Part shown: piece after piece, positions 1 through 64,000 of the stretch
How positions within the stretch are numbered: position 1 is the stretch's first letter
How the letters are laid out: the number at the start of each line of letters is the position of its first letter
Source of the DNA: Alphaproteobacteria bacterium
GTDB taxonomy: Bacteria > Pseudomonadota > Alphaproteobacteria > Caulobacterales > Maricaulaceae
NCBI GenBank assembly: GCA_016124665.1
Contig: WGNH01000005.1
Coordinates: forward strand, 1-64,000
Reading direction: 5' to 3'
Length of the DNA: 64,000 nt
The notes under the pieces: model-generated
Told to the model about the DNA's origin: nothing
The model's database searches: none
What the model saw: only the letters and a program-made list of their open reading frames with translations
Program-made: the position numbers and the translations under genes

Positions 1-2426
1 CGCGCGACTGGGTGCGCTACAAGCTGGATGCGGGTATTGATCATGTGCTCGTCGATGAGGCGCAGGACAATGCCCCCGAGCAATGGCTGGTGATCGGCGC
101 ACTGGTGGAGGAGTATTTTTCCGGCACCGGGATTGCACATGCCACGCCGAAGACGGTCTTCACCGTCGGTGACGAGAAGCAATCCATCTATTCCTTCCAG
201 GGCGCGGAGCCGCGGCAGTTTCTGGCCTGGGGGGAGCGCGTCCGCCGCGAAGCCGATGCGGCCCGGCAGAAATTCGAGACCCCGTCCCTGTCCGTCTCCT
301 TCCGCTCTTCACCGGTCATTCTGTCAGCCGTGGATCAGGCGTTCGAACCCGAGCGCCTGCTGGGGGAGAGGAAGGCCCTGACGGCAGCGCCGGAAACGAA
401 ATTCCTGCCGCCAGAGCGTGATTCTGCTGATATCACCCGCGCCGCCTATATGCCCTCACAGGAGGCTTTCGAGCGCTATCAGCCGCATCGGGCAGCGTTT
501 CATGACCGGCCGGGGCTGGTTGAATTATGGCCCTCACTGCCAAGGGAGAAGAAAGCCGATCACCCCGATCCGGCAGAACCCGTTGACCGGGAAAGCCAGG
601 CCAGCCCCAGTCACAGGCTGGCCGGGCTCGTAGCCGCCGAAATCCGCCGGATACTGGATGACGGTGATGCCATTCATGACAGCAGTACGGGAGTAATCCG
701 CGCGGCCGAGCCGAAGGATATCCTGGTGCTCGTTGCTCGGCGCGGCGGGTTTTTCCGCGAATTGATCCGGCGTCTGAAGCAACTGGCCGTGCCGGTCGCC
801 GGGGCTGACCGCATGGTGCTGACCGAGGAGCTGGCGGTTCAGGACCTGATCAATCTGGCCGAGAGTGCGCTTAATCCGCTGGATGATCTGAAACTGGCCG
901 AATTCCTGAAGACGCCTTTCTTCGACCCGGCCGGCGCGCCACCGCCCATTGATGAAGACGTGCTGTTCAGACTGGCGCATGGCCGAAAGGGTTCGCTCTG
1001 GCAGGCATTGCGCGGCAGTGATGATCCTCTACTGACCGAAGCGCGAGAGGCGCTGATGCGGGCCCGAAGCCGGATCGAGACGGCCGGCGTCTATGGCTTC
1101 TTCGCCGATTTCCTGAATGAGCGTTCGGCCACCGGAGAGACGCGCCAGAAACGCCTGTTTGCCCGGCTGGGCGAGGAGGCACGCGACCCGATGGAAGAGT
1201 TTCTTGCCCGCGCCATCGCGTTCGAACAGCAGAGCACGGCCTCCCTGCGGGGTTTCATCGCCGAGCTGAAAGCCGGAGAAGGCCAGATCAAGCGTGAAAT
1301 GGACAAAGGACGCGGTGAGGTGAGGGTGATGACGGTCCACGGCGCGAAAGGCCTTGAAGCGCCCATCGTGATCCTGCCGGATACCACGCAGAAGCCGCAA
1401 TCGCGGGCGGACCGGAGCCTCTATTTCACCCCTGAATACGGGATTGTCTGGGGGCCGGGCGGGCCGGTCCGGCCCGAGATTATCGAGCGCCTGAGTGAGG
1501 CCGACGCGGCGAGTGCAGACGGGGAAAGTGCCCGCCTGCTCTATGTCGCGCTGACGCGGGCGAGTGACCGGCTGCTGGTCTGTGGCTGGAAGCGTTATGC
1601 GGCGCCCGGGCGGGTTGATCCCCGAAGCTGGTATGAGCGGCTGGAAACTTTATGGGATGGTGAAGGCTGGACCGGTTTCGACAGCCCCGTCACAGACGAG
1701 GACGGGAATGCCCTGACCGGCAAACGGTCGGGGAAAGTGCCGGACAAGCTTGGCAAGTCAGTGACATCCTCAATCTCCCTTTCCCTGCCCGATTGGGCGT
1801 TGCGGCCTGCACCGGAGGAAAGCCGCAAGGCGCGGATGGTGGCACCGTCCCATCTTGCCGACGGTCTCGAGAGCCCCGTGCTTTCGCCGCTGGCGGATGA
1901 CGGGGGCCGGCGCTTCCGGCGCGGATCTCTGATCCACAAATTGCTGGAAACCCTGCCCGACCTGGATGCCGGGCGGCGCGAGGAGTCGGCACGGGCCTAT
2001 CTGGCGGCGCAGTCCGATCTGGATGAGGGTCAGCGTGATCAGATTGCCGCCGAGACTCTGGCGGTGTTGAGCCATTCCGAATTTGCGCCTCTCTTTGGGC
2101 GGGACAGTCTCGCCGAAGTGTCTCTGACCGGCTCCGCCCCCGGGCTTCCGGACGGCATCATCCTGAACGGGCAGGTCGACCGACTGGTCGTGACCGATCA
2201 CGAAGTTCTGATCGTGGACTATAAAACCAACCGGCCACCGCCGGCCGAAGCGAAGGATGTGCCGCGCCTCTACCTGGCGCAGATGGCGGCCTACCAGGCG
2301 CTTCTGCAGGCGATTCACCCGGACAAGGCGGTGCGTTGCCTGCTGCTCTGGACCGATGGTCCAAGACTGATGGAGCTGGAGGATTCTGCGCTGGAAAAAG
2401 CGCTCGCCTCAGGTGTGAAAGCTTGA
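1..2426 (+). CDS. addA: AddA helicase-nuclease, 3' part (5' end outside window)
   Basis: This is the C-terminal part (at least 807 residues) of the AddA subunit of the AddAB double-strand-break repair enzyme, an ATP-driven UvrD-type helicase fused to a nuclease that resects DNA ends for RecA. The reading frame is open from base 3, so the true start lies upstream. Visible helicase motifs are VDEAQD (Walker B), KQSIYSFQGAEP, MTVHGAKGLEAPIVIL and LLYVALTRASDRL, in the expected order. Near the C-terminus GQVDRLVV followed by IVDYKTNRP matches the RecB-like nuclease site. addB would be expected just upstream. trxA follows after 78 bases, the usual order in alphaproteobacteria. The identification is firm. 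Confidence 0.95.
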   Translation, partial: RDWVRYKLDAGIDHVLVDEAQDNAPEQWLVIGALVEEYFSGTGIAHATPKTVFTVGDEKQSIYSFQGAEPRQFLAWGERVRREADAARQKFETPSLSVSFRSSPVILSAVDQAFEPERLLGERKALTAAPETKFLPPERDSADITRAAYMPSQEAFERYQPHRAAFHDRPGLVELWPSLPREKKADHPDPAEPVDRESQASPSHRLAGLVAAEIRRILDDGDAIHDSSTGVIRAAEPKDILVLVARRGGFFRELIRRLKQLAVPVAGADRMVLTEELAVQDLINLAESALNPLDDLKLAEFLKTPFFDPAGAPPPIDEDVLFRLAHGRKGSLWQALRGSDDPLLTEAREALMRARSRIETAGVYGFFADFLNERSATGETRQKRLFARLGEEARDPMEEFLARAIAFEQQSTASLRGFIAELKAGEGQIKREMDKGRGEVRVMTVHGAKGLEAPIVILPDTTQKPQSRADRSLYFTPEYGIVWGPGGPVRPEIIERLSEADAASADGESARLLYVALTRASDRLLVCGWKRYAAPGRVDPRSWYERLETLWDGEGWTGFDSPVTDEDGNALTGKRSGKVPDKLGKSVTSSISLSLPDWALRPAPEESRKARMVAPSHLADGLESPVLSPLADDGGRRFRRGSLIHKLLETLPDLDAGRREESARAYLAAQSDLDEGQRDQIAAETLAVLSHSEFAPLFGRDSLAEVSLTGSAPGLPDGIILNGQVDRLVVTDHEVLIVDYKTNRPPPAEAKDVPRLYLAQMAAYQALLQAIHPDKAVRCLLLWTDGPRLMELEDSALEKALASGVKA

Positions 2427-2504
2427 CGCGGCAAGCGGCAATTCCTAGGTGACGGCTGAACGGATTCCGCCCTTCGGGATTCGCCAGTCAAGAGGAGAGT
2501 TGCG

Positions 2505-2840
2505 ATGTCGACCATAGCGGTCAGCGATGACTCGTTTGAAAACGACGTTCTGAAAGCCGACAAGCCCGTCCTGGTGGACTTCTGGGCAGAGTGGTGCGGT
2601 CCGTGCAAGCAGATCGGCCCTGCGCTGGAAGAGCTCGCGGCAGACATGTCGAGCGACATCACGATTGCCAAGGTCAATATCGACGACAATCCCATGACAC
2701 CGGGCAAATACGGCGTCCGCGGCATCCCGACCCTGATGATTTTCCGGAATGGTGAAGTGGCCTCGACCAAGATCGGCGCCATGGCCAAGACCAAGATCGA
2801 GGAATGGATCAAGGAAACGCTGGTCGCCGCCGCGGCCTGA
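2505..2840 (+). CDS. trxA: thioredoxin
   Basis: A 111-residue cytosolic thioredoxin, the general disulfide reductant that passes electrons from thioredoxin reductase to targets such as ribonucleotide reductase. The redox motif WCGPCK sits at residues 30-35 within FWAEWCGPCKQ, and the cis-proline loop is RGIPTLMIF, both canonical. A GAGGAGAG Shine-Dalgarno site lies about 8 bases before the ATG. It follows addA in the same direction and is closed by a strong intrinsic terminator 25 bases after its stop. Confidence 0.97.
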   Translation: MSTIAVSDDSFENDVLKADKPVLVDFWAEWCGPCKQIGPALEELAADMSSDITIAKVNIDDNPMTPGKYGVRGIPTLMIFRNGEVASTKIGAMAKTKIEEWIKETLVAAAA

Positions 2841-2864
2841 TCCGGCTTTTCCTGAACGTGACAA

Positions 2865-2892
2865 GGGGCTCGCCAATTGGCGGGCCCTTTTT
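2865..2892 (+). terminator. intrinsic terminator of trxA
   Basis: A 9-bp stem, GGGCTCGCC with GGCGGGCCC, encloses an AATT loop and is followed directly by five T. It contains one G-T wobble pair. It ends the addA-trxA transcription unit and marks the last base of the ancestral arrangement before the AlkB-like remnant. Confidence 0.85.
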
Positions 2893-3078
2893 CTAATGCG
2901 GGATCACTGTCCGGAATGTCAGCCACAGCCGCCGCTGTCGTGGAATACAGTGCCCGGCAATAAGGTCGCTCTTTCGCGCCGGGATTTCATGCGTCCAGTC
3001 ATAGCGCGCCGCGCCCAGATAGAAAGTTCAAACTGCGCGGTTCCGAAGGAGAAGGCAAAGCCGCAGCTTGGAGCACGC
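2893..3078 (-). pseudogene. AlkB-like dioxygenase, 3' remnant with frameshift
   Basis: Read on the minus strand, bases 3027-2896 encode a 44-residue tail containing GAARYDWTHEIPARKSD and PRQRRLWLTFRTV and ending at a TAG. This matches the C-terminal signature of AlkB-family 2-oxoglutarate/Fe(II) dioxygenases: an iron-ligand His in an ARxxWxH context and the RxxxLTFR arginines. Just upstream the open frame shifts by one base. LPSPSEPRSL, the expected preceding strand, is read in another frame, and the shifted frame hits TGA at 3028-3030. The homology stops at about 3078, next to the stop of the AT-rich gene on the right, so the 5' two-thirds is missing. The pattern fits a gene destroyed by insertion or deletion. 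The family call rests on motif recognition only. Confidence 0.6.
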
Positions 3079-3081
3079 TTG

Positions 3082-4404
3082 CTATTGCCAATCATAACGC
3101 TTTGGCGTTTTCCCCGTCAGATCAATCGTAAAACACGAAGCGATTTCAGATGGACGCAGCGTAACCCAACTGTGGCTGTCAGATTGCTGCTTCCCTTCGG
3201 AAGGAATGCGAAGACGGTCAAAGCTTCCATCTTCAATTCGAATTTTTTCTTTGGGTATAGTCAACAATTCATAGCCATTCGCGAAGATCGAAATCTCTTC
3301 TATATGTTCAGCAATCTCTTGATTGCAGTCAAATAAAATCAAGCACCCGTTCAACTCCAATAAATTGCAGGTTGGGCTAAAACGGAAAATGAATGGCTCC
3401 GAGAGGGTTTGGAAGAAGAGGTTTTCTTGTTCAACTTCTAAAATGCCCGAGGAGCTCAAAGTGCGGATTTCATCACCCGTGCCATTCTTTTCATGATTCT
3501 TAGGACGCTCGATGCCTTCAACGCCTTCCACGAAACGCTCATAGAAAGGCGTTCCTGGCAAGATCCAGCTAAAACCAAAACCATACTGCGAGTTTTGTCT
3601 GAAATTCGTCTTTTGAGCGTTTGATTTCTCAGGAGGTTCTTTAATTTCTTTTGTGCCCCCCCCATAGGTCAATCCCATAAGCCCTTCGGAGTGAAGCCGT
3701 AACGATAGTGATGTTTGGAAGAAGAACTCGCCCTGACATACTTCCCATATCGAAGCGTTGAGTTTCACGCGTGTGCTCAAATGATCCAGTGGCATTCCAG
3801 ATTCAAGAAGAAACTGGATTCGCTTTGTCGTCTGGTCGATACCTTGAAATTTTGCGCCAATGGCAGCGCCGATCTCATCGCCCCAAGCACTAAAGAAATC
3901 CTTTTGCTCCGCGTCGCTCAACGGAATGTCCAAATATCTTAGCCTGATAGCGTATCCACGATTGGAGTCGAGCGCCAACCGGATGCGCTCTCGATCAAAA
4001 ACGTCACAGTGCTCGATGCTGTTCTCATAGGCGTGCTTTGTAAGATTCTCGACTATTCCCGGTGTCAGTCCAACATTGGTAAAAAAGACAAATGATGTTG
4101 GTTTCGGAGCCTCTGACTTCCGTTTTTTCAGCGCGCTGGCTAGATCTTCCCTGAACTTTTTCTTTATTTGTTTGCGATGTTCCTCGGTATCGGTGGCATC
4201 GTTTACAAAGCCGACAGCTCCGAAACATAGTCCCGCTTCGTGCCGACCTTCCATATCCCGAGCACCGTCAGGCCCGCCCTTGGGCAGGCGAGGTCGTATG
4301 TCGAAATACCCAGGCTGAATGGATAACACCTCAAGGCACATCCGCTCCCGTTTAACTTGGTTCGTATTCAGCCAGTCTTTTAGGCGGCGGTCGGTTTCAG
4401 TCAT
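3082..4404 (-). CDS. uncharacterised protein with restriction-endonuclease-like N-terminus
   Basis: A 440-residue protein of unknown function. Residues about 20-75 contain CLEVLSIQPGYFDIRPR, then KGGPDGARDMEG and FGAVGFVND. This spacing recalls the GxDGxxD...QxK core of Mrr-like PD-(D/E)XK nucleases, but the usual lysine of the last motif is not evident, so activity is uncertain. The C-terminal half (about 190-440) shows no domain I recognise. The coding sequence is much more AT-rich than its neighbours and uses codons such as AGA and TTA that are rare around it, which suggests recent transfer. It sits alone between trxA and folC, replacing most of an AlkB-like gene, with its own AT-rich upstream region (4405-4527). 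A defence or DNA-processing role is possible but unproven. Confidence 0.6.
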   Translation of the reverse strand: MTETDRRLKDWLNTNQVKRERMCLEVLSIQPGYFDIRPRLPKGGPDGARDMEGRHEAGLCFGAVGFVNDATDTEEHRKQIKKKFREDLASALKKRKSEAPKPTSFVFFTNVGLTPGIVENLTKHAYENSIEHCDVFDRERIRLALDSNRGYAIRLRYLDIPLSDAEQKDFFSAWGDEIGAAIGAKFQGIDQTTKRIQFLLESGMPLDHLSTRVKLNASIWEVCQGEFFFQTSLSLRLHSEGLMGLTYGGGTKEIKEPPEKSNAQKTNFRQNSQYGFGFSWILPGTPFYERFVEGVEGIERPKNHEKNGTGDEIRTLSSSGILEVEQENLFFQTLSEPFIFRFSPTCNLLELNGCLILFDCNQEIAEHIEEISIFANGYELLTIPKEKIRIEDGSFDRLRIPSEGKQQSDSHSWVTLRPSEIASCFTIDLTGKTPKRYDWQ

Positions 4405-4527
4405 TTGTACTTTGATGCGATTTCACGATATGTTGCCCTTTGTAGCATATACATGTTTTGGGTTCATCCACTTTAATGTGATGACCATAGTCTAACTAAA
4501 CTCTGACGGCTCCTAAGGAGTCACAAG

Positions 4528-5844
4528 CTAACCGCTCGTTGTATGCGGTGTCATCCCGGAATTGAGGCCCAGCACCTCTCCGGCAAGATAGAGCGAGCCG
4601 CAGATCAGGATACGCGGTGCGGGTTCGTCCCGGGTCGCGTCGGCAATGGCGGAGAAGAGATCGATATTGGCTTCGGCCACCAGACCGGCGCTGCGGGCGG
4701 CGGCCACGATGTCTGCCGGGCTTTGCGAGCCGCCACGTCCACCGGAAAAGCTGATCGCCTGCACACGGCGGGCAAGACCGGAGAAATGCGCCAGATAACC
4801 GGCGGCATCCTTGTTGGGCGAGAAGGCACAGATCAGCATCAACGGACGCGGAGCGCGGGCTTCCAGATCGGCCAGGGCGCGGGCCAGCGCCTGACCCGCC
4901 GCTTCATTATGGCCGCCATCGAGCCAGACTTCGGCTTCGCCCGCTGCTTCCGCTACAGGGCCGGACGTCAGGCGTTGCAGGCGGGCGGGCCAGACAGCGT
5001 GTTCCAGACCGTTGCGCACGGCGGGCTCATCATAACCGGCGGCCCGTGCGGCCGCGACAGCTATGCCGGCATTGATGATCTGGTGTTCGCCGACAAGGGC
5101 CGGGCGCGGCAGATCCCACAACAGGTTTTCTTCCTCATAGACGAGGCGGTCGTGTTCGGACCAGGCACGATAGTCGCGGCCCCAGAGGCGCAAGGGCGCG
5201 CCAATGGCGTGGCCAATGGCCCCGATGCGGTCTTCGGCCTCATCGCGCTGCGGACCGATGATGGCGGGGACGCCCTTCTTGAGGATGCCCGCCTTCTCAC
5301 CGGCAATCCCGGCAATGTCCGGGCCCAGGAACTCTGTATGGTCGAGACTGACGGGGGTGATGACGCTGACCTGCGGCTTGCCGATGACATTGGTGGCGTC
5401 AAACCGGCCCCCGAGTCCGACTTCAAGAATCAGGCGATCGGCAGCGGTTTCAAAAAAGAGCAGAAAGGCGGCGGCCGTGGTGATCTCGAAGAAGGTGATG
5501 GGCGCACCGTCATTGGCCGCTTCACAGCGCGCAAAGGCCTCCATCAGGCGGGCATCGTCCACCGGTTTCCCGGCCAGTACGATCCGCTCGTTGAAACGCA
5601 CCAGATGCGGCGAAGTATAGACGTGGACGCGCTCGCCCGCCGCTTCAGCAATCGCCGTCAGATAGGCACAGACCGAGCCCTTGCCGTTTGTGCCCGCGAC
5701 ATGAATGACCGGCGGCAAACGCAGATGCGGATTACCGAGCTTTTCCAGAAGGGTTTCGAGCCGGTCCAGCGACAGGTCGATCTTTTTCGGGTGAAGGGAA
5801 GCCAGCCGGTCCAGCACCGGCTGAAGCGTGTCAGCCGCCGGCAT
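4528..5844 (-). CDS. folC: bifunctional folylpolyglutamate / dihydrofolate synthase
   Basis: A 438-residue ATP-dependent ligase that adds glutamate to dihydropteroate and to reduced folates, making and retaining the folate pool in the cytosol. The P-loop [11 protein letters not shown] lies near residue 47 and the Mur-ligase-type GGHNEAAG near residue 310. I chose the ATG at 5844 because it gives a 14-base overlap with accD. An earlier in-frame start at 5892 would add a Ser/Pro-rich stretch lying entirely inside accD. It is the last gene of the trpA-accD-folC string. Confidence 0.93.
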
Positions 5845-6733
5845 GGTCGGCGGGCTGAGCGGGGCGTTTGAGCGCCGGGACGTTGGAGCCACCGCGCTTC
5901 ATCAGCGTGCGCAGCATACGGCCCAGCGTTTCACGCATTACATGGCGGTGGACGACGCGGTCGATCATGCCTTTTTCAAGCACGTATTCGGAGGTCTGGA
6001 AGCGTTCGGGCAATTTCTCGCGGATGGTCTGTTCGATCACGCGGCGGCCGGCAAAACCGATCATGGCGCCGGGTTCGGAGATGTGGATATCGCCCAGCAT
6101 GGCATAGGAGGCTGTCACTCCACCCGTGGTCGGGTCGGTGAGAACGACGATATAGGGCAGACCCGCCTCGTTGAGGTCCTGCACCGCCAGCGTGGTGCGC
6201 GGCATCTGCATCAGGGAGAGGCAGCCCTCCTGCATGCGCGCCCCGCCGGCGGCGGTAAAGGCAATCAGGGGTGTGCGGTCTTTCACCGCGGCATTGGCGG
6301 CCGTGATGAAGGCTTCGCCTGCGGCCATGCCCAGGGACCCGCCCATGAAAGCAAAATCCTGCACCAGAACCGTTGATGGCACGCCGCCAATTGCGCCCTG
6401 GCCGATGGACATGACATCCTCGCGGCCGGTTTTCTTGCGGGCGGCGGACAGACGTGAGGTATAGGGCTTGTCGTCCTTGAACTTCAGAGGATCCTTGGGC
6501 ACCTCCGGCATGGCCAGAGTCGTCCATTCCCCGTCAAAGGTGAATTTGAAGCGGTGATCCGGCCCGATCCGCATGTGATGCCCGGCAGGAGTCACGAACA
6601 TGCCGGCTTCCAGATCCTTGTGGAAGACCATCTCGCCGGACACCGGGCATTTCACCCAGAGATTTTCCGGCGTGTCCCGCTTGGAGAACATTTTCGAGAC
6701 ACCGGGAGGGGTCAGTCGTTCCAGCCAGCTCAT
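5831..6733 (-). CDS. accD: acetyl-CoA carboxylase carboxyltransferase subunit beta
   Basis: A 300-residue beta subunit of the carboxyltransferase half-reaction that converts acetyl-CoA to malonyl-CoA with carboxybiotin, the first step of fatty acid synthesis. The crotonase-fold core is clear ([38 protein letters not shown]). The N-terminal zinc ribbon of the E. coli enzyme is degenerate. The region [13 protein letters not shown] to [10 protein letters not shown] keeps only one of the four cysteines, as I recall for alphaproteobacterial AccD. It lies 11 bases after trpA and overlaps folC. Confidence 0.96.
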
Positions 6734-6744
6734 GACAATCCTGT

Positions 6745-7530
6745 TTACGACGCAGCGCGCACCGCTGCCGAAATCCTGGAAACCAGTTCTAACGCAGTTT
6801 TCGTGCCGCCGTCATGGTTTGCGCTCACAATGGCGCTACCCACCACAACCGCATCGGCACCGCCAGAGGCAATTTCAGCGGCTTCTTCGGGCGTTCTGAC
6901 GCCAAAACCGACTGCTACGGGCAGGCCCGTCGCCGTCTGCACGCGCTTGACCGCCTCAGCGACATCGGTGACCGCCCCCTTGCCCATGCCGGTGACGCCG
7001 GTGGTGGAGACATAATAGACAAAGCCGCTCGATCCCTCGGCCACGGTTTTCAGGCGGTCATCATTTGTCGTCGGGGTCGCCAGCCGGATGATGGAAATGT
7101 TCACGGCGGCCAGCGCTTCACGAAGCTCCGTGTCTTCCTCGGGCGGCAGATCGACACAGATGAGCCCGTCGACCCCGGCTTTGGCGGCGGCTTTCGCGAA
7201 ATTCGCATAGCCGAAATGGTGGACCGGATTGGCATATCCCATCAAAACCAGCGGCGTGTCCGGATGCTTCGCGCGGAATTGATTGGCGAGGGCGAGCGTG
7301 CCCCTGAGCGTCATGCCATTGTCGAGGGCGCGCAGGGCGGCGGCCTGGATCGCGGGGCCATCGGCCATGGGGTCGGTAAAGGGCATGCCGAGCTCGATCA
7401 CGTCGGCCCCGGCAGCGGGAAGCGCGTCGAGCAAGTCTGCCGTCTCGCCGTCACCCGCCATGATATAGGTGACAAACCCGGCGCGGTTATCGGCTTTCAA
7501 ACGCGCAAATGTCGTGGTGAGGCGGTTCAT
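6745..7530 (-). CDS. trpA: tryptophan synthase alpha subunit
   Basis: A 261-residue TIM-barrel subunit that cleaves indole-3-glycerol phosphate to indole and glyceraldehyde-3-phosphate, passing indole to TrpB. The catalytic glutamate and aspartate lie in [14 protein letters not shown]. The phosphate loop is read in [11 protein letters not shown]. The ATG at 7530 is preferred over an upstream in-frame codon at 7545 because it overlaps the preceding gene by ATGA, implying translational coupling. It forms part of a trpF-trpB-x-trpA-accD-folC run with one unusual gene between trpB and trpA. Confidence 0.96.
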
Positions 7531-8039
7531 TGATCGGGCTCGCACGGATAAATGTGAAGCGTCATCCCGATTGCATCGGGATAGCCGTAGTTTCGTTCTA
7601 GCCGACGCAAACAGGCGCTGATGTCATCACTCGTAGGACGAATGTATGTATCAGGCCGCTCAAAGACCGGGCGCTGGTCAGCGTCGGAGATATCTTCGGC
7701 GAACAACGGGTCACCGACCGGAAAGATTGTCGATGTTTCGACTTCCCAGCCATTGGCGATCAGCAAGTCATGGAATCGCGGCGCATTTTGCCAGCGTTCG
7801 GTGAGATATAAAGCCTGCCCCACTGTACCGGAAACATCCCAATGGCCGCGATCACCATGCGGGCACCCCGAACGCGGCAGTTCATTGCAGTGGATGTAGA
7901 GCGGGGTCTCATGCGTCGGGACAAAGCGGTAGGGCTCCGGCAGCTCAAAGCCGAGCTCGCGTTCGAGTATCGCCTGATCGTCCGCCAGAGCAGGTGTTAC
8001 AAAGGCTATCGCTGCCAGAGCAGCAAACAACCCCCTCAC
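7527..8039 (-). CDS. secreted protein of unknown function inserted between trpB and trpA
   Basis: About 170 residues from a GTG at 8039. The N-terminus GLFAALAAIAFVTPALA is a typical Sec signal peptide ending in ALA, so the mature protein of about 145 residues is probably periplasmic. It has four cysteines after the signal (HCNELP, SGCPHGD, ACLRR, YPCEPD), perhaps two disulfides. I recognise no family. A longer frame from 8150 would run through a palindromic repeat and is unlikely to be translated, so the start is uncertain. It overlaps trpA by ATGA and so is probably translated with the trp genes, although nothing suggests a role in tryptophan synthesis. Confidence 0.65.
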   Translation of the reverse strand: MRGLFAALAAIAFVTPALADDQAILERELGFELPEPYRFVPTHETPLYIHCNELPRSGCPHGDRGHWDVSGTVGQALYLTERWQNAPRFHDLLIANGWEVETSTIFPVGDPLFAEDISDADQRPVFERPDTYIRPTSDDISACLRRLERNYGYPDAIGMTLHIYPCEPDQ

Positions 8040-8077
8040 GCCTCGTATCCGTCTTCCTCTGCGGAAGCCGGATGCTC

Positions 8078-8103
8078 TTCCCTCTCCCTCAAGGGAGAGG
8101 GAA
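8078..8103. repeat. palindromic intergenic repeat downstream of trpB
   Basis: TTCCCTCTCCCT pairs perfectly with AGGGAGAGGGAA over 12 bp with only CA between the arms. It sits in the 107-base gap between trpB and the secreted-protein gene, inside a longer repeat-like stretch (about 8060-8146). It has no T-run, so it is more likely a dispersed REP-type element or a processing signal than a terminator. Confidence 0.7.
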
Positions 8104-8146
8104 AGGGTGCGAACCCGCAAGGGTGAGTGCCCGAGGGTGAGGGGGA

Positions 8147-9361
8147 TCATACTTCAACCCCCAACATCCGCGCGACCTGGGGCACATCCTTGTCGCCGCG
8201 GCCGCACATATTCATCAGGATGATGCCGTCCGGACCCAGCTCCATGGCCAGATCGCGCACTCGAGCGAGCGAATGGGCGGGTTCGAGCGCCGGAATGATG
8301 CCTTCCAGCTTCGAGCAGAGCTGGAACATCTCCAGCGCCTCGTCGTCGGTGGCCGAGACATATTCGGCACGCTTGACGTCGTGCAGGAAGGCGTGTTCCG
8401 GGCCTATGCCGGGATAGTCCAGCCCGGCGGAAATGGAGTGGCCCTCGATGATCTGGCCGTCCGCATCCTGCAACAGATAGGTGCGATTGCCGTGGAGGAT
8501 GCCCGGCTCGCCGCCATTGAGGCTGGCGGCATGATCGGGCGTATCGAGTCCCTTGCCAGCGGCCTCGACACCGATCAGGCGGACATCCTCGTCCTCCAGA
8601 AAGGGGTGAAAAAGCCCCATAGCGTTTGAGCCGCCACCGATGCAGGCGACCGCCGCATCCGGCAATCTGCCGATCCGCTCCAGCATCTGTTCGCGGGCCT
8701 CGCGCCCGATCACGGACTGGAAATCGCGGACCATCATCGGATAGGGGTGCGGGCCGGCGACCGTGCCGATGACATAGAAGGTCTCGTCCGGATAGGTCAC
8801 CCAGTCGCGTAACGCCTCGTTCATCGCATCCTTCAACGTGCCGCGCCCGGAAGTGACGGCATGCACCTTCGCGCCCAGCAGCTTCATGCGGAAGACATTC
8901 GGGGCCTGACGTTTGACGTCGGTGGCGCCCATGAAAACCTCGCAAGGCAGGCCGAAGCGCGCCGCGACGGTGGCGGTGGCGACGCCGTGCTGGCCGGCGC
9001 CGGTCTCGGCAATGATGCGGGTCTTGCCCATCCGTTTGGCCAGCAGGACCTGACCCAGACAGTTATTGATCTTGTGCGCGCCGGTATGATTGAGCTCGTC
9101 GCGCTTGAGCCAGATCTGCGCGCCGCCGAAATGTCCGGTCAGGCGCTCGGCAAAATACAGGGGGCTGGGACGGCCGACATAATGTTTGAGGAAGTCCTCG
9201 AACTCGGCGGTAAAGGCCGGATCGGCCCTTGCATCCTCATAGGCCTTTTCCAGCGCGAGAATGTTCGGCATCAGGGTTTCGGCGACATAGCGCCCGCCGA
9301 ACTCGCCGAAACGGCCCTGAGCGTCCGGATATTGCGAAAAGGCGTTGGGTTTAACGGTCAT
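8147..9361 (-). CDS. trpB: tryptophan synthase beta subunit
   Basis: A 404-residue pyridoxal-phosphate enzyme joining indole and serine to make tryptophan, in complex with TrpA. The Schiff-base lysine is in HTGAHKINN, the phosphate-binding glycine loop is [10 protein letters not shown], and [11 protein letters not shown] is the conserved substrate-binding segment. The ATG at 9361 is chosen because a CAGGTAA ribosome-binding site lies about 8 bases upstream. A TTG two codons earlier is weaker. Confidence 0.97.
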
Positions 9362-9454
9362 GAGCAATTACCTGCGGCTTCATCCGGCCTGACCGGATGA
9401 TCTCGGGGTCCTCCGATTATATCGGAGGAAGACGGTGCAATATCGGTATTCAAA

Positions 9455-10090
9455 CTAGTCCCTCAACGCCTTTGCGAAGGCCGCCATCTTTTCCGCCGAC
9501 TTTTCACCCGGGGCCGCCTCGATCCCTGAGGAGACATCGACCGCGCTTGCGCCGGACGCCTCGACCGCGGCGCGGACATTGGCGGCATCGAGCCCGCCGG
9601 ACAAGAGCCAGGGCGTGGTGATGTTCAGCGATTTCAGCAGTGCATAATCATAGGCCGCGCCCCAGCCACCCGGACGCGTGGCGCCTTTGGGTGGTTTGGC
9701 ATCAAAAAGGATCATGTCGGCGATGCCGTCATAGGCGGACGCGGCGTCCAGATCGGCGGCCGTGGCGACGGGCAGCGCCTTGATGATCTTCCGGCCCGTG
9801 CGTTCGCGGATTTCCGCGGCGCGCGCCGGTGTTTCCTGGCCGTGAAGCTGGATCCAGTCCGGCGCGAAGACGTCCATGATTTCGTCCAGCAGGGCATTGC
9901 CGGCCTCCACAGTGACCGAGACCGCTTCCAGCTTATTCATTGCGGGCCGGAAGGCGTCCGCGGCCGCGGCCGGATCGATATGGCGCGGTGAGGGCGCAAA
10001 ATGCACAAAGCCCGCCCAGCGCACGCGCCGGGCGATCGCAGCCCGCACATCATCGCGCGTCCGCAAGCCGCAGAATTTGATGTCCGTCAT
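9455..10090 (-). CDS. trpF: phosphoribosylanthranilate isomerase
   Basis: A 211-residue TIM-barrel isomerase catalysing the Amadori rearrangement of phosphoribosylanthranilate, third step of tryptophan synthesis. The catalytic cysteine is in IKFCGLRT near the N-terminus and the catalytic aspartate in LFDAKPP. The phosphate-binding end is VDVSSGIE followed by PGEKS. It starts 15 bases after ihfB and precedes trpB by 93 bases. Confidence 0.94.
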
Positions 10091-10105
10091 GAAAGGGCAG
10101 ATAGC

Positions 10106-10393
10106 CTATTTTGCGGAGGCGTCGACCCGCTCGCGCAATTCCTTGCCGGTCTTGAAGAAGGGCACGTATTTGTCCTTCACCGAGACCGATTCCCCGGTGC
10201 GCGGATTGCGGCCTTCGCGGGATTTGCGGTGGCGGACCGAAAACGCTCCGAAACCGCGCAATTCCACCCGGTCGCCCCGGGCCAAGGCGTCGCCGATCTC
10301 GTCAAAGATGGCATTGACGACGCGTTCGACATCCCTCTGGAACAGGTTCGGATTCTCTTCGGCGAGCTTGGCAATGAGTTCCGACTTGATCAT
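10106..10393 (-). CDS. ihfB: integration host factor beta subunit
   Basis: A 95-residue nucleoid protein that pairs with IHF-alpha to bend DNA sharply at specific sites. The HU/IHF fold is clear, with the beta-arm signature [22 protein letters not shown] and the proline that wedges into DNA in RNPRTGE. The start [15 protein letters not shown] is typical of IhfB. Its position between rpsA and trpF is common in alphaproteobacteria. A terminator lies between rpsA and this gene, so it probably has its own promoter in the 128-base gap. Confidence 0.95.
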
Positions 10394-10465
10394 GAATATC
10401 TCCCTGCGCGCGTCACGGTTTTACGTTGCGCCAGCCGGGGCCGGTGAGTCAATGAAATATATCAA

Positions 10466-10494
10466 GAAAAAGGCCGGACGCAGTGCGCCCGGCC
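10466..10494 (-). terminator. intrinsic terminator of rpsA
   Basis: On the minus strand GGCCGGGCGC pairs with GCGTCCGGCC around a short loop and is followed by TTTTTC. It lies about 28 bases past the rpsA stop and should end that transcript before ihfB. Confidence 0.75.
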
Positions 10495-10521
10495 AGATTT
10501 TCCATAGTCTGCGGAGCCGGA

Positions 10522-12408
<1,887 letters not shown>

Positions 12409-12604
12409 GATTGGAAGTGAACTCCGGTATGAAACGATATTCCGGCCAGCCGGTTGTCTCCGGCGGTCTTGCCGCAATGGGCCAATTTCATACGCGTTGT
12501 GCCGCCAGTTGGCGGGAGGTTAAACAATGGGCCTTTTCAAGGGGTCAGGTGCCAAAGGGAGGAGAGTCCCTCATGCGGCGGGCCTGTTCCTCAAAAAGGT
12601 CCGG

Positions 12605-13243
12605 CTAGGTGCGCGGTGCGGCGCCCGTCTTGTTCTGGATAATGCGGACGGCCTCAGCGAGCGTGGCGTCTATACTCAAATGAGTCGTATCCAGCAAGAC
12701 AGCATCCTCTGCCCGCATCAGTGGGGCGGTTTCGCGCGAGGCGTCGCGCTGGTCCCGTTCGGCCAGCTGACGGGCAATATCCTCGAGCTGAACCGTGTCA
12801 CCACTGGCCACCAGTTCGCGCCACCGGCGCTCGGCCCGGACACGGGGTTCGGCATCGATATAGAATTTCACATCCGCGTCGGGACATACGACCGTGCCGA
12901 TATCCCGCCCATCCAGCACGGCACCACCCGGCTGTTCGGCAAAGCGGCGCTGCAAATCAAACAGGGCGGCGCGCACGGCGGGCTGGGCCGCCACCACTGA
13001 TGCGGCCGCACCGGCTTCTGCCGTGCGGATCGCGGCCTGATCAATGCGTTGCGGGTCCAGCGTTTTTGCGGCGTCTGCGGCGGCTTCGGTATCGCCGGGG
13101 TCCGCCCCGGCCTTCAGGAGTTCAACCGCAACAGCGCGGTAGAGCGCACCGGTGTCGAGATGAGCGAGGCCGAATGTCCGGGCCAGGCCCCGGGCGACGG
13201 TGCCCTTGCCGGATGCCAGAGTGCCATCTACCGCAATGATCAT
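12605..13243 (-). CDS. cmk: cytidylate kinase
   Basis: A 212-residue kinase phosphorylating CMP and dCMP with ATP. The P-loop is DGTLASGKGTVA (usually DGPAASGKGT; the Thr-Leu variant keeps the GKGT core). AHLDTGALYRAVA, LDGRDIGTVVCPDA and the lid arginines RAERRWREL are all present. It overlaps the end of aroA by 4 bases, so the two are translationally coupled, and it precedes rpsA. Confidence 0.96.
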   Translation of the reverse strand: MIIAVDGTLASGKGTVARGLARTFGLAHLDTGALYRAVAVELLKAGADPGDTEAAADAAKTLDPQRIDQAAIRTAEAGAAASVVAAQPAVRAALFDLQRRFAEQPGGAVLDGRDIGTVVCPDADVKFYIDAEPRVRAERRWRELVASGDTVQLEDIARQLAERDQRDASRETAPLMRAEDAVLLDTTHLSIDATLAEAVRIIQNKTGAAPRT

Positions 13244-14574
13244 TGTCTCACCTCTATTCTGGCGCCGAGCGCCGACATGTCCTCGATGAATGACGGATAG
13301 CTGGTGGCAATCATCGCGATGTCATCGACCGCAGCGCCGCCGCGGGCGGCCATGCCCAGAACCAGAGCCGACATGGCCATGCGGTGATCCCCGTGAGTGA
13401 TCACCTCACCGCCCCCGGGGACCACACCACCGGTAATTACCAGATCATCGCCGTCAATCCGCGCTGCCGCACCATTGGCCGTCAACATCGCACAGGTGGC
13501 GGCCAGGCGGTCGCTCTCCTTGGCCCGCAATTCGGCCAGACCGCGCAGGCGGGACGTGCCTTTCGCAAAGGCGCAAGCCACCGCCAGGACCGGGTATTCG
13601 TCGATCATGGACGGGGCGATATCCGCCTCGAGATCAATGGCGGACAATTGGCTGGCGCGCACACGCAGATCGGCGATGTGCTCTCCGGACGCCTGCCCCG
13701 CGGGCGTGAAAGACAGGTCCGCGCCCATGCGGCACAGCGCTTCATAAAGGCCGGTGCGGGCCGGATTGGTCATGACACGGGAGAGCGTCAGGTCTGATCC
13801 CGGGATGATCAGCGCGGCGATTGTGGCAAAGGCACCGGACGACGGATCACCGGGCACTTCGACATCGCAGGCTGTGAGGCATTGCGGGCCGCCGAGCCGG
13901 ATGATCCGGGCACCGCCTTCAGGCTCCACCGTGAGTCCGGCACCGAACAGTTTCAGCATGGTCTCTGTGTGATCCCGGGTGGCGTGATCTTCGCGCACAA
14001 TGGTTTCACCGGACGCGCCAAGGGCGGCGAGCAGAATGGCGGACTTGACCTGGGCGGAGGCGACCGGCGGGCGATAATCAATGGCATTCAGGATGGAGGC
14101 GTTGAGCTGCACAGGCAGGCGTCCACCGTTAGCCGTTATGTCCGCGCCCATCTGCATCAGGGGTTCTGTCACTCTTCCCATCGGGCGGGATGACAGGCTG
14201 GGATCGCCGATAAAGTGTGCGCTCGCCCCCGCACCGGCCACGGCCCCCATCATCAGCCGCACCCCTGTTCCCGAATTGCCGAAATCGAGCGGCGTGTCCG
14301 GACTCCGGAAGCGGCCGCACCGGCCGGTCACGGTCCAGTTTCCTGGCCCGGTTTGGACGACAGAGGCGCCCAGCCGACTCACCGCTTCTGCGGTCGCCAG
14401 AACGTCATCGGATTCCAGCAATCCGGAAATCCGTGTCGTGCCGTTTGCGAGCGCGCCGAGAATGAGCGCGCGGTGCGAAACCGACTTGTCGCCGGGCGTA
14501 ATCAACTGTCCCCGCAAGGGCTTGAGAGGCTGTGATCTGGCGGCTCGGGGAGCAGGCCGGGAGATGGGGGTCAT
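13240..14574 (-). CDS. aroA: 3-phosphoshikimate 1-carboxyvinyltransferase (EPSP synthase)
   Basis: A 444-residue enzyme joining phosphoenolpyruvate and shikimate-3-phosphate in aromatic amino acid synthesis. Conserved segments are PGDKSVSHRALILGAL, FGNSGTGVRLMMG, SSRPMGRV, DEYPVLAVACAFAKG and LRAKESDRLA. In the loop that governs glyphosate sensitivity the residue aligned with the CP4 alanine is glycine. It begins the minus-strand run (aroA, cmk, rpsA and onwards) and diverges from the TIGR02300 gene across a 103-base gap that must hold both promoters. Confidence 0.96.
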   Translation of the reverse strand: MTPISRPAPRAARSQPLKPLRGQLITPGDKSVSHRALILGALANGTTRISGLLESDDVLATAEAVSRLGASVVQTGPGNWTVTGRCGRFRSPDTPLDFGNSGTGVRLMMGAVAGAGASAHFIGDPSLSSRPMGRVTEPLMQMGADITANGGRLPVQLNASILNAIDYRPPVASAQVKSAILLAALGASGETIVREDHATRDHTETMLKLFGAGLTVEPEGGARIIRLGGPQCLTACDVEVPGDPSSGAFATIAALIIPGSDLTLSRVMTNPARTGLYEALCRMGADLSFTPAGQASGEHIADLRVRASQLSAIDLEADIAPSMIDEYPVLAVACAFAKGTSRLRGLAELRAKESDRLAATCAMLTANGAAARIDGDDLVITGGVVPGGGEVITHGDHRMAMSALVLGMAARGGAAVDDIAMIATSYPSFIEDMSALGARIEVRQ

Positions 14575-14677
14575 GGGGGTAATGAACTTTTTACGGGTCA
14601 GCAGACATAGGCTTTTGACAGGAGGCGGCTATCGTGGCAACGACGCGCGCCGAAAACATCTGTCAATGGGGATCGTC

Positions 14678-15112
14678 ATGGCCAAACCCGATCTCGGCGA
14701 GAAGCAGATTTGTCCGGAATGCGGATCGAAATTCTACGATCTGAACAAGGATCCTGCCCATTGCCCGAAATGCGACCACGAATTCACGCCGGAGGCCGTT
14801 CTGCCGCCCGTGATCAAAGCGCCTGTGCCGGAAAAGTCCAATGAAAAGGACGACAAGGCCGAGGACGAGACCGACGAGGACGACGAAGAGGACGAGGATG
14901 ACATCCCCGAACTCGACGATGATACCGTGGTTCCGCTGACGGATGCCGAGGACGATGATGACGACGACGATGATGATGACGAGGATGCCATCGACATCGA
15001 TGCTGACGCCGATCTCGACCTGGATGACGATGATGATGATGACGTGCTTCTCGACGATGAAGAAGACGAGGACGACTTCGAAATCGACGAAGAAGACGAG
15101 GATGATATCTAG
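14678..15112 (+). CDS. TIGR02300 family zinc-ribbon protein with poly-acidic tail
   Basis: A 144-residue protein of unknown function found throughout alphaproteobacteria. The N-terminus MAKPDLGEKQICPECG is followed by KFYDLNKDPAHCPKCD. This forms a four-cysteine zinc ribbon. From about residue 60 the chain is almost only Asp and Glu (runs of up to ten D), probably disordered. The ATG at 14678 matches the family's usual MAKPxLG start; one at 14666 is possible. The family often sits beside aroA and a tRNA gene, as here. The tandem GAY codons make a low-complexity DNA tract. Confidence 0.85.
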   Translation: MAKPDLGEKQICPECGSKFYDLNKDPAHCPKCDHEFTPEAVLPPVIKAPVPEKSNEKDDKAEDETDEDDEEDEDDIPELDDDTVVPLTDAEDDDDDDDDDDEDAIDIDADADLDLDDDDDDDVLLDDEEDEDDFEIDEEDEDDI

Positions 15113-15192
15113 GCGCTAAAGCCGCTTGATTGGCGCGGGGGCTTTGACTAGTTTCCGCGCCTCGCACCGTCCCATGGGTGCAAACAGTTTTC

Positions 15193-15268
<76 letters not shown>

Positions 15269-15395
15269 CCCTTCGCCTCCGGCTTCGGGTGGCTTCGCCC
15301 GCCCGAAGGCGGCACAGGCGAAGAGGTGCCCTGCGAAGCTTTTTGCGCAGCAGGGCCCGGCAAGCCAGCACATCGTTCGAGCAAATTCTGCCGCG
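15269..15395 (+). repeat. tRNA-tail repeat, copy A
   Basis: Bases 15269-15341 match the sequence directly after the other alanine tRNA (44290-44218 on the minus strand) with only two differences in 73 bases. A further 19-base match (one difference) lies at 15377-15395, containing AATTCTGCCGCG. The body can fold into hairpins (CCTCCGGCTTCGGG, GCCCGAAGGC). It lies between tRNA-Ala(GGC) and the MipA gene, with no coding potential that I trust. Confidence 0.8.
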
Positions 15396-15431
15396 CCGGA
15401 CAAGGCGCGGCGTTGCTCTTCATGCTGCGGC

Positions 15432-16220
15432 CTAGAATCGCCGGCCGATCCCCAGGCCGGCAAAGTATTGCATGTCGTCGCCCCGCAGGGTGACGATCGG
15501 GCTGTCAGCATAATCGCTCTGCAGGCGGCTGGCACCGAAAATGCCGGTGACAGACCAGCTGTCCGTTACCTGTTGATCAAGGAAAAGGGTGAGGCCGATA
15601 TCCTGTATTCCGCTGCTGGCGGCATAGACCGGCAGGCCGCTGGCCGTTGCGCCAGCCGCGTCGACCGAAAACAGCCGGTCAGCATAATCGTCCGGTGAGC
15701 CGGAGACCGAGAGGTTGGCGATAAACAGCGTGGTCCGCGACAAGGGCGTGGCATAAGCGGCGGAAGCCGACCAGAACGCGCCGCCGAACTCACCGGTCAC
15801 ATCGCCGCCGGCGCGGCCGCTGATATAGAGCCGGTCATATTGATTGAGCACCCCGTTTGCGACCTGGACGCGGACAAACCCGCCCGCCACAACGCCGCCA
15901 TCGACTTCCGGCAGCAGATCCACAACCACATCACCCGTGTCCTCGTCACGGCCGCCATAGACACGGAAATACGCTCCGGCCTCGACATTGCCTTCATTGT
16001 AGAAGCTGGCGGAAACGCCCGGCCCCTCGACCTGGTAGACCACACCGCCGAGCGTCGCCCGTCCGGCCGCAAACGGAATGAAGCGATAACTGTCGGCACC
16101 GGGAGACTCCGGCAGCGCAGCAATACCGCCGGCCACGAAATTCGGGGCACCGCCCGATTCTTCCTGGGCCAGAACGGGGCTGGCCATCAACAGGCTGGCA
16201 AGGGCGGCAAGGCGTAACAT
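15432..16220 (-). CDS. MipA/OmpV family outer-membrane protein
   Basis: A 262-residue beta-barrel precursor. Residues 1-18 (MLRLAALASLLMASPVLA) form a signal peptide. The body alternates Gly and aromatic residues as in beta strands, and the chain ends in GIGRRF with a C-terminal Phe recognised by the BAM machinery. Segments such as YRFIPFAAGRA, VSASFYN and LFLDQQVTDSWSVTGIFGASRL fit the MipA (MltA-interacting) / OmpV family. Members span the outer membrane and in enterics scaffold murein enzymes. No operon partner; the next gene diverges. Confidence 0.75.
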   Translation of the reverse strand: MLRLAALASLLMASPVLAQEESGGAPNFVAGGIAALPESPGADSYRFIPFAAGRATLGGVVYQVEGPGVSASFYNEGNVEAGAYFRVYGGRDEDTGDVVVDLLPEVDGGVVAGGFVRVQVANGVLNQYDRLYISGRAGGDVTGEFGGAFWSASAAYATPLSRTTLFIANLSVSGSPDDYADRLFSVDAAGATASGLPVYAASSGIQDIGLTLFLDQQVTDSWSVTGIFGASRLQSDYADSPIVTLRGDDMQYFAGLGIGRRF

Positions 16221-16320
16221 GGGCTCACTCCGGTTATGGTTTGCAAATACTTACGAGAACCGGACAAATCCGGATGACTTCGGAACCGGTTTTTTACGCT
16301 CTTCTGGTAAAGAGCGGCTT

Positions 16321-16794
16321 ATGAAACATGTCCTTCCCCTTCTTGCAGCCCTTGCGCTGCTCCCGGCCGCGCCCGCCCTTGCCATTGGCGGCGGGGGTGG
16401 CGGCGGTCAGGCCGAAGCCCACGGGGCTGAAGCTCCGGCGCAATCCGGCAGCAGCCGCCAGCACCGGCCGATCACCTCGTCGGAAGCCTATGTGCCGCTG
16501 ACGCCGCTGACGGCGACGGTGCATTCCGACTTCCGCTTGCGCGGTATCCTGCATATCGAGGCCGGGCTGGAAATTCGCGACAGCCGCCAGCGCAGCCGGG
16601 CGTCGCAGATGATGCCGCGCCTGCGCGACCGCTATACGTCGGCACTCGCCATGTATACCGGCGCCAATTACCGCTATGGCGATGTGCCGGATGCCGACCG
16701 GATTGCCGCGCTTCTGCAGCAGGCCACGGATGATGTGCTGGGAGCCGGAGAAGCCGATGTCCTGCTCGGCATGGTGATCATACACGAAAACTAG
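16321..16794 (+). CDS. secreted protein, weakly FliL-like
   Basis: A 157-residue exported protein: residues 1-21 are a signal peptide (LLPAAPALA), followed by a glycine run and an acidic, low-complexity linker. The C-terminal 100 residues (YVPLTPLTATV onward) contain FRLRGILHIEAGLEI and LRDRYTSALAMY. This resembles the periplasmic domain of FliL-type proteins (stomatin-like fold) in pattern, but there is no transmembrane anchor and no flagellar gene nearby. Function unknown. Confidence 0.6.
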   Translation: MKHVLPLLAALALLPAAPALAIGGGGGGGQAEAHGAEAPAQSGSSRQHRPITSSEAYVPLTPLTATVHSDFRLRGILHIEAGLEIRDSRQRSRASQMMPRLRDRYTSALAMYTGANYRYGDVPDADRIAALLQQATDDVLGAGEADVLLGMVIIHEN

Positions 16795-16814
16795 CATTTG
16801 CCGCCGGGGCGGCG

Positions 16815-17093
16815 CTAGGCAATGCCGTCCATGAAGCGGGCGAGGTCGAGGTCGAGCGTAGTCACGCCATCGGCGTCGTGCGTCGACAGCAAGACATCCA
16901 CCTTGTTGTAGACATTGAACCATTCGGGATGGTGGTCCATCTGGTCGGCTTTCAGCGCCACGCGCGACATGAAACCGAAAGCTTCATTGAAGTCCGCGAA
17001 GCGGAAAACCTTGCGGATGGCATCGCGGCCGTCGACCACGTCCCATCCGGACAGGTCCGAAACCGCTTTCTGTGCGCCGATCTTTTCAGCCAT
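16815..17093 (-). CDS. phhB: 4a-hydroxytetrahydrobiopterin dehydratase (PCD/DCoH)
   Basis: A 92-residue pterin carbinolamine dehydratase, which regenerates the pterin cofactor after phenylalanine hydroxylase turns over. The active-site motif [13 protein letters not shown], with its two adjacent histidines, is intact. In organisms lacking the hydroxylase a role in molybdopterin cofactor metabolism has been proposed. No phenylalanine hydroxylase gene lies in this window. Confidence 0.93.
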
Positions 17094-17146
17094 GACTGCC
17101 TCCCGTTACTTGTGCAGGAGGCAGCATGCCGATTGCGCGCCCCGGA

Positions 17147-18181
17147 TCAAGCGGGCTTGTGCCGCCAGGCCGAGCGATAGATCAGGCCGAGGCCCAGCGT
17201 CAGAACGAAGACCGCAAGCGCGATCCAAAAGGCATAGGCCTGAAAGGCCATGGCAAGTCCCGCGAGCAGGATCACCGGCACCAGTGCGACAAAGGCCTGC
17301 AGGGTGGTCCAGCGGAAGAGGAGCTCGATCCATTTGCCGATTTCCGCCGTGATCGGCCGGAAAAAGGCAATCAAAACGAGAACGGCCAGGCCGAGCTGAA
17401 CCGCGCCCAGCCAGCTATCCGCCGGTAAGTTGATGATGGCGTGTCCGATAACAGCCGGCCAGATTGTGCCGGTGCGCAAGGTGGTAAAGGCGAAAGCGAG
17501 ACTGGCAACCATGACCGAAACGCTGGTGGCGATCATGGCCGGATCGGTAGAGGCATATTGCACGTGCAACAGGGCAAAGGGCACGGACGTAAAGAGGATG
17601 GCCGCACCCGGCGCGATAACTTCCGTCATCCGGCCCAGCGCATAACCCCGCCATGTCACTTCCTCTAGCAGTGGCACCAGACCGAAACTGCCGACAAAGA
17701 GAAATGTCCAGAAGCGCATATCCCATGGCGTTTCACGCAAGGCCGCCCAGACGGGCGTGTCCTGCCCGAACGGGGCCACATCCTGCAGGAAAAGGACGAG
17801 CGTGGCCGGCGCGCCGGCCACGAGGCCCAGTGCAACGCCCCATTTGATGATGCCAAGCGTCGAGAGATTGCCCTTGCCCAGCGCATGACTTTTCAAGCTA
17901 TGGCGTCCGCGCAGAAGACCGAACAGCGCCGCCAGGCCGATCAGTACGCCATACTGGACAGCGAAAATCCGCAACATCGTCCAGGCGCCGCCCAGAAGGT
18001 TCTGTTCATTGCCTGCGAGCCCCAATGCTTCGCCCAGCGAGGGTGTGAACAGGGACTGTGCCATGACCGCCGCGCCGGTGGACGCGCCGATCAGCAGGAC
18101 GACTTCCAGCCCGCCAACAAATGCCGGAATGATCTTGAATTTACGATTGGGGGGTTCGAATGCGGTGTGAGGTGATGTCAT
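17147..18181 (-). CDS. CPBP family intramembrane metalloprotease
   Basis: A 344-residue polytopic membrane protein with about eight hydrophobic helices. The three CPBP (Abi) motifs are present in order: LLEEVTWRGYALGR (the EExxxR motif) near residue 175, VPFALLHVQY with the second-site His, and IGHAIINLPAD with the third. The known members are glutamic/metal-type proteases related to Rce1, acting inside the membrane, sometimes on prenylated or bacteriocin-related peptides. Substrate unknown. It lies between phhB and a membrane-bound AraC regulator, all on the minus strand but well spaced. Confidence 0.88.
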   Translation of the reverse strand: MTSPHTAFEPPNRKFKIIPAFVGGLEVVLLIGASTGAAVMAQSLFTPSLGEALGLAGNEQNLLGGAWTMLRIFAVQYGVLIGLAALFGLLRGRHSLKSHALGKGNLSTLGIIKWGVALGLVAGAPATLVLFLQDVAPFGQDTPVWAALRETPWDMRFWTFLFVGSFGLVPLLEEVTWRGYALGRMTEVIAPGAAILFTSVPFALLHVQYASTDPAMIATSVSVMVASLAFAFTTLRTGTIWPAVIGHAIINLPADSWLGAVQLGLAVLVLIAFFRPITAEIGKWIELLFRWTTLQAFVALVPVILLAGLAMAFQAYAFWIALAVFVLTLGLGLIYRSAWRHKPA

Positions 18182-18304
18182 GTTCTGGCTCCGTGATGAC
18201 CGGTTGAAGATGTCGGAGCGTAGACAAGCCGCTTAACGCCAGCGCGTCGTCCGGAAGGCTATAGAAAGACAAACCGGACGTTTTTAATTAGAATATTCAG
18301 TGCT

Positions 18305-19387
18305 TTATTTATGCATAAAAAGCCGCCGCCAGGCAGCCGGAGAGGTGTTCAACTCACGCCGGAAGGCCTCATACATGGCAGATTTTGAACCAAATCCGGC
18401 ATCCAGGCCGAGGGCCAGTGTTGTCACGCGCGCATTGGCAGGATCCCGGGCCAGCCGCTCCATCTCCTGAAGGCGGGCTTGCAGAACCGCATCGTGGAAA
18501 TTGGTGTCGCCACCCGCGCGAAAGGCCTGGGTCAGACGCTCCGGCGCCCAGCCCATTTCGTCTGACAATCGTGGCGCCGTAAGTTCTGGATCGAGATATA
18601 TCCGGCTTTCCGCCAGGCGGCACGTTACGGCTTCGAAGTCGGCCCGGGCCGCGGCAAGATCAATCGCTGGCCGGGGCGCGCTGGCGGGTGCCGACAGAAA
18701 TATACCGGGCCGTGTCAGGCCCCGATGGGCGACATAGGCGACTTGCAGGATCTGGAAGCCGAGCAAGGCACCTACATGCACGCTGACGGGCAGTATGCCG
18801 AGAATGGAATTGGGCACGGCCAGAAGCGCAGCCAGGATGACAATCAGGGAGGAGATCGCCCAGACTTCCATCCAGCCGGGATCCAGTTCTGCCAGATTGG
18901 AATACCGGTCCTTCAGTTTGCGCCGCATCTGCCGGGCCATGTGCAGCACCATGACCGGCCATGCGGCTGAAACAAGAAGCGCCACGAGGGGCAGAAAGAT
19001 CAGCCAGCGCGGCGCGGAATTGGCAATGATAGCGCCCGAGCGCGTTTCCAGCTGCACGATGAGCGGCAGGAGCGCCAGCACCATTGCGACACCGGCCATG
19101 GCCCCGATCTGTGGCCAGATTTCCAGTTGCCGGGACTGGCGCGCGCGTGCATAGATCAGCTGGGCAGGCCCTAGACAGAACAGCAGGAATTGTCCCAGCG
19201 ACAGCCAGACAATCGGCCAGAATTCGGGAAGACCTGTACTGACCGCTATTGTCCCGAATGCGCCGCCTTGTGCGGCCAACCAGAACAACAGTCCGCCATC
19301 CGCCGCCCCGAAAGGACGTTTGGCAGCAAGGATGGCGATCAGAAAAAGACAGATCGCACCGCCCAGAATGGCTAGAGTCAGTATCAA
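18305..19387 (-). CDS. AraC family regulator with seven-helix membrane N-terminus
   Basis: A 360-residue protein in two parts. Residues 1-215 form about seven hydrophobic helices. Residues about 255-358 are an AraC-type double helix-turn-helix (LSDEMGWAPERLTQAFR, then GFGSKSAMYEAFRRELNTSPAAWRR). The architecture suggests a membrane-embedded sensor that binds DNA from the inner membrane face. Its target is unknown. It diverges from the small gene at 19473 and lies upstream of the CPBP protease gene, a natural candidate target. Confidence 0.87.
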   Translation of the reverse strand: MILTLAILGGAICLFLIAILAAKRPFGAADGGLLFWLAAQGGAFGTIAVSTGLPEFWPIVWLSLGQFLLFCLGPAQLIYARARQSRQLEIWPQIGAMAGVAMVLALLPLIVQLETRSGAIIANSAPRWLIFLPLVALLVSAAWPVMVLHMARQMRRKLKDRYSNLAELDPGWMEVWAISSLIVILAALLAVPNSILGILPVSVHVGALLGFQILQVAYVAHRGLTRPGIFLSAPASAPRPAIDLAAARADFEAVTCRLAESRIYLDPELTAPRLSDEMGWAPERLTQAFRAGGDTNFHDAVLQARLQEMERLARDPANARVTTLALGLDAGFGSKSAMYEAFRRELNTSPAAWRRLFMHK

Positions 19388-19472
19388 TTCGAATCGTATC
19401 CGATTGCTGTCAGCCGAAAATTAACGCGTTTCTGCTCTAATGCTGCATTCTGTGGATGGAAAGGAGACGGAA

Positions 19473-19745
19473 ATGACCCGTTTTCTAAAATCAGACTCTA
19501 ATCCGGCTGGTCACAAGCTGGAAGAAATATTGATGGAATTGCGGTCGGACGTTCTGATCCGCTGTACCAAGATTGCCGGGGACCACCGTCCGGAGGCACT
19601 GAAAGTGTTGTCCAACAACATGAAGGTGCTGGAACACCTGACCGCCGCCATCGAGCTGGCGCAGGATTCCACAAATGTGCTGGACCGGGCGTTTGGGCCG
19701 TCCGAGGCACAGGATGGCGGCGAACCGAGGATCGGCGTCGCCTGA
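19473..19745 (+). CDS. small hypothetical protein
   Basis: A 90-residue soluble protein, mostly helical by composition (KLEEILMELRSDVLIRC; LSNNMKVLEHLTAAIELA). The ATG at 19473 is chosen because AAGGAG lies 7 bases upstream; a further in-frame codon at 19440 lacks one. It is divergent from the membrane AraC gene and ends two bases before the convergent hydroxylase gene. I do not recognise a family. Confidence 0.65.
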   Translation: MTRFLKSDSNPAGHKLEEILMELRSDVLIRCTKIAGDHRPEALKVLSNNMKVLEHLTAAIELAQDSTNVLDRAFGPSEAQDGGEPRIGVA

Positions 19746-19746
19746 C

Positions 19747-21012
19747 CTAGGCCGCGAGACTTTCGCCGCGCAATAGTTTCGGAAGATCACCGGTCTCGCC
19801 GCCCGCCTCACGCATGAAGAATTGCCGGGCGGCGGGAATTCTGTCGACCAGTGAAAGACCCAGCCCGCGCGCCAGGCGCAGCGGGCCGATATCGTTTGAA
19901 AACAGCCGGTTGAACATGTCGGTGGCCGCGACCAGGCCCATGGAATCGAGCTTGCGCCATTTGGCATAGCGCTGCAGCGTGACCGGTGAGCCGAGCTCCA
20001 GCCCCAGGGATTTGGCATCGGCCAGAACCTCGGCCAGGGCGGCCGCATCGCGAATACCCAGATTGAAGCCCTGCCCGGCCAGCGGGTGAATGCCGCGCGC
20101 GGCATCGCCGACATAGGCGATGCGGTCCTCGTAAAACCGCTCGGCGAATTTCACCGACAGGGGATACCCCCAGCGCGGGCCGGTCTCCTTCACCGCGCCG
20201 AGAAAATCTCCGAAACGCTTGTCGAGCTCGGCCCGAAAGCCGTCCGCATCCAGTTTCAGAGTGGCGTTGGCGATGTCTGTGCGCTCGGTCCAGACAAGCG
20301 AGGACCGATGGCCCGGCAGCGGCAGGATGGCAAAGGGGCCGCCCGGCAGGAAGTATTCATACGCCACGCCATTATGCGGCTGTTCATGCTCGACGGTGGC
20401 GACAATGCCGGTCTGGTTATAGCCCCAGCCGGCGGTGCGGGTGCCAGCCTGCTGACGCGAGCGGGAGAATTTGCCATCACTGGCGCAGAGAAGGCGCGCG
20501 CGCAGGACACGGCCATCGTCCAGATACAATTCGATTCCGCCGGGAATATGCGCCCAGCGATCAGCCTTGACCGGCGCGACCAGCCGGATGTCCTTGCGCG
20601 CTTTCAGACAGGCGGTCAGCGCATGGCGGGTATGGCGGTTTTCACACATCCAGCCCAAAGGTTCACCTTCATCCTCCGGATGGATTTCGCGGCGGTCAAA
20701 ATGAAGGGTGTGCGGCCCCGGACCGCCGGGCCTTGGTCCGCCATAAGGGCGGCCATCGCAGACCAGAATATGCTCGATCCGCTGGACATGCTCGCGCATG
20801 CGGTCTGCTGCGCCGATCACTTCCAGCATGCGGAAAGAGGTGTAGGCCAGCGCCGAAGCGCGGCCATCGAATTCCGGTGCCAGCATATCATCCAGCGGAG
20901 CGGCATCGACCAGCGTCACCGACACGCCGGCCTGATCCAGCGCCAGCGCCAGGGTCTGGCCTGCCAGCCCGCCGCCGAGCACAATCACATCACTATCGAA
21001 AGACGTTGTCAT
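19747..21012 (-). CDS. FAD-dependent UbiH/UbiF/Coq6-type hydroxylase
   Basis: A 421-residue flavoprotein monooxygenase of the family that hydroxylates the ubiquinone ring. The N-terminal FAD motif is VIVLGGGLAGQTLALAL. The DG motif region is ARLLCASDGKFSRSR, and the second FAD motif is YVGDAARGIHPLAGQGFNLGIRD, the UbiH-family signature. The ATG at 21012 (MTTSFDSD) removes an implausible N-terminal extension. Which ring position it hydroxylates cannot be read from sequence alone. Confidence 0.9.
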   Translation of the reverse strand: MTTSFDSDVIVLGGGLAGQTLALALDQAGVSVTLVDAAPLDDMLAPEFDGRASALAYTSFRMLEVIGAADRMREHVQRIEHILVCDGRPYGGPRPGGPGPHTLHFDRREIHPEDEGEPLGWMCENRHTRHALTACLKARKDIRLVAPVKADRWAHIPGGIELYLDDGRVLRARLLCASDGKFSRSRQQAGTRTAGWGYNQTGIVATVEHEQPHNGVAYEYFLPGGPFAILPLPGHRSSLVWTERTDIANATLKLDADGFRAELDKRFGDFLGAVKETGPRWGYPLSVKFAERFYEDRIAYVGDAARGIHPLAGQGFNLGIRDAAALAEVLADAKSLGLELGSPVTLQRYAKWRKLDSMGLVAATDMFNRLFSNDIGPLRLARGLGLSLVDRIPAARQFFMREAGGETGDLPKLLRGESLAA

Positions 21013-21155
21013 GGCGCATGACTTTATACGGGTTGGCTGAACGCGAAAGGGGCGCACTGCCGCAGGGTCAGCCGAGACCGGTATAACAATGACGAAATAG
21101 CGGCTCGACCCGGATTTGCTTCGGACGATGCGAAAAATGCCCTATAGCTTTGGAC

Positions 21156-22163
21156 ATGTCGAAGATTACATCTCTCTATGTCTACAAGGTCATCAGCCAG
21201 GCATCGCCGGGCGTTGAAACGCAAGATTTGCTGGAGGCGCTGGGGCTGGACCCTGACGGGGCTATTGATCCGGCGCATCTGATCGCGTCGGCAGACTATT
21301 ATGATTTCTTCGAAGCGCTTGCAGATCGGGATCCGAACGGACTTTCATTGCCGTGGCGTATCGGAGCATCGATGCGAACGGATGAGTATGGTGCTTTCGG
21401 CCTCGCCTGGAAATCCGCGCCGAGTCTAAGGGATTCCTTCTGGCGGTCTGAACGTTATGGCCGTGTCCTGGGGAGCGCTGAGACCTATGGCCTCGAAAAA
21501 TCCGGAGAGGGTTTGTATTTTTGCCTCGAGAAAGCCGGCGACGGCCGCGCTGGAATGCTGTTGTCCAATGAGGCCAGTCTTTCGGCGGTGGATGTGATCT
21601 GCCGGGAAGTGACAACTGTCGATTTCCAGCCGCTTTCTGTCCAATTCAAGCATTCGCCCAGAGGCCCCGTTGCAGCCTATGAGCGCCATTTCGGATGTCC
21701 GGTTCATTTCGAATCCGGCCGCGATGCCCTGCAGGTGAGTAAGGCGCAGATCGATGCGCCCAACCGGCTCGGCGATGAAACGATTGCCAGTTTCTTTGAT
21801 CGGCATCTGGAGAAAGAGCTGGCCTCGCTGACCGTCGATGACGCGCTCGAACCGCAAGTCCGGCGGGCGGTGACCGAAGAACTCAGCGATGGCGTGCCGA
21901 ATCTGTCGCGAATTGCGTCGAAACTGGGCCTCGGATCGCGTACGCTTCAAAGACGGCTTTCGGAACAGGGGCACTCATTCCAGGGAGTCGTGGATATGGC
22001 GCGTAAGGAGCTGGCGCGGCGATTGCTACGCGAGACCGGCTACAGTCTGGCCGAAGTGGCCTTCCTGACGGGATTTTCAGAGCAGAGCGCTTTCACCCGC
22101 GCCTTCAAACGATGGGCAGGCGAAACCCCGCGGTCCTACCGATTGGGGTCCGCCCAACACTGA
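21156..22163 (+). CDS. AraC family transcriptional regulator
   Basis: A 335-residue soluble regulator. The N-terminal 200 residues resemble the ligand-binding domain of OruR/ArgR-like AraC proteins. The C-terminal double helix-turn-helix runs from about 235 (LSRIASKLGLGSRTLQRRLSEQG) to GFSEQSAFTRAFKRWAGETPRSYR. The ATG at 21156 is preferred to a TTG two codons earlier. It is followed in the same direction by a three-gene cassette beginning at 22270, and the gap between them holds a well-spaced direct repeat that is probably its operator. Confidence 0.9.
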   Translation: MSKITSLYVYKVISQASPGVETQDLLEALGLDPDGAIDPAHLIASADYYDFFEALADRDPNGLSLPWRIGASMRTDEYGAFGLAWKSAPSLRDSFWRSERYGRVLGSAETYGLEKSGEGLYFCLEKAGDGRAGMLLSNEASLSAVDVICREVTTVDFQPLSVQFKHSPRGPVAAYERHFGCPVHFESGRDALQVSKAQIDAPNRLGDETIASFFDRHLEKELASLTVDDALEPQVRRAVTEELSDGVPNLSRIASKLGLGSRTLQRRLSEQGHSFQGVVDMARKELARRLLRETGYSLAEVAFLTGFSEQSAFTRAFKRWAGETPRSYRLGSAQH

Positions 22164-22172
22164 AAAACCGGC

Positions 22173-22202
22173 TTTGACGCGATCGGTCAAATGTTTGACG
22201 CG
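22173..22202 (+). promoter_or_regulatory. candidate AraC-type operator (direct repeat, 21-bp spacing)
   Basis: TTTGACGCG occurs at 22173-22181 and again, identical and in the same orientation, at 22194-22202. The 21-base spacing equals two helical turns, the geometry of half-sites bound by AraC dimers. GGTCAAA between them is a partial inverted copy. The site lies 68 bases before the start of the reductase gene and directly after an AraC regulator gene, so autologous control is likely. Confidence 0.5.
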
Positions 22203-22269
22203 TGCGGGCAAGAGACTGGAGGCACCGGTCCTTAAGCCTCGACTTGCAAACCCGACATGGAGCAAGTCA

Positions 22270-23115
22270 ATGAACACCCAAACCACAAAGCAGGACCTCA
22301 CCCTCGTACTGGGCGGCACCGGAAAGACCGGACGGCGCGTCGCCGACCGTCTGAGCGCTGCTGGCCATGAAGTCCGCATCGGATCACGCGCAGCCGTGCC
22401 GTCTTTTGACTGGCACAAAGAGCAAGGCTGGGACGCCTGTCTTGACGGCGTCACCGCTGTCTACATCACCTATGCGCCGGACTTGGCCATGCCAGGCGCG
22501 GCCGACGCGATTGCAGCCTTCGTCGATCTCGCCAAACGCACCGGCGTCAAGCGGCTGGTCCTGCTTTCGGGCCGCGGCGAGAAAGAGGCGCAAGCGTGCG
22601 AGCGGATCGTCCAGTCATCCGGTCTCGAATGGACCATTGTCCGCGCCAGCTGGTTCAACCAGAATTTCTCCGAAGGCGCCTTCATCGACATGGTGCAGAA
22701 CGGCACGATCACGCTGCCGGCCGGAGATCAGGTCGAACCCTTTGTCGATGTTGATGATATTGCCGATGTCGCGGTCGCCGCTTTTACAGAAAACCACCAC
22801 AATGGCGAGATCTACGAAATCAGCGGCCCGCGATTGATGAGCCTCGCCGATGTGGCCGCAGACCTGTCGCGGGCGACCGGGCGCGAGATTGCTTATGTGA
22901 ACGTGCCGCATGACGGATTTGTCGCCGAAGTCGAAAAATCCCGCGCGCCAAAAGATGTTGTCTGGATGCTGGACTATCTGTTCTCGACCGTTCTGGATGG
23001 CCGCAATGCGCATCTGACTGACGGTGTCCAGCGTGCTCTGGGCCGTGCTCCGAAAGATTTTGCGGACTATGCCCGAGACGTTGCGGCGACGGGTGTGTGG
23101 GAGACGACCCAATGA
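22270..23115 (+). CDS. NmrA-type NAD(P)-binding oxidoreductase
   Basis: A 281-residue atypical short-chain dehydrogenase. The nucleotide-binding loop is LVLGGTGKTGRRVADRL (GxxGxxG) at residues 11-27. VYITYAPDL, KRLVLLSGRGE and TIVRASWFNQNFSEG follow the NmrA/quinone oxidoreductase-2 pattern. The usual YxxxK catalytic pair is not seen, as in NmrA proteins that act as redox sensors. The ATG at 22270 has GGAG about 9 bases upstream. It overlaps the next gene by ATGA. Confidence 0.85.
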   Translation: MNTQTTKQDLTLVLGGTGKTGRRVADRLSAAGHEVRIGSRAAVPSFDWHKEQGWDACLDGVTAVYITYAPDLAMPGAADAIAAFVDLAKRTGVKRLVLLSGRGEKEAQACERIVQSSGLEWTIVRASWFNQNFSEGAFIDMVQNGTITLPAGDQVEPFVDVDDIADVAVAAFTENHHNGEIYEISGPRLMSLADVAADLSRATGREIAYVNVPHDGFVAEVEKSRAPKDVVWMLDYLFSTVLDGRNAHLTDGVQRALGRAPKDFADYARDVAATGVWETTQ

Positions 23116-23546
23116 ACCGGCTTCTCACACGATCCGCTCTGGCCACTGCCGGTGCGCTTCTGGGCGGGATTGGCGGCGCGCTGATCCTGGTCCCGCAGGA
23201 CTTTCTGGCGATGAGCCATGTTGTCATCGAAAACGATCCCGGACTGATGTCCGAACTGGCGGCACCCGGCGGCGTTCTGCTGATTTCGAGCGCAATCATG
23301 CTGTCGGGAGCCGTGAGGATCCGCTTCGCCGGTCTGGCGCTTGCCGTCGGAGCCATCGTCTATGGCAGCTATGGCGCGGGGCGCCTGATCAGCCTTATGC
23401 TTCACGGCCTGCCGCCGGACTCCCTCATCGCCGCCATGGTGATCGAGCTGGGCATCGCAGCCACGCTTTCAGCCCTCTGGCTCGCCTCGCCATCACGGAA
23501 ACAGCGAGGCTTTACCGAGGATGATTTCGACGGCGTCATCGTCTGA
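23112..23546 (+). CDS. DUF4345-type small membrane protein
   Basis: A 144-residue protein with four hydrophobic helices (about 8-25, 48-65, 68-88 and 100-120) and a polar tail. The pattern PGLMSELAAPGG matches DUF4345-like proteins. Its start overlaps the stop of the NmrA-type gene by ATGA, implying coupled translation. Function unknown. Confidence 0.7.
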   Translation: MNRLLTRSALATAGALLGGIGGALILVPQDFLAMSHVVIENDPGLMSELAAPGGVLLISSAIMLSGAVRIRFAGLALAVGAIVYGSYGAGRLISLMLHGLPPDSLIAAMVIELGIAATLSALWLASPSRKQRGFTEDDFDGVIV

Positions 23547-23585
23547 TCCTCCCCTGTCTGCAAAACTCAACACGGGACTTAAAAT

Positions 23586-24089
23586 ATGACCTTTGAATGG
23601 CCCCTCTATGCCTGCGTTTTCCTGGCGCTCTGGAGCGCTGTCACCGGCGGTGTCTTTTCCGCCTTCTCCGAATTCATCATGGCCGGCTTGCTTCGCGCCC
23701 AACCGTCAGCGGGAATCCAGGCGATGCAGCAGATCAACAAGACGGTGATCCGGACCCAGTTCGTGGCCGGCATTCTGTTGATCCCGGTGCTGTCGATCCT
23801 GTTTGCGGTCTATGGCGTCTCGGCCGTCGAGGGCCCGGTGCTCGCCGCGCTCTTCCTCGCACCGGCCATCTATATTCCGTCGGTTTTCCTGATGACGCTG
23901 TTTGGCAATGTGCCGATGAATAACCGTCTGGCGGCCCTCGACCCTGCCAGCGCTGAAGCCGCCAGTTACTGGGCTATCTACGGCCGCCGCTGGACCCGGC
24001 TCAATCACTACCGGACCTTTGGCAGCGTCCTCACAGCCATGGTCTATATGGCAGCATCCGTATTGCTGATCACCGGTGCTCAGGCCTGA
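23586..24089 (+). CDS. DUF1772 (anthrone oxygenase-like) membrane protein
   Basis: A 167-residue protein with four hydrophobic helices. AMQQINKTVIRTQF, FGNVPMNNRLAAL and the C-terminal WTRLNHYRTFGS match the DUF1772 family, some eukaryotic members of which are anthrone oxygenases. It is the last gene of the AraC-NmrA-DUF4345-DUF1772 string, 39 bases after the previous gene. A redox role alongside the NmrA-type protein is a reasonable guess only. Confidence 0.8.
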   Translation: MTFEWPLYACVFLALWSAVTGGVFSAFSEFIMAGLLRAQPSAGIQAMQQINKTVIRTQFVAGILLIPVLSILFAVYGVSAVEGPVLAALFLAPAIYIPSVFLMTLFGNVPMNNRLAALDPASAEAASYWAIYGRRWTRLNHYRTFGSVLTAMVYMAASVLLITGAQA

Positions 24090-24104
24090 CGCGAACCAAG
24101 CCGA

Positions 24105-24128
24105 GGGGCTGGATTCGCATCCAGCCCT
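24105..24128 (+). terminator. hairpin after the DUF1772 gene
   Basis: GGGCTGGAT and ATCCAGCCC form a perfect 9-bp stem around TCGC, 16 bases after the stop codon. No T-run follows, so it could be a weak terminator or an mRNA 3'-end stabiliser. Confidence 0.45.
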
Positions 24129-24211
24129 ACAGCGTCGCTTCAAGACATTTGATTGTCGCGTCGGTGACGCGGGGCATGCCGGTTTTTCCTGCGATTTCCC
24201 ACAGCATTATC

Positions 24212-24226
24212 TTAACCCGTATTTAC
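24212..24226 (+). promoter_or_regulatory. candidate CtrA box upstream of ftsK
   Basis: TTAA, seven bases, then TTAC differs at one position from the alphaproteobacterial CtrA consensus TTAA-N7-TTAA. It lies 34 bases before the ftsK start, where cell-cycle control of a division gene would make sense. Single near-matches occur by chance, so this is tentative. Confidence 0.3.
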
Positions 24227-24259
24227 CATCGACTCACGCTTTCGCGATTGAATGCGCGC

Positions 24260-26623
24260 ATGGCGGGTTATGATGCTGTCTCTTCCGACGATATTTCGGG
24301 CCGGGTCCGCCGTGCGGGTTCCGGCTGGATGTCGCGTCTGGGTGCCTGGATAACGGGCGGTCTGCTGCTGGCGCTGGCGGGGCTGACCGGCTTTGCCCTG
24401 CTGGATCACAATCCGCTGGATCCGAGCTGGAATGTCGCCTCTTCTTACGCCGTGACCCACGCGCTGGGCGCGTTCGGCGCAATCCTGTCCGACCTCCTGC
24501 TGCAGACTTTGGGCTGGGCGGCCGGCGGTGTGCCGCTGGTGCTGGCGGTCTGGGGCGTCATGAAGATGACGCGCCGCTATCAGCCGCGCTCCTTCGGTTT
24601 CAAACTGCTGCGCTTTCTCGCTGCAGGCTTTGCCCTTCTCGGATTTGCGATGGCGGTCTCCGCCCTGCCGATTCCCGAAGCCTGGCCTTTTGCGGTGGGT
24701 CTGGGCGGAGTATTGGGCGATGGCCTGCTGTTTACCGTCGCCGACCCTCTGACCGCGCTTGGCGTGCCGGCTCCGATGGCGATGGCGATGGCCGGCGGGA
24801 TCGGCCTGCTGGTCTCCATTCTCGGCGTGTTCTTCAGCTTCGGCCTGCGCCCGTCCGACATTGTTGCCGCCGCCGATACGGCGAGCCTGGCCTGGGCGAC
24901 CTTGCGGGTCTGGATTGATGCGGCGCTGGGCCGCCTGCCCTGGCGGGAAGGCGAAGCCGGGGCCGGTAACAGGGATGACATTGTTGAAGCGCCACGCCCG
25001 CGGACAAGACGCCGCAAGGCTGAGCCTGTTTCGCCTGCGGTAAAAGTGGCGCCCGTGCGCAAATCCCGCGCCTCCGGCCGGGAGGCGCGGGAAGCCCAGG
25101 GGGCCTTGCCCTTTGCCCAGAGTGGCGGCTTCAAACTGCCCCGGCTGGACCTTCTGGTGCGGCCACAGGTGCGCACGGAGTCGGTCGATGCGCAGGCGCT
25201 GCAGCAGAATGCCGAACTGCTTCAGGGCGTGCTGGAGGATTTCGGCGTGCGCGGCGAAATCGGACAGGTGCGGCCCGGGCCGGTCGTAACGCTCTATGAA
25301 TTCGAGCCGGCGGCCGGGGTGAAGTCCTCGCGCGTCATTAATCTGGCCGATGATATTGCCCGCTCGATGAGCGCAACGGCAGCGCGGGTTGCCGTCGTGC
25401 CGGGCAAGAATGCCATCGGTATCGAGCTGCCCAATCCGCGGCGCGAAACGGTTTTCCTGCGCGCCCTGTTCAACTCCTCCGCCTTCGAGGCGTCCAAGGC
25501 GGAATTGCCGATGGCGCTAGGTGAGACCATCAATGGCGAACCCTTTGTGGCGGATCTGTCCCGCATGCCGCACCTTCTGATCGCGGGCACAACCGGTTCG
25601 GGGAAATCGGTGGGCATCAATGCCATGATCCTGTCCCTGCTCTACCGGTTGTCGCCGGATGAGTGCCGGATGATCATGATTGATCCGAAAATGCTGGAAT
25701 TGTCGGTTTATGACGGCATTCCGCACCTCTTGTCACCCGTAGTCACGGACCCGAAAAAGGCTGTTGCCGCGCTGAAGTGGACGGTGCGCGAGATGGAAAG
25801 CCGGTATCTGCGCATGTCCAAGATCGGCGTACGCAATGTGGCCGGCTTCAATGAGCGCGTGGCCGAAGCGCTGGAAAAGGACGAGCCGCTGGAGCGCACC
25901 GTGCAGGTGGGCTATGATCGTGAAACTGGCGAGCCGATGTACGAGACCGAGACGATCGAGGCGGTCAAGATGCCCTATATCGTCGTTGTGATCGACGAGA
26001 TGGCCGATCTGATGATGGTCGCGGGCAAGGAGATCGAAGGCGCGGTCCAGAGACTGGCGCAGATGGCGCGCGCCGCCGGTATTCATATGATCACCGCCAC
26101 ACAGCGGCCTTCGGTGGATGTCATCACCGGCACGATCAAGGCCAATTTCCCGACCCGCATCTCCTATCAGGTCACCTCGAAGATCGATTCCCGTACCATT
26201 CTGGGCGAGCAGGGGGCAGAGCAATTGCTGGGCATGGGCGATCTCCTGTACATGGCCGGTGGAGGCCGTATCCGCCGCCTGCACGGACCTTTCGTTTCCG
26301 ATCAGGAAGTCGAGGACGTCGCTGCCTATCTGAAAAAACAGGGCACGCCGGAATATCTCGAGGAAGTCACCGAGGATAATGATGACACGCCCTCACCCTT
26401 TGACGAGGCCGGTGGCGGATCCGGTGATGACCTCTTTGACCAGGCCGTGGCCGTAGTGGCGCGCGACCGCAAGGCCTCGACCAGCTATATCCAGCGCCGC
26501 CTGCAGATCGGCTACAACCGCGCCGCGACGCTGATCGAACGCATGGAAGACGAAGGCATGATCGGCCCCGCAGATCATTCCGGCAAACGCGACATCTATC
26601 TGCCGGATCGCGACGTCGCCTGA
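24260..26623 (+). CDS. ftsK: DNA translocase FtsK
   Basis: A 787-residue septal motor that pumps DNA towards dif during division. Four N-terminal membrane helices lie at about 30-50, 75-95, 110-135 and 170-200. They are followed by a basic Arg/Lys-rich linker. The RecA-like motor follows, with Walker A AGTTGSGKSVGIN at about 441 and Walker B IVVVIDEMADLMM. The C-terminal gamma domain is a winged helix (TSYIQRRLQIGYNRAATLIERMEDEGMIG) that reads KOPS sites. The linker is short for the family. The ATG at 24260 (MAGYDAVSS) is preferred over an in-frame codon 111 bases upstream. Confidence 0.96.
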   Translation: MAGYDAVSSDDISGRVRRAGSGWMSRLGAWITGGLLLALAGLTGFALLDHNPLDPSWNVASSYAVTHALGAFGAILSDLLLQTLGWAAGGVPLVLAVWGVMKMTRRYQPRSFGFKLLRFLAAGFALLGFAMAVSALPIPEAWPFAVGLGGVLGDGLLFTVADPLTALGVPAPMAMAMAGGIGLLVSILGVFFSFGLRPSDIVAAADTASLAWATLRVWIDAALGRLPWREGEAGAGNRDDIVEAPRPRTRRRKAEPVSPAVKVAPVRKSRASGREAREAQGALPFAQSGGFKLPRLDLLVRPQVRTESVDAQALQQNAELLQGVLEDFGVRGEIGQVRPGPVVTLYEFEPAAGVKSSRVINLADDIARSMSATAARVAVVPGKNAIGIELPNPRRETVFLRALFNSSAFEASKAELPMALGETINGEPFVADLSRMPHLLIAGTTGSGKSVGINAMILSLLYRLSPDECRMIMIDPKMLELSVYDGIPHLLSPVVTDPKKAVAALKWTVREMESRYLRMSKIGVRNVAGFNERVAEALEKDEPLERTVQVGYDRETGEPMYETETIEAVKMPYIVVVIDEMADLMMVAGKEIEGAVQRLAQMARAAGIHMITATQRPSVDVITGTIKANFPTRISYQVTSKIDSRTILGEQGAEQLLGMGDLLYMAGGGRIRRLHGPFVSDQEVEDVAAYLKKQGTPEYLEEVTEDNDDTPSPFDEAGGGSGDDLFDQAVAVVARDRKASTSYIQRRLQIGYNRAATLIERMEDEGMIGPADHSGKRDIYLPDRDVA

Positions 26624-26676
26624 ACTCACGTAAAGTTGAAGTTATCTGGCGCATAAGATGCGGCATATTTCCGCCC

Positions 26677-27543
26677 ATGTTGAAATTATCCCTTGTCCCC
26701 CTCCTCATCCCGGTTGCCGGTTCTGTCTGTCTGGCCTGCTCACAGGCCGAACCGGAGCAATTTGAACCCGCAAGCCTCACGGAAATCTGGCGTACGGGCG
26801 GGTTTGCCGCACCGGAAAGTGTTCTGCCTGACCCGGAGACCGGCCTGATTTTCGTGTCGAACGTCAATGGTGAGGGCGATACGCGGGATGGTAACGGTTT
26901 CATCTCCCGGATGACCGCCGGAGGAGAGATCGAAACTCTGGACTGGGCAACCGGGTTGGATGCGCCCAAGGGCATGGCCCTTGTGGGAGACCGGCTTTAT
27001 GTCACGGACATCACCCAGATCGTCTGTATCGACCGCCGGACCGGCGAGATAATCAATCGCTGGCCCGCGCCGGGTGCGGGCTTTCTGAATGATGCCGCCG
27101 CCGGGCCGGATGGCCGGATCTATGTCTCGGATTCTGCCACCAGCCGGGTCTATGTTCTGGAAGACCAGATGGTCCATGTCTGGGCCGAAGACGATGCGTT
27201 GCGCGCCATCAACGGGCTGTGGCCGGAGGACGGCCGGATGCTGGCGGTGACAATGGATGGCCTGTTCGTATCCATTTCTCTGGATGGTGAAACTGTCACC
27301 GTGATCGGCGAGGGGCTGGGGGATGGCGACATGATCGCGCCGGACGGACAGGGGGCTTATTTCGCCAGCGAGTGGCCGGGGCAGCTCTATCATCTCATGC
27401 CGGACGGACAGTTCACCGTACTCGCAGATACGCGTGAGGCTGGCATCTATATGAATGATGGCTATGTTCTGGATGATGTACTGATCATACCGCACTGGCA
27501 GCCGGGAGAGGTCTCCGCCTGGCAGATCAGCCTCGGTCACTGA
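26677..27543 (+). CDS. secreted SMP-30/gluconolactonase-like beta-propeller
   Basis: A 288-residue exported protein. The N-terminus ends in VAGSVCLACSQ, which could be a lipobox or a normal signal cleavage region. The rest shows repeating propeller blades with the SMP-30/NHL-type pattern (LIFVSNVNGEG, RLYVTDITQIVCIDR, GRIYVSDSATSRVYVL, GAYFASEWPGQLYHL). The family includes lactonases that bind a divalent metal in the central channel. Substrate unknown. It lies between ftsK and lolA, 53 and 45 bases away. Confidence 0.75.
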   Translation: MLKLSLVPLLIPVAGSVCLACSQAEPEQFEPASLTEIWRTGGFAAPESVLPDPETGLIFVSNVNGEGDTRDGNGFISRMTAGGEIETLDWATGLDAPKGMALVGDRLYVTDITQIVCIDRRTGEIINRWPAPGAGFLNDAAAGPDGRIYVSDSATSRVYVLEDQMVHVWAEDDALRAINGLWPEDGRMLAVTMDGLFVSISLDGETVTVIGEGLGDGDMIAPDGQGAYFASEWPGQLYHLMPDGQFTVLADTREAGIYMNDGYVLDDVLIIPHWQPGEVSAWQISLGH

Positions 27544-27588
27544 TACGCTGCGCTTATGCCCTAACGCTGCCGCAATTTTGCAGGCAGT

Positions 27589-28272
27589 ATGCCGCCCATG
27601 ATGTTCGAGCTTTTTCTTTCTCTCGTCCTGCTGGCACAGGACGCACCGGAGGCTGACACGGATTCAGCGCCGGCCGGAGCGGCTGTGACGGCTTTGTCTG
27701 AAATCGAGACGGCCAGCCCGGATGTTTTTGACACGGAGGCCGCGCTGACCGGAGTCAATGGCTGGCTGAACAGCGTGGAAACCTATCGCGCCCGCTTCAC
27801 CCAGATTGCCCCGGACTTCTCTGCCTCGACCGGAATTTTGTCGATCCGCCGGCCGGGCCGTTTGCGGTTCGAGTATGATGCCCCTTCTCCTCTGCTGGTC
27901 GTCGCTGATGGCACAACCGTCGCGATCGAGGATGCGGATCTGGAAACGGTTGACCGTGTGCCCCTGAGGTCCACGCCGCTGTGGTGGCTCCTGAAGCCGG
28001 ACGTCAATCTGAGCGAAGACGCGAATGTCGGTGATGTCTGGCAGGAAGACGGCTTTATCTATGTCGCAATGCAGGACCGGAATGAGGAGATGGACGGCAC
28101 CGCCCTGTTCGCCTTCAACCCGGAGACGTATGCGCTGGAAGAGTGGTTCGTGACCGATTCACTGGGCTATACGACGCGGGTGACACTGTCGGATGTCGAA
28201 ACCGGTGTGCGTCTGAACCCGCGGCTTTTCGTCCTGGACGAGCCGGAAGACGACCGACGCCGGCGCCAGTAG
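27589..28272 (+). CDS. lolA: outer-membrane lipoprotein carrier protein LolA
   Basis: A 227-residue periplasmic chaperone that carries lipoproteins from LolCDE to the outer membrane. A short signal peptide (FELFLSLVLLAQ) is followed by an Ala/Glu-rich stretch of about 45 residues not usual in the family. Then comes the LolA core: YRARFTQIAPDFSASTGILSIRRPGRLRFEYDAPSPLLVVADG is typical. lolA near ftsK is a common arrangement. Confidence 0.9.
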   Translation: MPPMMFELFLSLVLLAQDAPEADTDSAPAGAAVTALSEIETASPDVFDTEAALTGVNGWLNSVETYRARFTQIAPDFSASTGILSIRRPGRLRFEYDAPSPLLVVADGTTVAIEDADLETVDRVPLRSTPLWWLLKPDVNLSEDANVGDVWQEDGFIYVAMQDRNEEMDGTALFAFNPETYALEEWFVTDSLGYTTRVTLSDVETGVRLNPRLFVLDEPEDDRRRRQ

Positions 28273-28375
28273 CGATCACATTCTGTTACAATTTGTGTAA
28301 CATTAATGATACATCCAAATTCTTTCTGTTTTTTCATTTGCACATTTTTTAGCTCCGTGTCTTTAATGTAACGGC

Positions 28376-28524
28376 TGATTGGGGCGCTGGATTGGCGTCG
28401 TCCCCCCGCTGACGGATCTGCCGTCCCGATCGCACCGGAATCCCCTCCCGGTGCATGCGCACAAGTTCAGACGGCGCACAGCGAACGCCCGGCCGCATCC
28501 CCTCGCGGCCGGGCGTTTTCTTTT
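28376..28524 (+). ncRNA. candidate small RNA with repeated C-rich anti-SD loops
   Basis: The 307-base gap between lolA and uppP has an AT-rich first third and then a GC-rich, non-coding-looking segment. The latter ends in a very strong intrinsic terminator. A hairpin at 28432-28454 (GCACCGG/CCGGTGC) has loop AATCCCCTC. The terminator hairpin has loop ATCCCCTC, the same 8-base motif. A further C-run, TCCCCCC, lies at 28401-28407 in a possible first hairpin. TTGCAC about 20 bases before TTAATG upstream (about 28339-28370) could be the promoter. Loops rich in CCCCTC are typical of bacterial small RNAs that pair with Shine-Dalgarno sites. No known family is recognised. An alternative is a long uppP leader with attenuator. 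Confidence 0.45.
28484..28524 (+). terminator. strong intrinsic terminator before uppP
   Basis: AACGCCCGGCCGC pairs over 13 bp with GCGGCCGGGCGTT around an 8-base loop (ATCCCCTC), followed by TTTCTTTTTC. It ends either the lolA transcript or, more likely, the candidate small RNA that precedes it. Confidence 0.9.
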
Positions 28525-28579
28525 TCGTCACGACTTGGGGGCAAGAAGATAAGATCAATTCCGGCCTCAAGAGACACCC

Positions 28580-29380
28580 ATGCCACTGTCACAACTCCTG
28601 CTGCTCGCCCTGGTGCAGGGCCTGACCGAATTCCTGCCGGTTTCGTCCTCTGCGCATCTCATTCTCGCGCCGATCGCTGCCGGACTCGAGGACCAGAGCC
28701 CGCTCATCGATGTCATGGCCCATGGCGGCAGCCTGATGGCGGTGCTGGTCTATTTCTGGCGTGACATCCGCGATGTGGCCCTGGGCAAGCTGGCCTGGCT
28801 GTCAGGCCGGATGACGCCCGGAGGACGGCTGGCGCTGCTGGTCGGCGCCGCCACGCCGCCCGTCATCATCGCCGCAGGAGCGCTTTATCTGACCGGCCAG
28901 ACCGATCTCTTCCGCTCGCCTCTGACTATCGGGATTGCGACCCTTGTATTCGCGGTCCCGCTCTGGGCCGCAGACCGCTATGGCCGCACGCACATTACCG
29001 CTGAAACGCTGAGCTATCGCAGTGCTTTCCTGATCGGTCTGGTCCAGGTTTTCGCGCTGATCCCCGGAGCCAGCCGCTCCGGCGTGACGATGACAGCCGG
29101 GCGGGCGCTGGGACTTGGCCGCAGTGAATCAGCCCGGTTTTCCATGCTGATGGCGATCCCGGTGATTGCCGCTTTCGCGCTGGTCGCCGGGCTGGACCTG
29201 GCGCAGGGCGGCGATGGCAGGGCAAGCCTGGCGGACGGGCTGATCGTGGCGGTGCTGTCATTCCTGGCGGCATGGGCCTCGATTGCCGTGATGATGCGCT
29301 TTGTCGAGCGCGTCGGCTTTCTGCCCTTCGTGATCTACCGCGTGCTTCTGGCCGGGCTCATTTTCTGGCTGCTGGTCTGA
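28580..29380 (+). CDS. uppP: undecaprenyl-diphosphatase (UppP/BacA)
   Basis: A 266-residue inner-membrane phosphatase recycling the undecaprenyl pyrophosphate lipid carrier for peptidoglycan and polysaccharide synthesis. The signatures ALVQGLTEFLPVSSSAHLIL at the N-terminus and FALIPGASRSGVTMTAGR are both present, with Glu and Ser/Arg residues of the active site. About eight membrane helices. It begins 56 bases after the strong terminator, so it must have its own promoter close by. Confidence 0.96.
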   Translation: MPLSQLLLLALVQGLTEFLPVSSSAHLILAPIAAGLEDQSPLIDVMAHGGSLMAVLVYFWRDIRDVALGKLAWLSGRMTPGGRLALLVGAATPPVIIAAGALYLTGQTDLFRSPLTIGIATLVFAVPLWAADRYGRTHITAETLSYRSAFLIGLVQVFALIPGASRSGVTMTAGRALGLGRSESARFSMLMAIPVIAAFALVAGLDLAQGGDGRASLADGLIVAVLSFLAAWASIAVMMRFVERVGFLPFVIYRVLLAGLIFWLLV

Positions 29381-29393
29381 CGGTGTACCGCCC

Positions 29394-30353
29394 TCAGGCG
29401 GTTTCGTGGAACTGGCCGTAACGGCGATAGCGTTCCAGATAACCGGGAACGATGGCTTCAACGGTTTCCGGCGTTATCCCCAGATCACCGATGCCCTGTG
29501 CGTCCGGCGCGACGACATTGTCCTTGCCCAGCATGACCACCTGATCGCGGGTCAGGAAAGGCTGGACGAAGGGCAGAATGGCGGCGAGCTCGCCGGCCAG
29601 TCCCAATAGCGACATCGCAAACATCGGCACCGGCACCAGAAGGCGCGGGCGGTCGATCGTCTTCAGGATGAAGGCCATCAATTCCTTGTAGGTATAGGTG
29701 CGTGGTCCGCCCAGCTCGTAGACGCCAGCGACAGAGGCGTCGCTGATGGCGGTGGCCACGCTGGCGGCGACATCGCCGACAAAAACCGGCTGCATCTTCA
29801 TGCGGCCGCCGCCCGGCAGGGGCAGGGCCGGCGCAAAGCGCGCCATGTCGGCAAAACGGTTGAAGAATTCATCCTCGGTCCCGAAGATGATGGAGGGGCG
29901 CAGGATGACCGCACCGGGAAAAGCCTGCTGAACGGCGGCCTCGCCTGCGGCCTTGGTGACCGCATAGCGCGATTTCGACCCCGCATCAGCGCCGATGGCT
30001 GACATCTGCACAAAGCGCTGTGCACCAGCAGCCGCCGCCGCTTCGGCAATATTCCTCGCGCCGTCCGCCTGCAGGCTGGCAAAGCGCTGCTTTCCGCTCT
30101 CGGCCAGAATGCCGACCAGATTGACCACGCCATGCGCACCGGCCACGGCGCGGGCGACCGAAGCCGGGTTGCGGACATTGGCCTGCATCAGCTCGACCTG
30201 GCCGACAACGCCGGTGACTTTCATGTCCAGGGCGAGGTGGGGGCGGCGGGTGGCAACGCGGACGCGATAGCCCTTCTTCACCAGAGCCCGAACCACATAG
30301 CGGCCCACAAAGCCGGACCCGCCAAACACCGTGATCATTTCGTCGCGCAGCAT
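29394..30353 (-). CDS. NDUFA9-like NAD(P)-binding protein (atypical SDR)
   Basis: A 319-residue extended short-chain dehydrogenase of the group related to the mitochondrial complex I accessory subunit NDUFA9. ITVFGGSGFVGRYVVRAL gives the nucleotide-binding GxxGxxG, and ATRRPH follows. VVNLVGILAESGKQRF and MQPVFVGDVAASVA are typical for this branch. Bacterial members are not known complex I subunits; a quinone or respiratory role is suspected. It converges on uppP with only 13 bases between, an adjacency frequent in alphaproteobacteria. Confidence 0.88.
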   Translation of the reverse strand: MLRDEMITVFGGSGFVGRYVVRALVKKGYRVRVATRRPHLALDMKVTGVVGQVELMQANVRNPASVARAVAGAHGVVNLVGILAESGKQRFASLQADGARNIAEAAAAAGAQRFVQMSAIGADAGSKSRYAVTKAAGEAAVQQAFPGAVILRPSIIFGTEDEFFNRFADMARFAPALPLPGGGRMKMQPVFVGDVAASVATAISDASVAGVYELGGPRTYTYKELMAFILKTIDRPRLLVPVPMFAMSLLGLAGELAAILPFVQPFLTRDQVVMLGKDNVVAPDAQGIGDLGITPETVEAIVPGYLERYRRYGQFHETA

Positions 30354-30539
30354 CAGCCAAATGCCTCCGGAAAGCGTTCAAGAAGATGGCCTGCATAGAC
30401 CAGAAATCGGCGCGCCTGTCCATGCGGCACTGCGTTTCGCATTCCCGTGGCGCGCGAACCGACTCCTCATGGCCGGATCGCGGCGCTAGGCTGGCTGTTA
30501 ACGAAAACAAGAATGTGACGACCGGGGTGAGTTGAGGGG

Positions 30540-31754
30540 ATGACGGCAGAGGTTGCCTTGCTGAACAAGCAGGCCGTGGCACTGGCCGCGGACTCCAAGG
30601 CTACGTTCGGCTCGGGCATGAGCATCAAGACCTATGACAGTGTCGACAAGCTGTTCAACCTGTCGCGCACCCACCCGGTGGGGGTGATGATCTACGGCAA
30701 TGCCGAATTCATGCGCGTGCCATGGGAAGTCATCATCAAGGAATTCCGCGAGCGCCATGGCGGCACCGGCCATGACACCATTGCAGACTGGGGCGAGGCG
30801 TTCTTCGACTTTGCCGGGACATTCCACGATTTCACCCTGCGCGATTCCGAGCTGGCGGTGTTTACCAAGACCGCCTCCTTCCTGCGGGCGATCGAGGCCA
30901 GCGCGCTGGTCAACCGCTCGCTGGAACCGCTGATCAGCGATGTCGAGGCGCGCCGCGTCCATCCGGCGCTGGCGGACCTGACCGAGGGCGAATTCCTGCG
31001 CCATTTCCCGGATCTCCTGGAAAAATACCAGGGCCTGCTGCACGCGCGCATCGGCGAGCGGATGAATACCGACATCAAGCGGCAATTACCGCGCCTTTTA
31101 CACCGTCTGGCGGTCGCCGACATCGAGACCGTGGCGCGTTCCGGCCTGGTGGTGGCGGGCTTTGGCGCAGAAGAGACCTTCCCGGCGCTGGTCAATCTGG
31201 AAAGCGACGGCGTGATTGCCGGGCGGCTGGCCGTGTCGGTGCGGTCGGAAAGCCAGATCACGGTCGATCATCCGGCCGACGTTCTGCCCTTTGCGGTGCG
31301 CAATGTGATGATCTCCATGGTGCACGGCGTGGATCCGTCCTTTCTGGACTATTCGCTCACCGTGTTCCGCGATCTGATCCGCGCCAATGGCGACCGGCTG
31401 ATCAATGAATTTGCCAAGAGCGAGCAGGAGAAATCGCGCCTGCATCATGAGAATTCGGCCATGTCGGATGATTTCATCCGTATCTTTCTCGATTATCTGC
31501 GCGATTATATCCAGGACATGCATCTGGGGCCGTTTGCCTCGACCCTGCAGGGCATGCCGCCGGACGAGATGGCGTGGCTGGCCGAGTCGCTTGTGCATCT
31601 GACCTCTGTTAAAATGCGCATGTCGCTGGGTCCGGAAGGCGTCGGGGGGCCGGTCGACACCGCCGTAATTACCAAGCGTGAAGGCTTCAAATGGGTCAAA
31701 CGCAAGGCGCCGATAGAGGCGCTGACGGGACCCGGACCGGGGAAAGGGGACTGA
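30540..31754 (+). CDS. Ntn-hydrolase (proteasome-fold) family protein, uncharacterised
   Basis: A 404-residue protein whose first 60 residues match the 20S proteasome beta / HslV pattern. It starts Met-Thr, which would leave Thr1 exposed after Met removal. Asp17 (in ALAADSK) is at the canonical position, and a lysine in VDKLFNLS at position 36 corresponds to proteasome Lys33. PVGVMIYGNAEFM and VVAGFGAEETFPAL also fit the fold. The C-terminal 170 residues are an extra helical region not present in proteasome subunits. It could be a self-compartmentalising peptidase or an amidohydrolase; its substrate is unknown. The start region TTGAGGGGATG combines the ribosome-binding site and start codon and is exactly complementary to the loop of the candidate RNA at about 28.4 kb. 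Confidence 0.65.
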   Translation: MTAEVALLNKQAVALAADSKATFGSGMSIKTYDSVDKLFNLSRTHPVGVMIYGNAEFMRVPWEVIIKEFRERHGGTGHDTIADWGEAFFDFAGTFHDFTLRDSELAVFTKTASFLRAIEASALVNRSLEPLISDVEARRVHPALADLTEGEFLRHFPDLLEKYQGLLHARIGERMNTDIKRQLPRLLHRLAVADIETVARSGLVVAGFGAEETFPALVNLESDGVIAGRLAVSVRSESQITVDHPADVLPFAVRNVMISMVHGVDPSFLDYSLTVFRDLIRANGDRLINEFAKSEQEKSRLHHENSAMSDDFIRIFLDYLRDYIQDMHLGPFASTLQGMPPDEMAWLAESLVHLTSVKMRMSLGPEGVGGPVDTAVITKREGFKWVKRKAPIEALTGPGPGKGD

Positions 31755-31755
31755 C

Positions 31756-32055
31756 ATGAAACGCTATCGTTACCGCAAACACGCCCGGGAGGACCTGCCC
31801 CCGGCGCCGGCGACACGCTCGCCGGACTCGCTGCTGCAGGATGACGCGCCGCGGGCTCTGTTTGAAGGCGATGTCGCCTCCCAGCGCCTGTTCAACCGCG
31901 CGGCTCTCGACCAGATGGGCGATTATTCCGCCGTCATCCTGGCCTCCGACAGCCTGCGCCCGGCCTGGTCGGAACCCGGCGATCTGGTGCATGTGCGCCG
32001 CGGTGCGGAAGATGCCAGTGCCATTATCGGCAAGGTCTCCGGCCGCAAGCGCTGA
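31756..32055 (+). CDS. small partner of the Ntn-hydrolase-like gene, unknown function
   Basis: A 99-residue basic protein starting two bases after the stop of the proteasome-fold gene, so almost certainly co-translated. It begins MKRYRYRKHARED, has a Pro/Ala stretch, and then a compact C-terminal part (AVILASDSLRPAWSEPGDLVHVRRG) that could form a small beta fold. No family is recognised. A role as adaptor or inhibitor of its neighbour is conjecture from position. Confidence 0.6.
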   Translation: MKRYRYRKHAREDLPPAPATRSPDSLLQDDAPRALFEGDVASQRLFNRAALDQMGDYSAVILASDSLRPAWSEPGDLVHVRRGAEDASAIIGKVSGRKR

Positions 32056-32141
32056 GACGGCAGCGTGTGTTGCCGTTCAGGCGATGATATCCGAATTGAC
32101 AGGCGCGCGCGCAATTCGTATGTCGCCCGCCTTGCTCACCT

Positions 32142-32228
32142 GCCCAGGTGGCGGAACTGGTAGACGCGCCAGCTTCAGGTGCTGGTTTCTGAAAGGAAGT
32201 GGAGGTTCGAGTCCTCTCCTGGGCACCA
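32142..32228 (+). tRNA. tRNA-Leu(CAG)
   Basis: An 87-base class II tRNA with encoded CCA. The acceptor GCCCAGG pairs with CCTGGGC. The anticodon stem CCAGC/GCTGG holds the loop TTCAGGT, giving anticodon CAG. There is a variable arm of about 13 bases and the T arm GGAGGTTCGAGTCCTCT. It marks the left edge of an accessory region (32.2-35.7 kb), though no integrase or second att copy was seen. Confidence 0.96.
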
Positions 32229-32289
32229 TTTACCGACGCCCGCCAAAGGCGGGAAATTTGATCCGGGGGATCAAATTTGGTCGGTAAAT
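32228..32289 (+). repeat. three-way-junction palindromic repeat after tRNA-Leu
   Basis: Three nested perfect stems are visible. The outer stem is ATTTACCGAC with GTCGGTAAAT (10 bp). Arm one is CCCGCC-AAA-GGCGGG. Arm two is AAATTTGATCC-GGG-GGATCAAATTT (11 bp). Together they fold into a clean three-way junction using nearly every base. A degenerate copy of the right half (CCGCCAAAGGCGG then GGGGATCGAATTTG) lies at about 33603-33638, on the other side of the transposase gene. Confidence 0.75.
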
Positions 32290-32474
32290 ATAGCACTTTC
32301 CCATTTGTTTCCGTTGCGCGCGGCCCGGGCTGCCAGTTTCAACGTATGCGTTGCGGGCCGTGCTCACATGAAACGCGCTCCCCCGCCTTCGTGTTGTGTT
32401 TCGGACGATTGTTTTGATTCCCCTGCGATCATTTCGGGTTTAGCCTATGTTGCTTTGAGATGGAGGGCTGGGTG

Positions 32475-33494
32475 ATGCAGGTGCGGCTTCACGCGAATGC
32501 GCGCACGACCCCGGCCACGCGCCGGATGATCCAGACCAGCGACCGGCGGGTGGCGGATCTGGCGCGCGAACTGGGGGTCTCCGAGACCACCGTTAGACGC
32601 TGGCGGCAACGCAGCGAAGTCCATGACCGCTCGCACGCCCCCCACGAGATCAAGACCTCCATGTCGCCAAGCGAAGAGGCCCTCGCCCTTGCCCTTCGCC
32701 GCGATCTGGCCTTGTCGCTCGACGATGCGCTGGAGGTGCTGCGCCGTTGCGTGAAGCCGGACCTGTCACGCGCCGCGCTTCACCGCTGCTGGAAGCGTCA
32801 TGGCCTGTCCGCCCGGCCCGCCACTGCCCGTACCCCGCCGGGCTGCTTCCAGACCGATCAGCCGGCCGGCTTCATCCATGTCGATGTCAAACACCTCACC
32901 CGGCTCAAGGGCCGTCCTGCCTATGCCTTCGTCGCCATCGACCGGGCCACGCGCTTCGTCTATCTCGAAATCGCCCCGGCCCGCAGCGCCGCCCATGCCG
33001 CAGCCTTCTTCGAACGCTTCCTGGCCAGCTTCCCGCTTCGGGTCCACACCGTGCTCTCCGACAATGGTTCGGAGTTCACCGACCGCTTCGCCGTCGACAA
33101 GAAGGGCAAGCCCCCCGATGCGCCCTCCGGCGGTCACCTCTTCGACCGCGTCTGCGCCTCAAACGGCATCCGCCACCAGCTTGCCAGGCCCTTCCGGCCC
33201 CAGACAAACGGCATGGTCGAGCGCTTCAACCGCCGCCTCCAGGACCATCTCAATGCCAAGCCGCCCAACGGGAAAAACCAGGGCAAGAACTGCTTCGATA
33301 GCCACGAAGAGCGAAACCGGTACATCCTCGCCTTCGCCCGAAACTATAATCAGACCCGCCTGCGATGTCTCGGATACGAAAGCCCCGCTCAGCGTCTAAA
33401 CAATCTCACGGGACACAACACCTTCGCGAGGGCAGGCAGGGCTGGGGTGTGGGCGCTATCCCATGCGATCCAGCGGATCGATTTTAGAAAATGA
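32475..33494 (+). CDS. IS481-type DDE transposase
   Basis: A 339-residue transposase. An N-terminal helix-turn-helix (VADLARELGVSETTVRRWRQR) binds DNA. The integrase core carries the DDE triad in HVDVKHL, LSDNGSEFT and NGMVERFNRR. The ATG at 32475 is chosen because GGAGGG lies 9 bases upstream. It appears full length. I could not find convincing terminal inverted repeats or target duplications, so it may be an immobile remnant of an IS. Confidence 0.87.
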   Translation: MQVRLHANARTTPATRRMIQTSDRRVADLARELGVSETTVRRWRQRSEVHDRSHAPHEIKTSMSPSEEALALALRRDLALSLDDALEVLRRCVKPDLSRAALHRCWKRHGLSARPATARTPPGCFQTDQPAGFIHVDVKHLTRLKGRPAYAFVAIDRATRFVYLEIAPARSAAHAAAFFERFLASFPLRVHTVLSDNGSEFTDRFAVDKKGKPPDAPSGGHLFDRVCASNGIRHQLARPFRPQTNGMVERFNRRLQDHLNAKPPNGKNQGKNCFDSHEERNRYILAFARNYNQTRLRCLGYESPAQRLNNLTGHNTFARAGRAGVWALSHAIQRIDFRK

Positions 33495-33581
33495 ATGCCG
33501 CGGCAGCGGCCTTCCCCGGTGAAGTCACGCACAAAAGATTGGCGCAAGCTTCGGATGGGCAAGCCATTTCATTTAATTTGA

Positions 33582-33643
33582 GCGAAGGATGTCGCGCCGT
33601 TTCCGCCAAAGGCGGACCGGGGATCGAATTTGTCCGGTGGATA
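33582..33643 (+). repeat. composite repeat left of the HNH cassette
   Basis: The first 19 bases, GCGAAGGATGTCGCGCCGT (33582-33600), are repeated exactly and in the same orientation at 34832-34850, on the other side of the two HNH-cassette genes. The following 43 bases are a degraded copy of the three-way-junction element at 32228. The 276-base gap 33495-33770 contains no other feature I can support. Confidence 0.75.
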
Positions 33644-33770
33644 GTCGCTCTGATTTCTTGCAGAAGAAGATAGAGGGCAAGTGAATGGTTACCAAAAGCC
33701 GTCGCAATCTCGGCGCGCAAACTAGCAGACCTTCGTCATTTTGAGCATAATACGACGAGAGGAGACGCTC

Positions 33771-34001
33771 ATGACCAACGCAGACATCATCCTTGAAGCC
33801 GTCCAACGACCGGGCTCGGCCTTATGTGACGATTGCCTCTCGGCCAGCCTGAACATCCGTCCTCGACAACAAGTCAACCGGCGCGCCCGAGACCTAGCCA
33901 AGCACGGCAGACTCGATCGGCGTGAAGGAGACTGCACGGCCTGCGGGCGGACCAAGCTCGTCAACTCCCGCGTTGTCTCTTACTCAACTCGACGTCCCTA
34001 G
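33771..34001 (+). CDS. small zinc-ribbon / winged-helix protein of the HNH cassette
   Basis: A 76-residue protein with two CxxC pairs (LCDDCL and DCTACGR) that could bind one zinc. Between them is a helix-turn-helix-like stretch, IRPRQQVNRRARDLAKHGRLDR, written here in parts: IRPRQQVNRRA, then RDLAKHGRL. AGGAGACG lies just before the ATG. It ends immediately before the HNH gene, so the pair is probably co-transcribed and it may regulate or target the nuclease. Base composition is less GC-rich than the core genome. Confidence 0.65.
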   Translation: MTNADIILEAVQRPGSALCDDCLSASLNIRPRQQVNRRARDLAKHGRLDRREGDCTACGRTKLVNSRVVSYSTRRP

Positions 34002-34028
34002 ATGTCGAGATTAAGCGAGGGTGCGCGC

Positions 34029-34649
34029 ATGAACGACGCATTCTGGTCACCGCGAGATTGCTTCCTGCAACCACCCGCCTTGTTACTCGAGGGGCTGGAG
34101 AAAATCGACGAAGCCGTTGAGGCTCACCTCGATAATGACCGCAAGACGGCTCAAGAACTGCTCTTAGCAACCGACTTCGAAGAAGTGAGGGCCTACGTCG
34201 ACCGAGTTCAAGGCAAGAACGATCCTGAAGTCCATCGATATCGTGAGGTTGCTGGGGCTCCGCCGATCGAAAGGGCAAGATATCGAATGCCATCGGCAAA
34301 GGCGCAGATTGCGATTTTCGAGCGAGATGGATGGCGGTGTCGGTTCTGCGGGATCAAGGTGATCCTTCGAGCCGCCATAAAGGCTATCAACGAGGTCTAT
34401 GCTGCGGAGGTGCGCTGGGATAGCCCGCAGAGATACCAGCATCCTGTGTTTCGCGCGGCCTGCGTTTCTGCCGACCATATCGTTCCACATAGCCGAGGGG
34501 GTACTAATGATCCCGAAAACATCGTGGCGGCTTGTGGCCCCTGCCAATTTGGTAGAAACCAATGGCTGCTGGAAGAGGTGGGCATAAACGATCCCCGCGA
34601 ACGTCAGCCTGTTGTTGACGAATGGGATGGACTCACGCGTTTGCTGTAG
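34029..34649 (+). CDS. HNH endonuclease
   Basis: A 206-residue protein with a helical N-terminal domain (residues 1-90) and a C-terminal HNH nuclease. CRFCG, ADHIVPHSRGGTNDPENIVAACGPC and QFGRNQW supply the DH, the Asn and His ligands and two zinc-binding CxxC pairs. The ATG at 34029 has GAGGG upstream; an in-frame ATG at 34002 is possible and would abut the preceding gene. HNH proteins of this type cut DNA and occur in restriction, homing and anti-phage systems. Here the location next to a transposase and between direct repeats suggests an acquired, possibly defensive, cassette. Confidence 0.8.
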   Translation: MNDAFWSPRDCFLQPPALLLEGLEKIDEAVEAHLDNDRKTAQELLLATDFEEVRAYVDRVQGKNDPEVHRYREVAGAPPIERARYRMPSAKAQIAIFERDGWRCRFCGIKVILRAAIKAINEVYAAEVRWDSPQRYQHPVFRAACVSADHIVPHSRGGTNDPENIVAACGPCQFGRNQWLLEEVGINDPRERQPVVDEWDGLTRLL

Positions 34650-34791
34650 CTTCCGGCGATGAGCGACATCGTTTGATCCTCTGAACGCTTGACCGGCTGG
34701 TCCCCAGCCCTCCATCGCATCGACCGCCGCCTTTCCAGACCTCGCAGAGGATAGACCGGAGGACCTCAACAATTCTTGCGCCATGATCGAG

Positions 34792-34814
34792 ATGCTCCGG
34801 TCAAGCCGGAGCAT
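34792..34814. repeat. palindromic repeat (GCTCCGG type)
   Basis: ATGCTCCGG and CCGGAGCAT form a perfect 9-bp stem around TCAAG, followed by GACGC. It has no T-run and looks like a dispersed intergenic palindrome rather than a terminator. Confidence 0.7.
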
Positions 34815-34831
34815 GACGCATGGAGATACAG

Positions 34832-34868
34832 GCGAAGGATGTCGCGCCGTAGCCTTGGCGAAGGCGGA
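34832..34868 (+). repeat. direct repeat right of the HNH cassette
   Basis: GCGAAGGATGTCGCGCCGT is identical to 33582-33600. After an imperfect stretch the GGCGGAC that follows also recurs at the left copy. The two copies bracket the HNH cassette at a distance of 1,250 bases. Confidence 0.8.
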
Positions 34869-34941
34869 CGACCTCTTTTGTTCCTCCCTCGCCTCCGCTC
34901 GGTCGGTCCTCGCTAAAGCTGCGGGCGCGCAGTCGCGCTTG

Positions 34942-34970
34942 CGAACCCTGACGGGTTCGGGGTGTTTTTA
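34942..34970 (+). terminator. terminator-like hairpin upstream of ccdAB
   Basis: CGAACCC and GGGTTCG pair around TGAC, followed by GGGTGTTTTTA. It could end transcripts arriving from the HNH cassette and so insulate the toxin-antitoxin operon. Confidence 0.6.
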
Positions 34971-35083
34971 AAATTTGTTTCTGTTGTTCCGGCCATCAGC
35001 CGCCGTTTATGCAAGATACCAAGCGCCTGGAACATCTGTTCGGGCTATAGGCCGGGATGACCATCAGGGTCAGCGCACCCGCT

Positions 35084-35113
35084 TTGCCCTTTGCCCCTGA
35101 TGTGTGTTATTAA
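35084..35113 (+). promoter_or_regulatory. candidate ccdAB promoter
   Basis: TTGCCC and TATTAA are separated by 18 bases and lie 31 bases before the ccdA start. This is the best sigma-70-like pair in the gap. The antitoxin would be expected to repress here. Confidence 0.4.
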
Positions 35114-35143
35114 TGCGCATCCACAGTCCGCAGGACGTCTGAG

Positions 35144-35365
35144 ATGAACAAACGCGCCACCAATCTGACCATTGACCCGGTGCTCCTGGATGAGGCCCGC
35201 GCCCTGAATATCAACCTGTCCGCGACATTCGAGGCCAGCCTGCGCGACGCCGTGCGCAAACTGAAGGCCGCGCAGTGGCTGGAAGAGAACCGCGCCGCCC
35301 TCGAAGGCTATAATGCATGGGTCGAAAAGAACGGCCTGCCGCTTGAAAAATACCGGCAGTTCTGA
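35144..35365 (+). CDS. ccdA: CcdA-family antitoxin
   Basis: A 73-residue antitoxin. The N-terminal part (RATNLTIDPVLLDEARALNINLS) is the ribbon-helix-helix DNA-binding domain. The C-terminal part (WLEENRAALEGYNAWVEKNGLPL) is the disordered tail that wraps the toxin, ending in the family-typical LxxYRxF. It would repress its operon and neutralise CcdB until degraded by Lon. Its stop shares one base with the toxin start codon. Confidence 0.92.
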   Translation: MNKRATNLTIDPVLLDEARALNINLSATFEASLRDAVRKLKAAQWLEENRAALEGYNAWVEKNGLPLEKYRQF

Positions 35366-35661
35366 TGGCGCGGTTCAGCGTGCATGACCTGCCCGGCGGG
35401 GTCCGCGTGGTGAATCTGCAAAGCGATTTTCTTGACTGGGCCGGCACGCGGGTGGTGGCACCCCTGGTGCCGCTGGATCAAAGCCCGCCACCTGCCAGAC
35501 ACCTCAACCCCGTCCTCACTCTTGAGGGCGGGCCATTCGTTCTGATCGTCCAGTCCATGGCGGCGGTCCCCGCCTCGTCGCTTGGCGCGGCAATAGCCGA
35601 CCTGTCGGACCATCAGGATGAGATCACCCGCGCGGTGGACATGGTTTTTCAGGGGTTTTGA
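35365..35661 (+). CDS. ccdB: CcdB-family toxin with altered C-terminus
   Basis: A 98-residue homologue of the gyrase poison CcdB: VVNLQSDFLDWAGTRVVAPLVPL and MAAVPASSLGAAIADLSDHQDEITRAVDMVF align well with the E. coli protein. In the F-plasmid toxin the last three residues Trp-Gly-Ile are essential for trapping gyrase. Here the chain ends Gln-Gly-Phe, so the key Trp is lost. The protein may be non-toxic, weakly toxic or aimed at a different target. Translation is coupled to ccdA by TGATG. Confidence 0.9.
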   Translation: MARFSVHDLPGGVRVVNLQSDFLDWAGTRVVAPLVPLDQSPPPARHLNPVLTLEGGPFVLIVQSMAAVPASSLGAAIADLSDHQDEITRAVDMVFQGF

Positions 35662-35817
35662 ATATGGCCCGGACCCCCTCCGTATCCATCACCCATGCCC
35701 GCAGAGCCGTATGAATGGCTCCTGGTCACGATGGCGAACCGATGATGGACATGCCGGGCCCGGGCCGATAGATGGCTCTGCCCGCATAATGGCCCCTCGA
35801 ATCCGAAAGCCCCGCCC

Positions 35818-36156
35818 ATGACCGCTCTTCCTGTCTGCCCGAAATGCGCCTGTGAATGGACGTATGAGGATGGTGCCTTGCTGGTCTGTCCGGAATGCGC
35901 ACATGAATGGGCGGCCGGAGAGGCGGCTGCCGCCGAAGATGTCCGCATCTGGCGCGATGCCAATGGCACCGAGCTGGCCGATGGCGATACGGTGACGGTG
36001 ATCAAGGATCTGAAGATCAAGGGCACGAGCCAGGTCGTGAAAGTCGGCACAAAGGTGAAGAATATCCGCCTCGTCGAGGGCGATCACGATATTGACTGCC
36101 GTATCGAGGGTGTGGGCCAGATGGGGCTGAAAACAGAGTTTGTCCGCAAGGCCTGA
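35818..36156 (+). CDS. yjdM: YjdM/PhnA family zinc-ribbon protein
   Basis: A 112-residue cytosolic protein. The N-terminal zinc ribbon has CPKC and CPEC pairs in [11 protein letters not shown] and [11 protein letters not shown]. The C-terminal domain ([18 protein letters not shown]) is the PhnA fold. Despite the historical name, members are not required for phosphonate use and their role is unclear. It overlaps the GNAT reading frame's far-upstream region but is probably an independent gene. Confidence 0.93.
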
Positions 36157-36200
36157 TGCACCCTCTCGCCGTGACCGCGGCAGTCTGGCACACTTTCCCC

Positions 36201-36665
36201 ATGCCGCTCACAATCCGCTCCGCCACCCCTGCCGATCTTGACACGCTGACCGCGGTCGAGGGCGCGGCCTTTGCGCCGGAGGACCGCTTTGCGCGGCGCA
36301 ATCTGCGGCGGATGCTGGCCTCGCGCAGCGCCTGGATCGGGATTGCCGAGAGCGGAGACGTGCCTGCCGGTGCAGCGATCCTCCTTTTCCGCAAGGGCGC
36401 GCGCACTGCCCGCCTGTATTCCATTGCCAGCGATCCGGGCTTTGCCGGTCAGGGGGTGGGAGCGGCGTTGATGACGGCGTGTGTGGCCGAAGCGGTGCGG
36501 CGCGGTTGTGACCGCCTGCGTCTGGAAGTCCGCGCTTCCAACACCCGCGCCCTGGCGCTCTATGAACGCAGCGGATTTTCCTTGCTAAAGGAGAAAAAAG
36601 CCTATTACGCGGATGGCGAAAGCGCGCTCATTCTGGAGCGCGATCTGAAAGCAAGGCCAATATGA
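36201..36665 (+). CDS. GNAT family N-acetyltransferase, RimI-like
   Basis: A 154-residue acetyltransferase. The acetyl-CoA loop is IASDPGFAGQGVGAALM. LRLEVRASNTRALALYERSGFSLLKEKKAYY is the typical RimI-like C-terminal half. The start MPLTIRSATPAD at 36201 fits the family; an ATG at 36156 overlapping yjdM would add 15 residues. It overlaps the RimK-type ligase by 4 bases (ATGA), so the two are translated together and may modify the same target. Confidence 0.88.
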   Translation: MPLTIRSATPADLDTLTAVEGAAFAPEDRFARRNLRRMLASRSAWIGIAESGDVPAGAAILLFRKGARTARLYSIASDPGFAGQGVGAALMTACVAEAVRRGCDRLRLEVRASNTRALALYERSGFSLLKEKKAYYADGESALILERDLKARPI

Positions 36666-38134
36666 GCGACTGGCTCGTTCTTGTTGAAAATCCGAAGGAT
36701 GCCGGACAGGCGGATACACCGCACAAGCTGATGCGGATCCGGGATTATCTGACCCGCCCCGCCCTGTTTGCCGGGCGGCGCCCGTCCATTTTCAATCTGG
36801 CGCGCAGCTATGCCTATCAGTCGGAAGCCTATTATGCCTCGCTGCTGGCCGAGGCGCGCGGGCACCGTGTTGCGCCCAGCGTCCAGACCATGGTCGAATT
36901 GTCACGCAAATCGCTCTATGCGCACGCCCTGCCGGAGCTGAATGCCGCGCTGCAGCGCGATCTGGATGCCGGGGCCGGGCCGGAGCAATCATTGTTCGTG
37001 GCCTTCGGCCAGTGTGAACGGGCCGGCTATTCGCGGTTTTCGAAGCTGCTGTTCGACTGGTTCCGCGCGCCGCTTCTGGAAGTGGTGATGGATACGCGCA
37101 AATCCGCCACGATCGAGAAAATCCGCCTGATGCCGGTCAATGCCGTGAAGGGCGAACGGCGCGATTTTGCCATGCAGGCGATGGCGGATTTCACGCAAAG
37201 ACGCTGGACACCGCCCAAGGCACGGCAGACACAGCGCTGGACGCTGGCGGTGCTGATTGACCCGAACGAGGCGCAGCCGCCGTCCGATCCGGGCTCTCTG
37301 AAACGTCTGGCAGCCGTAGCGGCGCGCGAAGGCGTGGTGGTGGAACCGATCTATCCCAATGATCTGGCCAGCCTCGCCGAATATGATGCGCTGTTTATCC
37401 GTACGACAACGGGCATCGACAATTTCACCTACCGCTTTGCCCGCCGGGCCGAGCAGGAAGGCATGCCGGTGATTGATGATCCGGTGTCGATGATCCGCTG
37501 CACCAACAAGGTCTATCTCGCCGAATTGCTGGAAACCGCCGGCCTGCCTGCGCCGCGCACCGAAATCCTCGACCCGTCCATGCGGCTGGACAGCCTGATG
37601 GAGCGGCTCGGCAGCCCGGTGGTGCTGAAAGCGCCGGATGGCTCTTTCAGCCGCCAGGTGCACAAGGTCTCGACGCTGGACGAGCTGACCGCCACCGCCA
37701 AACGCCTGTTTGATGATACCGCGCTGATCATCGCCCAGGAATACATGCCGACCACCTATGACTGGCGCATCGGCGTGCTGGGCGGAAGCGCGCTCTATGC
37801 CTGCAAATACAAGATGGCGCGTGGCCACTGGCAGATCATCAAGCGTGATGCCGCCGGCAAGGTGATCGAGGGTGGCTCGGAAACCCTGCCGGTGGAAGAC
37901 GCGCCTGCCCGCGTCATAGAGCTGGCGGAAAAGGCCGCGCGGCTGATCGGCGACGGGCTCTACGGTGTTGATATCAAGGAGAATGAAAAAGGCGTCTTCG
38001 TCATCGAGATCAATGACAATCCCAATCTGGAAGCCGGGGTTGAAGGTGCGGTGCTGAAAGACCGTTTATGGGCGGCGATTATCGGCTGGTTCTCGCAGCG
38101 GCTGGAAGCGCGTATCGCCCCGCCGCTTGGCTAA
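36662..38134 (+). CDS. RimK family ATP-grasp ligase
   Basis: A 490-residue protein. Residues about 1-215 are the RimK-like N-terminal domain found in long members. Residues about 250-485 are an ATP-grasp ligase with VVLKAPDGSFSRQVHKV, IAQEYMPTTYDWRIGVLGG and the metal-binding FVIEINDNPNLEAG. Family enzymes ligate amino acids, typically glutamate, to a carboxyl group of a protein or small molecule. The substrate is unknown. Coupling to a GNAT gene suggests paired modification of one product. Confidence 0.9.
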   Translation: MSDWLVLVENPKDAGQADTPHKLMRIRDYLTRPALFAGRRPSIFNLARSYAYQSEAYYASLLAEARGHRVAPSVQTMVELSRKSLYAHALPELNAALQRDLDAGAGPEQSLFVAFGQCERAGYSRFSKLLFDWFRAPLLEVVMDTRKSATIEKIRLMPVNAVKGERRDFAMQAMADFTQRRWTPPKARQTQRWTLAVLIDPNEAQPPSDPGSLKRLAAVAAREGVVVEPIYPNDLASLAEYDALFIRTTTGIDNFTYRFARRAEQEGMPVIDDPVSMIRCTNKVYLAELLETAGLPAPRTEILDPSMRLDSLMERLGSPVVLKAPDGSFSRQVHKVSTLDELTATAKRLFDDTALIIAQEYMPTTYDWRIGVLGGSALYACKYKMARGHWQIIKRDAAGKVIEGGSETLPVEDAPARVIELAEKAARLIGDGLYGVDIKENEKGVFVIEINDNPNLEAGVEGAVLKDRLWAAIIGWFSQRLEARIAPPLG

Positions 38135-38526
38135 TCCCCGCTCAGCCAGGCTTTCGCCGCGGCTTCGTCAGACAGGAATTTGACATGGAATCCCTCATTG
38201 AAGGCGGCCGCCTCGATCAGCATGAAATGCCGGGTGAACATGTTTTCCGGTGCGAGATAGCAGAAACGGGCGTCCCGGCCGCCGGCACGGCCAATGCGCC
38301 GGACCTCATCGAGCAGGGCGACCGGGGAGAAAACGGGCGTCGAGCCGGCCACATCATAGAGAATCCGGCGTGTTCCGGCCTTCAGATGGTCGAGGATGAT
38401 GTCGCCGGATTTTTCGGCCAGGTCCAGCGTGATGTCGCCGGTATAGCGCACCCGGAGAATGCCATTTTCCTCATGTTCGAAAACGGCACGCCCGTCCGTC
38501 TCGGGATCGTGTGCGGCCTGGGTCAT
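38131..38526 (-). CDS. STAS-like hypothetical protein
   Basis: A 131-residue soluble protein. VFEHEENGILRVRYTGDITLD and TRRILYDVAGSTPVFSPVALLDEV recall the SpoIIAA/STAS-like fold of small bacterial proteins. It has no signal peptide. Its stop overlaps that of the RimK gene by four bases in convergent orientation. Function unknown. Confidence 0.65.
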   Translation of the reverse strand: MTQAAHDPETDGRAVFEHEENGILRVRYTGDITLDLAEKSGDIILDHLKAGTRRILYDVAGSTPVFSPVALLDEVRRIGRAGGRDARFCYLAPENMFTRHFMLIEAAAFNEGFHVKFLSDEAAAKAWLSGD

Positions 38527-38669
38527 GACAAGGAATATACTCCTTTTATTAGATTCATTCCAGTTATTACTCGCCTGAAGGGCGAATCAGGATGGGCTTT
38601 CCGGTTCTGCTGTCTTGTTGTCACCGGGCAAGCGGGCTAGACGGGATCAAACGAGCAGGATCAGGCGGC

Positions 38670-39284
38670 ATGACGACACATTTTCACAAGGGCGACCTCG
38701 CCCCGGGCATTGATTTTGGCGCAGCCGTGGCCATCGACACGGAGACGCTGGGCCTGTCCCTGGTGCGCGATGCGCTGTGCGTGGTCCAGCTTTCCGCCGG
38801 GGATGGCGATGCGCATGTGGTGCAACTGGACCGGCAGACCTATGACTGCCCCCATCTGAAAGCACTGTTGTCGGATCCGGCGATCACCAAAATCCTGCAT
38901 TTTGCCCGCTTTGATGTGGCGATGATCAAGCGCGATCTGGGCCTCACCCTGTCGCCGGTTTTCTGCACCAAGATCGCATCCAAGCTCTGCCGGACCTATA
39001 CCGACCGGCACGGGCTGAAGGATGTGACGCGCGAGCTGCTCGGAATCGATCTGTCCAAACAGCAGCAAAGCTCCGACTGGGGCGCGGCCGAGCTCAGCCA
39101 GGCGCAGCTGGACTATGCGGCTTCCGACGTGCTGCACCTGCATGCGCTTCGGGACCAGCTGACCATGATGCTGGAACGGGAAGGCCGGATGGAACTGGCG
39201 CGCGCCTGTTTCGATTTTCTGCCCGCCCGTGCCGATCTGGATCTGGCCGGATGGGCGGAGACTGACATTTTCGCCCACTCCTGA
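38670..39284 (+). CDS. rnd: ribonuclease D (short, catalytic domain only)
   Basis: A 204-residue DEDD 3'-5' exoribonuclease. The motifs AIDTETLGL (DxE), LHFARFDVAMI and LDYAASDVLHLHAL (YxxxD) are in order. It lacks the C-terminal HRDC domains of E. coli RNase D, as is usual for the short alphaproteobacterial forms used in tRNA and small RNA trimming. The ATG at 38670 is preferred; the open frame upstream is non-coding in style. Confidence 0.92.
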   Translation: MTTHFHKGDLAPGIDFGAAVAIDTETLGLSLVRDALCVVQLSAGDGDAHVVQLDRQTYDCPHLKALLSDPAITKILHFARFDVAMIKRDLGLTLSPVFCTKIASKLCRTYTDRHGLKDVTRELLGIDLSKQQQSSDWGAAELSQAQLDYAASDVLHLHALRDQLTMMLEREGRMELARACFDFLPARADLDLAGWAETDIFAHS

Positions 39285-39332
39285 CGGCTTTGCCATAAAC
39301 TTGCCGCGTCCGCCCCGCATTGACAGGCTCTG

Positions 39333-40019
39333 ATGACTGCAACTACGGCCAATATCTCCCCACTACACCCGCCGGTACACACGGCCTGGGAACCGCGGCG
39401 CGCCACAACCCTGGCAGAGGCGCGGAAGCGGACGGCATTCATCCGCCTGCTCCGCGTCTGCCTTGTCACATTGACCGGTCTGATCGTGGCAGCGGTGATC
39501 CTGCAGATCCTCATGCGGTCGCTTGGCGGCGTGACGGCCGAGCCGGTCACGGTTGGCGAGGATGCCCGTATGATCAATCCGCGCTTTACCGGCCGCGATG
39601 AAAACGGCACACCTTATGTGGTAACCGCTGATGCCGCCATCCGCCAGCGCGGCGATGAGTCCCGCATAACCGAGCTGGAAGCGCCTCAGCTCGACTATGA
39701 TCTCATTTCCGCAGACGAGGACGCTGAAGGCATTCTGGCCCGCACGGGCCTGTTTGATTCCGATGCGCGCACACTGGACCTGCATGCCGATGTGCGTTTC
39801 CGTACCCGTTCCGGGTATGAATTTTCGGCAGATCATGCCCGTATCTATCTGTCAGAGGAACGCGTTGTGGGACAAAGCCCGGTTGAGGGCGAGGGTCCAA
39901 TGGGCTCAATCCGCGCTGATACGTATGAAATACTGGACGGCGGCGACCGGGTCGTGTTCACAGGGAATGTCCGGACCCATCTCCGGAATGAAGCTTCTGA
40001 CGGCGGAGACCAGCCATGA
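39333..40019 (+). CDS. lptC: LPS export bitopic protein LptC
   Basis: A 228-residue inner-membrane protein with one helix (LLRVCLVTLTGLIVAAVILQIL) at about 40-62 and a periplasmic beta-jellyroll. It receives lipopolysaccharide from LptBFG and passes it to LptA. The TADAAIRQ and LDYDLISAD pattern and the FSADHARIYLSEERVVG repeat are typical. The N-terminal cytoplasmic arm of about 40 residues is longer than in E. coli. It overlaps lptA by ATGA, starting an lptC-lptA-lptB-rpoN string. Confidence 0.85.
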   Translation: MTATTANISPLHPPVHTAWEPRRATTLAEARKRTAFIRLLRVCLVTLTGLIVAAVILQILMRSLGGVTAEPVTVGEDARMINPRFTGRDENGTPYVVTADAAIRQRGDESRITELEAPQLDYDLISADEDAEGILARTGLFDSDARTLDLHADVRFRTRSGYEFSADHARIYLSEERVVGQSPVEGEGPMGSIRADTYEILDGGDRVVFTGNVRTHLRNEASDGGDQP

Positions 40020-40615
40020 AGATATTGCGCATTCTGATTCTGCTGGCGGCCACCGCCGGGATGCCGGCCTCAGCGCTGGCCCAGATCGGGGCTCAGGGCG
40101 GACCGATGGATATAACGGCCGACCGGCTGGAAACCTTCGACACCGAGCGCCGCGCCATCTTCTCCGGCAATGTCGATGCCGCCCAGGGCGATGCCAATCT
40201 GCGGTCTGACCAGCTCGAAGTGTTTTTCGCGCAGCGCCCGGGCGATGCCGGCGGGACCGGTGCCAGCTGGGGCGAGATCGACCGGGTCATTGCCACAGGC
40301 GAGGTGTTCTATGTCACGCCGGATGAAGTGGCCCGCAGCCAGCGGGCCGTTTATCAGCTGACAACATCGACGATCGTCATGACCGGCGGTGTTGTGCTCA
40401 GGCGTGGCGAGAATGTCATCCAGGGGGATTGTCTGGTGGTCGATCTGGCAACCAATAATTCCCAGATCAATGCCCCGGCCTGCACGGGTGAAACACCGGA
40501 GGGGGCCGCGACCGGAAACGGGCGCGTCCGGGGCGTGTTCTATCCCTCCGGGAGCGGCGAAGCGGATGCGGATGCCGGTGACGCAGATACAGATGATGCA
40601 GGTGCTGAAGGGTGA
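40016..40615 (+). CDS. lptA: LPS transport protein LptA
   Basis: A 199-residue periplasmic bridge protein. Residues 1-22 are a signal peptide (LAATAGMPASALAQ). The OstA-like core begins PMDITADRLETFDTERRAIFSGNVDAAQG and continues TTSTIVMTGGVVLRRGENVIQGDCLVVDL. The tail is acidic and low complexity. Both ends overlap neighbours by 4 bases, so lptC, lptA and lptB are translationally linked. Confidence 0.93.
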   Translation: MKILRILILLAATAGMPASALAQIGAQGGPMDITADRLETFDTERRAIFSGNVDAAQGDANLRSDQLEVFFAQRPGDAGGTGASWGEIDRVIATGEVFYVTPDEVARSQRAVYQLTTSTIVMTGGVVLRRGENVIQGDCLVVDLATNNSQINAPACTGETPEGAATGNGRVRGVFYPSGSGEADADAGDADTDDAGAEG

Positions 40616-41382
40616 GCACACCGGAAGACATCATCGCGGATGAAGCGCGGCCGGTCTCCACAGCCGAAGGTCTGGTGGTGGAGAATATCGGCAAGTCCTA
40701 CCGCAAGCGCCCCGTCGTCAAGGGTGTGTCGCTGCGCCTCAAACGCGGCGAGGTGGCCGGGCTGCTCGGACCCAATGGTGCCGGCAAGACCACCTGTTTC
40801 TACATGATTACCGGCCTGATCGAGGCGGATTACGGCCGCATCCTGCTGGACGGCGAGGATATCACCCGCCTGCCCATGTATCAGCGCGCCCGTCTCGGCA
40901 TCGGCTATCTGCCGCAGGAGGCCTCGATCTTCCGGGGCCTGTCGGTGAAAGACAATATCATGGCGGTCGCCGAGATCGTCGAGCCGGACAAGAAAACCCG
41001 CAAGGAAACGGTCGCCCAGCTGATGGAGGAATTGCGGATTTCGCATCTCGCTGATGCCGCGGCCCTGTCACTTTCGGGTGGCGAACGCCGCCGCGTCGAG
41101 ATTGCCCGGGCCCTGGCCACGCGGCCATCCTTCATGCTGCTGGACGAACCTTTTGCCGGGATTGACCCGCTGGCCATTACCGATATCCGCGATCTGATCC
41201 GCTTTCTCAAGAATCGCGGCATCGGAATCCTGATCACCGACCACAATGTCCGCGAGACGCTGGAAATCACCGACCGTGCCACCATCATACATGAAGGCGA
41301 GGTGCTGTTCGAGGGATCGCCCTCGGCGATCCGCGCCGACCCCGATGTGCGCCGCGTTTATCTCGGTGAAAGTTTTGGCTGA
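40612..41382 (+). CDS. lptB: LPS export ABC transporter ATPase LptB
   Basis: A 256-residue ATPase that powers lipopolysaccharide extraction with LptFG. Walker A is GPNGAGKTTCFYMI, the signature LSLSGGERRRVEIARAL, Walker B MLLDEPFAGIDP, and the switch His is in ITDHNVRETL. The GTG start at 40612 overlaps lptA. The N-terminal 20 residues before LVVENIGKSYRK are an extension. Confidence 0.96.
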   Translation: MSTPEDIIADEARPVSTAEGLVVENIGKSYRKRPVVKGVSLRLKRGEVAGLLGPNGAGKTTCFYMITGLIEADYGRILLDGEDITRLPMYQRARLGIGYLPQEASIFRGLSVKDNIMAVAEIVEPDKKTRKETVAQLMEELRISHLADAAALSLSGGERRRVEIARALATRPSFMLLDEPFAGIDPLAITDIRDLIRFLKNRGIGILITDHNVRETLEITDRATIIHEGEVLFEGSPSAIRADPDVRRVYLGESFG

Positions 41383-41421
41383 TTAACTCCAGGTCTGATT
41401 CATCGGACTGGAGGCATCCCG

Positions 41422-42918
41422 TTGGCGGGACTTCATCAGAAACTGGAAATGCGGCAGGGCCAGTCACTGGTCATGACGCCGCAATTGCAGCAGGCGATCA
41501 AGCTGTTGCAATTGTCGAATATCGAATTGTCGGCCTTTGTCGAGGAAGAGCTGGAGCGCAATCCTCTGCTGGAGCGGGATGAGCGCTCCGACGAACCCGA
41601 ATCAGTGGAGCTGAGAGCTGCCGACAGCCGCAAGGAGCTGGAACTCGACGGTTCGGCCCATGCCGAAGCCAATGACGCTGTTGATGTTGATGCCGACGTT
41701 CTCAATTCGACGGATTCGAAATCCGACATGGCCGGGATGGATGCCGGCATGTCATCGGCTTCCTGGTCCGGGGCCAACAAAGGCGGATCCTTTGATGGCG
41801 GCGATTATGACGCAGCGGCCAATTCCTCGCGCGAGAAATCGCTGGCTGAACATCTGCATGATCAATTGTCGCTGGCCGGGGCCGAGCCTGTTACACGCCT
41901 GATTGCCGCACATCTGATCGATCTTGCCGATGATGACGGCTATATGCGCTCCGATCTGGACGAGGTGGCCGAGCGCCTCGGCGTGAAAACCGGCAATGTC
42001 GCAGCGGCGCTCGACATGATCCAGGGATTTGAACCCGCCGGCATCATGGCGCGGGATCTGTCCGAATGCCTGGCCCTGCAACTCAAGGACCGCAACCGTC
42101 TGGATCCGGCGATGGCGAAATTGCTCGATCATCTCGACCGGCTGGCCAAGCATGATTATACCGCGCTGCAATCGATCTGCGGCGTCGATGCCGAAGACCT
42201 TGATGACATGGTTGCCGAACTGCGCTCGCTGACGCCGAAGCCGGGCCTCGCCTATGGCGCCGACAATAGCCGGGCGATCGAGCCGGATGTCTTCGTGCGG
42301 GAGAATCCCGACGGCAGCTGGCGCATCGAGCTCAATACCGACACGCTGCCGCGGGTTCTGGTGAACCAGTCCTATGCAGCTGAAATCAGCGCTGTGGCGC
42401 GGTCCGAGGAAGACAAGACCTTCATCACCGATTGCGCCCAGAATGCGAGCTGGCTGGTGAAGTCGCTGGACCAGCGCGCGCGGACGATTCTGAAAGTCGC
42501 GTCCGAAATCGTGCGCCAACAGGATCTTTTCCTCGCCAAGGGCGTTGCCTTTCTGCGGCCGCTGAACCTGAAGACGGTCGCGGACGCCATAGAAATGCAC
42601 GAATCCACCGTCAGCCGCGTGACCTCGAACAAATATGTTGCCACGCCGCGCGGCCTGTTCGAACTGAAATATTTTTTCACCTCCTCGATTCCGTCATCGG
42701 GTGGGGGTGAGGCACATTCGGCCGAGGCGGTGCGGTATCGCATCAAGGCACTGATCGACGGCGAGACGCTGGACGAGATCATGTCCGATGACGCACTGGT
42801 CGAACGGCTGCGCGATGAAGGAATAGATATTGCCCGCCGGACCGTGGCGAAATATCGTGAAGCCATGAATATTCCGTCGTCCATACAGCGGCGGCGGATG
42901 CTGAAAAGGGCCAGCTGA
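41422..42918 (+). CDS. rpoN: RNA polymerase sigma-54 factor
   Basis: A 498-residue sigma factor for -24/-12 promoters that need AAA+ activators. The Gln/Leu-rich N-terminal activator-binding region (MTPQLQQAIKLLQLSNIEL) is followed by an acidic stretch. The core-binding domain comes next. The RpoN box ARRTVAKYRE is near the C-terminus. The TTG at 41422 is chosen because GGAGG lies 7 bases upstream; the first in-frame ATG, 27 bases later, would cut into the conserved start. The lptB-rpoN-hpf-ptsN order is classical. Confidence 0.96.
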   Translation: MAGLHQKLEMRQGQSLVMTPQLQQAIKLLQLSNIELSAFVEEELERNPLLERDERSDEPESVELRAADSRKELELDGSAHAEANDAVDVDADVLNSTDSKSDMAGMDAGMSSASWSGANKGGSFDGGDYDAAANSSREKSLAEHLHDQLSLAGAEPVTRLIAAHLIDLADDDGYMRSDLDEVAERLGVKTGNVAAALDMIQGFEPAGIMARDLSECLALQLKDRNRLDPAMAKLLDHLDRLAKHDYTALQSICGVDAEDLDDMVAELRSLTPKPGLAYGADNSRAIEPDVFVRENPDGSWRIELNTDTLPRVLVNQSYAAEISAVARSEEDKTFITDCAQNASWLVKSLDQRARTILKVASEIVRQQDLFLAKGVAFLRPLNLKTVADAIEMHESTVSRVTSNKYVATPRGLFELKYFFTSSIPSSGGGEAHSAEAVRYRIKALIDGETLDEIMSDDALVERLRDEGIDIARRTVAKYREAMNIPSSIQRRRMLKRAS

Positions 42919-42938
42919 CATCCCTTTTTGCGGTGTGA

Positions 42939-42966
42939 TTGACATTTCAGATCGCGCCAATAGGTT
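42939..42966 (+). promoter_or_regulatory. candidate hpf promoter
   Basis: TTGACA is followed after 16 bases by TAGGTT, in the 112-base gap between rpoN and hpf. The -35 element is a perfect consensus and the -10 a weak one. Confidence 0.4.
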
Positions 42967-43030
42967 CCGCCCGCGCTCGCCGGGAGGCAGATTTCCCGCC
43001 GGGTGCCCCGTATGCTAGGGTCGTTTAACG

Positions 43031-43627
43031 ATGCAAATTCAGATCGTCTCCAAGGGTATTGATGTCTCCGGCGCGCTGCAGGAAGAAATTTCCGGCCGTG
43101 TCGAGGACGGTGTGTCCAAATATTTCAGCCGGCCGAGCGAAGCCTATGTGGCGGTTTCGCGCGAAGGATCAGGCTTCAGGGTCACCGTCTCCCTGCACTT
43201 GCCGTCCGGCGTGATGCTGCAGGCCCAGGGCGATGACAATGATGCCTACAAGGCGGCCGACAAGGCTGCGGACCACCTGGAAAAGCGCCTGCGCCGTTAC
43301 AAGCGCAAGCTGAAGAACCATCATAACGAGAACAAGTCCGAGCTGCCCGCCGAGACCACGCCGATCACGGTGTTCCAGGGTCAGCCGGATACCGGTTTCG
43401 ATGATGATGAGGAGGCCGAACTGCACGGCAGCGAGCCGGTTATTGTCGCCGAAACCCCCGGGGAAATGCGGGCCATGACGGCCAGCATGGCTGTGCTGGA
43501 GCTGGAAGCGGCCGGAGCGCCCTTCCTGATCTTCCGCAATATTGCGCATAATGGCGTGAATATCGTGTACCGGCGGCCCGACGGGCATGTCGGCTGGATC
43601 GATCCGGACCGCGATAAATCCCGCTAG
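43031..43627 (+). CDS. hpf: ribosome hibernation promoting factor, long form
   Basis: A 198-residue long HPF that joins 70S ribosomes into inactive 100S dimers in stationary phase. The N-terminal S30AE domain (about 1-105) contains ISGRVEDGVSKYF and DDNDAYKAADKAADHLEKRLRRYK. The C-terminal dimerisation domain contains MTASMAVLELEAAGAPFLIFRN and IVYRRPDGHVGWIDP. It lies between rpoN and ptsN as in many proteobacteria. Confidence 0.95.
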   Translation: MQIQIVSKGIDVSGALQEEISGRVEDGVSKYFSRPSEAYVAVSREGSGFRVTVSLHLPSGVMLQAQGDDNDAYKAADKAADHLEKRLRRYKRKLKNHHNENKSELPAETTPITVFQGQPDTGFDDDEEAELHGSEPVIVAETPGEMRAMTASMAVLELEAAGAPFLIFRNIAHNGVNIVYRRPDGHVGWIDPDRDKSR

Positions 43628-43692
43628 CCCTTTGAAGCCTTTCGGGCTAGAGCGCGAATTGCGTATGCCCGAACCGAAACCGGACCCTTGTC

Positions 43693-44157
43693 ATGGCCTT
43701 ATCCGACCTTCTGTCGGCCGATTCAATTCTGGGAAGTCTGAGCGCGACCAACCGCAAGCAGGCGCTGCAGATTATGAGCGAGGCCGCTGCGGCCAAGCTC
43801 GACATTGATTCCCGCCTTATTTTCGATGCCGTGATGGAACGCGAACGGCTCGGCTCGACCGGCGTCGGCGATGGCGTTGCCATTCCGCATGCCCGTCTGG
43901 AAGGACTGGATCGTGTTTTCGGCCTGTTTGCGCGGCTCAAGACGCCGATCGATTTTGATGCCATAGATGGCCGGCCGGTGGATCTGATCTTCCTGCTTCT
44001 GGCGCCGGAAGCCTCGAGCGCCGAACACCTGAAAGCGCTGGCACGGATATCGCGGATTTTCCGGCGCGAGGATTTGCGGTCGCATTTGCGCGCCACCGAT
44101 ACGCGCGACGGCATGATCGCTCTCCTGACACTTCAGGACGAAAGCAACGCGGCCTGA
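43693..44157 (+). CDS. ptsN: PTS IIA-like nitrogen regulatory protein PtsN
   Basis: A 154-residue EIIA(Ntr) protein, the terminal phosphoacceptor of the nitrogen phosphotransferase relay that modulates potassium uptake and stress responses. The phosphorylated histidine is in GDGVAIPHARLEG, and the PVDLIFLLLAPE segment is typical. A second EIIA (mannose type) and HPr occur 10 kb away in this window and could feed it phosphate. Confidence 0.95.
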   Translation: MALSDLLSADSILGSLSATNRKQALQIMSEAAAAKLDIDSRLIFDAVMERERLGSTGVGDGVAIPHARLEGLDRVFGLFARLKTPIDFDAIDGRPVDLIFLLLAPEASSAEHLKALARISRIFRREDLRSHLRATDTRDGMIALLTLQDESNAA

Positions 44158-44176
44158 TCCAAGGCGCGGCACTGCC

Positions 44177-44290
44177 GCGGCAGAATTCGCTCGAATTCTA
44201 TGGGCTGGCATGCGCTGAAGCTTCGCAGGGCACCTCTTCGCCTGTGCCGCCTTCGGGGGGGCGAAGCCACCCGAAGCCGGAGGTGAAGGG
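44177..44290 (-). repeat. tRNA-tail repeat, copy B
   Basis: Reading on the minus strand directly after the tRNA CCA end, 44290-44218 matches 15269-15341 with two differences in 73 bases. 44195-44177 matches 15377-15395 with one. Both copies therefore begin at the same base after an alanine tRNA. No gene is present here. Confidence 0.8.
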
Positions 44291-44366
<76 letters not shown>

Positions 44367-44526
44367 GACCGATTGGGAGCAAAATCCCTAGAACCGGCGT
44401 CTGTTGCCGTCAACCTCGTGATCATCGGGGACCGGATTTGCGACCCGGCAAGAACACCGGAGATTGTGTTCGTCAGCCAGCGGATTGAATGCTACGGTTT
44501 TCGCGGAACGCAGCGGGGAGGCGATG

Positions 44527-45720
44527 ATGGAAACCGCACTTACGGGGCTGGTCAGTTCGGGATTCATGCCGCACGGCATGTGCTTTCTGTGGACGCCCTG
44601 GATATTATGGACCCATGTCACCGCCGATATTGTTACCGGGCTGGCCTATTTTTCCATTCCCGTCGTCATGGCGCTGTTTGCCATCGGCCGTCCGGATGCG
44701 CGCTACCGGCCAACGCTTTACCTTTTCATTGCCTTCATTCTGCTTTGTGGCGCAACGCATTTCCTGTCCGTCGTGGTGATCTGGACGCCGGTCTATGAAA
44801 TCCAGGGTGTGCTGAAAGCGCTGACAGCCATCGCCTCACTGATCACGGCGATCGTGCTGTGGCCGCTCCTGCCCAAGGCCCTGGCGGTTCCCACGACCGA
44901 ACAATTGCAGGCCAAGAATCTGGAACTCGCCGGAGAGGTGGAAAGGCGGCGGTCAGCAGAGGCGGAGCTGACCGCTCTGACGCGGTCGCTGGAAGCCCGC
45001 GTCGAAGAGCGCACGCAGGAACTGACCCAGACCAATGCCGCGCTCCGGCAATATGCCGCTACCGCCTCGCACGACCTGCAAGCGCCGCTGCGCCATATCT
45101 CGATGTTCGCCCAACTCCTGGAACGGGAAGCCTCGGACGGAATGAGCGATGGTGCCCGCGAGATGATCGGCAATATCGTGGCCAGCACATCCCGGATGCG
45201 GCGGATGATCGAAAGCCTGCTCGAATATTCAAAGCTCGTGGATCATGACTTGCGGGCCGAGTCGCTGCCGCTTGACGGGATCGTGCAAGCGGCGCTCGCC
45301 GATCTGGCTCCGGATATCAAGGCCGCGGGGGCAGGCGTCGAAACAGACCTGACTGAGGATGCGATTGCCGGCGACCGTGAACTGCTCTTGCGCCTGTTCG
45401 ACAATCTCATCGACAATGCGCTGAAATACCGGTCTGATGCCCCGCCGGTCATCCGCATTTCGAGTCAGGTTGCTGGAAACCATATACAGGTTTCTGTTGA
45501 GGATAATGGCATCGGTATTGATGAAAAATTCTCAGCCAGGGTTTTCGAAATGCTGAAACGCCTGCATGCTGAGAGCGATATCCCCGGAACAGGTATCGGG
45601 CTTTCACTCTGTCAACGGATCGTGCAGAGCCACGGCGGAAAGATCTGGGTTGACACAACTTACCGGGAAGGTGCGCGTTTCTGTTTCACCTTGCCGCTGG
45701 CACAAGGGGAGAAGACATGA
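44527..45720 (+). CDS. sensor histidine kinase with ethylene-receptor-like N-terminal domain
   Basis: A 397-residue membrane kinase. Residues about 15-120 form three hydrophobic helices. They carry TADIVTGLAYFSIP and FILLCGATHFLS, the pattern of the plant ETR1 ethylene-binding domain, with the Asp, Cys and His equivalent to Asp25, Cys65 and His69. A coiled coil (125-175) leads to the DHp helix with YAATASHDLQAPLRHI. The ATPase domain follows, with DNLIDNALKYRSD, VEDNGIGID and GTGIGLSLCQRIV. The ATG at 44527 has GGGGAG 6 bases upstream. It overlaps the receiver gene by ATGA, so the two form one signalling pair. The ligand in bacteria is unproven. Confidence 0.85.
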   Translation: METALTGLVSSGFMPHGMCFLWTPWILWTHVTADIVTGLAYFSIPVVMALFAIGRPDARYRPTLYLFIAFILLCGATHFLSVVVIWTPVYEIQGVLKALTAIASLITAIVLWPLLPKALAVPTTEQLQAKNLELAGEVERRRSAEAELTALTRSLEARVEERTQELTQTNAALRQYAATASHDLQAPLRHISMFAQLLEREASDGMSDGAREMIGNIVASTSRMRRMIESLLEYSKLVDHDLRAESLPLDGIVQAALADLAPDIKAAGAGVETDLTEDAIAGDRELLLRLFDNLIDNALKYRSDAPPVIRISSQVAGNHIQVSVEDNGIGIDEKFSARVFEMLKRLHAESDIPGTGIGLSLCQRIVQSHGGKIWVDTTYREGARFCFTLPLAQGEKT

Positions 45721-46163
45721 ATTCCAAGAAGGTCGGGAAAACACCGGACAAGCCCTTCCGCGTTCTGGTGGTGGATGATGATCACCAGGATGCCTATTTC
45801 GTCACCTCGGCCCTGAAAGAGGCCGGTGTGGAGGAAACCGAAATTGTCATGTCCGGTGCCGCGGCGCTGAAAACCATCCGCGAAGCGCGGCATGATCTGG
45901 TGATCCTCGACCTCAATCTTCCCGGCATTTCAGGCCGCGATGTGCTGAGCGAAGTGCGCAATGGCGATACGCCGATGAATACGCCCATCGTTGTCCTGTC
46001 CGCCTCGGCGCAGCGCATGGATATCGAAGACTGCTATGCGCTGCGGGCCAACGCCTATGTCGTCAAGCCCTATGATCTCGGGGAATATGACGAAATCGCG
46101 CGCGGCGTACGGGATTTCTGGAAGGATATCTGCCGCCTCCCCGGCGCGCTGCCTGCCGTATGA
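45717..46163 (+). CDS. single-domain response regulator (Rcp1-like)
   Basis: A 148-residue stand-alone receiver. Acidic pocket residues are in LVVDDDHQD, the phosphoacceptor Asp in LVILDLNLPGISG, the switch Ser/Thr in VLSASA, and the lysine in YVVKPYDL. It has no output domain. Receivers of this Rcp1 type partner phytochrome- and ethylene-domain-like kinases, which fits the coupled upstream gene. Confidence 0.9.
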   Translation: MNSKKVGKTPDKPFRVLVVDDDHQDAYFVTSALKEAGVEETEIVMSGAAALKTIREARHDLVILDLNLPGISGRDVLSEVRNGDTPMNTPIVVLSASAQRMDIEDCYALRANAYVVKPYDLGEYDEIARGVRDFWKDICRLPGALPAV

Positions 46164-46233
46164 TGGCGCAGGCTTGCCGCCGCGCCCCGAAAGCGGATAG
46201 AGCAGGCGCAGTAACGCTGCCGGAGACGTCCTT

Positions 46234-46539
46234 GTGAACCTGTCATTCATCGATGCGCTGATTGTCTATTTTGTGGACCCGGTTCTGGGTCTCTTCATTT
46301 TCATCCTGATCGCCGCGATCATCCTGAGCTGGCTGATCAGCTTCAAGATCGTCAATCCCTACAATCCGGTCGTCGGGTCGCTCTGGCGCATGACTTCTGT
46401 ACTGACCGAGCCGGTCTTGCGGCCGATACGGTCCATTCTGCCAAACCTTGGCGGGTTCGATTTTTCTCCGCTGGTCGTCATCCTTCTGATCCAGTTCATC
46501 CGCGGATGGTTGCTGCCCCAGATCATGACCGCCTTCTGA
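46234..46539 (+). CDS. YggT family membrane protein
   Basis: A 101-residue protein with two hydrophobic helices (LGLFIFILIAAIILSWLISF; FSPLVVILLIQFIRGWLL) and the family hallmark NPVVGSLWRMTSVLTEPVLRPIR, ILPNLGGFDFSP. Such proteins affect cell shape, division or osmotic tolerance in various bacteria. The start is GTG at 46234. Its stop shares one base with the DUF167 start, the usual YggT-DUF167 pairing. Confidence 0.93.
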   Translation: MNLSFIDALIVYFVDPVLGLFIFILIAAIILSWLISFKIVNPYNPVVGSLWRMTSVLTEPVLRPIRSILPNLGGFDFSPLVVILLIQFIRGWLLPQIMTAF

Positions 46540-46847
46540 TGCCCGCCCGGCGTACGCCGGACGGGTTTGATCTGCCGGTCCGGCTGACACCCAATGCCCG
46601 GCGGGACAGTCTTGATGGCTGGGATACGGATGCCGACGGAGCACCTGTCTTACGGGCGCATGTCCGCGCCATACCGGAAAACGGCAAGGCCAATACCGCC
46701 CTTGTCAAATTGCTCGCCAAACGGCTCGGAATCGGTAAAACCCGGCTGAACGTAGTCAGGGGCCAGACCAGCCGGATCAAAACGATATCGGTGTATTGCG
46801 ATGCAGATGAGGCCGATTCACTGATCGCGAAACTGACGGAGGCATAG
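46539..46847 (+). CDS. DUF167 (YggU) family protein
   Basis: A 102-residue protein. LPVRLTPNARRDSLDGW, then VRAIPENGKANTALVKLLAKRLGI and VVRGQTSRIK is the complete DUF167 signature. Function unknown; it may bind nucleic acid. It is coupled to YggT by TGATG and precedes folD by two bases. Confidence 0.92.
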   Translation: MPARRTPDGFDLPVRLTPNARRDSLDGWDTDADGAPVLRAHVRAIPENGKANTALVKLLAKRLGIGKTRLNVVRGQTSRIKTISVYCDADEADSLIAKLTEA

Positions 46848-46849
46848 AC

Positions 46850-47746
46850 ATGACGGCCCGGATCATTGACGGAAAATCCATTGCCGCGAGCATTGATATG
46901 CGGGTCGGCAAGACCGCCGCTCAGCTGGAAAAACTGCTCGGCCGCAAACCCGGCCTGTCGGTTGTGCTGATCGGTGAGGATCCGGCCAGCGAGGTCTATG
47001 TCCGCAACAAGGTCCGGCGGGCAAAAGCGGCGGGGATGGAGTCGACGGAAATCCGCAAGCCGGCCTCCATCAGCCAGGCCGAAATCATCCGTATTGTCGA
47101 ACAATTGAACGCCAATCCGGCAGTGGACGGCATTCTGGTCCAGATGCCGCTGCCTGCACACATTGATACCGGGGCCGTCATCAACACGATTGACCCGGAC
47201 AAGGATGTGGACGGGCTGACTGCGGTCAGCGCCGGGCGGTTGCTGGCCGGAGAGCCGGGTCTGCGCCCCTGCACGCCCGCGGGCTGCGTGTTGCTGGCCG
47301 AGCAGGCGATGGGAGATCTGACGGGAAAATCGGCGTTGATCATCGGCCGTTCGATCCTGGTCGGCAAGCCGGCCGCGCTGCTCTTCCTGGAGAAGAATTG
47401 CACCGTGACCATTGCCCATTCCCGGACCACAAATCTGCCCGAACTGACGCGCGGCGCCGATATTCTTGTGGCCGCCATCGGCCGGCCGGAAATGATTCCG
47501 GGTGATTGGATCAAGCCGGGCGCCTGCGTGCTGGATGTCGGCATCAACCGGATCGATGCGCCCGAACGCGGCGCAGGCCAGACCCGCCTTGTGGGCGATG
47601 TGGCATTCGATGCCGCGTCGCAGATTGCCGGCTGGATCACACCGGTGCCGGGCGGGATCGGCCCGATGACGATTGCCATGCTCCTGCGCAACACGATTAC
47701 GGCGGCGGCCCGCCGGGCCGGGCTGGACACGCCGGAAATCGTCTGA
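46850..47746 (+). CDS. folD: methylenetetrahydrofolate dehydrogenase / cyclohydrolase
   Basis: A 298-residue bifunctional enzyme interconverting 5,10-methylene- and 10-formyl-tetrahydrofolate with NADP. The catalytic Lys region is SEVYVRNKVRRAKAAGM, followed by VDGILVQMPLPAHID, DVDGLTAVSAGRL, PCTPAGC and the nucleotide-binding IIGRSILVGKPAA. The PGGIGPMTIAMLLRNT end is canonical. Confidence 0.97.
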   Translation: MTARIIDGKSIAASIDMRVGKTAAQLEKLLGRKPGLSVVLIGEDPASEVYVRNKVRRAKAAGMESTEIRKPASISQAEIIRIVEQLNANPAVDGILVQMPLPAHIDTGAVINTIDPDKDVDGLTAVSAGRLLAGEPGLRPCTPAGCVLLAEQAMGDLTGKSALIIGRSILVGKPAALLFLEKNCTVTIAHSRTTNLPELTRGADILVAAIGRPEMIPGDWIKPGACVLDVGINRIDAPERGAGQTRLVGDVAFDAASQIAGWITPVPGGIGPMTIAMLLRNTITAAARRAGLDTPEIV

Positions 47747-47818
47747 TCCGCGTGCTTCATAAAGACCGCGTTAAGGAAATCGGGCGCACAAGATGAGGAT
47801 CAAAGCAAGAGGCTGACC

Positions 47819-48229
47819 ATGACCGCATTGAATGTGCTTCACGTCGAAGATGATTTTGCTGATGCGCTGCTGGTCCAGAACACGGTCTTTGAATCCGGGG
47901 ATTATGATATCGGATTTGAGGTGGTCCGTGATCTGCGCGAGGCGCGCCGCAAGCTGAAAAACAAGAATTATGATCTGGTCCTGCTGGATTTGCGGCTGCC
48001 GGATTCCGTCAATCCCGATGACACGCTGACCACCATGCAATCACTATGTGCGGCAACGCCCATTGTCGTTCTGTCCGGTTCTGTCCGGGTTGATAGCGGA
48101 ACCGTGCCGGAAGGCATCAACCGGCTGGACAAGAACGAATATCTCTGCGGGCGGGCGGCCCCCGGCAGCAAGCCATTGGCGCAGGTCTTGCGCCTTTCGG
48201 CGTCCAATGACGACTTTGAAGCCATCTGA
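47819..48229 (+). CDS. single-domain response regulator
   Basis: A 136-residue receiver protein (LHVEDDFADA, LVLLDLRLPD, VVLSGSV, then DKNEYL in place of the usual KP loop). No output domain is fused. It lies 73 bases after folD and before the acyltransferase gene, with no kinase beside it, so it may serve the kinase at 44.5 kb or one elsewhere. Confidence 0.85.
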   Translation: MTALNVLHVEDDFADALLVQNTVFESGDYDIGFEVVRDLREARRKLKNKNYDLVLLDLRLPDSVNPDDTLTTMQSLCAATPIVVLSGSVRVDSGTVPEGINRLDKNEYLCGRAAPGSKPLAQVLRLSASNDDFEAI

Positions 48230-48289
48230 TCGCTGAAACCGGCGCAGGTTTTGCGCTGTCTGAACCGTTCTTTATCGAAGCGGTTCAAA

Positions 48290-49420
48290 ATGATCCATGC
48301 TGACACTTGTGGCCCAGACGCGCTATCGAGCGCCGATCTGGCAGACTGGCGCGCTCTGGCGCAGGGGCCGTTTGCCTCACCGCTCCTGCAACCGGAGTTT
48401 GCCGGTCTTGTCGCACAGGTCCGTGATGATGTGCGGGTCTCGGTTTTCCGCAAGGGACAGGAGCGGCCCGGTTTTCTGGCCTATCACAGGCGTCCGGGAC
48501 GCCTCGCGCGATCCCTCGCCGCGCCGTTCGGTGATGTCCAGGCGCTGGTCTCCGCACCGGATTTCATGGCAACCGGCCCGGAGGCGCTGAAAGCGGCCGG
48601 GCTGCGCGCTTTCCAGTTCGATGCGCTGCTTGATCCCTACGGCGTCTTCGGAAACGCTGCCGGTGAGGTCCATGGGGCGCACGTGATTGCGCCGGGCCCG
48701 GATGCGGATGCGTTTCTGGAACAACAGCGGGCACTTCACGCGAAACGCTTCAAGAATCACCGCCGTCTGGCGCGTCAGATGGAGCGGGATTGCGGTCCGG
48801 TCCGCTTCACCGCGCCCGATAGGGATGGCGAGGCGCTGACACAGCTGATGGGCTGGAAACAGGCGCAATTCCGGCAAACCGGCCGGCATGATGTGCTCGC
48901 CGCAGACTGGGTGCAGGCATTGATGCGGCTCACACACGAAACCACAAGCGGCGGGGTGCGCGGTCTTTTTGTCAGCCTGCGGGTGAATGACCGGATTGTC
49001 GCCGGGCTGTTCGGCGTACGCAGTGACACGGTCTTCAATCCCTGGATTGCCGCTTATGATCCGGCCTATGCCGCCTGGTCCCCCGGACAACAGGTGCTGC
49101 ATGAGCTGATCGCCGCCATGCCGGGCCTGGGGCTGGAGCGCTGTGATATCGGCGCCGATCATGACCACTACAAGAAATATTATGCGGCTGATGCTCTGCC
49201 GGTGAAAAGCACACTCGTGACCGCCCCCGGACGCGATCTGGGGATTACGCGCGTGCGTTCGCTGTTGTGGTCAGCGGCCCAGTATACGCCGGCCGCGCCG
49301 CTGGCGTCGAAAATACACCGCCGGCTTAACCAGATTTCAGCGGTTGAGCTGGATACTGGTCACCGTATTTCCGGCTTTGTCCGTGCCGTCACACAGAGGA
49401 CAAGGCCAGCCGCAGGGTAA
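48290..49420 (+). CDS. CelD/BcsL-like GNAT acyltransferase
   Basis: A 376-residue protein of the double-GNAT type related to cellulose-associated CelD and FemAB. The C-terminal GNAT_6 part contains RRLARQMERDCG, LMGWKQAQFRQTG, VNDRIVAGLFGV and LERCDIGADHDHYKKYYA. Such enzymes usually acylate surface polysaccharides or their precursors. The ATG at 48290 is preferred over a codon at 48251. The glycosyltransferase gene follows after 5 bases, so they probably act in one exopolysaccharide pathway. Confidence 0.8.
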   Translation: MIHADTCGPDALSSADLADWRALAQGPFASPLLQPEFAGLVAQVRDDVRVSVFRKGQERPGFLAYHRRPGRLARSLAAPFGDVQALVSAPDFMATGPEALKAAGLRAFQFDALLDPYGVFGNAAGEVHGAHVIAPGPDADAFLEQQRALHAKRFKNHRRLARQMERDCGPVRFTAPDRDGEALTQLMGWKQAQFRQTGRHDVLAADWVQALMRLTHETTSGGVRGLFVSLRVNDRIVAGLFGVRSDTVFNPWIAAYDPAYAAWSPGQQVLHELIAAMPGLGLERCDIGADHDHYKKYYAADALPVKSTLVTAPGRDLGITRVRSLLWSAAQYTPAAPLASKIHRRLNQISAVELDTGHRISGFVRAVTQRTRPAAG

Positions 49421-49425
49421 TCGAC

Positions 49426-50370
49426 ATGACAATGCAGGTTTCTGTCATCATCCCGACCTTCCGCCGTCCCGACGGCTTGCGGCGCGCAGCTGACAGTATT
49501 CTGGCCCAGGCCAATCCCTGCGGACTGGATATCGAGCTGATCATTGTCGACAATGACCCTGACGGGTCGGCGATGGCGCAAGGGCAGGCGATCGCAAAGG
49601 AAGCCGCCCTCCCGGTGACCGTCGTTCACATGCCTTCGCCGGGGGTTGCCAATGCCCGTAATGCGGGACTTGCTGCCAGTTCGGGCGAACTGATCGCATT
49701 TCTGGACGATGATGAAGAGGCGCCCGGCACCTGGCTCTGCGAGCTGGTGGGGAGTTTGCGGTTTTATGATGCGGATGCGGTTTTCGGCCCGGTGCGGACC
49801 CGCCTGCCGGACAGTGTGACCACGCATCGCGAATACTATTCGCAGTTTTTTTCGCGGTCAGGGCCCGAGGAAAGCGGTCATATTGATCATTATTATGGTT
49901 GCGGCAATTCACTGATCCGGCGCGCAGCCCTGCCGTCACCCCAGCCCTTCGATGCCGCCCGCAATGATATCGGCGGGGAAGATGATCTGCTGTTTGCGCA
50001 GATGCAGGCCCGCGGCGCGGTGTTTGCGTGGTCGGCTGAAGCCTGGGTCTGGGAGGACCCGCTAAGCCATCGCGCGAGCCTGAATTACACCCTCAGGCGG
50101 GCCTTTGCCTATGGACAGGGGCCGAGTGCAGCCTGTGCCTCGCGCCGGCCGATGAATCTGCCGGGCATTGTCTTCTGGATGTGTGTGGGCGCTGGCCAGG
50201 CCCTTGTTTACGGGAGTGCCGCAGCGGTCCTGTGGGCCATCGGCGCACCGCGGCGTGCGCGCATGCTCGACAAGGCGGTGCGCGGTCTTGGAAAAGTGTT
50301 CTGGGGCGGTCCGTTCAGCCTCGGCTTTTACGGTTCGGCGGCCCTGGGCCGTCAGGCAGCGGCGTCCTGA
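49426..50370 (+). CDS. family 2 glycosyltransferase
   Basis: A 314-residue GT-A enzyme. VSVIIPTFRRPDGLRRAADSI opens the nucleotide-sugar fold. AFLDDDEEAPGTW carries the metal-binding DxD-type motif, and the acceptor-side IGGEDDLLFAQMQARG supplies the catalytic ED. The C-terminal 60 residues contain one or two hydrophobic helices, suggesting membrane attachment. Donor and acceptor are unknown. Its 3' end overlaps the convergent gene by 19 bases. Confidence 0.9.
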   Translation: MTMQVSVIIPTFRRPDGLRRAADSILAQANPCGLDIELIIVDNDPDGSAMAQGQAIAKEAALPVTVVHMPSPGVANARNAGLAASSGELIAFLDDDEEAPGTWLCELVGSLRFYDADAVFGPVRTRLPDSVTTHREYYSQFFSRSGPEESGHIDHYYGCGNSLIRRAALPSPQPFDAARNDIGGEDDLLFAQMQARGAVFAWSAEAWVWEDPLSHRASLNYTLRRAFAYGQGPSAACASRRPMNLPGIVFWMCVGAGQALVYGSAAAVLWAIGAPRRARMLDKAVRGLGKVFWGGPFSLGFYGSAALGRQAAAS

Positions 50371-52049
50371 CTGCCAATGGCGTTGAGCATGGTCTCGATA
50401 TTTGAAAGCTTGGCGCGCTGGGTATCCGCACGGGCTTCCTCGAGGCCGGCTTCGGACCGGATCAGGCGCACCGCTTTTTGCTGGGCGGCGGCGGCGCACT
50501 TGCCGGCCGGAATGGCCTGACAGGTCACCAGCTTCAGAAGCGAAGCGGCGCGATCGAGCACAGGTTGATCGCTGTTGGCAATCGTGTCCAGCAGGCCGGA
50601 GCGGTCCAGAACCTTCTGCCCCAGCGCATCGAATGCTTGCGAGAGACCGGCCTTGTCCTCTTCGGGATAATTGCCCTTCAGCGCCCTGACCTGAAACCCG
50701 GTGAGCCGGTGCAAGCGGTCAATCGCCCGGCCTTCACCGGATACGAACCAGCCTTCAGTCTTGTGATTGCCCAGCGCCGCCCGGATATACCCTGCGAGCT
50801 TTTTCTTGTTCTGCGCGCCGACGATGTTTTCTTCCAGCGCCAGAAGCTTCTCGATCTCGTGGTCCGGATTGCGGCACTGATCAAGGTAATCACCGATGGT
50901 TTCTGGCGTCAGCAGACGCGCAGAGCGTTTTGAAAACGCATCCTGAAGGGCATCAACCGACAGATCCGGCCCCTGGGCCATGACCAGTTGCTGCGCCAGT
51001 TTTCTGGCCAGCTTCACCTCTTCCAGTACATCCTTGGGCCGCATGCGACGCGGACGTTGCAGCCGCTCCAGCAAGGCGATGGCGATGGTGGCGCGGCAGG
51101 AGGGCAGATCGCCCGATTTCATCAGCCGGGTGAGCGTGCGAGCATCGGGCGGGGCGTTTGCGAGGCTTTCAGCATCCATGGCTCCGACGAACATGTCGGA
51201 GAGACGCTGCACTTCGTCGCCGAGCTCGGGAGCGGAACCGATGAGCGCCATCAGGCCGGAGTCGAAATTCAGGATTTCGGACAGGAAGATATCGAGCTGC
51301 TCGCAGCCGACGGTCCGGGCTTTCTCCGCCAACGGCAATTCGCCAGCGAACTCCATCAGGACAGCGAGCTTCTTGCCAAAGCCGCGCTCGTCAGAGAGAC
51401 GGTCGGCCAGGGCGGCGCGGATCTTGTAGGGCGATTTCTCGTCCGCAAAATCCTCGACCAGGGCGGCATAGGTCCGGTATTTCGAAAATCGCGGCAAACG
51501 GCCGGATTTCCCGTCCTTGTAAATGCGGTCAAAAGCTTTCTGGGCCAGTTCATGCAGCTGTTTCACATAGGCATGTACGGTGGAATCACCCTCACGCGCA
51601 CTGGCGACCGCGACCTTCTGGATGGCGTGCTGTAGCTCGGTGCCGCCGCTTTCAAGATCTTCCGCCTGTTCGGGACTGTGCATCAGCTCCATCGGCGTGA
51701 CCTGCTTGCGGACAAACCACTCGTTCAGGACGCGGCTCATCGTGTCGCGGGCCGACGGGTTGGTCAGATCATCCGGTGACAGGCAGGGCAGTGTGCCATC
51801 CCCGGTTTTTTCCTCTTCGGCCTCGAATCTCTCCGCGCCCTCCTCCCAGATGGTGAAAGAGCGGAAAGCCCGGGCGGCGTCGTCGAAACGCTCCTTGGAC
51901 ACACGAACCGATCCGGTCGGCGTGGCCTCGAGGATTTTCTGCGCGAATTCAATAGCATCTTCGCGATCCGGGCGGGCCTCGACCAATGCCCAGCCGGCCT
52001 TGCGGTGCTTCTTGACGAAGACTTCGTAATGAACCTTGGCTGCCGCCAT
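50352..52049 (-). CDS. large uncharacterised helical protein next to chvI
   Basis: A 565-residue soluble protein without signal peptide or membrane segment, rich in charged helices. It begins AKVHYEVFVKKHRKAGW. I recognise no domain or catalytic motif. The ATG at 52049 removes six residues from a longer frame. It is divergent from chvI across a 129-base gap, so the two may share control. Confidence 0.75.
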   Translation of the reverse strand: MAAAKVHYEVFVKKHRKAGWALVEARPDREDAIEFAQKILEATPTGSVRVSKERFDDAARAFRSFTIWEEGAERFEAEEEKTGDGTLPCLSPDDLTNPSARDTMSRVLNEWFVRKQVTPMELMHSPEQAEDLESGGTELQHAIQKVAVASAREGDSTVHAYVKQLHELAQKAFDRIYKDGKSGRLPRFSKYRTYAALVEDFADEKSPYKIRAALADRLSDERGFGKKLAVLMEFAGELPLAEKARTVGCEQLDIFLSEILNFDSGLMALIGSAPELGDEVQRLSDMFVGAMDAESLANAPPDARTLTRLMKSGDLPSCRATIAIALLERLQRPRRMRPKDVLEEVKLARKLAQQLVMAQGPDLSVDALQDAFSKRSARLLTPETIGDYLDQCRNPDHEIEKLLALEENIVGAQNKKKLAGYIRAALGNHKTEGWFVSGEGRAIDRLHRLTGFQVRALKGNYPEEDKAGLSQAFDALGQKVLDRSGLLDTIANSDQPVLDRAASLLKLVTCQAIPAGKCAAAAQQKAVRLIRSEAGLEEARADTQRAKLSNIETMLNAIGSQDAAA

Positions 52050-52178
52050 CAGGCGCACTCCATGCAATCAGATGCAAACAATGCCACTGAAACATTTAAG
52101 GTGCGGTGAACCCTAACGCTTTCGCTTCGCGTCAAGCTTGTCTAAGGTTTGGCAAAACGGGAATGAGGAGGCGCGTTC

Positions 52179-52883
52179 ATGGCCACAATTGCGCTGGTCG
52201 ATGACGACGAGAATATCATCACTTCGGTATCCATTTTTCTGGAAGGCGAAGGCTATAAGGTGCGGACGTTCAATGACGGGGCCACCGCGCTGGAATCGCT
52301 GACCGATGATCCGGCGGATCTGGGGGTGTTCGACATCAAGATGCCGCGCATGGATGGCCTGGAATTACTGCGCCGCCTGCGGCAGTCCTCGAACATGCCG
52401 GTAATTTTCCTGACCTCGAAGGATGACGAGTTCGACGAGGCGCTCGGCCTCAATCTCGGTGCTGATGACTATATCACAAAGCCCTTCTCCCAGCGTCTTC
52501 TGGGCGAAAGGGTCAAGGCCGTACTGCGCCGCGCCCGGCCGGATCCCGCAGGGGAACCGGGCAAGCCTGGCGGCGAGTCCAAACCGATCATGCGCGGCCG
52601 CCTGTCTCTCGACCCCAACCGCCACTCCTGTTCATGGGAGGGCGAGCCGGTACGGTTGACCGTGACCGAATTCCTGATCCTGCAATCCCTGGCGCAACGC
52701 CCCGGCTATGTGAAAAGCCGCGATGCGCTGATGGATGCGGCCTATGATGATCAGATCTATGTCGACGACCGGACCATCGACAGCCATATCAAGCGTGTCC
52801 GCAAGAAATTCAGAGAAGTCGACAAGACGTTCGACGCCATTGAGACGCTTTATGGTGTTGGATACCGTTACAAGGAGAGCTAG
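52179..52883 (+). CDS. chvI: response regulator ChvI
   Basis: A 234-residue OmpR-type regulator. The receiver ([44 protein letters not shown]) is followed by a winged helix ([46 protein letters not shown]). These are highly conserved in ChvI, which controls envelope, acid and stress responses in alphaproteobacteria. It overlaps chvG by 32 bases, ensuring coupled expression of regulator and kinase. Confidence 0.95.
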
Positions 52884-54474
52884 CCGGACGCTCCGTTCGG
52901 TCCGCGGGGTCTCCTTTTCCCGCCTGGCGTGGATTATTCTCGCCTCCAATGGTCTGGCCCTGCTGGTCCTGATCGTCGGCATGCTGGCTGTGTCCGAAAC
53001 CCGGCGCGGACTCGTCAATGCCAAGGTTGAAGCGCTCCGCGTTGAAGGCGAGCTGATCGCCAATGTGATGGCGGAAGGTGCGGCCGAAAGCGATCCATCT
53101 CCCCGCCTGCTGGATGGCGATGCGCGGCTGATTCTCCGCGATCTCTACCTTCCGGATGATGTACGCGCGCGCATCTATAACAAGGCGGCGCAAATTGTTG
53201 CCGACAGCCATTTGCTGGCGAACCGGTTTGATGTCACCGAGCTGCCGCCGCCGGGAGAGATGCTGCCCGGAGATTTTGCCGAGGATGCGCGCAGCCTGCT
53301 TTCGCGCCTGATGGACGGGTTTGGCGGCTGGTTCCGGACCGAGGAGGAGCGCGCCGCGCTTGACCGCACGCTGGAAGAGGAAATCGCCGGGGCAATCGGT
53401 GGTGAGACCATTGCCGGCGTGCGGCGGCAACCCGATGGCTCGCGCGTGGTCTCAGTGTCCGTGCCGATCCAGCCGGTCCGCGCCGTGGTCGGTGTGGTGA
53501 CGCTGGAATCCTTCGACCTCGATGAAATCATTGCCAGCGAACGCCGGGCGCTGTTTCCCTTTATCCTGCTGGCCGCGCTGGTGAGCATTCTGTCCTCACT
53601 GGCGCTGACCGTATTTATCGCCCGCCCGATCCGGCGGCTGGCGAAGGCGGCGCGGCGCGTGCGCCGGGCCAAGGGGCGGCGGGTGGAGATGCCGTCCCTG
53701 GCCGGGCGCCGGGACGAGATCGGCGAGCTCGGCGAGGCCATGCGGGAGATGACGGCCGCGCTCTATGACCGCATGGATGCGATCGAGCAGTTTGCCGCCG
53801 ATGTCGCGCACGAGCTGAAAAACCCGCTGACCTCGATCCGGTCGGCCGCGGAAATCCTGCCCCGGGCGAAAACCGCTGACCAGCGTGAACGGCTTCTGGC
53901 GGTGATCGCTTCGGATGTGCGGCGCATGGACCGGCTGATCACCGATATTTCCCGCGCCTCCCGTCTTGATGCCGAATTGTCGCGCGAGGATGTGGGTCAG
54001 GTCGATCTGGTGCAATTGATGCGCGACACGGTCAGTGCCTACGAGGCCTCGCGGGCGGACGAGCCGGAACTGGTCTTTACCTCGACCCTGGATCACGCCT
54101 TTGTGGAAGGCCGGGCCGTACCTCTGGGACAGGTCATCCGCAATCTCGTCGACAATGCCATCACCTTCTCGCCCGGGGATGGAAAGATCCGCATTGCCCT
54201 CAGCCTGTCTGAGGCCGGGCTGGTGAAAATCACCGTCGATGATGACGGTCCCGGAATTCCACCGGACAATCTGGAAACGATTTTCAAGCGCTTCTACACG
54301 GAGCGGCCGGCCGGGGCGGAATTCGGCGCGCACTCGGGCCTGGGTCTGGCCATTGCGCGCCAGATTGTCAGCGTGCATGGCGGCGATCTGCGTGCCGGAA
54401 ACCGGCTTGACCCGCAGGGCCGCGTGGCCGGTGCCCGCTTCACTCTGACCCTGCCGCGCGCTGCGCAAATGTGA
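52852..54474 (+). CDS. chvG: sensor histidine kinase ChvG
   Basis: A 540-residue inner-membrane kinase. Two membrane helices (about 22-43 and 235-262) flank a periplasmic sensor domain of about 190 residues. Then come HAMP, the DHp helix with [20 protein letters not shown] and the ATPase domain ([39 protein letters not shown]). It phosphorylates ChvI. The ATG at 52852 lies inside chvI; the exact start is uncertain. In relatives ExoR can inhibit this kinase; no exoR is visible here. Confidence 0.94.
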
Positions 54475-54544
54475 CGCTTGCGTGAAAAAACCGCTTTCCG
54501 CCAGCCCGACTCCACGATTTAATCAAGCCTTCCAGAGGTGAGGC

Positions 54545-54952
54545 ATGATCGGGTTTCTGATCGTTACACATGGCAATCTCGCGCGCGAATTTGTCGCTGC
54601 GACCGAGCATGTCGTCGGTCCGCTGGGGCAATGCGAGGCGATGTGTATCGGCCCCGACGATGATCTGGCCGAGCGCCGGAATGACATCCGCGACCGCATC
54701 AAGGCACTGGATACCGGCAGTGGTGTGCTCATTCTGACCGACATGTTCGGCGGAACACCGTCCAATCTGGCGATTTCCCAGATGGCACCCGGCAAGGTCG
54801 AGGTGCTGGCGGGAATTAATCTGCCGATGATGATCAAGCTGGCGGAATCGCGCAGTACGCTGCCGCTGGACGCACTTGCCGAGGCCGGAGAAGCCGCAGG
54901 TCAGCGCTATGTCGCGCGGGCGGTGAAAGTGCTTGAAGGCTCGGCCAAATAG
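54545..54952 (+). CDS. mannose-type PTS EIIA domain protein
   Basis: A 135-residue EIIA(Man)-like phosphocarrier. The phosphorylated His is in FLIVTHGNLAREF, and VLILTDMFGGTPSNLA is the family signature. It has no EIIB or membrane component beside it, so it is regulatory rather than a sugar transporter. It follows chvG by 70 bases; in many alphaproteobacteria hprK occupies that position. It overlaps ptsH by one base. Confidence 0.93.
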   Translation: MIGFLIVTHGNLAREFVAATEHVVGPLGQCEAMCIGPDDDLAERRNDIRDRIKALDTGSGVLILTDMFGGTPSNLAISQMAPGKVEVLAGINLPMMIKLAESRSTLPLDALAEAGEAAGQRYVARAVKVLEGSAK

Positions 54953-55224
54953 TGCCGGTATCGAAAACGGTCCGGATTACCAATCAGCGCGGCCTGCACG
55001 CACGGGCCTCTGCCAAATTCGTCGATATGGCGGCCGGATTTGATGCCGTCATCCATGTCCGCCGCGGCGAAGAGACGGTGGAAGCCTCCTCGATCATGGA
55101 TTTGCTAATGCTCGCCGCCGGGCCGGGCACGGACATCACCATCATTGCCGACGGTGCCGAAGCCGGGCCCGCCCTTGAAGCGCTGGTTCAGCTGGTCGAG
55201 GACAAATTCTACGAATCCGTCTGA
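54952..55224 (+). CDS. ptsH: phosphocarrier protein HPr
   Basis: A 90-residue HPr. The catalytic histidine is in NQRGLHARASAKF. The regulatory serine region EASSIMDLLMLAAG still carries the Ser that HPr kinase would modify, although no hprK lies between chvG and EIIA here. A GTG start at 54952 overlaps the preceding stop (TAGTG). Its end overlaps the convergent membrane-protein gene by 16 bases. Confidence 0.94.
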   Translation: MPVSKTVRITNQRGLHARASAKFVDMAAGFDAVIHVRRGEETVEASSIMDLLMLAAGPGTDITIIADGAEAGPALEALVQLVEDKFYESV

Positions 55225-56843
55225 CGCGGTGTTTCGCTGTCTTCCGCTTCGGGCGCTTCCGGTCCGGAGGGTTTCGGTGCCATGAAGGGGTCGGAGACAT
55301 CGTCGCTGGCCGCCGCATTGCTGACGGAGGCCGGAGGTGTCACCGGAGCCGCATCCGGCGCATCGGGCGAATCCGGAGCGTCTTCGGCATCGGCAATATC
55401 GCGCGATGACATCAGCGTTTCACGCTCGCCGGAGTCCGCGGCGGCGAAGGCATGAATGTCTTCCGGGGCCGGCGTGTCCGGAGCCGGGGATAGCGGCCCG
55501 GGCGAGGGTGCCTGCATGGCTGACGCGGTGGCCGTAGCCGGCGTATCCGGCGTTTCGGGACCGGTTTCGGCTGCCGCTTCGCTGGCAGGCACCTCCGCCA
55601 GTGCCGGCGGTTCTGCCGGTGCCGGTTCCGGCGCATGCATGGCAGATGCGGTGGCCGTGGCGGCCGCTGTCATGTTTCCGGATGCCCCGGCAGCCGCATC
55701 ACCGGATTCGGCAGCGCCGTTGACCGACCGGTTCGCGAGCGGCGGGGGCGGTGGCAGGACCATGTCACGATCAGACGTCTCTTCTACGCCCAACTCGTCC
55801 GGGGTTGCACGAAGGGACGTTGCCGGAGCCGGATCATCATCGCCGGCATCGGAACGAGCAGCCGCCAATTCTTCATCGCTGGGCAGATCATCGGAATCAG
55901 CCGCCACGTCATCTGCTTCGACAGGGGCATCTTCATGGGCGGTTGCCGCGGCCGATGCCAGGGCGGCGCCTGCCGCAGCTGGAACAGCCACGGTTTCGGC
56001 CGGCGGATGGCGGAGAATATTCTCGCTCAAACGGGCAATGCGCCCTTCCAGGCGGCCGGCATCGCGGGTGCGATTGATAAAGCCGCCGATACAGAAGAGC
56101 AGCGCCACACCGCCGAGAGCCAGCATGGACGGAATCAAAGGCGCGTCAGCATTCAGCGCAAGGCCGGTGGCAATCGCCGCCACGGCATAGACGGGCGCCC
56201 AGAGAATACGCCAGGACCGGGCCAGATAGGTGATCAGGGCCAGAAGTGTCAGCGGCAGGACAAAGGCAAGGGCCTGAGGCGATAGCCAGCCAGGCAATCC
56301 GGCCTGTCCGGCAAGGCCCGTAAAGCCGGGAATGGCGGCGGCGAGATCAAATCCCGGCAGTGCGGGAATGGTATCTGCGGCGAGTACAAAAACATTGATG
56401 TCGGGAAGTGAGGCAAAAATGCCGGGATCGACTTCCAGCATGAAGAGGCGGATGTCCGGCCAGGCCAGAGCGATGGCTGTGACCATGAACAAAAGCATGG
56501 CCATCCACCAGTTGAACGACCGGGTGATGCCGCTGCGGGCCAGGACCGTCGTGGCGTCTGGCGCGGTGCGGGTCCAGGCATTGCGGTCGTGATTGATCAC
56601 CGCGACCGGGCGCGATCCGTGATCCGGCCCGCTTTGCGCCCTCAGTACGGTGACGGTTTCTCCGGATTCCAGCGGCGTGTCAGGACGGGACAGGCGCATG
56701 GTATGCGTGGCCCCGTCCGCATCGCGGATATCATGCTCGCCACGGCGCGGCCCGTCTCCGGTGGTGACGCCCGGAGAGGCATAAAAATCAATACGTTTGC
56801 GGCCAAAGCCGAGGCTGGCGTGCGCCCCTGGAATACTCGACAT
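55209..56843 (-). CDS. membrane protein with long Pro/Ala/acidic tail
   Basis: A 544-residue protein. Residues 1-105 are soluble and polar. About four membrane helices follow between residues 108 and 240 ([68 protein letters not shown]). The C-terminal 290 residues are low-complexity Ala/Pro/Asp/Glu. They include two copies of TATASAM with His-Ala-Pro or Gln-Ala-Pro after it. The ATG at 56843 has GGGGTGG just upstream. The sequence suggests a cell-surface or scaffold anchor; I recognise no family. Confidence 0.7.
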
Positions 56844-57102
56844 AATCCACCCCTTAACATTACGCTGCGCGGCGTTTCCGCTCTGCGCCATGGCCCTGAA
56901 ACACGGCCCTGCTGGAACTATACAAGATTTGGGCCGCAAGAGTCATCGCCGTCACATAAACTTTGTCTGCGGCAGATCAGCGTCTGCATTGTGCGCTGCC
57001 GCGCTGCATGCTAACGGGCGGCGTTGTTGTCCCCTATCCGGCCGGGAGTCCCCGCCCCGGAGGGCCAAAGCTCTCCCGATCATCCTGATGGAAGGACCTT
57101 TT
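56844..57102. other. 259-base divergent intergenic region upstream of ahcY
   Basis: No gene. GGCCGGGAG followed further on by CTCTCCCG (57040-57080 region) could form a leader hairpin just before the ahcY ribosome-binding site (GGAAGGACC). I compared it by eye with SAH and SAM riboswitch cores and saw no convincing match. Confidence 0.4.
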
Positions 57103-58494
57103 ATGTCTGATTACCAAGTCAAAGACCTGTCGCTGGCCAAATGGGGCCGTACCGAAATCGACATGGCGGAAATCGAAATGCCGGGCCTGATGGCGCTGCG
57201 CGAGGAATATGGGGCCGAGCAGCCGCTGAAAGGCGCGCGCATCGCCGGTTCGCTGCACATGACCATCCAGACCGCCGTGCTGATCGAGACCCTGACGGCG
57301 CTGGGCGCGGAAGTGCGCTGGGCGTCCTGCAACATTTTCTCGACCCAGGACCATGCCGCCGCCGCGATTGCCGAGACCGGCGTGCCGGTGTTTGCCCACA
57401 AGGGCGAGACGCTGGAAGAATACTGGGACTTTGCCGACCGGATCTTTACCTGGCCGAATGGCGAAACCGCCAACATGATCCTCGATGATGGCGGAGATGC
57501 GACGCTGTATCTGATCCTCGGCGAGAAGGCGGAGAACGATCCGTCCATTCTGGGCGAGCCGAAATCGGACGAGGAAAAATACCTCTTCGCCCAGATCAAG
57601 AAGCGGATTGCCGAGACACCGGGCTGGTTTGCCAAGGCCAAGGCCGCGATCAAGGGGGTCTCGGAAGAAACCACGACCGGCGTGATGCGCCTTTACCAGA
57701 TGCAGAAGCGCGGCGAACTGCCTTTCCCGGCGATCAATGTGAATGACTCGGTGACCAAGTCGAAATTCGACAACCGCTATGGCTGCCGCGAAAGCCTGGT
57801 GGATGCCATCCGCCGCGGCACCGATGTGATGATGGCCGGCAAGACCGCCCTGGTCTGCGGTTATGGCGATGTCGGCAAGGGCTCGGCGGAATCGCTGGCC
57901 CAGGCTGGCGCCCGCGTGGCCGTCACCGAAGTCGATCCGATCTGCGCACTGCAGGCCTGCATGGACGGGTTTGCGGTCGTGCGCGTCGAGGATGTCGTCA
58001 AGGATTGCGATATCTTCGTCACCGCGACCGGCAACAAGGACGTTCTGACCGTCGATCACATGCGCGCCATGAAGGATATGGCGATCGTCTGCAATATCGG
58101 CCATTTCGATAACGAGATCCAGGTCGAGGCCTTGCGCAATTTCCAGTGGACCAATGTGAAGCCGCAGGTCGATCTGGTGCAATTCCCGGAAGGCAACCGG
58201 ATCATCCTTCTCTCCGAAGGCCGTCTGGTGAATCTGGGCAATGCCAACGGTCACCCCTCTTTCGTGATGTCGGCCTCCTTCACCAATCAGACGCTGGCGC
58301 AGATCGAGTTGTGGCAACGCGGCGGGGACTACAAGAACGAGGTCTATATCCTGCCCAAGCATCTCGATGAAAAGGTCGCCGCCCTGCACCTGCCCAAGCT
58401 GGGCGCACGGCTGACCGAGCTCTCATCCGAGCAGGCCGGTTATATCGGCGTCGAGCCGCAAGGCCCGTTCAAGGCCGAGCATTACCGCTACTAG
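57103..58494 (+). CDS. ahcY: S-adenosylhomocysteinase
   Basis: A 463-residue NAD-dependent hydrolase splitting S-adenosylhomocysteine to adenosine and homocysteine, which relieves product inhibition of methyltransferases. [30 protein letters not shown], the NAD loop [15 protein letters not shown] and the C-terminal Lys/Tyr FKAEHYRY are canonical. The 40-residue insertion around [15 protein letters not shown] marks the long bacterial form. The ATG at 57103 has GGAAGGA 8 bases upstream. Confidence 0.97.
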
Positions 58495-58520
58495 GCGGTC
58501 TGGCCCAACTGCACGAGAGG

Positions 58521-58553
58521 CGCCCCGGACCCGTTCCGGGGCGTTTTCTTTTT
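58521..58553 (+). terminator. intrinsic terminator of ahcY
   Basis: CGCCCCGG and CCGGGGCG pair perfectly around ACCCGTT and are followed by TTTTCTTTTT, 27 bases after the stop. Confidence 0.92.
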
Positions 58554-58577
58554 GGCAAATGGCGCTAGCGTGCCGGC

Positions 58578-59030
58578 ATGATCATCCGTCTTGCCAGCCT
58601 GTGCACCCTTTTCGCCCTTGCCGCCTGTTCTTCCGTGACCTCTCTGCCCGGGACCGGCCGGCTGGATCCGCGCTCGGACCCCTTCATGCCGTCTCAGCCC
58701 TTTCCGGTGCCCGCCAATGTGGAACGGCTGATCGGGCCGGAGGATTGTCAGGGTGCGCAGCTGGCGGCCCGCGAATTCGCCATGCCGGACTATCCGGCGC
58801 GGGCGTATTCTCGCGGGCTGCAAGGCTGGGTGGTGGTCCGCTTTCACGTCTATGATACGGGCCGCCCGCATCGCGTCCGCTCCGCCGAATCGGTGCCTGC
58901 CGGCCATTTCGATGCTGCGGCGGTGCGCGCGGTCGAGGACTGGCGCTTCCGAGAATTGCCGGACGGACAGGCGCTGTCGAACTGCGTTGTGCTGTTCGAG
59001 TTTCGCAATGGCACGGTTCGCGTTAGATAG
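58578..59030 (+). CDS. lipoprotein with TonB C-terminal domain
   Basis: A 150-residue protein. The lipobox LFALAACSS places the lipidated cysteine at residue 17. The rest contains ARAYSRGLQGWVVVRFHVYDTG and HFDAAAVRAVEDWRFRELP, the TonB_C fold. Lacking a membrane helix and Pro-rich spacer, it is not a classic energy transducer. It may be a periplasmic or outer-membrane accessory protein. Confidence 0.83.
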   Translation: MIIRLASLCTLFALAACSSVTSLPGTGRLDPRSDPFMPSQPFPVPANVERLIGPEDCQGAQLAAREFAMPDYPARAYSRGLQGWVVVRFHVYDTGRPHRVRSAESVPAGHFDAAAVRAVEDWRFRELPDGQALSNCVVLFEFRNGTVRVR

Positions 59031-59035
59031 CGTCC

Positions 59036-59626
59036 ATGTCGAATGATGATTTTACCCGGCTGCTGGATGAAATTCCGCTGCTTTACAAGGTCCGCGCCTT
59101 TGCCGACGGCCTGTCCGATGCCCGCCTGTTCATGCGGCTGGGCGATCCGCTGGACAAGCGCGAGCGCGATCTGACCCGCACCTACCTTGACGGGCTGGGC
59201 TTTCCGCATGCCGAACCGGGGCTGCTGACCAATTGGGACGATGCTGCGAGCGCCGCCGAGGCCGTGGATTTCAATCCGGAAGGCTGGGAGGCCGAGGAAA
59301 TGCTGCGCGCCGGGCTGATTTCCGAAGCCCTCCAGCGGCTGGACGAGGACGGCATCCAGACGGTGCTGGAATATGTCGGGCTGAAAGCCGGCGAGGCGGC
59401 ACAGGATGCGGTCGCCTATTCGGCCTCGCTGGGGGATATGCGCGACGAGGCGGTGCTGAATGCGGCTGCGGGGTCCGTGGTGCAGGCGGCCAATGGCGCC
59501 GCGCTGGTGATCATGGCGGAAGCCGAGGATGATGATCCGCCGCATCCCTTCCTTGCGCGCTGGCGGCTGTTTGTGCGCGGGCGCTGGCCGGTCGGACTGG
59601 CCGGGCTGACCTATAATATTCTGTGA
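59036..59626 (+). CDS. conserved-looking hypothetical protein upstream of xthA
   Basis: A 196-residue acidic, Ala-rich soluble protein beginning SNDDFTRLLDEIPLLYKVRAFADGLSD, given here in part as LLDEIPLLYKVRAF. No motif is recognised. It starts 5 bases after the lipoprotein gene and ends 12 bases before the xthA start, so it is probably co-transcribed with both. Confidence 0.75.
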   Translation: MSNDDFTRLLDEIPLLYKVRAFADGLSDARLFMRLGDPLDKRERDLTRTYLDGLGFPHAEPGLLTNWDDAASAAEAVDFNPEGWEAEEMLRAGLISEALQRLDEDGIQTVLEYVGLKAGEAAQDAVAYSASLGDMRDEAVLNAAAGSVVQAANGAALVIMAEAEDDDPPHPFLARWRLFVRGRWPVGLAGLTYNIL

Positions 59627-59638
59627 TTGGACGGACTT

Positions 59639-60454
59639 ATGACCACGCTTTCGATTGCCAGCTGGAATGTGAACTCTGTGCGCCTGCGCGCCGTACCGCT
59701 GATCGCGCCTTTCGTGGCCGCCTGCCAGCCGGATGTGCTGTGCCTGCAGGAGATCAAGTGCCAGAGCCATGAATTTCCGGAAAAAGCCTTCCGCGAAATG
59801 GGCTATGAGCATTTCCATGTGCGCGGCCAGAAAGGCATGCATGGCGTGGCCATTGCCTCGAAATATCCGCTGCAGGATCTGGGCGATGAAGCGATCTGCC
59901 CGCGCGAGGAAGCGCGGCATCAGCGCGTCGGTGTGCAAGGCATCGAGCTTCACAATTTCTATATTCCGGCCGGCGGGGACGAGCCGGATATCGAGATCAA
60001 TCCGCGCTTTGCCCACAAGATGGATTTCCTGGCCTGCACGCGGGATTATTTCGCCGCGCGCGACACGAGGAACGAGAAGATCGTCATTCTCGGCGATTTC
60101 AACATCGCCCCGCGCGAACATGATGTCTGGTCACACAAACAGCTTCTGAAAGTGGTCTCGCACACGCCGGGCGAGGTCGAGGCGCTGAATGCCATTCTGG
60201 CGGCCGGCGATTTCATTGATGTCGCCCGGGAAGTCATTCCCGGGCCGGAGAAAATCTGCGCCTGGTGGAGCTATCGCGCGAAGGATTAACGCGCCTCCAA
60301 CCGGGGCCGGCGGCTGGATCATATCTGGGTGACGCCCCCCCTGAAAGATGCGGCGCTGGCGCGCGGCCGGGACGGTTTCCGGATCTACGAGCCGGAGCGT
60401 GGCCGCGAAAAGCCGTCCGACCATGTGCCGGTCGTGCTGGACCTGATGCTCTAG
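59639..60454 (+). pseudogene. xthA: exodeoxyribonuclease III interrupted by an in-frame TAA
   Basis: The frame encodes ExoIII, the abasic-site endonuclease and 3' exonuclease of base excision repair. SWNVNSVRLR, CLQEIKCQ, GDFNIAP and WWSYRAKD are all present up to residue 216. A TAA then occurs at 60287-60289, exactly where the family has Trp (RDWRASNRGRRLDH). The same frame continues without a shift through ASNRGRRLDHIWVT and KPSDHVPVVLDL to a TAG at 60452-60454. Read through, the length (about 271) is normal. The product to the TAA would lack the catalytic Asp and His. This is a true nonsense mutation or a sequencing error. Confidence 0.85.
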
Positions 60455-61032
60455 CGGCGAATGGGAAGGGGCCGGGAAATTCTGGGCATGCCGCCGGAGT
60501 CGCGATCATAATTCCGGTGGGACACCTGAAGGGCATCAATGAGCGAGTCCAGAGTGGAATCTACCAACGTGCGAAGTTCAGAACAGCTTTGCTGTGGTGG
60601 GATGGCGGCGAGCCGCTGAGCGATGATCTGCGCGCCCTGGCGTGATATTTCAATATGGCCCTGACTGTGGAGCGCGACTTGTTCGGCATAGGCATCCCAG
60701 CGGCGGCGCAAGGACCGGTTGGCACGCTCGTAATCGACCCATTCGGGTGCCGAAACAATGGTGTGAGCCGTCATGGAGCCGCCCGCAATCCAGCACCCTT
60801 CTCCGACACGTTGGTCATAAAAAGGCGAGGCGTGGACATCGAAATTATAATCAGTGCGCAGCATCAGGTTGGCATTCACAAAATCGATCAGCTCGTCTTC
60901 TGTCCGGCCGCTGATCTCCCAGTGATCTTGGCCTGTGGTGATCTCTACGGACAGCGATGTCTGCCCGGCCGCGCTATCCGCCCATATACATACTGCCATC
61001 AAACCGGCGAGTATGACGGATACTGTTCTCAT
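60451..61032 (-). CDS. secreted DUF922-type putative zinc protease
   Basis: A 193-residue exported protein. The signal peptide ends near ADSAAGQ. WDAYAEQVALHSQGHIEI contains His-x3-His-like metal ligands, as in the DUF922 family of putative metallopeptidases. The RR gene upstream overlaps it by ATGA, so it is co-translated with the CenR-like regulator. Its stop overlaps that of xthA. Confidence 0.72.
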   Translation of the reverse strand: MRTVSVILAGLMAVCIWADSAAGQTSLSVEITTGQDHWEISGRTEDELIDFVNANLMLRTDYNFDVHASPFYDQRVGEGCWIAGGSMTAHTIVSAPEWVDYERANRSLRRRWDAYAEQVALHSQGHIEISRQGAQIIAQRLAAIPPQQSCSELRTLVDSTLDSLIDALQVSHRNYDRDSGGMPRISRPLPIRR

Positions 61033-61715
61033 GATTGCAGCCGGTAACCGCCGCTTTCGGTGATCAGCAGGCGTGACTGTGCCGGGTTCGGCTCGATCTT
61101 TTGCCGCAGCCGGTAGATATGGGTTTCCAGAGTGTGGGTGGTGACGTTGGGATTATAGCCCCAGACCTCATGCAGGAGTTCCTCACGCGAGACCGGCTTG
61201 CCGCCCGAGCGATAGAGATATTTGAGGATATTGGTTTCCTTTTCCGTCAGGCGGATCTTCTTCTCGTCTGCCGTGATCAGAAGCTTCATGGACGGTTTGA
61301 ATTCGTACGGCCCGATCTGGAAGACGGCATCCTCGCTCTGTTCGTGACTGCGCAGATGCGCGCGCACGCGGGCGAGCAGAACAGAAAACTTGAACGGCTT
61401 GGTGACATAGTCATTGGCGCCGGATTCCAGACCGAGAATCTGGTCGGCATCGGTATTCTGCCCGGTCAGCATGATGACCGGGGCGGTCACGCCATTCTTG
61501 CGCATCAGTCGGCAGGCCTCGCGGCCATCCATGTCGGGCAGGTCAACGTCCAGCAGAATAATATCCGCCCGTTCATCGCGGGCGATATTTATGCCTTTGG
61601 TCGCAGTGTCCGCATCCCGGACCGTGAATTCGTCATGAAACCCGAATTGCTCGATCAGGGTTTCGCGGAGATCGTCGTCGTCATCGACGCACAGAATCGT
61701 TTTTTTCACACTCAT
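61029..61715 (-). CDS. OmpR-type response regulator, CenR-like
   Basis: A 228-residue regulator. The receiver (ILCVDDDDDLRETLIEQF, IILLDVDLPDMDG, VIMLTGQNTDADQIL, YVTKPFKF) is joined to a winged helix (LTEKETNILKYLYRSGGKPVSREELLHEVWGY, THTLETHIYRLRQKI). The DDDDDLRETL opening resembles CenR, the essential cell-envelope regulator of alphaproteobacteria. No kinase is adjacent, which also fits CenR. The ATG at 61715 is chosen from family length. A 12-bp perfect inverted repeat lies 34-69 bases upstream. Confidence 0.85.
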   Translation of the reverse strand: MSVKKTILCVDDDDDLRETLIEQFGFHDEFTVRDADTATKGINIARDERADIILLDVDLPDMDGREACRLMRKNGVTAPVIMLTGQNTDADQILGLESGANDYVTKPFKFSVLLARVRAHLRSHEQSEDAVFQIGPYEFKPSMKLLITADEKKIRLTEKETNILKYLYRSGGKPVSREELLHEVWGYNPNVTTHTLETHIYRLRQKIEPNPAQSRLLITESGGYRLQS

Positions 61716-62023
61716 AGTCTGATCATGCCATTTTTTGTACGGGAGGCAATTCCTGCCGGGCGGCTGAAATTTCCCGGCAGGAATGACCGGACCCGCGTTC
61801 ACGGTCAAGCACACAATCACGTGTGCAAGGCGTCATCGGACTGTGAAAAATGGCCGCATTTTTGCATGGTTAACGTCTGACATGTCCGGCTCCGTGAGGG
61901 CCATGGCGTGACACCTCCGTGGTGGGGGAGGCGACCGGGACGCTGCTTTGGGTGCGCTTGCACCTGCCGGCGTCCCGCGCCGACCGCTGGACTTGTGCCC
62001 CGAATTCCGGAATTCCTGCCCGC
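61716..62023. other. 308-base divergent intergenic region
   Basis: The region between the CenR-like gene and the L,D-transpeptidase gene. It contains a perfect 12-bp inverted repeat (61749-61784) and a 6-bp one (GCACAC/GTGTGC, 61809-61826). An AT-rich stretch follows (61850-61875), a plausible promoter zone. An open frame from 61919 could extend the transpeptidase but is not family-like. Confidence 0.6.
61749..61784. promoter_or_regulatory. 12-bp inverted repeat upstream of the CenR-like gene
   Basis: ATTCCTGCCGGG and CCCGGCAGGAAT are perfectly complementary and separated by 12 bases. It could be an operator for a dimeric regulator, including autoregulation, or a 5' leader hairpin. There is no T-run on either side. 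Confidence 0.5.
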
Positions 62024-62530
62024 ATGACCCGTTTCACTGTGACATCCGATGGCCGGTTTTCGGCACCTGACGCCCTCTGCCGCGCCGCGCTCGGCAAGGG
62101 CGGTGTCAAACCGGAGGCCGGCAAGGTGGAAGGTGATGGGGCGACCCCGCTTGGCATATATGTGCTGAGGCGTGTGCTTTACCGGACGGATCGTGGCGCG
62201 GCTCCGGAGACCACGCTGCCGGTGCGTCCGATCCGGCCCGATGATGGCTGGTGTGATGCGCCGGATGATCCCGCCTATAACCGGCCCGTGCGCCTGCCCT
62301 ATCCGGCGTCTTGCGAGGAAATGACACGGGCGGACGGGCTTTACGACATCGTGGTCGTGCTGTCGCATAATGATGATCCGCCGGTTCCGGGGCGCGGCTC
62401 CGCCATCTTCCTGCATTGCGCGCGGCCGGATTATGCGCCGACCGAGGGGTGTGTGGCGCTGGCGAAATCCGATCTGGAAGCCGTGCTGAAGGGCGCGGCA
62501 CCCGGCGATACACTCGAGATCAGGCGGTAG
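62024..62530 (+). CDS. YkuD-type L,D-transpeptidase family protein
   Basis: A 168-residue protein with VEGDGATPLGIYVLRRVLYR at the N-terminal side. The catalytic segment is IFLHCARPDYAPTEGCVAL, giving the His and the Cys of the HxxxxxxxxxxGC active site. The family crosslinks peptidoglycan or attaches proteins to it. No signal peptide is evident with the ATG at 62024, as in other short members of this subgroup. Its location opposite an envelope regulator is suggestive. Confidence 0.85.
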   Translation: MTRFTVTSDGRFSAPDALCRAALGKGGVKPEAGKVEGDGATPLGIYVLRRVLYRTDRGAAPETTLPVRPIRPDDGWCDAPDDPAYNRPVRLPYPASCEEMTRADGLYDIVVVLSHNDDPPVPGRGSAIFLHCARPDYAPTEGCVALAKSDLEAVLKGAAPGDTLEIRR

Positions 62531-63203
62531 GCCGCTCGCCGAACAGGGCGGAGCCGACGCGCACGCTGGTGGCGCCGAATTTCACCGCGGTCTCGAAATC
62601 CCCGCTCATCCCCATGGAGAGTTTTTCGATGCCATTGGCCGCCGCAAGATCTGCGAGCAGCGCAAAATGCGGCCCGGCGGGGTCTTCGACCGGCGGAATG
62701 CACATCAACCCCTCGATTTTGAAGCCATAATCCTCGCGCATCTGTTTCAGAAAGTCCGCGACGGCGGGCGGGGCAATGCCGGCTTTCTGGTCTTCCTCGC
62801 CGGTATTGACCTGGACATAGAGGCGCGGCTGCCTGCCCAGCTTCTCCATGGCCTTTTTCAAGGCTCCGGCGAGCTTGATCCGGTCGAGCGTCTCGATCAC
62901 ATCGAACAGGGCGGCCGCCGCTTCCGCCTTGTTGGTTTGCAACGGGCCAATGAGGCGCAATTCGAGATCGGGAAAATCTGCCCGGCGTTCCGCCCAGCGG
63001 CCCTGCGCTTCCTGCACCCGGTTCTCGCCGAAAACACGGTGACCGGCGGCAAGGGCGGCACTGATGCGGCTGTCCGGCTGTTTCTTGGAGACGCCGGTCA
63101 GCGTGACCGATGACGGGTCGCGTCCCGCGGCATTGGCGGCCACGGCGATCCGCTTCAGGATTTCATTCCGGCGGGCGGCAAATTCGTTTACGGATGTCGT
63201 CAT
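62520..63203 (-). CDS. YggS family PLP-binding protein
   Basis: A 227-residue pyridoxal-phosphate homeostasis protein. The cofactor lysine is in LTGVSKKQPD, with FGENRVQEAQGRW, RLIGPLQTNKA, VQVNTGEEDQKAG and LSMGMSGDFETAVKFGATSVRVGSALFG. It is a single-domain alanine-racemase fold without known catalysis. The ATG at 63203 is chosen; one at 63215 is possible. It overlaps the 3' end of the transpeptidase gene by 11 bases. Confidence 0.94.
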   Translation of the reverse strand: MTTSVNEFAARRNEILKRIAVAANAAGRDPSSVTLTGVSKKQPDSRISAALAAGHRVFGENRVQEAQGRWAERRADFPDLELRLIGPLQTNKAEAAAALFDVIETLDRIKLAGALKKAMEKLGRQPRLYVQVNTGEEDQKAGIAPPAVADFLKQMREDYGFKIEGLMCIPPVEDPAGPHFALLADLAAANGIEKLSMGMSGDFETAVKFGATSVRVGSALFGERPTA

Positions 63204-63819
63204 GTCCTCCCGCACCTATTCCCAAGCGATGCTGCTGGCAAGGCTGACCGCCAGATGGCCCGGTGTTCCGGGCGTGTTGCCGCCGCTTATTGCCCTGACC
63301 GATCCGGAGCGCACTCCGGACATTGGCGCGTTCGCGCAGGGCCTGCCCGGAGGATGCGCACTGATCTACCGCCATTTCGGCCGCCCGGAGCGATTTTCCG
63401 AAGCCGCCCGTCTGGCCGGTATTGCGCGGGAAAAGCGTCTGGTCCTTCTGATCGCTGCGGATCCGGACCTGGCAGAGGCCTGTGATGCCGACGGCGTGCA
63501 CTGGCCGGCGCGGCTGGCCGGACCGGCGCGAAAATGGCGGCGGGGACGGACCGGTCAGATCATGATGATGTCGGCGCATAACCGGCGCGAACTTGCTCTG
63601 GCCGCAAAAGCCGGGGCGGATGCGGCATTGTTATCGCCGGTGTTTGCAACCCGGAGCCATGCGGGTGACACGGCACTCGGCGTGCACCGCGCCCGTGGGC
63701 TGGCCCGGGCGTGCGCAATTCCCGTCTATGCGCTGGGCGGCATAACGGCAGACACGGCAAAGCATCTGTCAGGATCAGGATTTGCGGGTGTGGCCGCGAT
63801 CGGCGGGCTGAAACGCTAG
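63202..63819 (+). CDS. ThiE/TenI-like thiamine phosphate synthase family protein
   Basis: A 205-residue TIM-barrel protein from the ATG at 63202, or 196 from 63229. LIALTDPERTPD opens the barrel. MSAHNRRELALAAKAGADAALLSPVFAT followed by VYALGGITADTAKHL and GVAAIGG is the ThiE/TenI phosphate-site pattern. The pyrimidine-binding residues are not clearly conserved, so TenI-like function is as likely as true thiamine phosphate synthase. Its start codon overlaps that of divergent yggS, leaving no promoter room if 63202 is right. Confidence 0.8.
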   Translation: MSSRTYSQAMLLARLTARWPGVPGVLPPLIALTDPERTPDIGAFAQGLPGGCALIYRHFGRPERFSEAARLAGIAREKRLVLLIAADPDLAEACDADGVHWPARLAGPARKWRRGRTGQIMMMSAHNRRELALAAKAGADAALLSPVFATRSHAGDTALGVHRARGLARACAIPVYALGGITADTAKHLSGSGFAGVAAIGGLKR

Positions 63820-64000
63820 AAACGCCAGCCGGTTTCGAACTTGACTTCCGGTGCGCGCTCATCGATCTGCGGGCCCGTCACCAGATTGTCCGGATTGGAG
63901 AAGCGGATCGACCCGCCAAAGCGGAAGCGGTCATTGAGGTCGACATAGACGCCGGCATCAATGGAATCGAATTCCCGGCGCTGCTCGTCATTTCGGTCAA
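63816..64000 (-). CDS. outer-membrane beta-barrel protein, C-terminal fragment (runs off the window)
   Basis: The last 60 or so residues of a protein whose start lies beyond the window. It reads SIDAGVYVDLNDRFRFGG, then IRFSNPDNLV, and ends KFETGWRF. Alternating hydrophobic strands and a C-terminal Phe are typical of outer-membrane barrels. Its stop overlaps that of the ThiE-like gene by 3 bases in convergent orientation. Confidence 0.65.
   Translation of the reverse strand, partial: DRNDEQRREFDSIDAGVYVDLNDRFRFGGSIRFSNPDNLVTGPQIDERAPEVKFETGWRF

Follow-up and report, generated by a model that had tools for sequence, protein, structure and literature searches.

The window (the whole 64,000 nt stretch of DNA analysed, from contig WGNH01000005.1) carries a probable RNA gene between lolA and uppP, and the features of this locus are listed in Table 1. 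The RNA consists of four hairpins according to its predicted fold and a terminator scan. The last of these is the terminator at 28483–28518, a 14-pair stem followed by TCTTTTTCGT; a sequence-only reading of the locus had given the stem as 13 bp. The region 28376–28530 folds at −76.9 kcal/mol (z = −3.96), and none of 200 shuffled sequences was equally stable. The structure presents three C-rich loops (GUCGUCCCCCCGC, AUCCCCUC and AUCCCCUC), and in the ensemble the C residues at 28402–28407 have unpaired probabilities of 0.74–1.0, the bases at 28440–28447 of 0.73–1.0, and the terminator loop is likewise unpaired.

Table 1. Features of the lolA–uppP region and of a candidate target site in the window.
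Feature	Position (nt)	Strand	Basis
lolA, outer-membrane lipoprotein carrier, upstream neighbour	27589..28272	+	PF03548, E = 4.7e-29
Inverted repeat GTTACA-ATTTG-TGTAAC, candidate regulator site	28285..28301	+	read off the sequence
Promoter-like TTGCAC, 18 nt spacer, TTTAAT, in block GTGTCTTTAATGTAAC	28338..28367	+	upstream regions compared by eye
Small RNA	28373..28525	+	extent of covariance-model match; start inferred
Stem-loop 1	28377..28431	+	fold; helices 1–4 covary
Stem-loop 1 core GGCGTCGTCCCCCCGCT, C-rich apex	28394..28410	+	loop conservation; C-run unpaired
Stem-loop 2	28432..28454	+	fold; helices 5–6
Stem-loop 2 loop ATCCCCTC; with the next CC, counterpart of the RusT seed	28440..28447	+	
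Stem-loop 3, weak	28456..28478	+	fold; outside the structure of the covariance model
Rho-independent terminator, C-rich loop 28497–28504	28483..28525	+	helix 7, 14 pairs
uppP/bacA, downstream neighbour	28580..29380	+	PF02673, E = 1.3e-63
Candidate target site GAGGGGATG, complementary to loop ATCCCCTC; start of gene 30540–31754	30534..30542	+	

Several features named by the sequence-only reading were recovered as described. The identical loop ATCCCCTC occurs exactly at 28440–28447 and again at 28497–28504 on the + strand, the second copy being the terminator loop. The upstream C-run, which had been mentioned in passing, is CCCCCC at 28402–28407, and it falls within the part of stem-loop 1 that varies least in families f1, f4 and f5. 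No credible reading frame had been seen, and the frames that cross the region in the ORF list of the window are short (41–73 codons) and mutually overlapping. The 8-mer ATCCCCTC is not rare in itself, with three occurrences on both strands of the window compared to 3.13 expected.

The proposal of a possible promoter held in part: a sigma-70 consensus scan called none before the RNA, but an arrangement resembling −10 and −35 boxes recurs upstream of the RNA in relatives when these regions are compared by eye. Of the 88 upstream regions, 45 contain the sequence ACA.GCAA, where 100 mononucleotide shuffles gave a mean of 0.52 and a maximum of 4; it is not present upstream of the RNA of the window itself. 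By eye, the −35-like box follows it at about 18–20 nt, and many copies show it overlapping an arm of a GTGACA..TCACA repeat. Many relatives have GTGACA..TCACA followed by GCAA, whereas the window has GTTACA-ATTTG-TGTAAC slightly further upstream and without GCAA. Our guess is that the upstream motif is a site for NtrX.

Distribution, synteny and covariation

A BLASTN search of 60 genomes (its own included) with nt 28350–28530 gave matches in 36 at E ≤ 0.1, many of them short pieces, and in nine, including its own, at E < 1e-12. A covariance model (R1) was built from ten sequences, that of the window and those of nine relatives in its family; in their consensus fold, 14 of the 37 pairs showed changes on both sides in one or more sequences. 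At E ≤ 0.01, R1 matched 225 of the 398 genomes of the order, and a broader model trained on copies from the order of the window (R2) matched 265 of the 398 at E ≤ 0.001, the weaker matches in both counts not having been checked individually. R2 gave no match in 133 of the 398, including all those listed for genera g2, g6, g8, g11, g12 and g18 of the window's own family.

Among the first 37 loci compared, lolA was detectable in 17, and the element lay within 420 nt after it in 16; in the seventeenth (L025) the model placed it about 490 nt past the end of lolA. LolA was then sought in 35 chosen genomes and found in all of them, and 30 of these loci were fetched. The element followed lolA in 26 of the 30 and was not found after it in the remaining four (L079, L090, L094 and L095). 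Two of the genomes concerned (G240, with L079, and G178, with L095) have an R1 match elsewhere, an apparent relocation. A scan for relatives of LolA gave a further 33 loci, mostly Caulobacter, of which 32 carry loop 2 by motif search; it was not found in L119, where the contig ends inside lolA, and the terminator pattern failed in L122.

A set of 88 copies was selected for comparison, leaving out the four lolA loci without an element, near-duplicates (e.g., L009, L068, L073 and L074), L155, where lolA was not found, and fragments at contig ends (L059, L060 and L141–L143). All 88 match R1 at E ≤ 0.002, and all have, on the same strand, LolA upstream (81 copies), Xth at most 1.34 kb downstream (65 copies), or both. 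Both neighbours are found in 58 copies, LolA only in 23 and Xth only in 7; as 28 of the 88 were obtained by way of LolA (23 from the chosen genomes, 5 from the LolA-relative scan), these are no independent test of synteny. The distance from the end of the LolA match to the RNA is 75–230 nt in the 81 copies, while Xth begins 13–1336 nt downstream, so that other genes may intervene. In 5 of the first 37 loci, all of the same genus as the window, uppP replaces xth downstream of the RNA. At L021, a piece between the RNA and xth (nt 1388–1433) resembles part of the Brucella sRNA CI408 (RF02599) at 38.5 bits, compared to a gathering threshold of 398, and is perhaps a dispersed repeat.

In a wider search at E ≤ 0.01, R2 found matches in 82 of 385 genomes of the class. 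Twenty-nine of these loci (L171–L199) were inspected, two of which belong to the window's order, and 18 outside the order were relied on; these are from 18 genomes in seven families, with matches at E ≤ 2.7e-9. Fifteen of the 18 have LolA (12) and/or Xth (13) in their fetched flanks on the same strand, and three have neither. The upstream gene in four loci outside the order (L182, L185, L186 and L192) encodes a class-III aminotransferase, and in L187 a frame with a glyoxalase domain lies between a class-III aminotransferase gene and the RNA; xth is still downstream of the RNA in L182 and L187. In a sample of the phylum, 16 of 200 genomes matched at E ≤ 0.001; two lie outside the class, and both of these matches are weak (3.7e-4 and 9.2e-4). 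Two genomes have RNA matches at two contig ends each (G352, contigs C20 and C72; G394, contigs C39 and C25), perhaps arising from the palindromic terminator.

The sequence-only reading had taken the locus for an RNA gene with C-rich loops complementary to Shine-Dalgarno sequences, and had looked to relatives that keep the terminator for conserved loops and covarying stems; both were found in the 88 copies. Compensatory changes on both sides were seen in 35 of the 37 stem pairs, including all 14 pairs of the terminator (helix 7). Over the 88 rows, 92.3% of cells were paired, compared to 73.9% after shuffling and 30.5–47.6% when partners were slid by 1–3 columns, and 523 cells were changed on both sides (shuffled mean 136.8). 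The alignment was fitted to the structure under test, which favours pairing scores, and the excess of covariation was judged too large to come from this fitting alone. The outermost pairs are often unpaired, in 32 of 79 cells for the second hairpin (helix 5) and in 48 of 82 for the terminator.

The three loops differ in how widely they are maintained. Loop 2 is the most general, with TCCCCTCCC in 70 of the 88 copies, or 87 if a loose set of C-rich variants is allowed. The loop 1 sequence GCGTCGTCCCCCCGCT is present in 29 copies (18 of 29 in f1 and 11 of 15 in f4), and the pattern GTYGY-C5-7-GC in 48 (22 of 29 in f1, 13 of 15 in f4 and 13 of 13 in f5). The C-run belongs to a core of 16–17 nt, and this pattern is kept in 48 of the 57 copies of these three families; it is also found outside the order, but in none of the 10 copies of f2 or the 21 of f3, a family which we take to be the Caulobacteraceae. 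The terminator loop contains CCCCTC in 27 of 29 copies of f1 and in 2 of the 59 others, and as ATCCCCTC it is found in the window's sequence only (1 of 88). The exact loop duplication described earlier is confined to the window's sequence.

Relationship to RusT and other small RNAs

No family had been recognised in the sequence-only reading, a view that can be revised, as the position of the locus, its fold, its second loop and copies from intermediate lineages point to the RusT RNA of Caulobacter. RusT (CCNA_R0199) of C. crescentus is an Hfq-stabilised RNA of 118 nt encoded between lolA and xth (PMC11005374). It has four stem-loops, the third of which is the Hfq site, and hairpin 2 (nt 45–57, containing C53) acts on target mRNAs (PMC11005374). 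Repression was weaker when C53 of loop 2 was altered; compensatory changes brought it back for ompW and one TonB-dependent receptor, while regulation of receptor 02895 was not regained (PMC11005374). NtrX occupies the rusT promoter, which drives a reporter, and RusT is raised by iron starvation and by zinc (PMC11005374). The authors aligned RusT within the genus Caulobacter and mentioned closely related Caulobacteraceae (PMC11005374); in the accessible text of the literature searched, no description of it beyond the Caulobacteraceae was found, and this study was the one found to deal with a small RNA next to lolA.

Four strains are common to the alignment of that study and the loci collected here (C. 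radicis 695, C. hibisci KACC 18849, C. zeae 410 and C. endophyticus 774), and all of them, together with C. vibrioides DSM 9893, carry CTATCCCCTCCCGG. When 118 nt are counted back from the T-run, nt 45–57 of the four shared strains read CTATCCCCTCCCG or TATCCCCTCCCGG. The counted nt 53 is a C in C. hibisci and a T in C. radicis, C. zeae, C. endophyticus and C. vibrioides DSM 9893, so the count is inexact, and good to a base or more. Within this precision, the RusT seed corresponds to ATCCCCTCCC at 28440–28449, in hairpin 2 of the window RNA.

Since the lolA–xth slot of Caulobacter holds RusT, with its tested seed on the same C-rich loop, the window element is very probably a RusT ortholog, a trans-acting small RNA in a variant form with three C-rich loops. 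The two share a locus after lolA (directly upstream in the window, though with uppP downstream in this genus), a terminator of their own, four stem-loops, a loop 2 seed with CCCCUCCC and a promoter-like region. The last stem-loop of the window RNA is its Rho-independent terminator, and the third is weak. Sequence homology is moderate: R1 gives the Caulobacter-named copies 23.3–46.6 bits at the syntenic place (25.6 bits for C. vibrioides DSM 9893, E = 4e-4 over 249 kb), and this link depends on intermediates in f2, f4 and f5. The RNAs of the window and of Caulobacter have little in common beyond the terminator and loop 2. The window RNA is about 153 nt long compared to 118 nt for RusT; its loop 1 is GUCGUCCCCCCGC, where Caulobacter has a CCGACC-like loop; its terminator loop is C-rich; its stem-loop 3 differs in sequence; and the downstream gene is xth in Caulobacter rather than uppP. 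Homology rests jointly on locus, fold, loop 2 and the intermediate lineages.

Other known RNAs gave weaker resemblances. Against Rfam 15 (4227 families), three tRNAs were the only matches at gathering level in the window, and there were none in seven relatives, including C. vibrioides DSM 9893. At the window locus, alpha-r14 (RF02344) scored 24.7 bits, below its gathering threshold of 58.8, and ctRNA_pGA1 (RF00236) scored 28.0 bits, below 45. Alpha-r7 (RF02342, gathering 60) gave 24.4 bits at L017 and 21.7 bits at L026, and no row for the window locus. The SisA-D (alpha-R8) RNAs of Caulobacter have a core, UUUCCUCCCU, that is single-stranded downstream of a weak hairpin (PMC12559287). They resemble the window RNA in having an anti-Shine-Dalgarno core, and are Hfq-associated in Caulobacter, but by reading its sequence the window RNA does not contain UUUCCUCCCU.

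The alpha-r14 RNA, or NfeR1, of rhizobia has three hairpins, each with CCUCCUCCC, and these motifs are described as functionally redundant (PMC10746234). Its several hairpins with repeated C-rich anti-Shine-Dalgarno motifs are similar in design to the window RNA, and it was the commonest weak Rfam match (four of ten rows, 23.3–29.3 bits), so that the element might be a member of this family, or might be an anti-Shine-Dalgarno RNA whose likeness to RusT is convergent. This appears very unlikely, given that all four rows are under the gathering threshold, that only tRNAs reach that level, that the loops GUCGUCCCCCCGC, AUCCCCUC and AUCCCCUC differ from the alpha-r14 motif, and that the place beside lolA and xth is that of RusT. 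An origin from the 3′ untranslated region of lolA, in which the lolA mRNA is cleaved to release the RNA and the terminator is simply that of lolA, would agree with the close, same-strand position behind LolA in 81 of the 88 copies and with the failure of the sigma-70 scan to find a promoter. Set against these are the recurrence of the promoter-like block before the RNA, and nine of the 18 strong loci outside the order that lack the end of a LolA match in the 0.7 kb upstream, among them L182, L185 and L186 with their aminotransferase genes. The rusT promoter of Caulobacter is moreover occupied by NtrX and active in a reporter (PMC11005374), leaving this explanation very unlikely. That the locus is just a strong terminator with chance C-rich loops, and no regulatory RNA, has a negligible probability: a single strong terminator is indeed present, but loops 1 and 2 lie upstream of it and are more constant than its own loop, and helices 1–6 covary.

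A different question, compatible with the RusT relationship, is whether the main partner of the RNA in this lineage, a conserved protein or another RNA, is bound by loop 1, with mRNA pairing by loop 2 being secondary. The maintenance of the loop 1 pattern in f1, f4 and f5 and its recurrence outside the order would fit such a role, as would the scarcity of complements to the core in the window's own genome (see below). Caulobacter RusT, however, acts without a loop 1 sequence of the window type, and imperfect pairing with many mRNAs could equally hold the loop constant, so we consider this division of roles unlikely.

Candidate targets and implications

As an ortholog of RusT, and judging from the experiments on that RNA, the window RNA would have a promoter of its own, controlled by a two-component regulator (in Caulobacter, NtrX), and would be held by Hfq, a protein that is encoded in the window's genome. 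The C-rich loop 2 would repress translation of envelope and transport genes by pairing with G-rich stretches at their starts, and loop 1 and the terminator loop may be further contact sites.

Pairing of the loops was examined at 14 TonB-dependent receptor starts and 101 control starts of automatic choice, some of the controls possibly being internal. On raw energy the receptor starts were not favoured for any of the three loops, the medians for loop 2 being −11.0 kcal/mol for receptors and −12.1 kcal/mol for controls (p = 0.85). After correction by shuffling there was a weak lean towards the receptors for loop 2 only, with a mean z of −0.51 for receptors compared to −0.04 for controls (p = 0.033, uncorrected for the three loops), with p = 0.461 for loop 1 and p = 0.107 for the terminator loop.

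The third occurrence of ATCCCCTC in the window, at 30534–30541 on the − strand, is antisense over a ribosome-binding site and start codon. The corresponding GAGGGGATG stretch formed the strongest duplex with stem-loop 2 of the 101 control starts, the start picked there being a TTG further on. A search of 13 genomes recovered the gene that begins here (30540–31754, 404 aa) in 7, each belonging to the genus, and neither Pfam nor NCBIfam gave it a match at E ≤ 0.001. Among the six other genomes of the genus with the gene (comparison of the window with L248–L253 and L255), GAGGGGATG is identical in three, replaced by AAGGGGATG in one and absent in two. On this complementarity, the gene is a possible target of the RNA.

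The 14-base complement of the loop 1 core has no site with 0–1 mismatches in the window's own genome besides the RNA gene. With up to two mismatches allowed, the two strands hold fewer sites (17 + 14) than the reversed control has (42 + 40). At 30 loci that were examined of these 31 sites, the RNA gene included, eight lay near a possible start (within about 55 nt) of a frame of at least 90 codons; these were not taken as targets, seven being inside longer frames on the same strand and the eighth inside a frame on the opposite strand. The exact complement of the ten-base loop 2 occurs at four sites, including the RNA gene itself, compared to two for the control, and none is at a convincing start.

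An RNA studied in one genus recurs at the lolA–xth region in much of the order, and in places beyond it. What is new here is a variant with an unexplained constant loop 1, spread more widely than in the literature found. The comparison gives a handle on the parts of RusT that matter: nearly all copies retain the loop 2 seed, while a second loop, which three families hold constant, is altered in the organism studied experimentally. A covariance model is now possible where no Rfam 15 family reached its cut-off. It is conceivable, as a tentative and rather doubtful proposal, that Caulobacter RusT is a reduced form of an RNA present across several orders of Alphaproteobacteria, with a near-constant first-hairpin loop (GCGUYGYCCCCCCGCU) whose second function, involving a conserved protein or RNA partner, was lost or altered there. 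If so, the window RNA would be a two-function RNA, of which the Caulobacter model shows only half.
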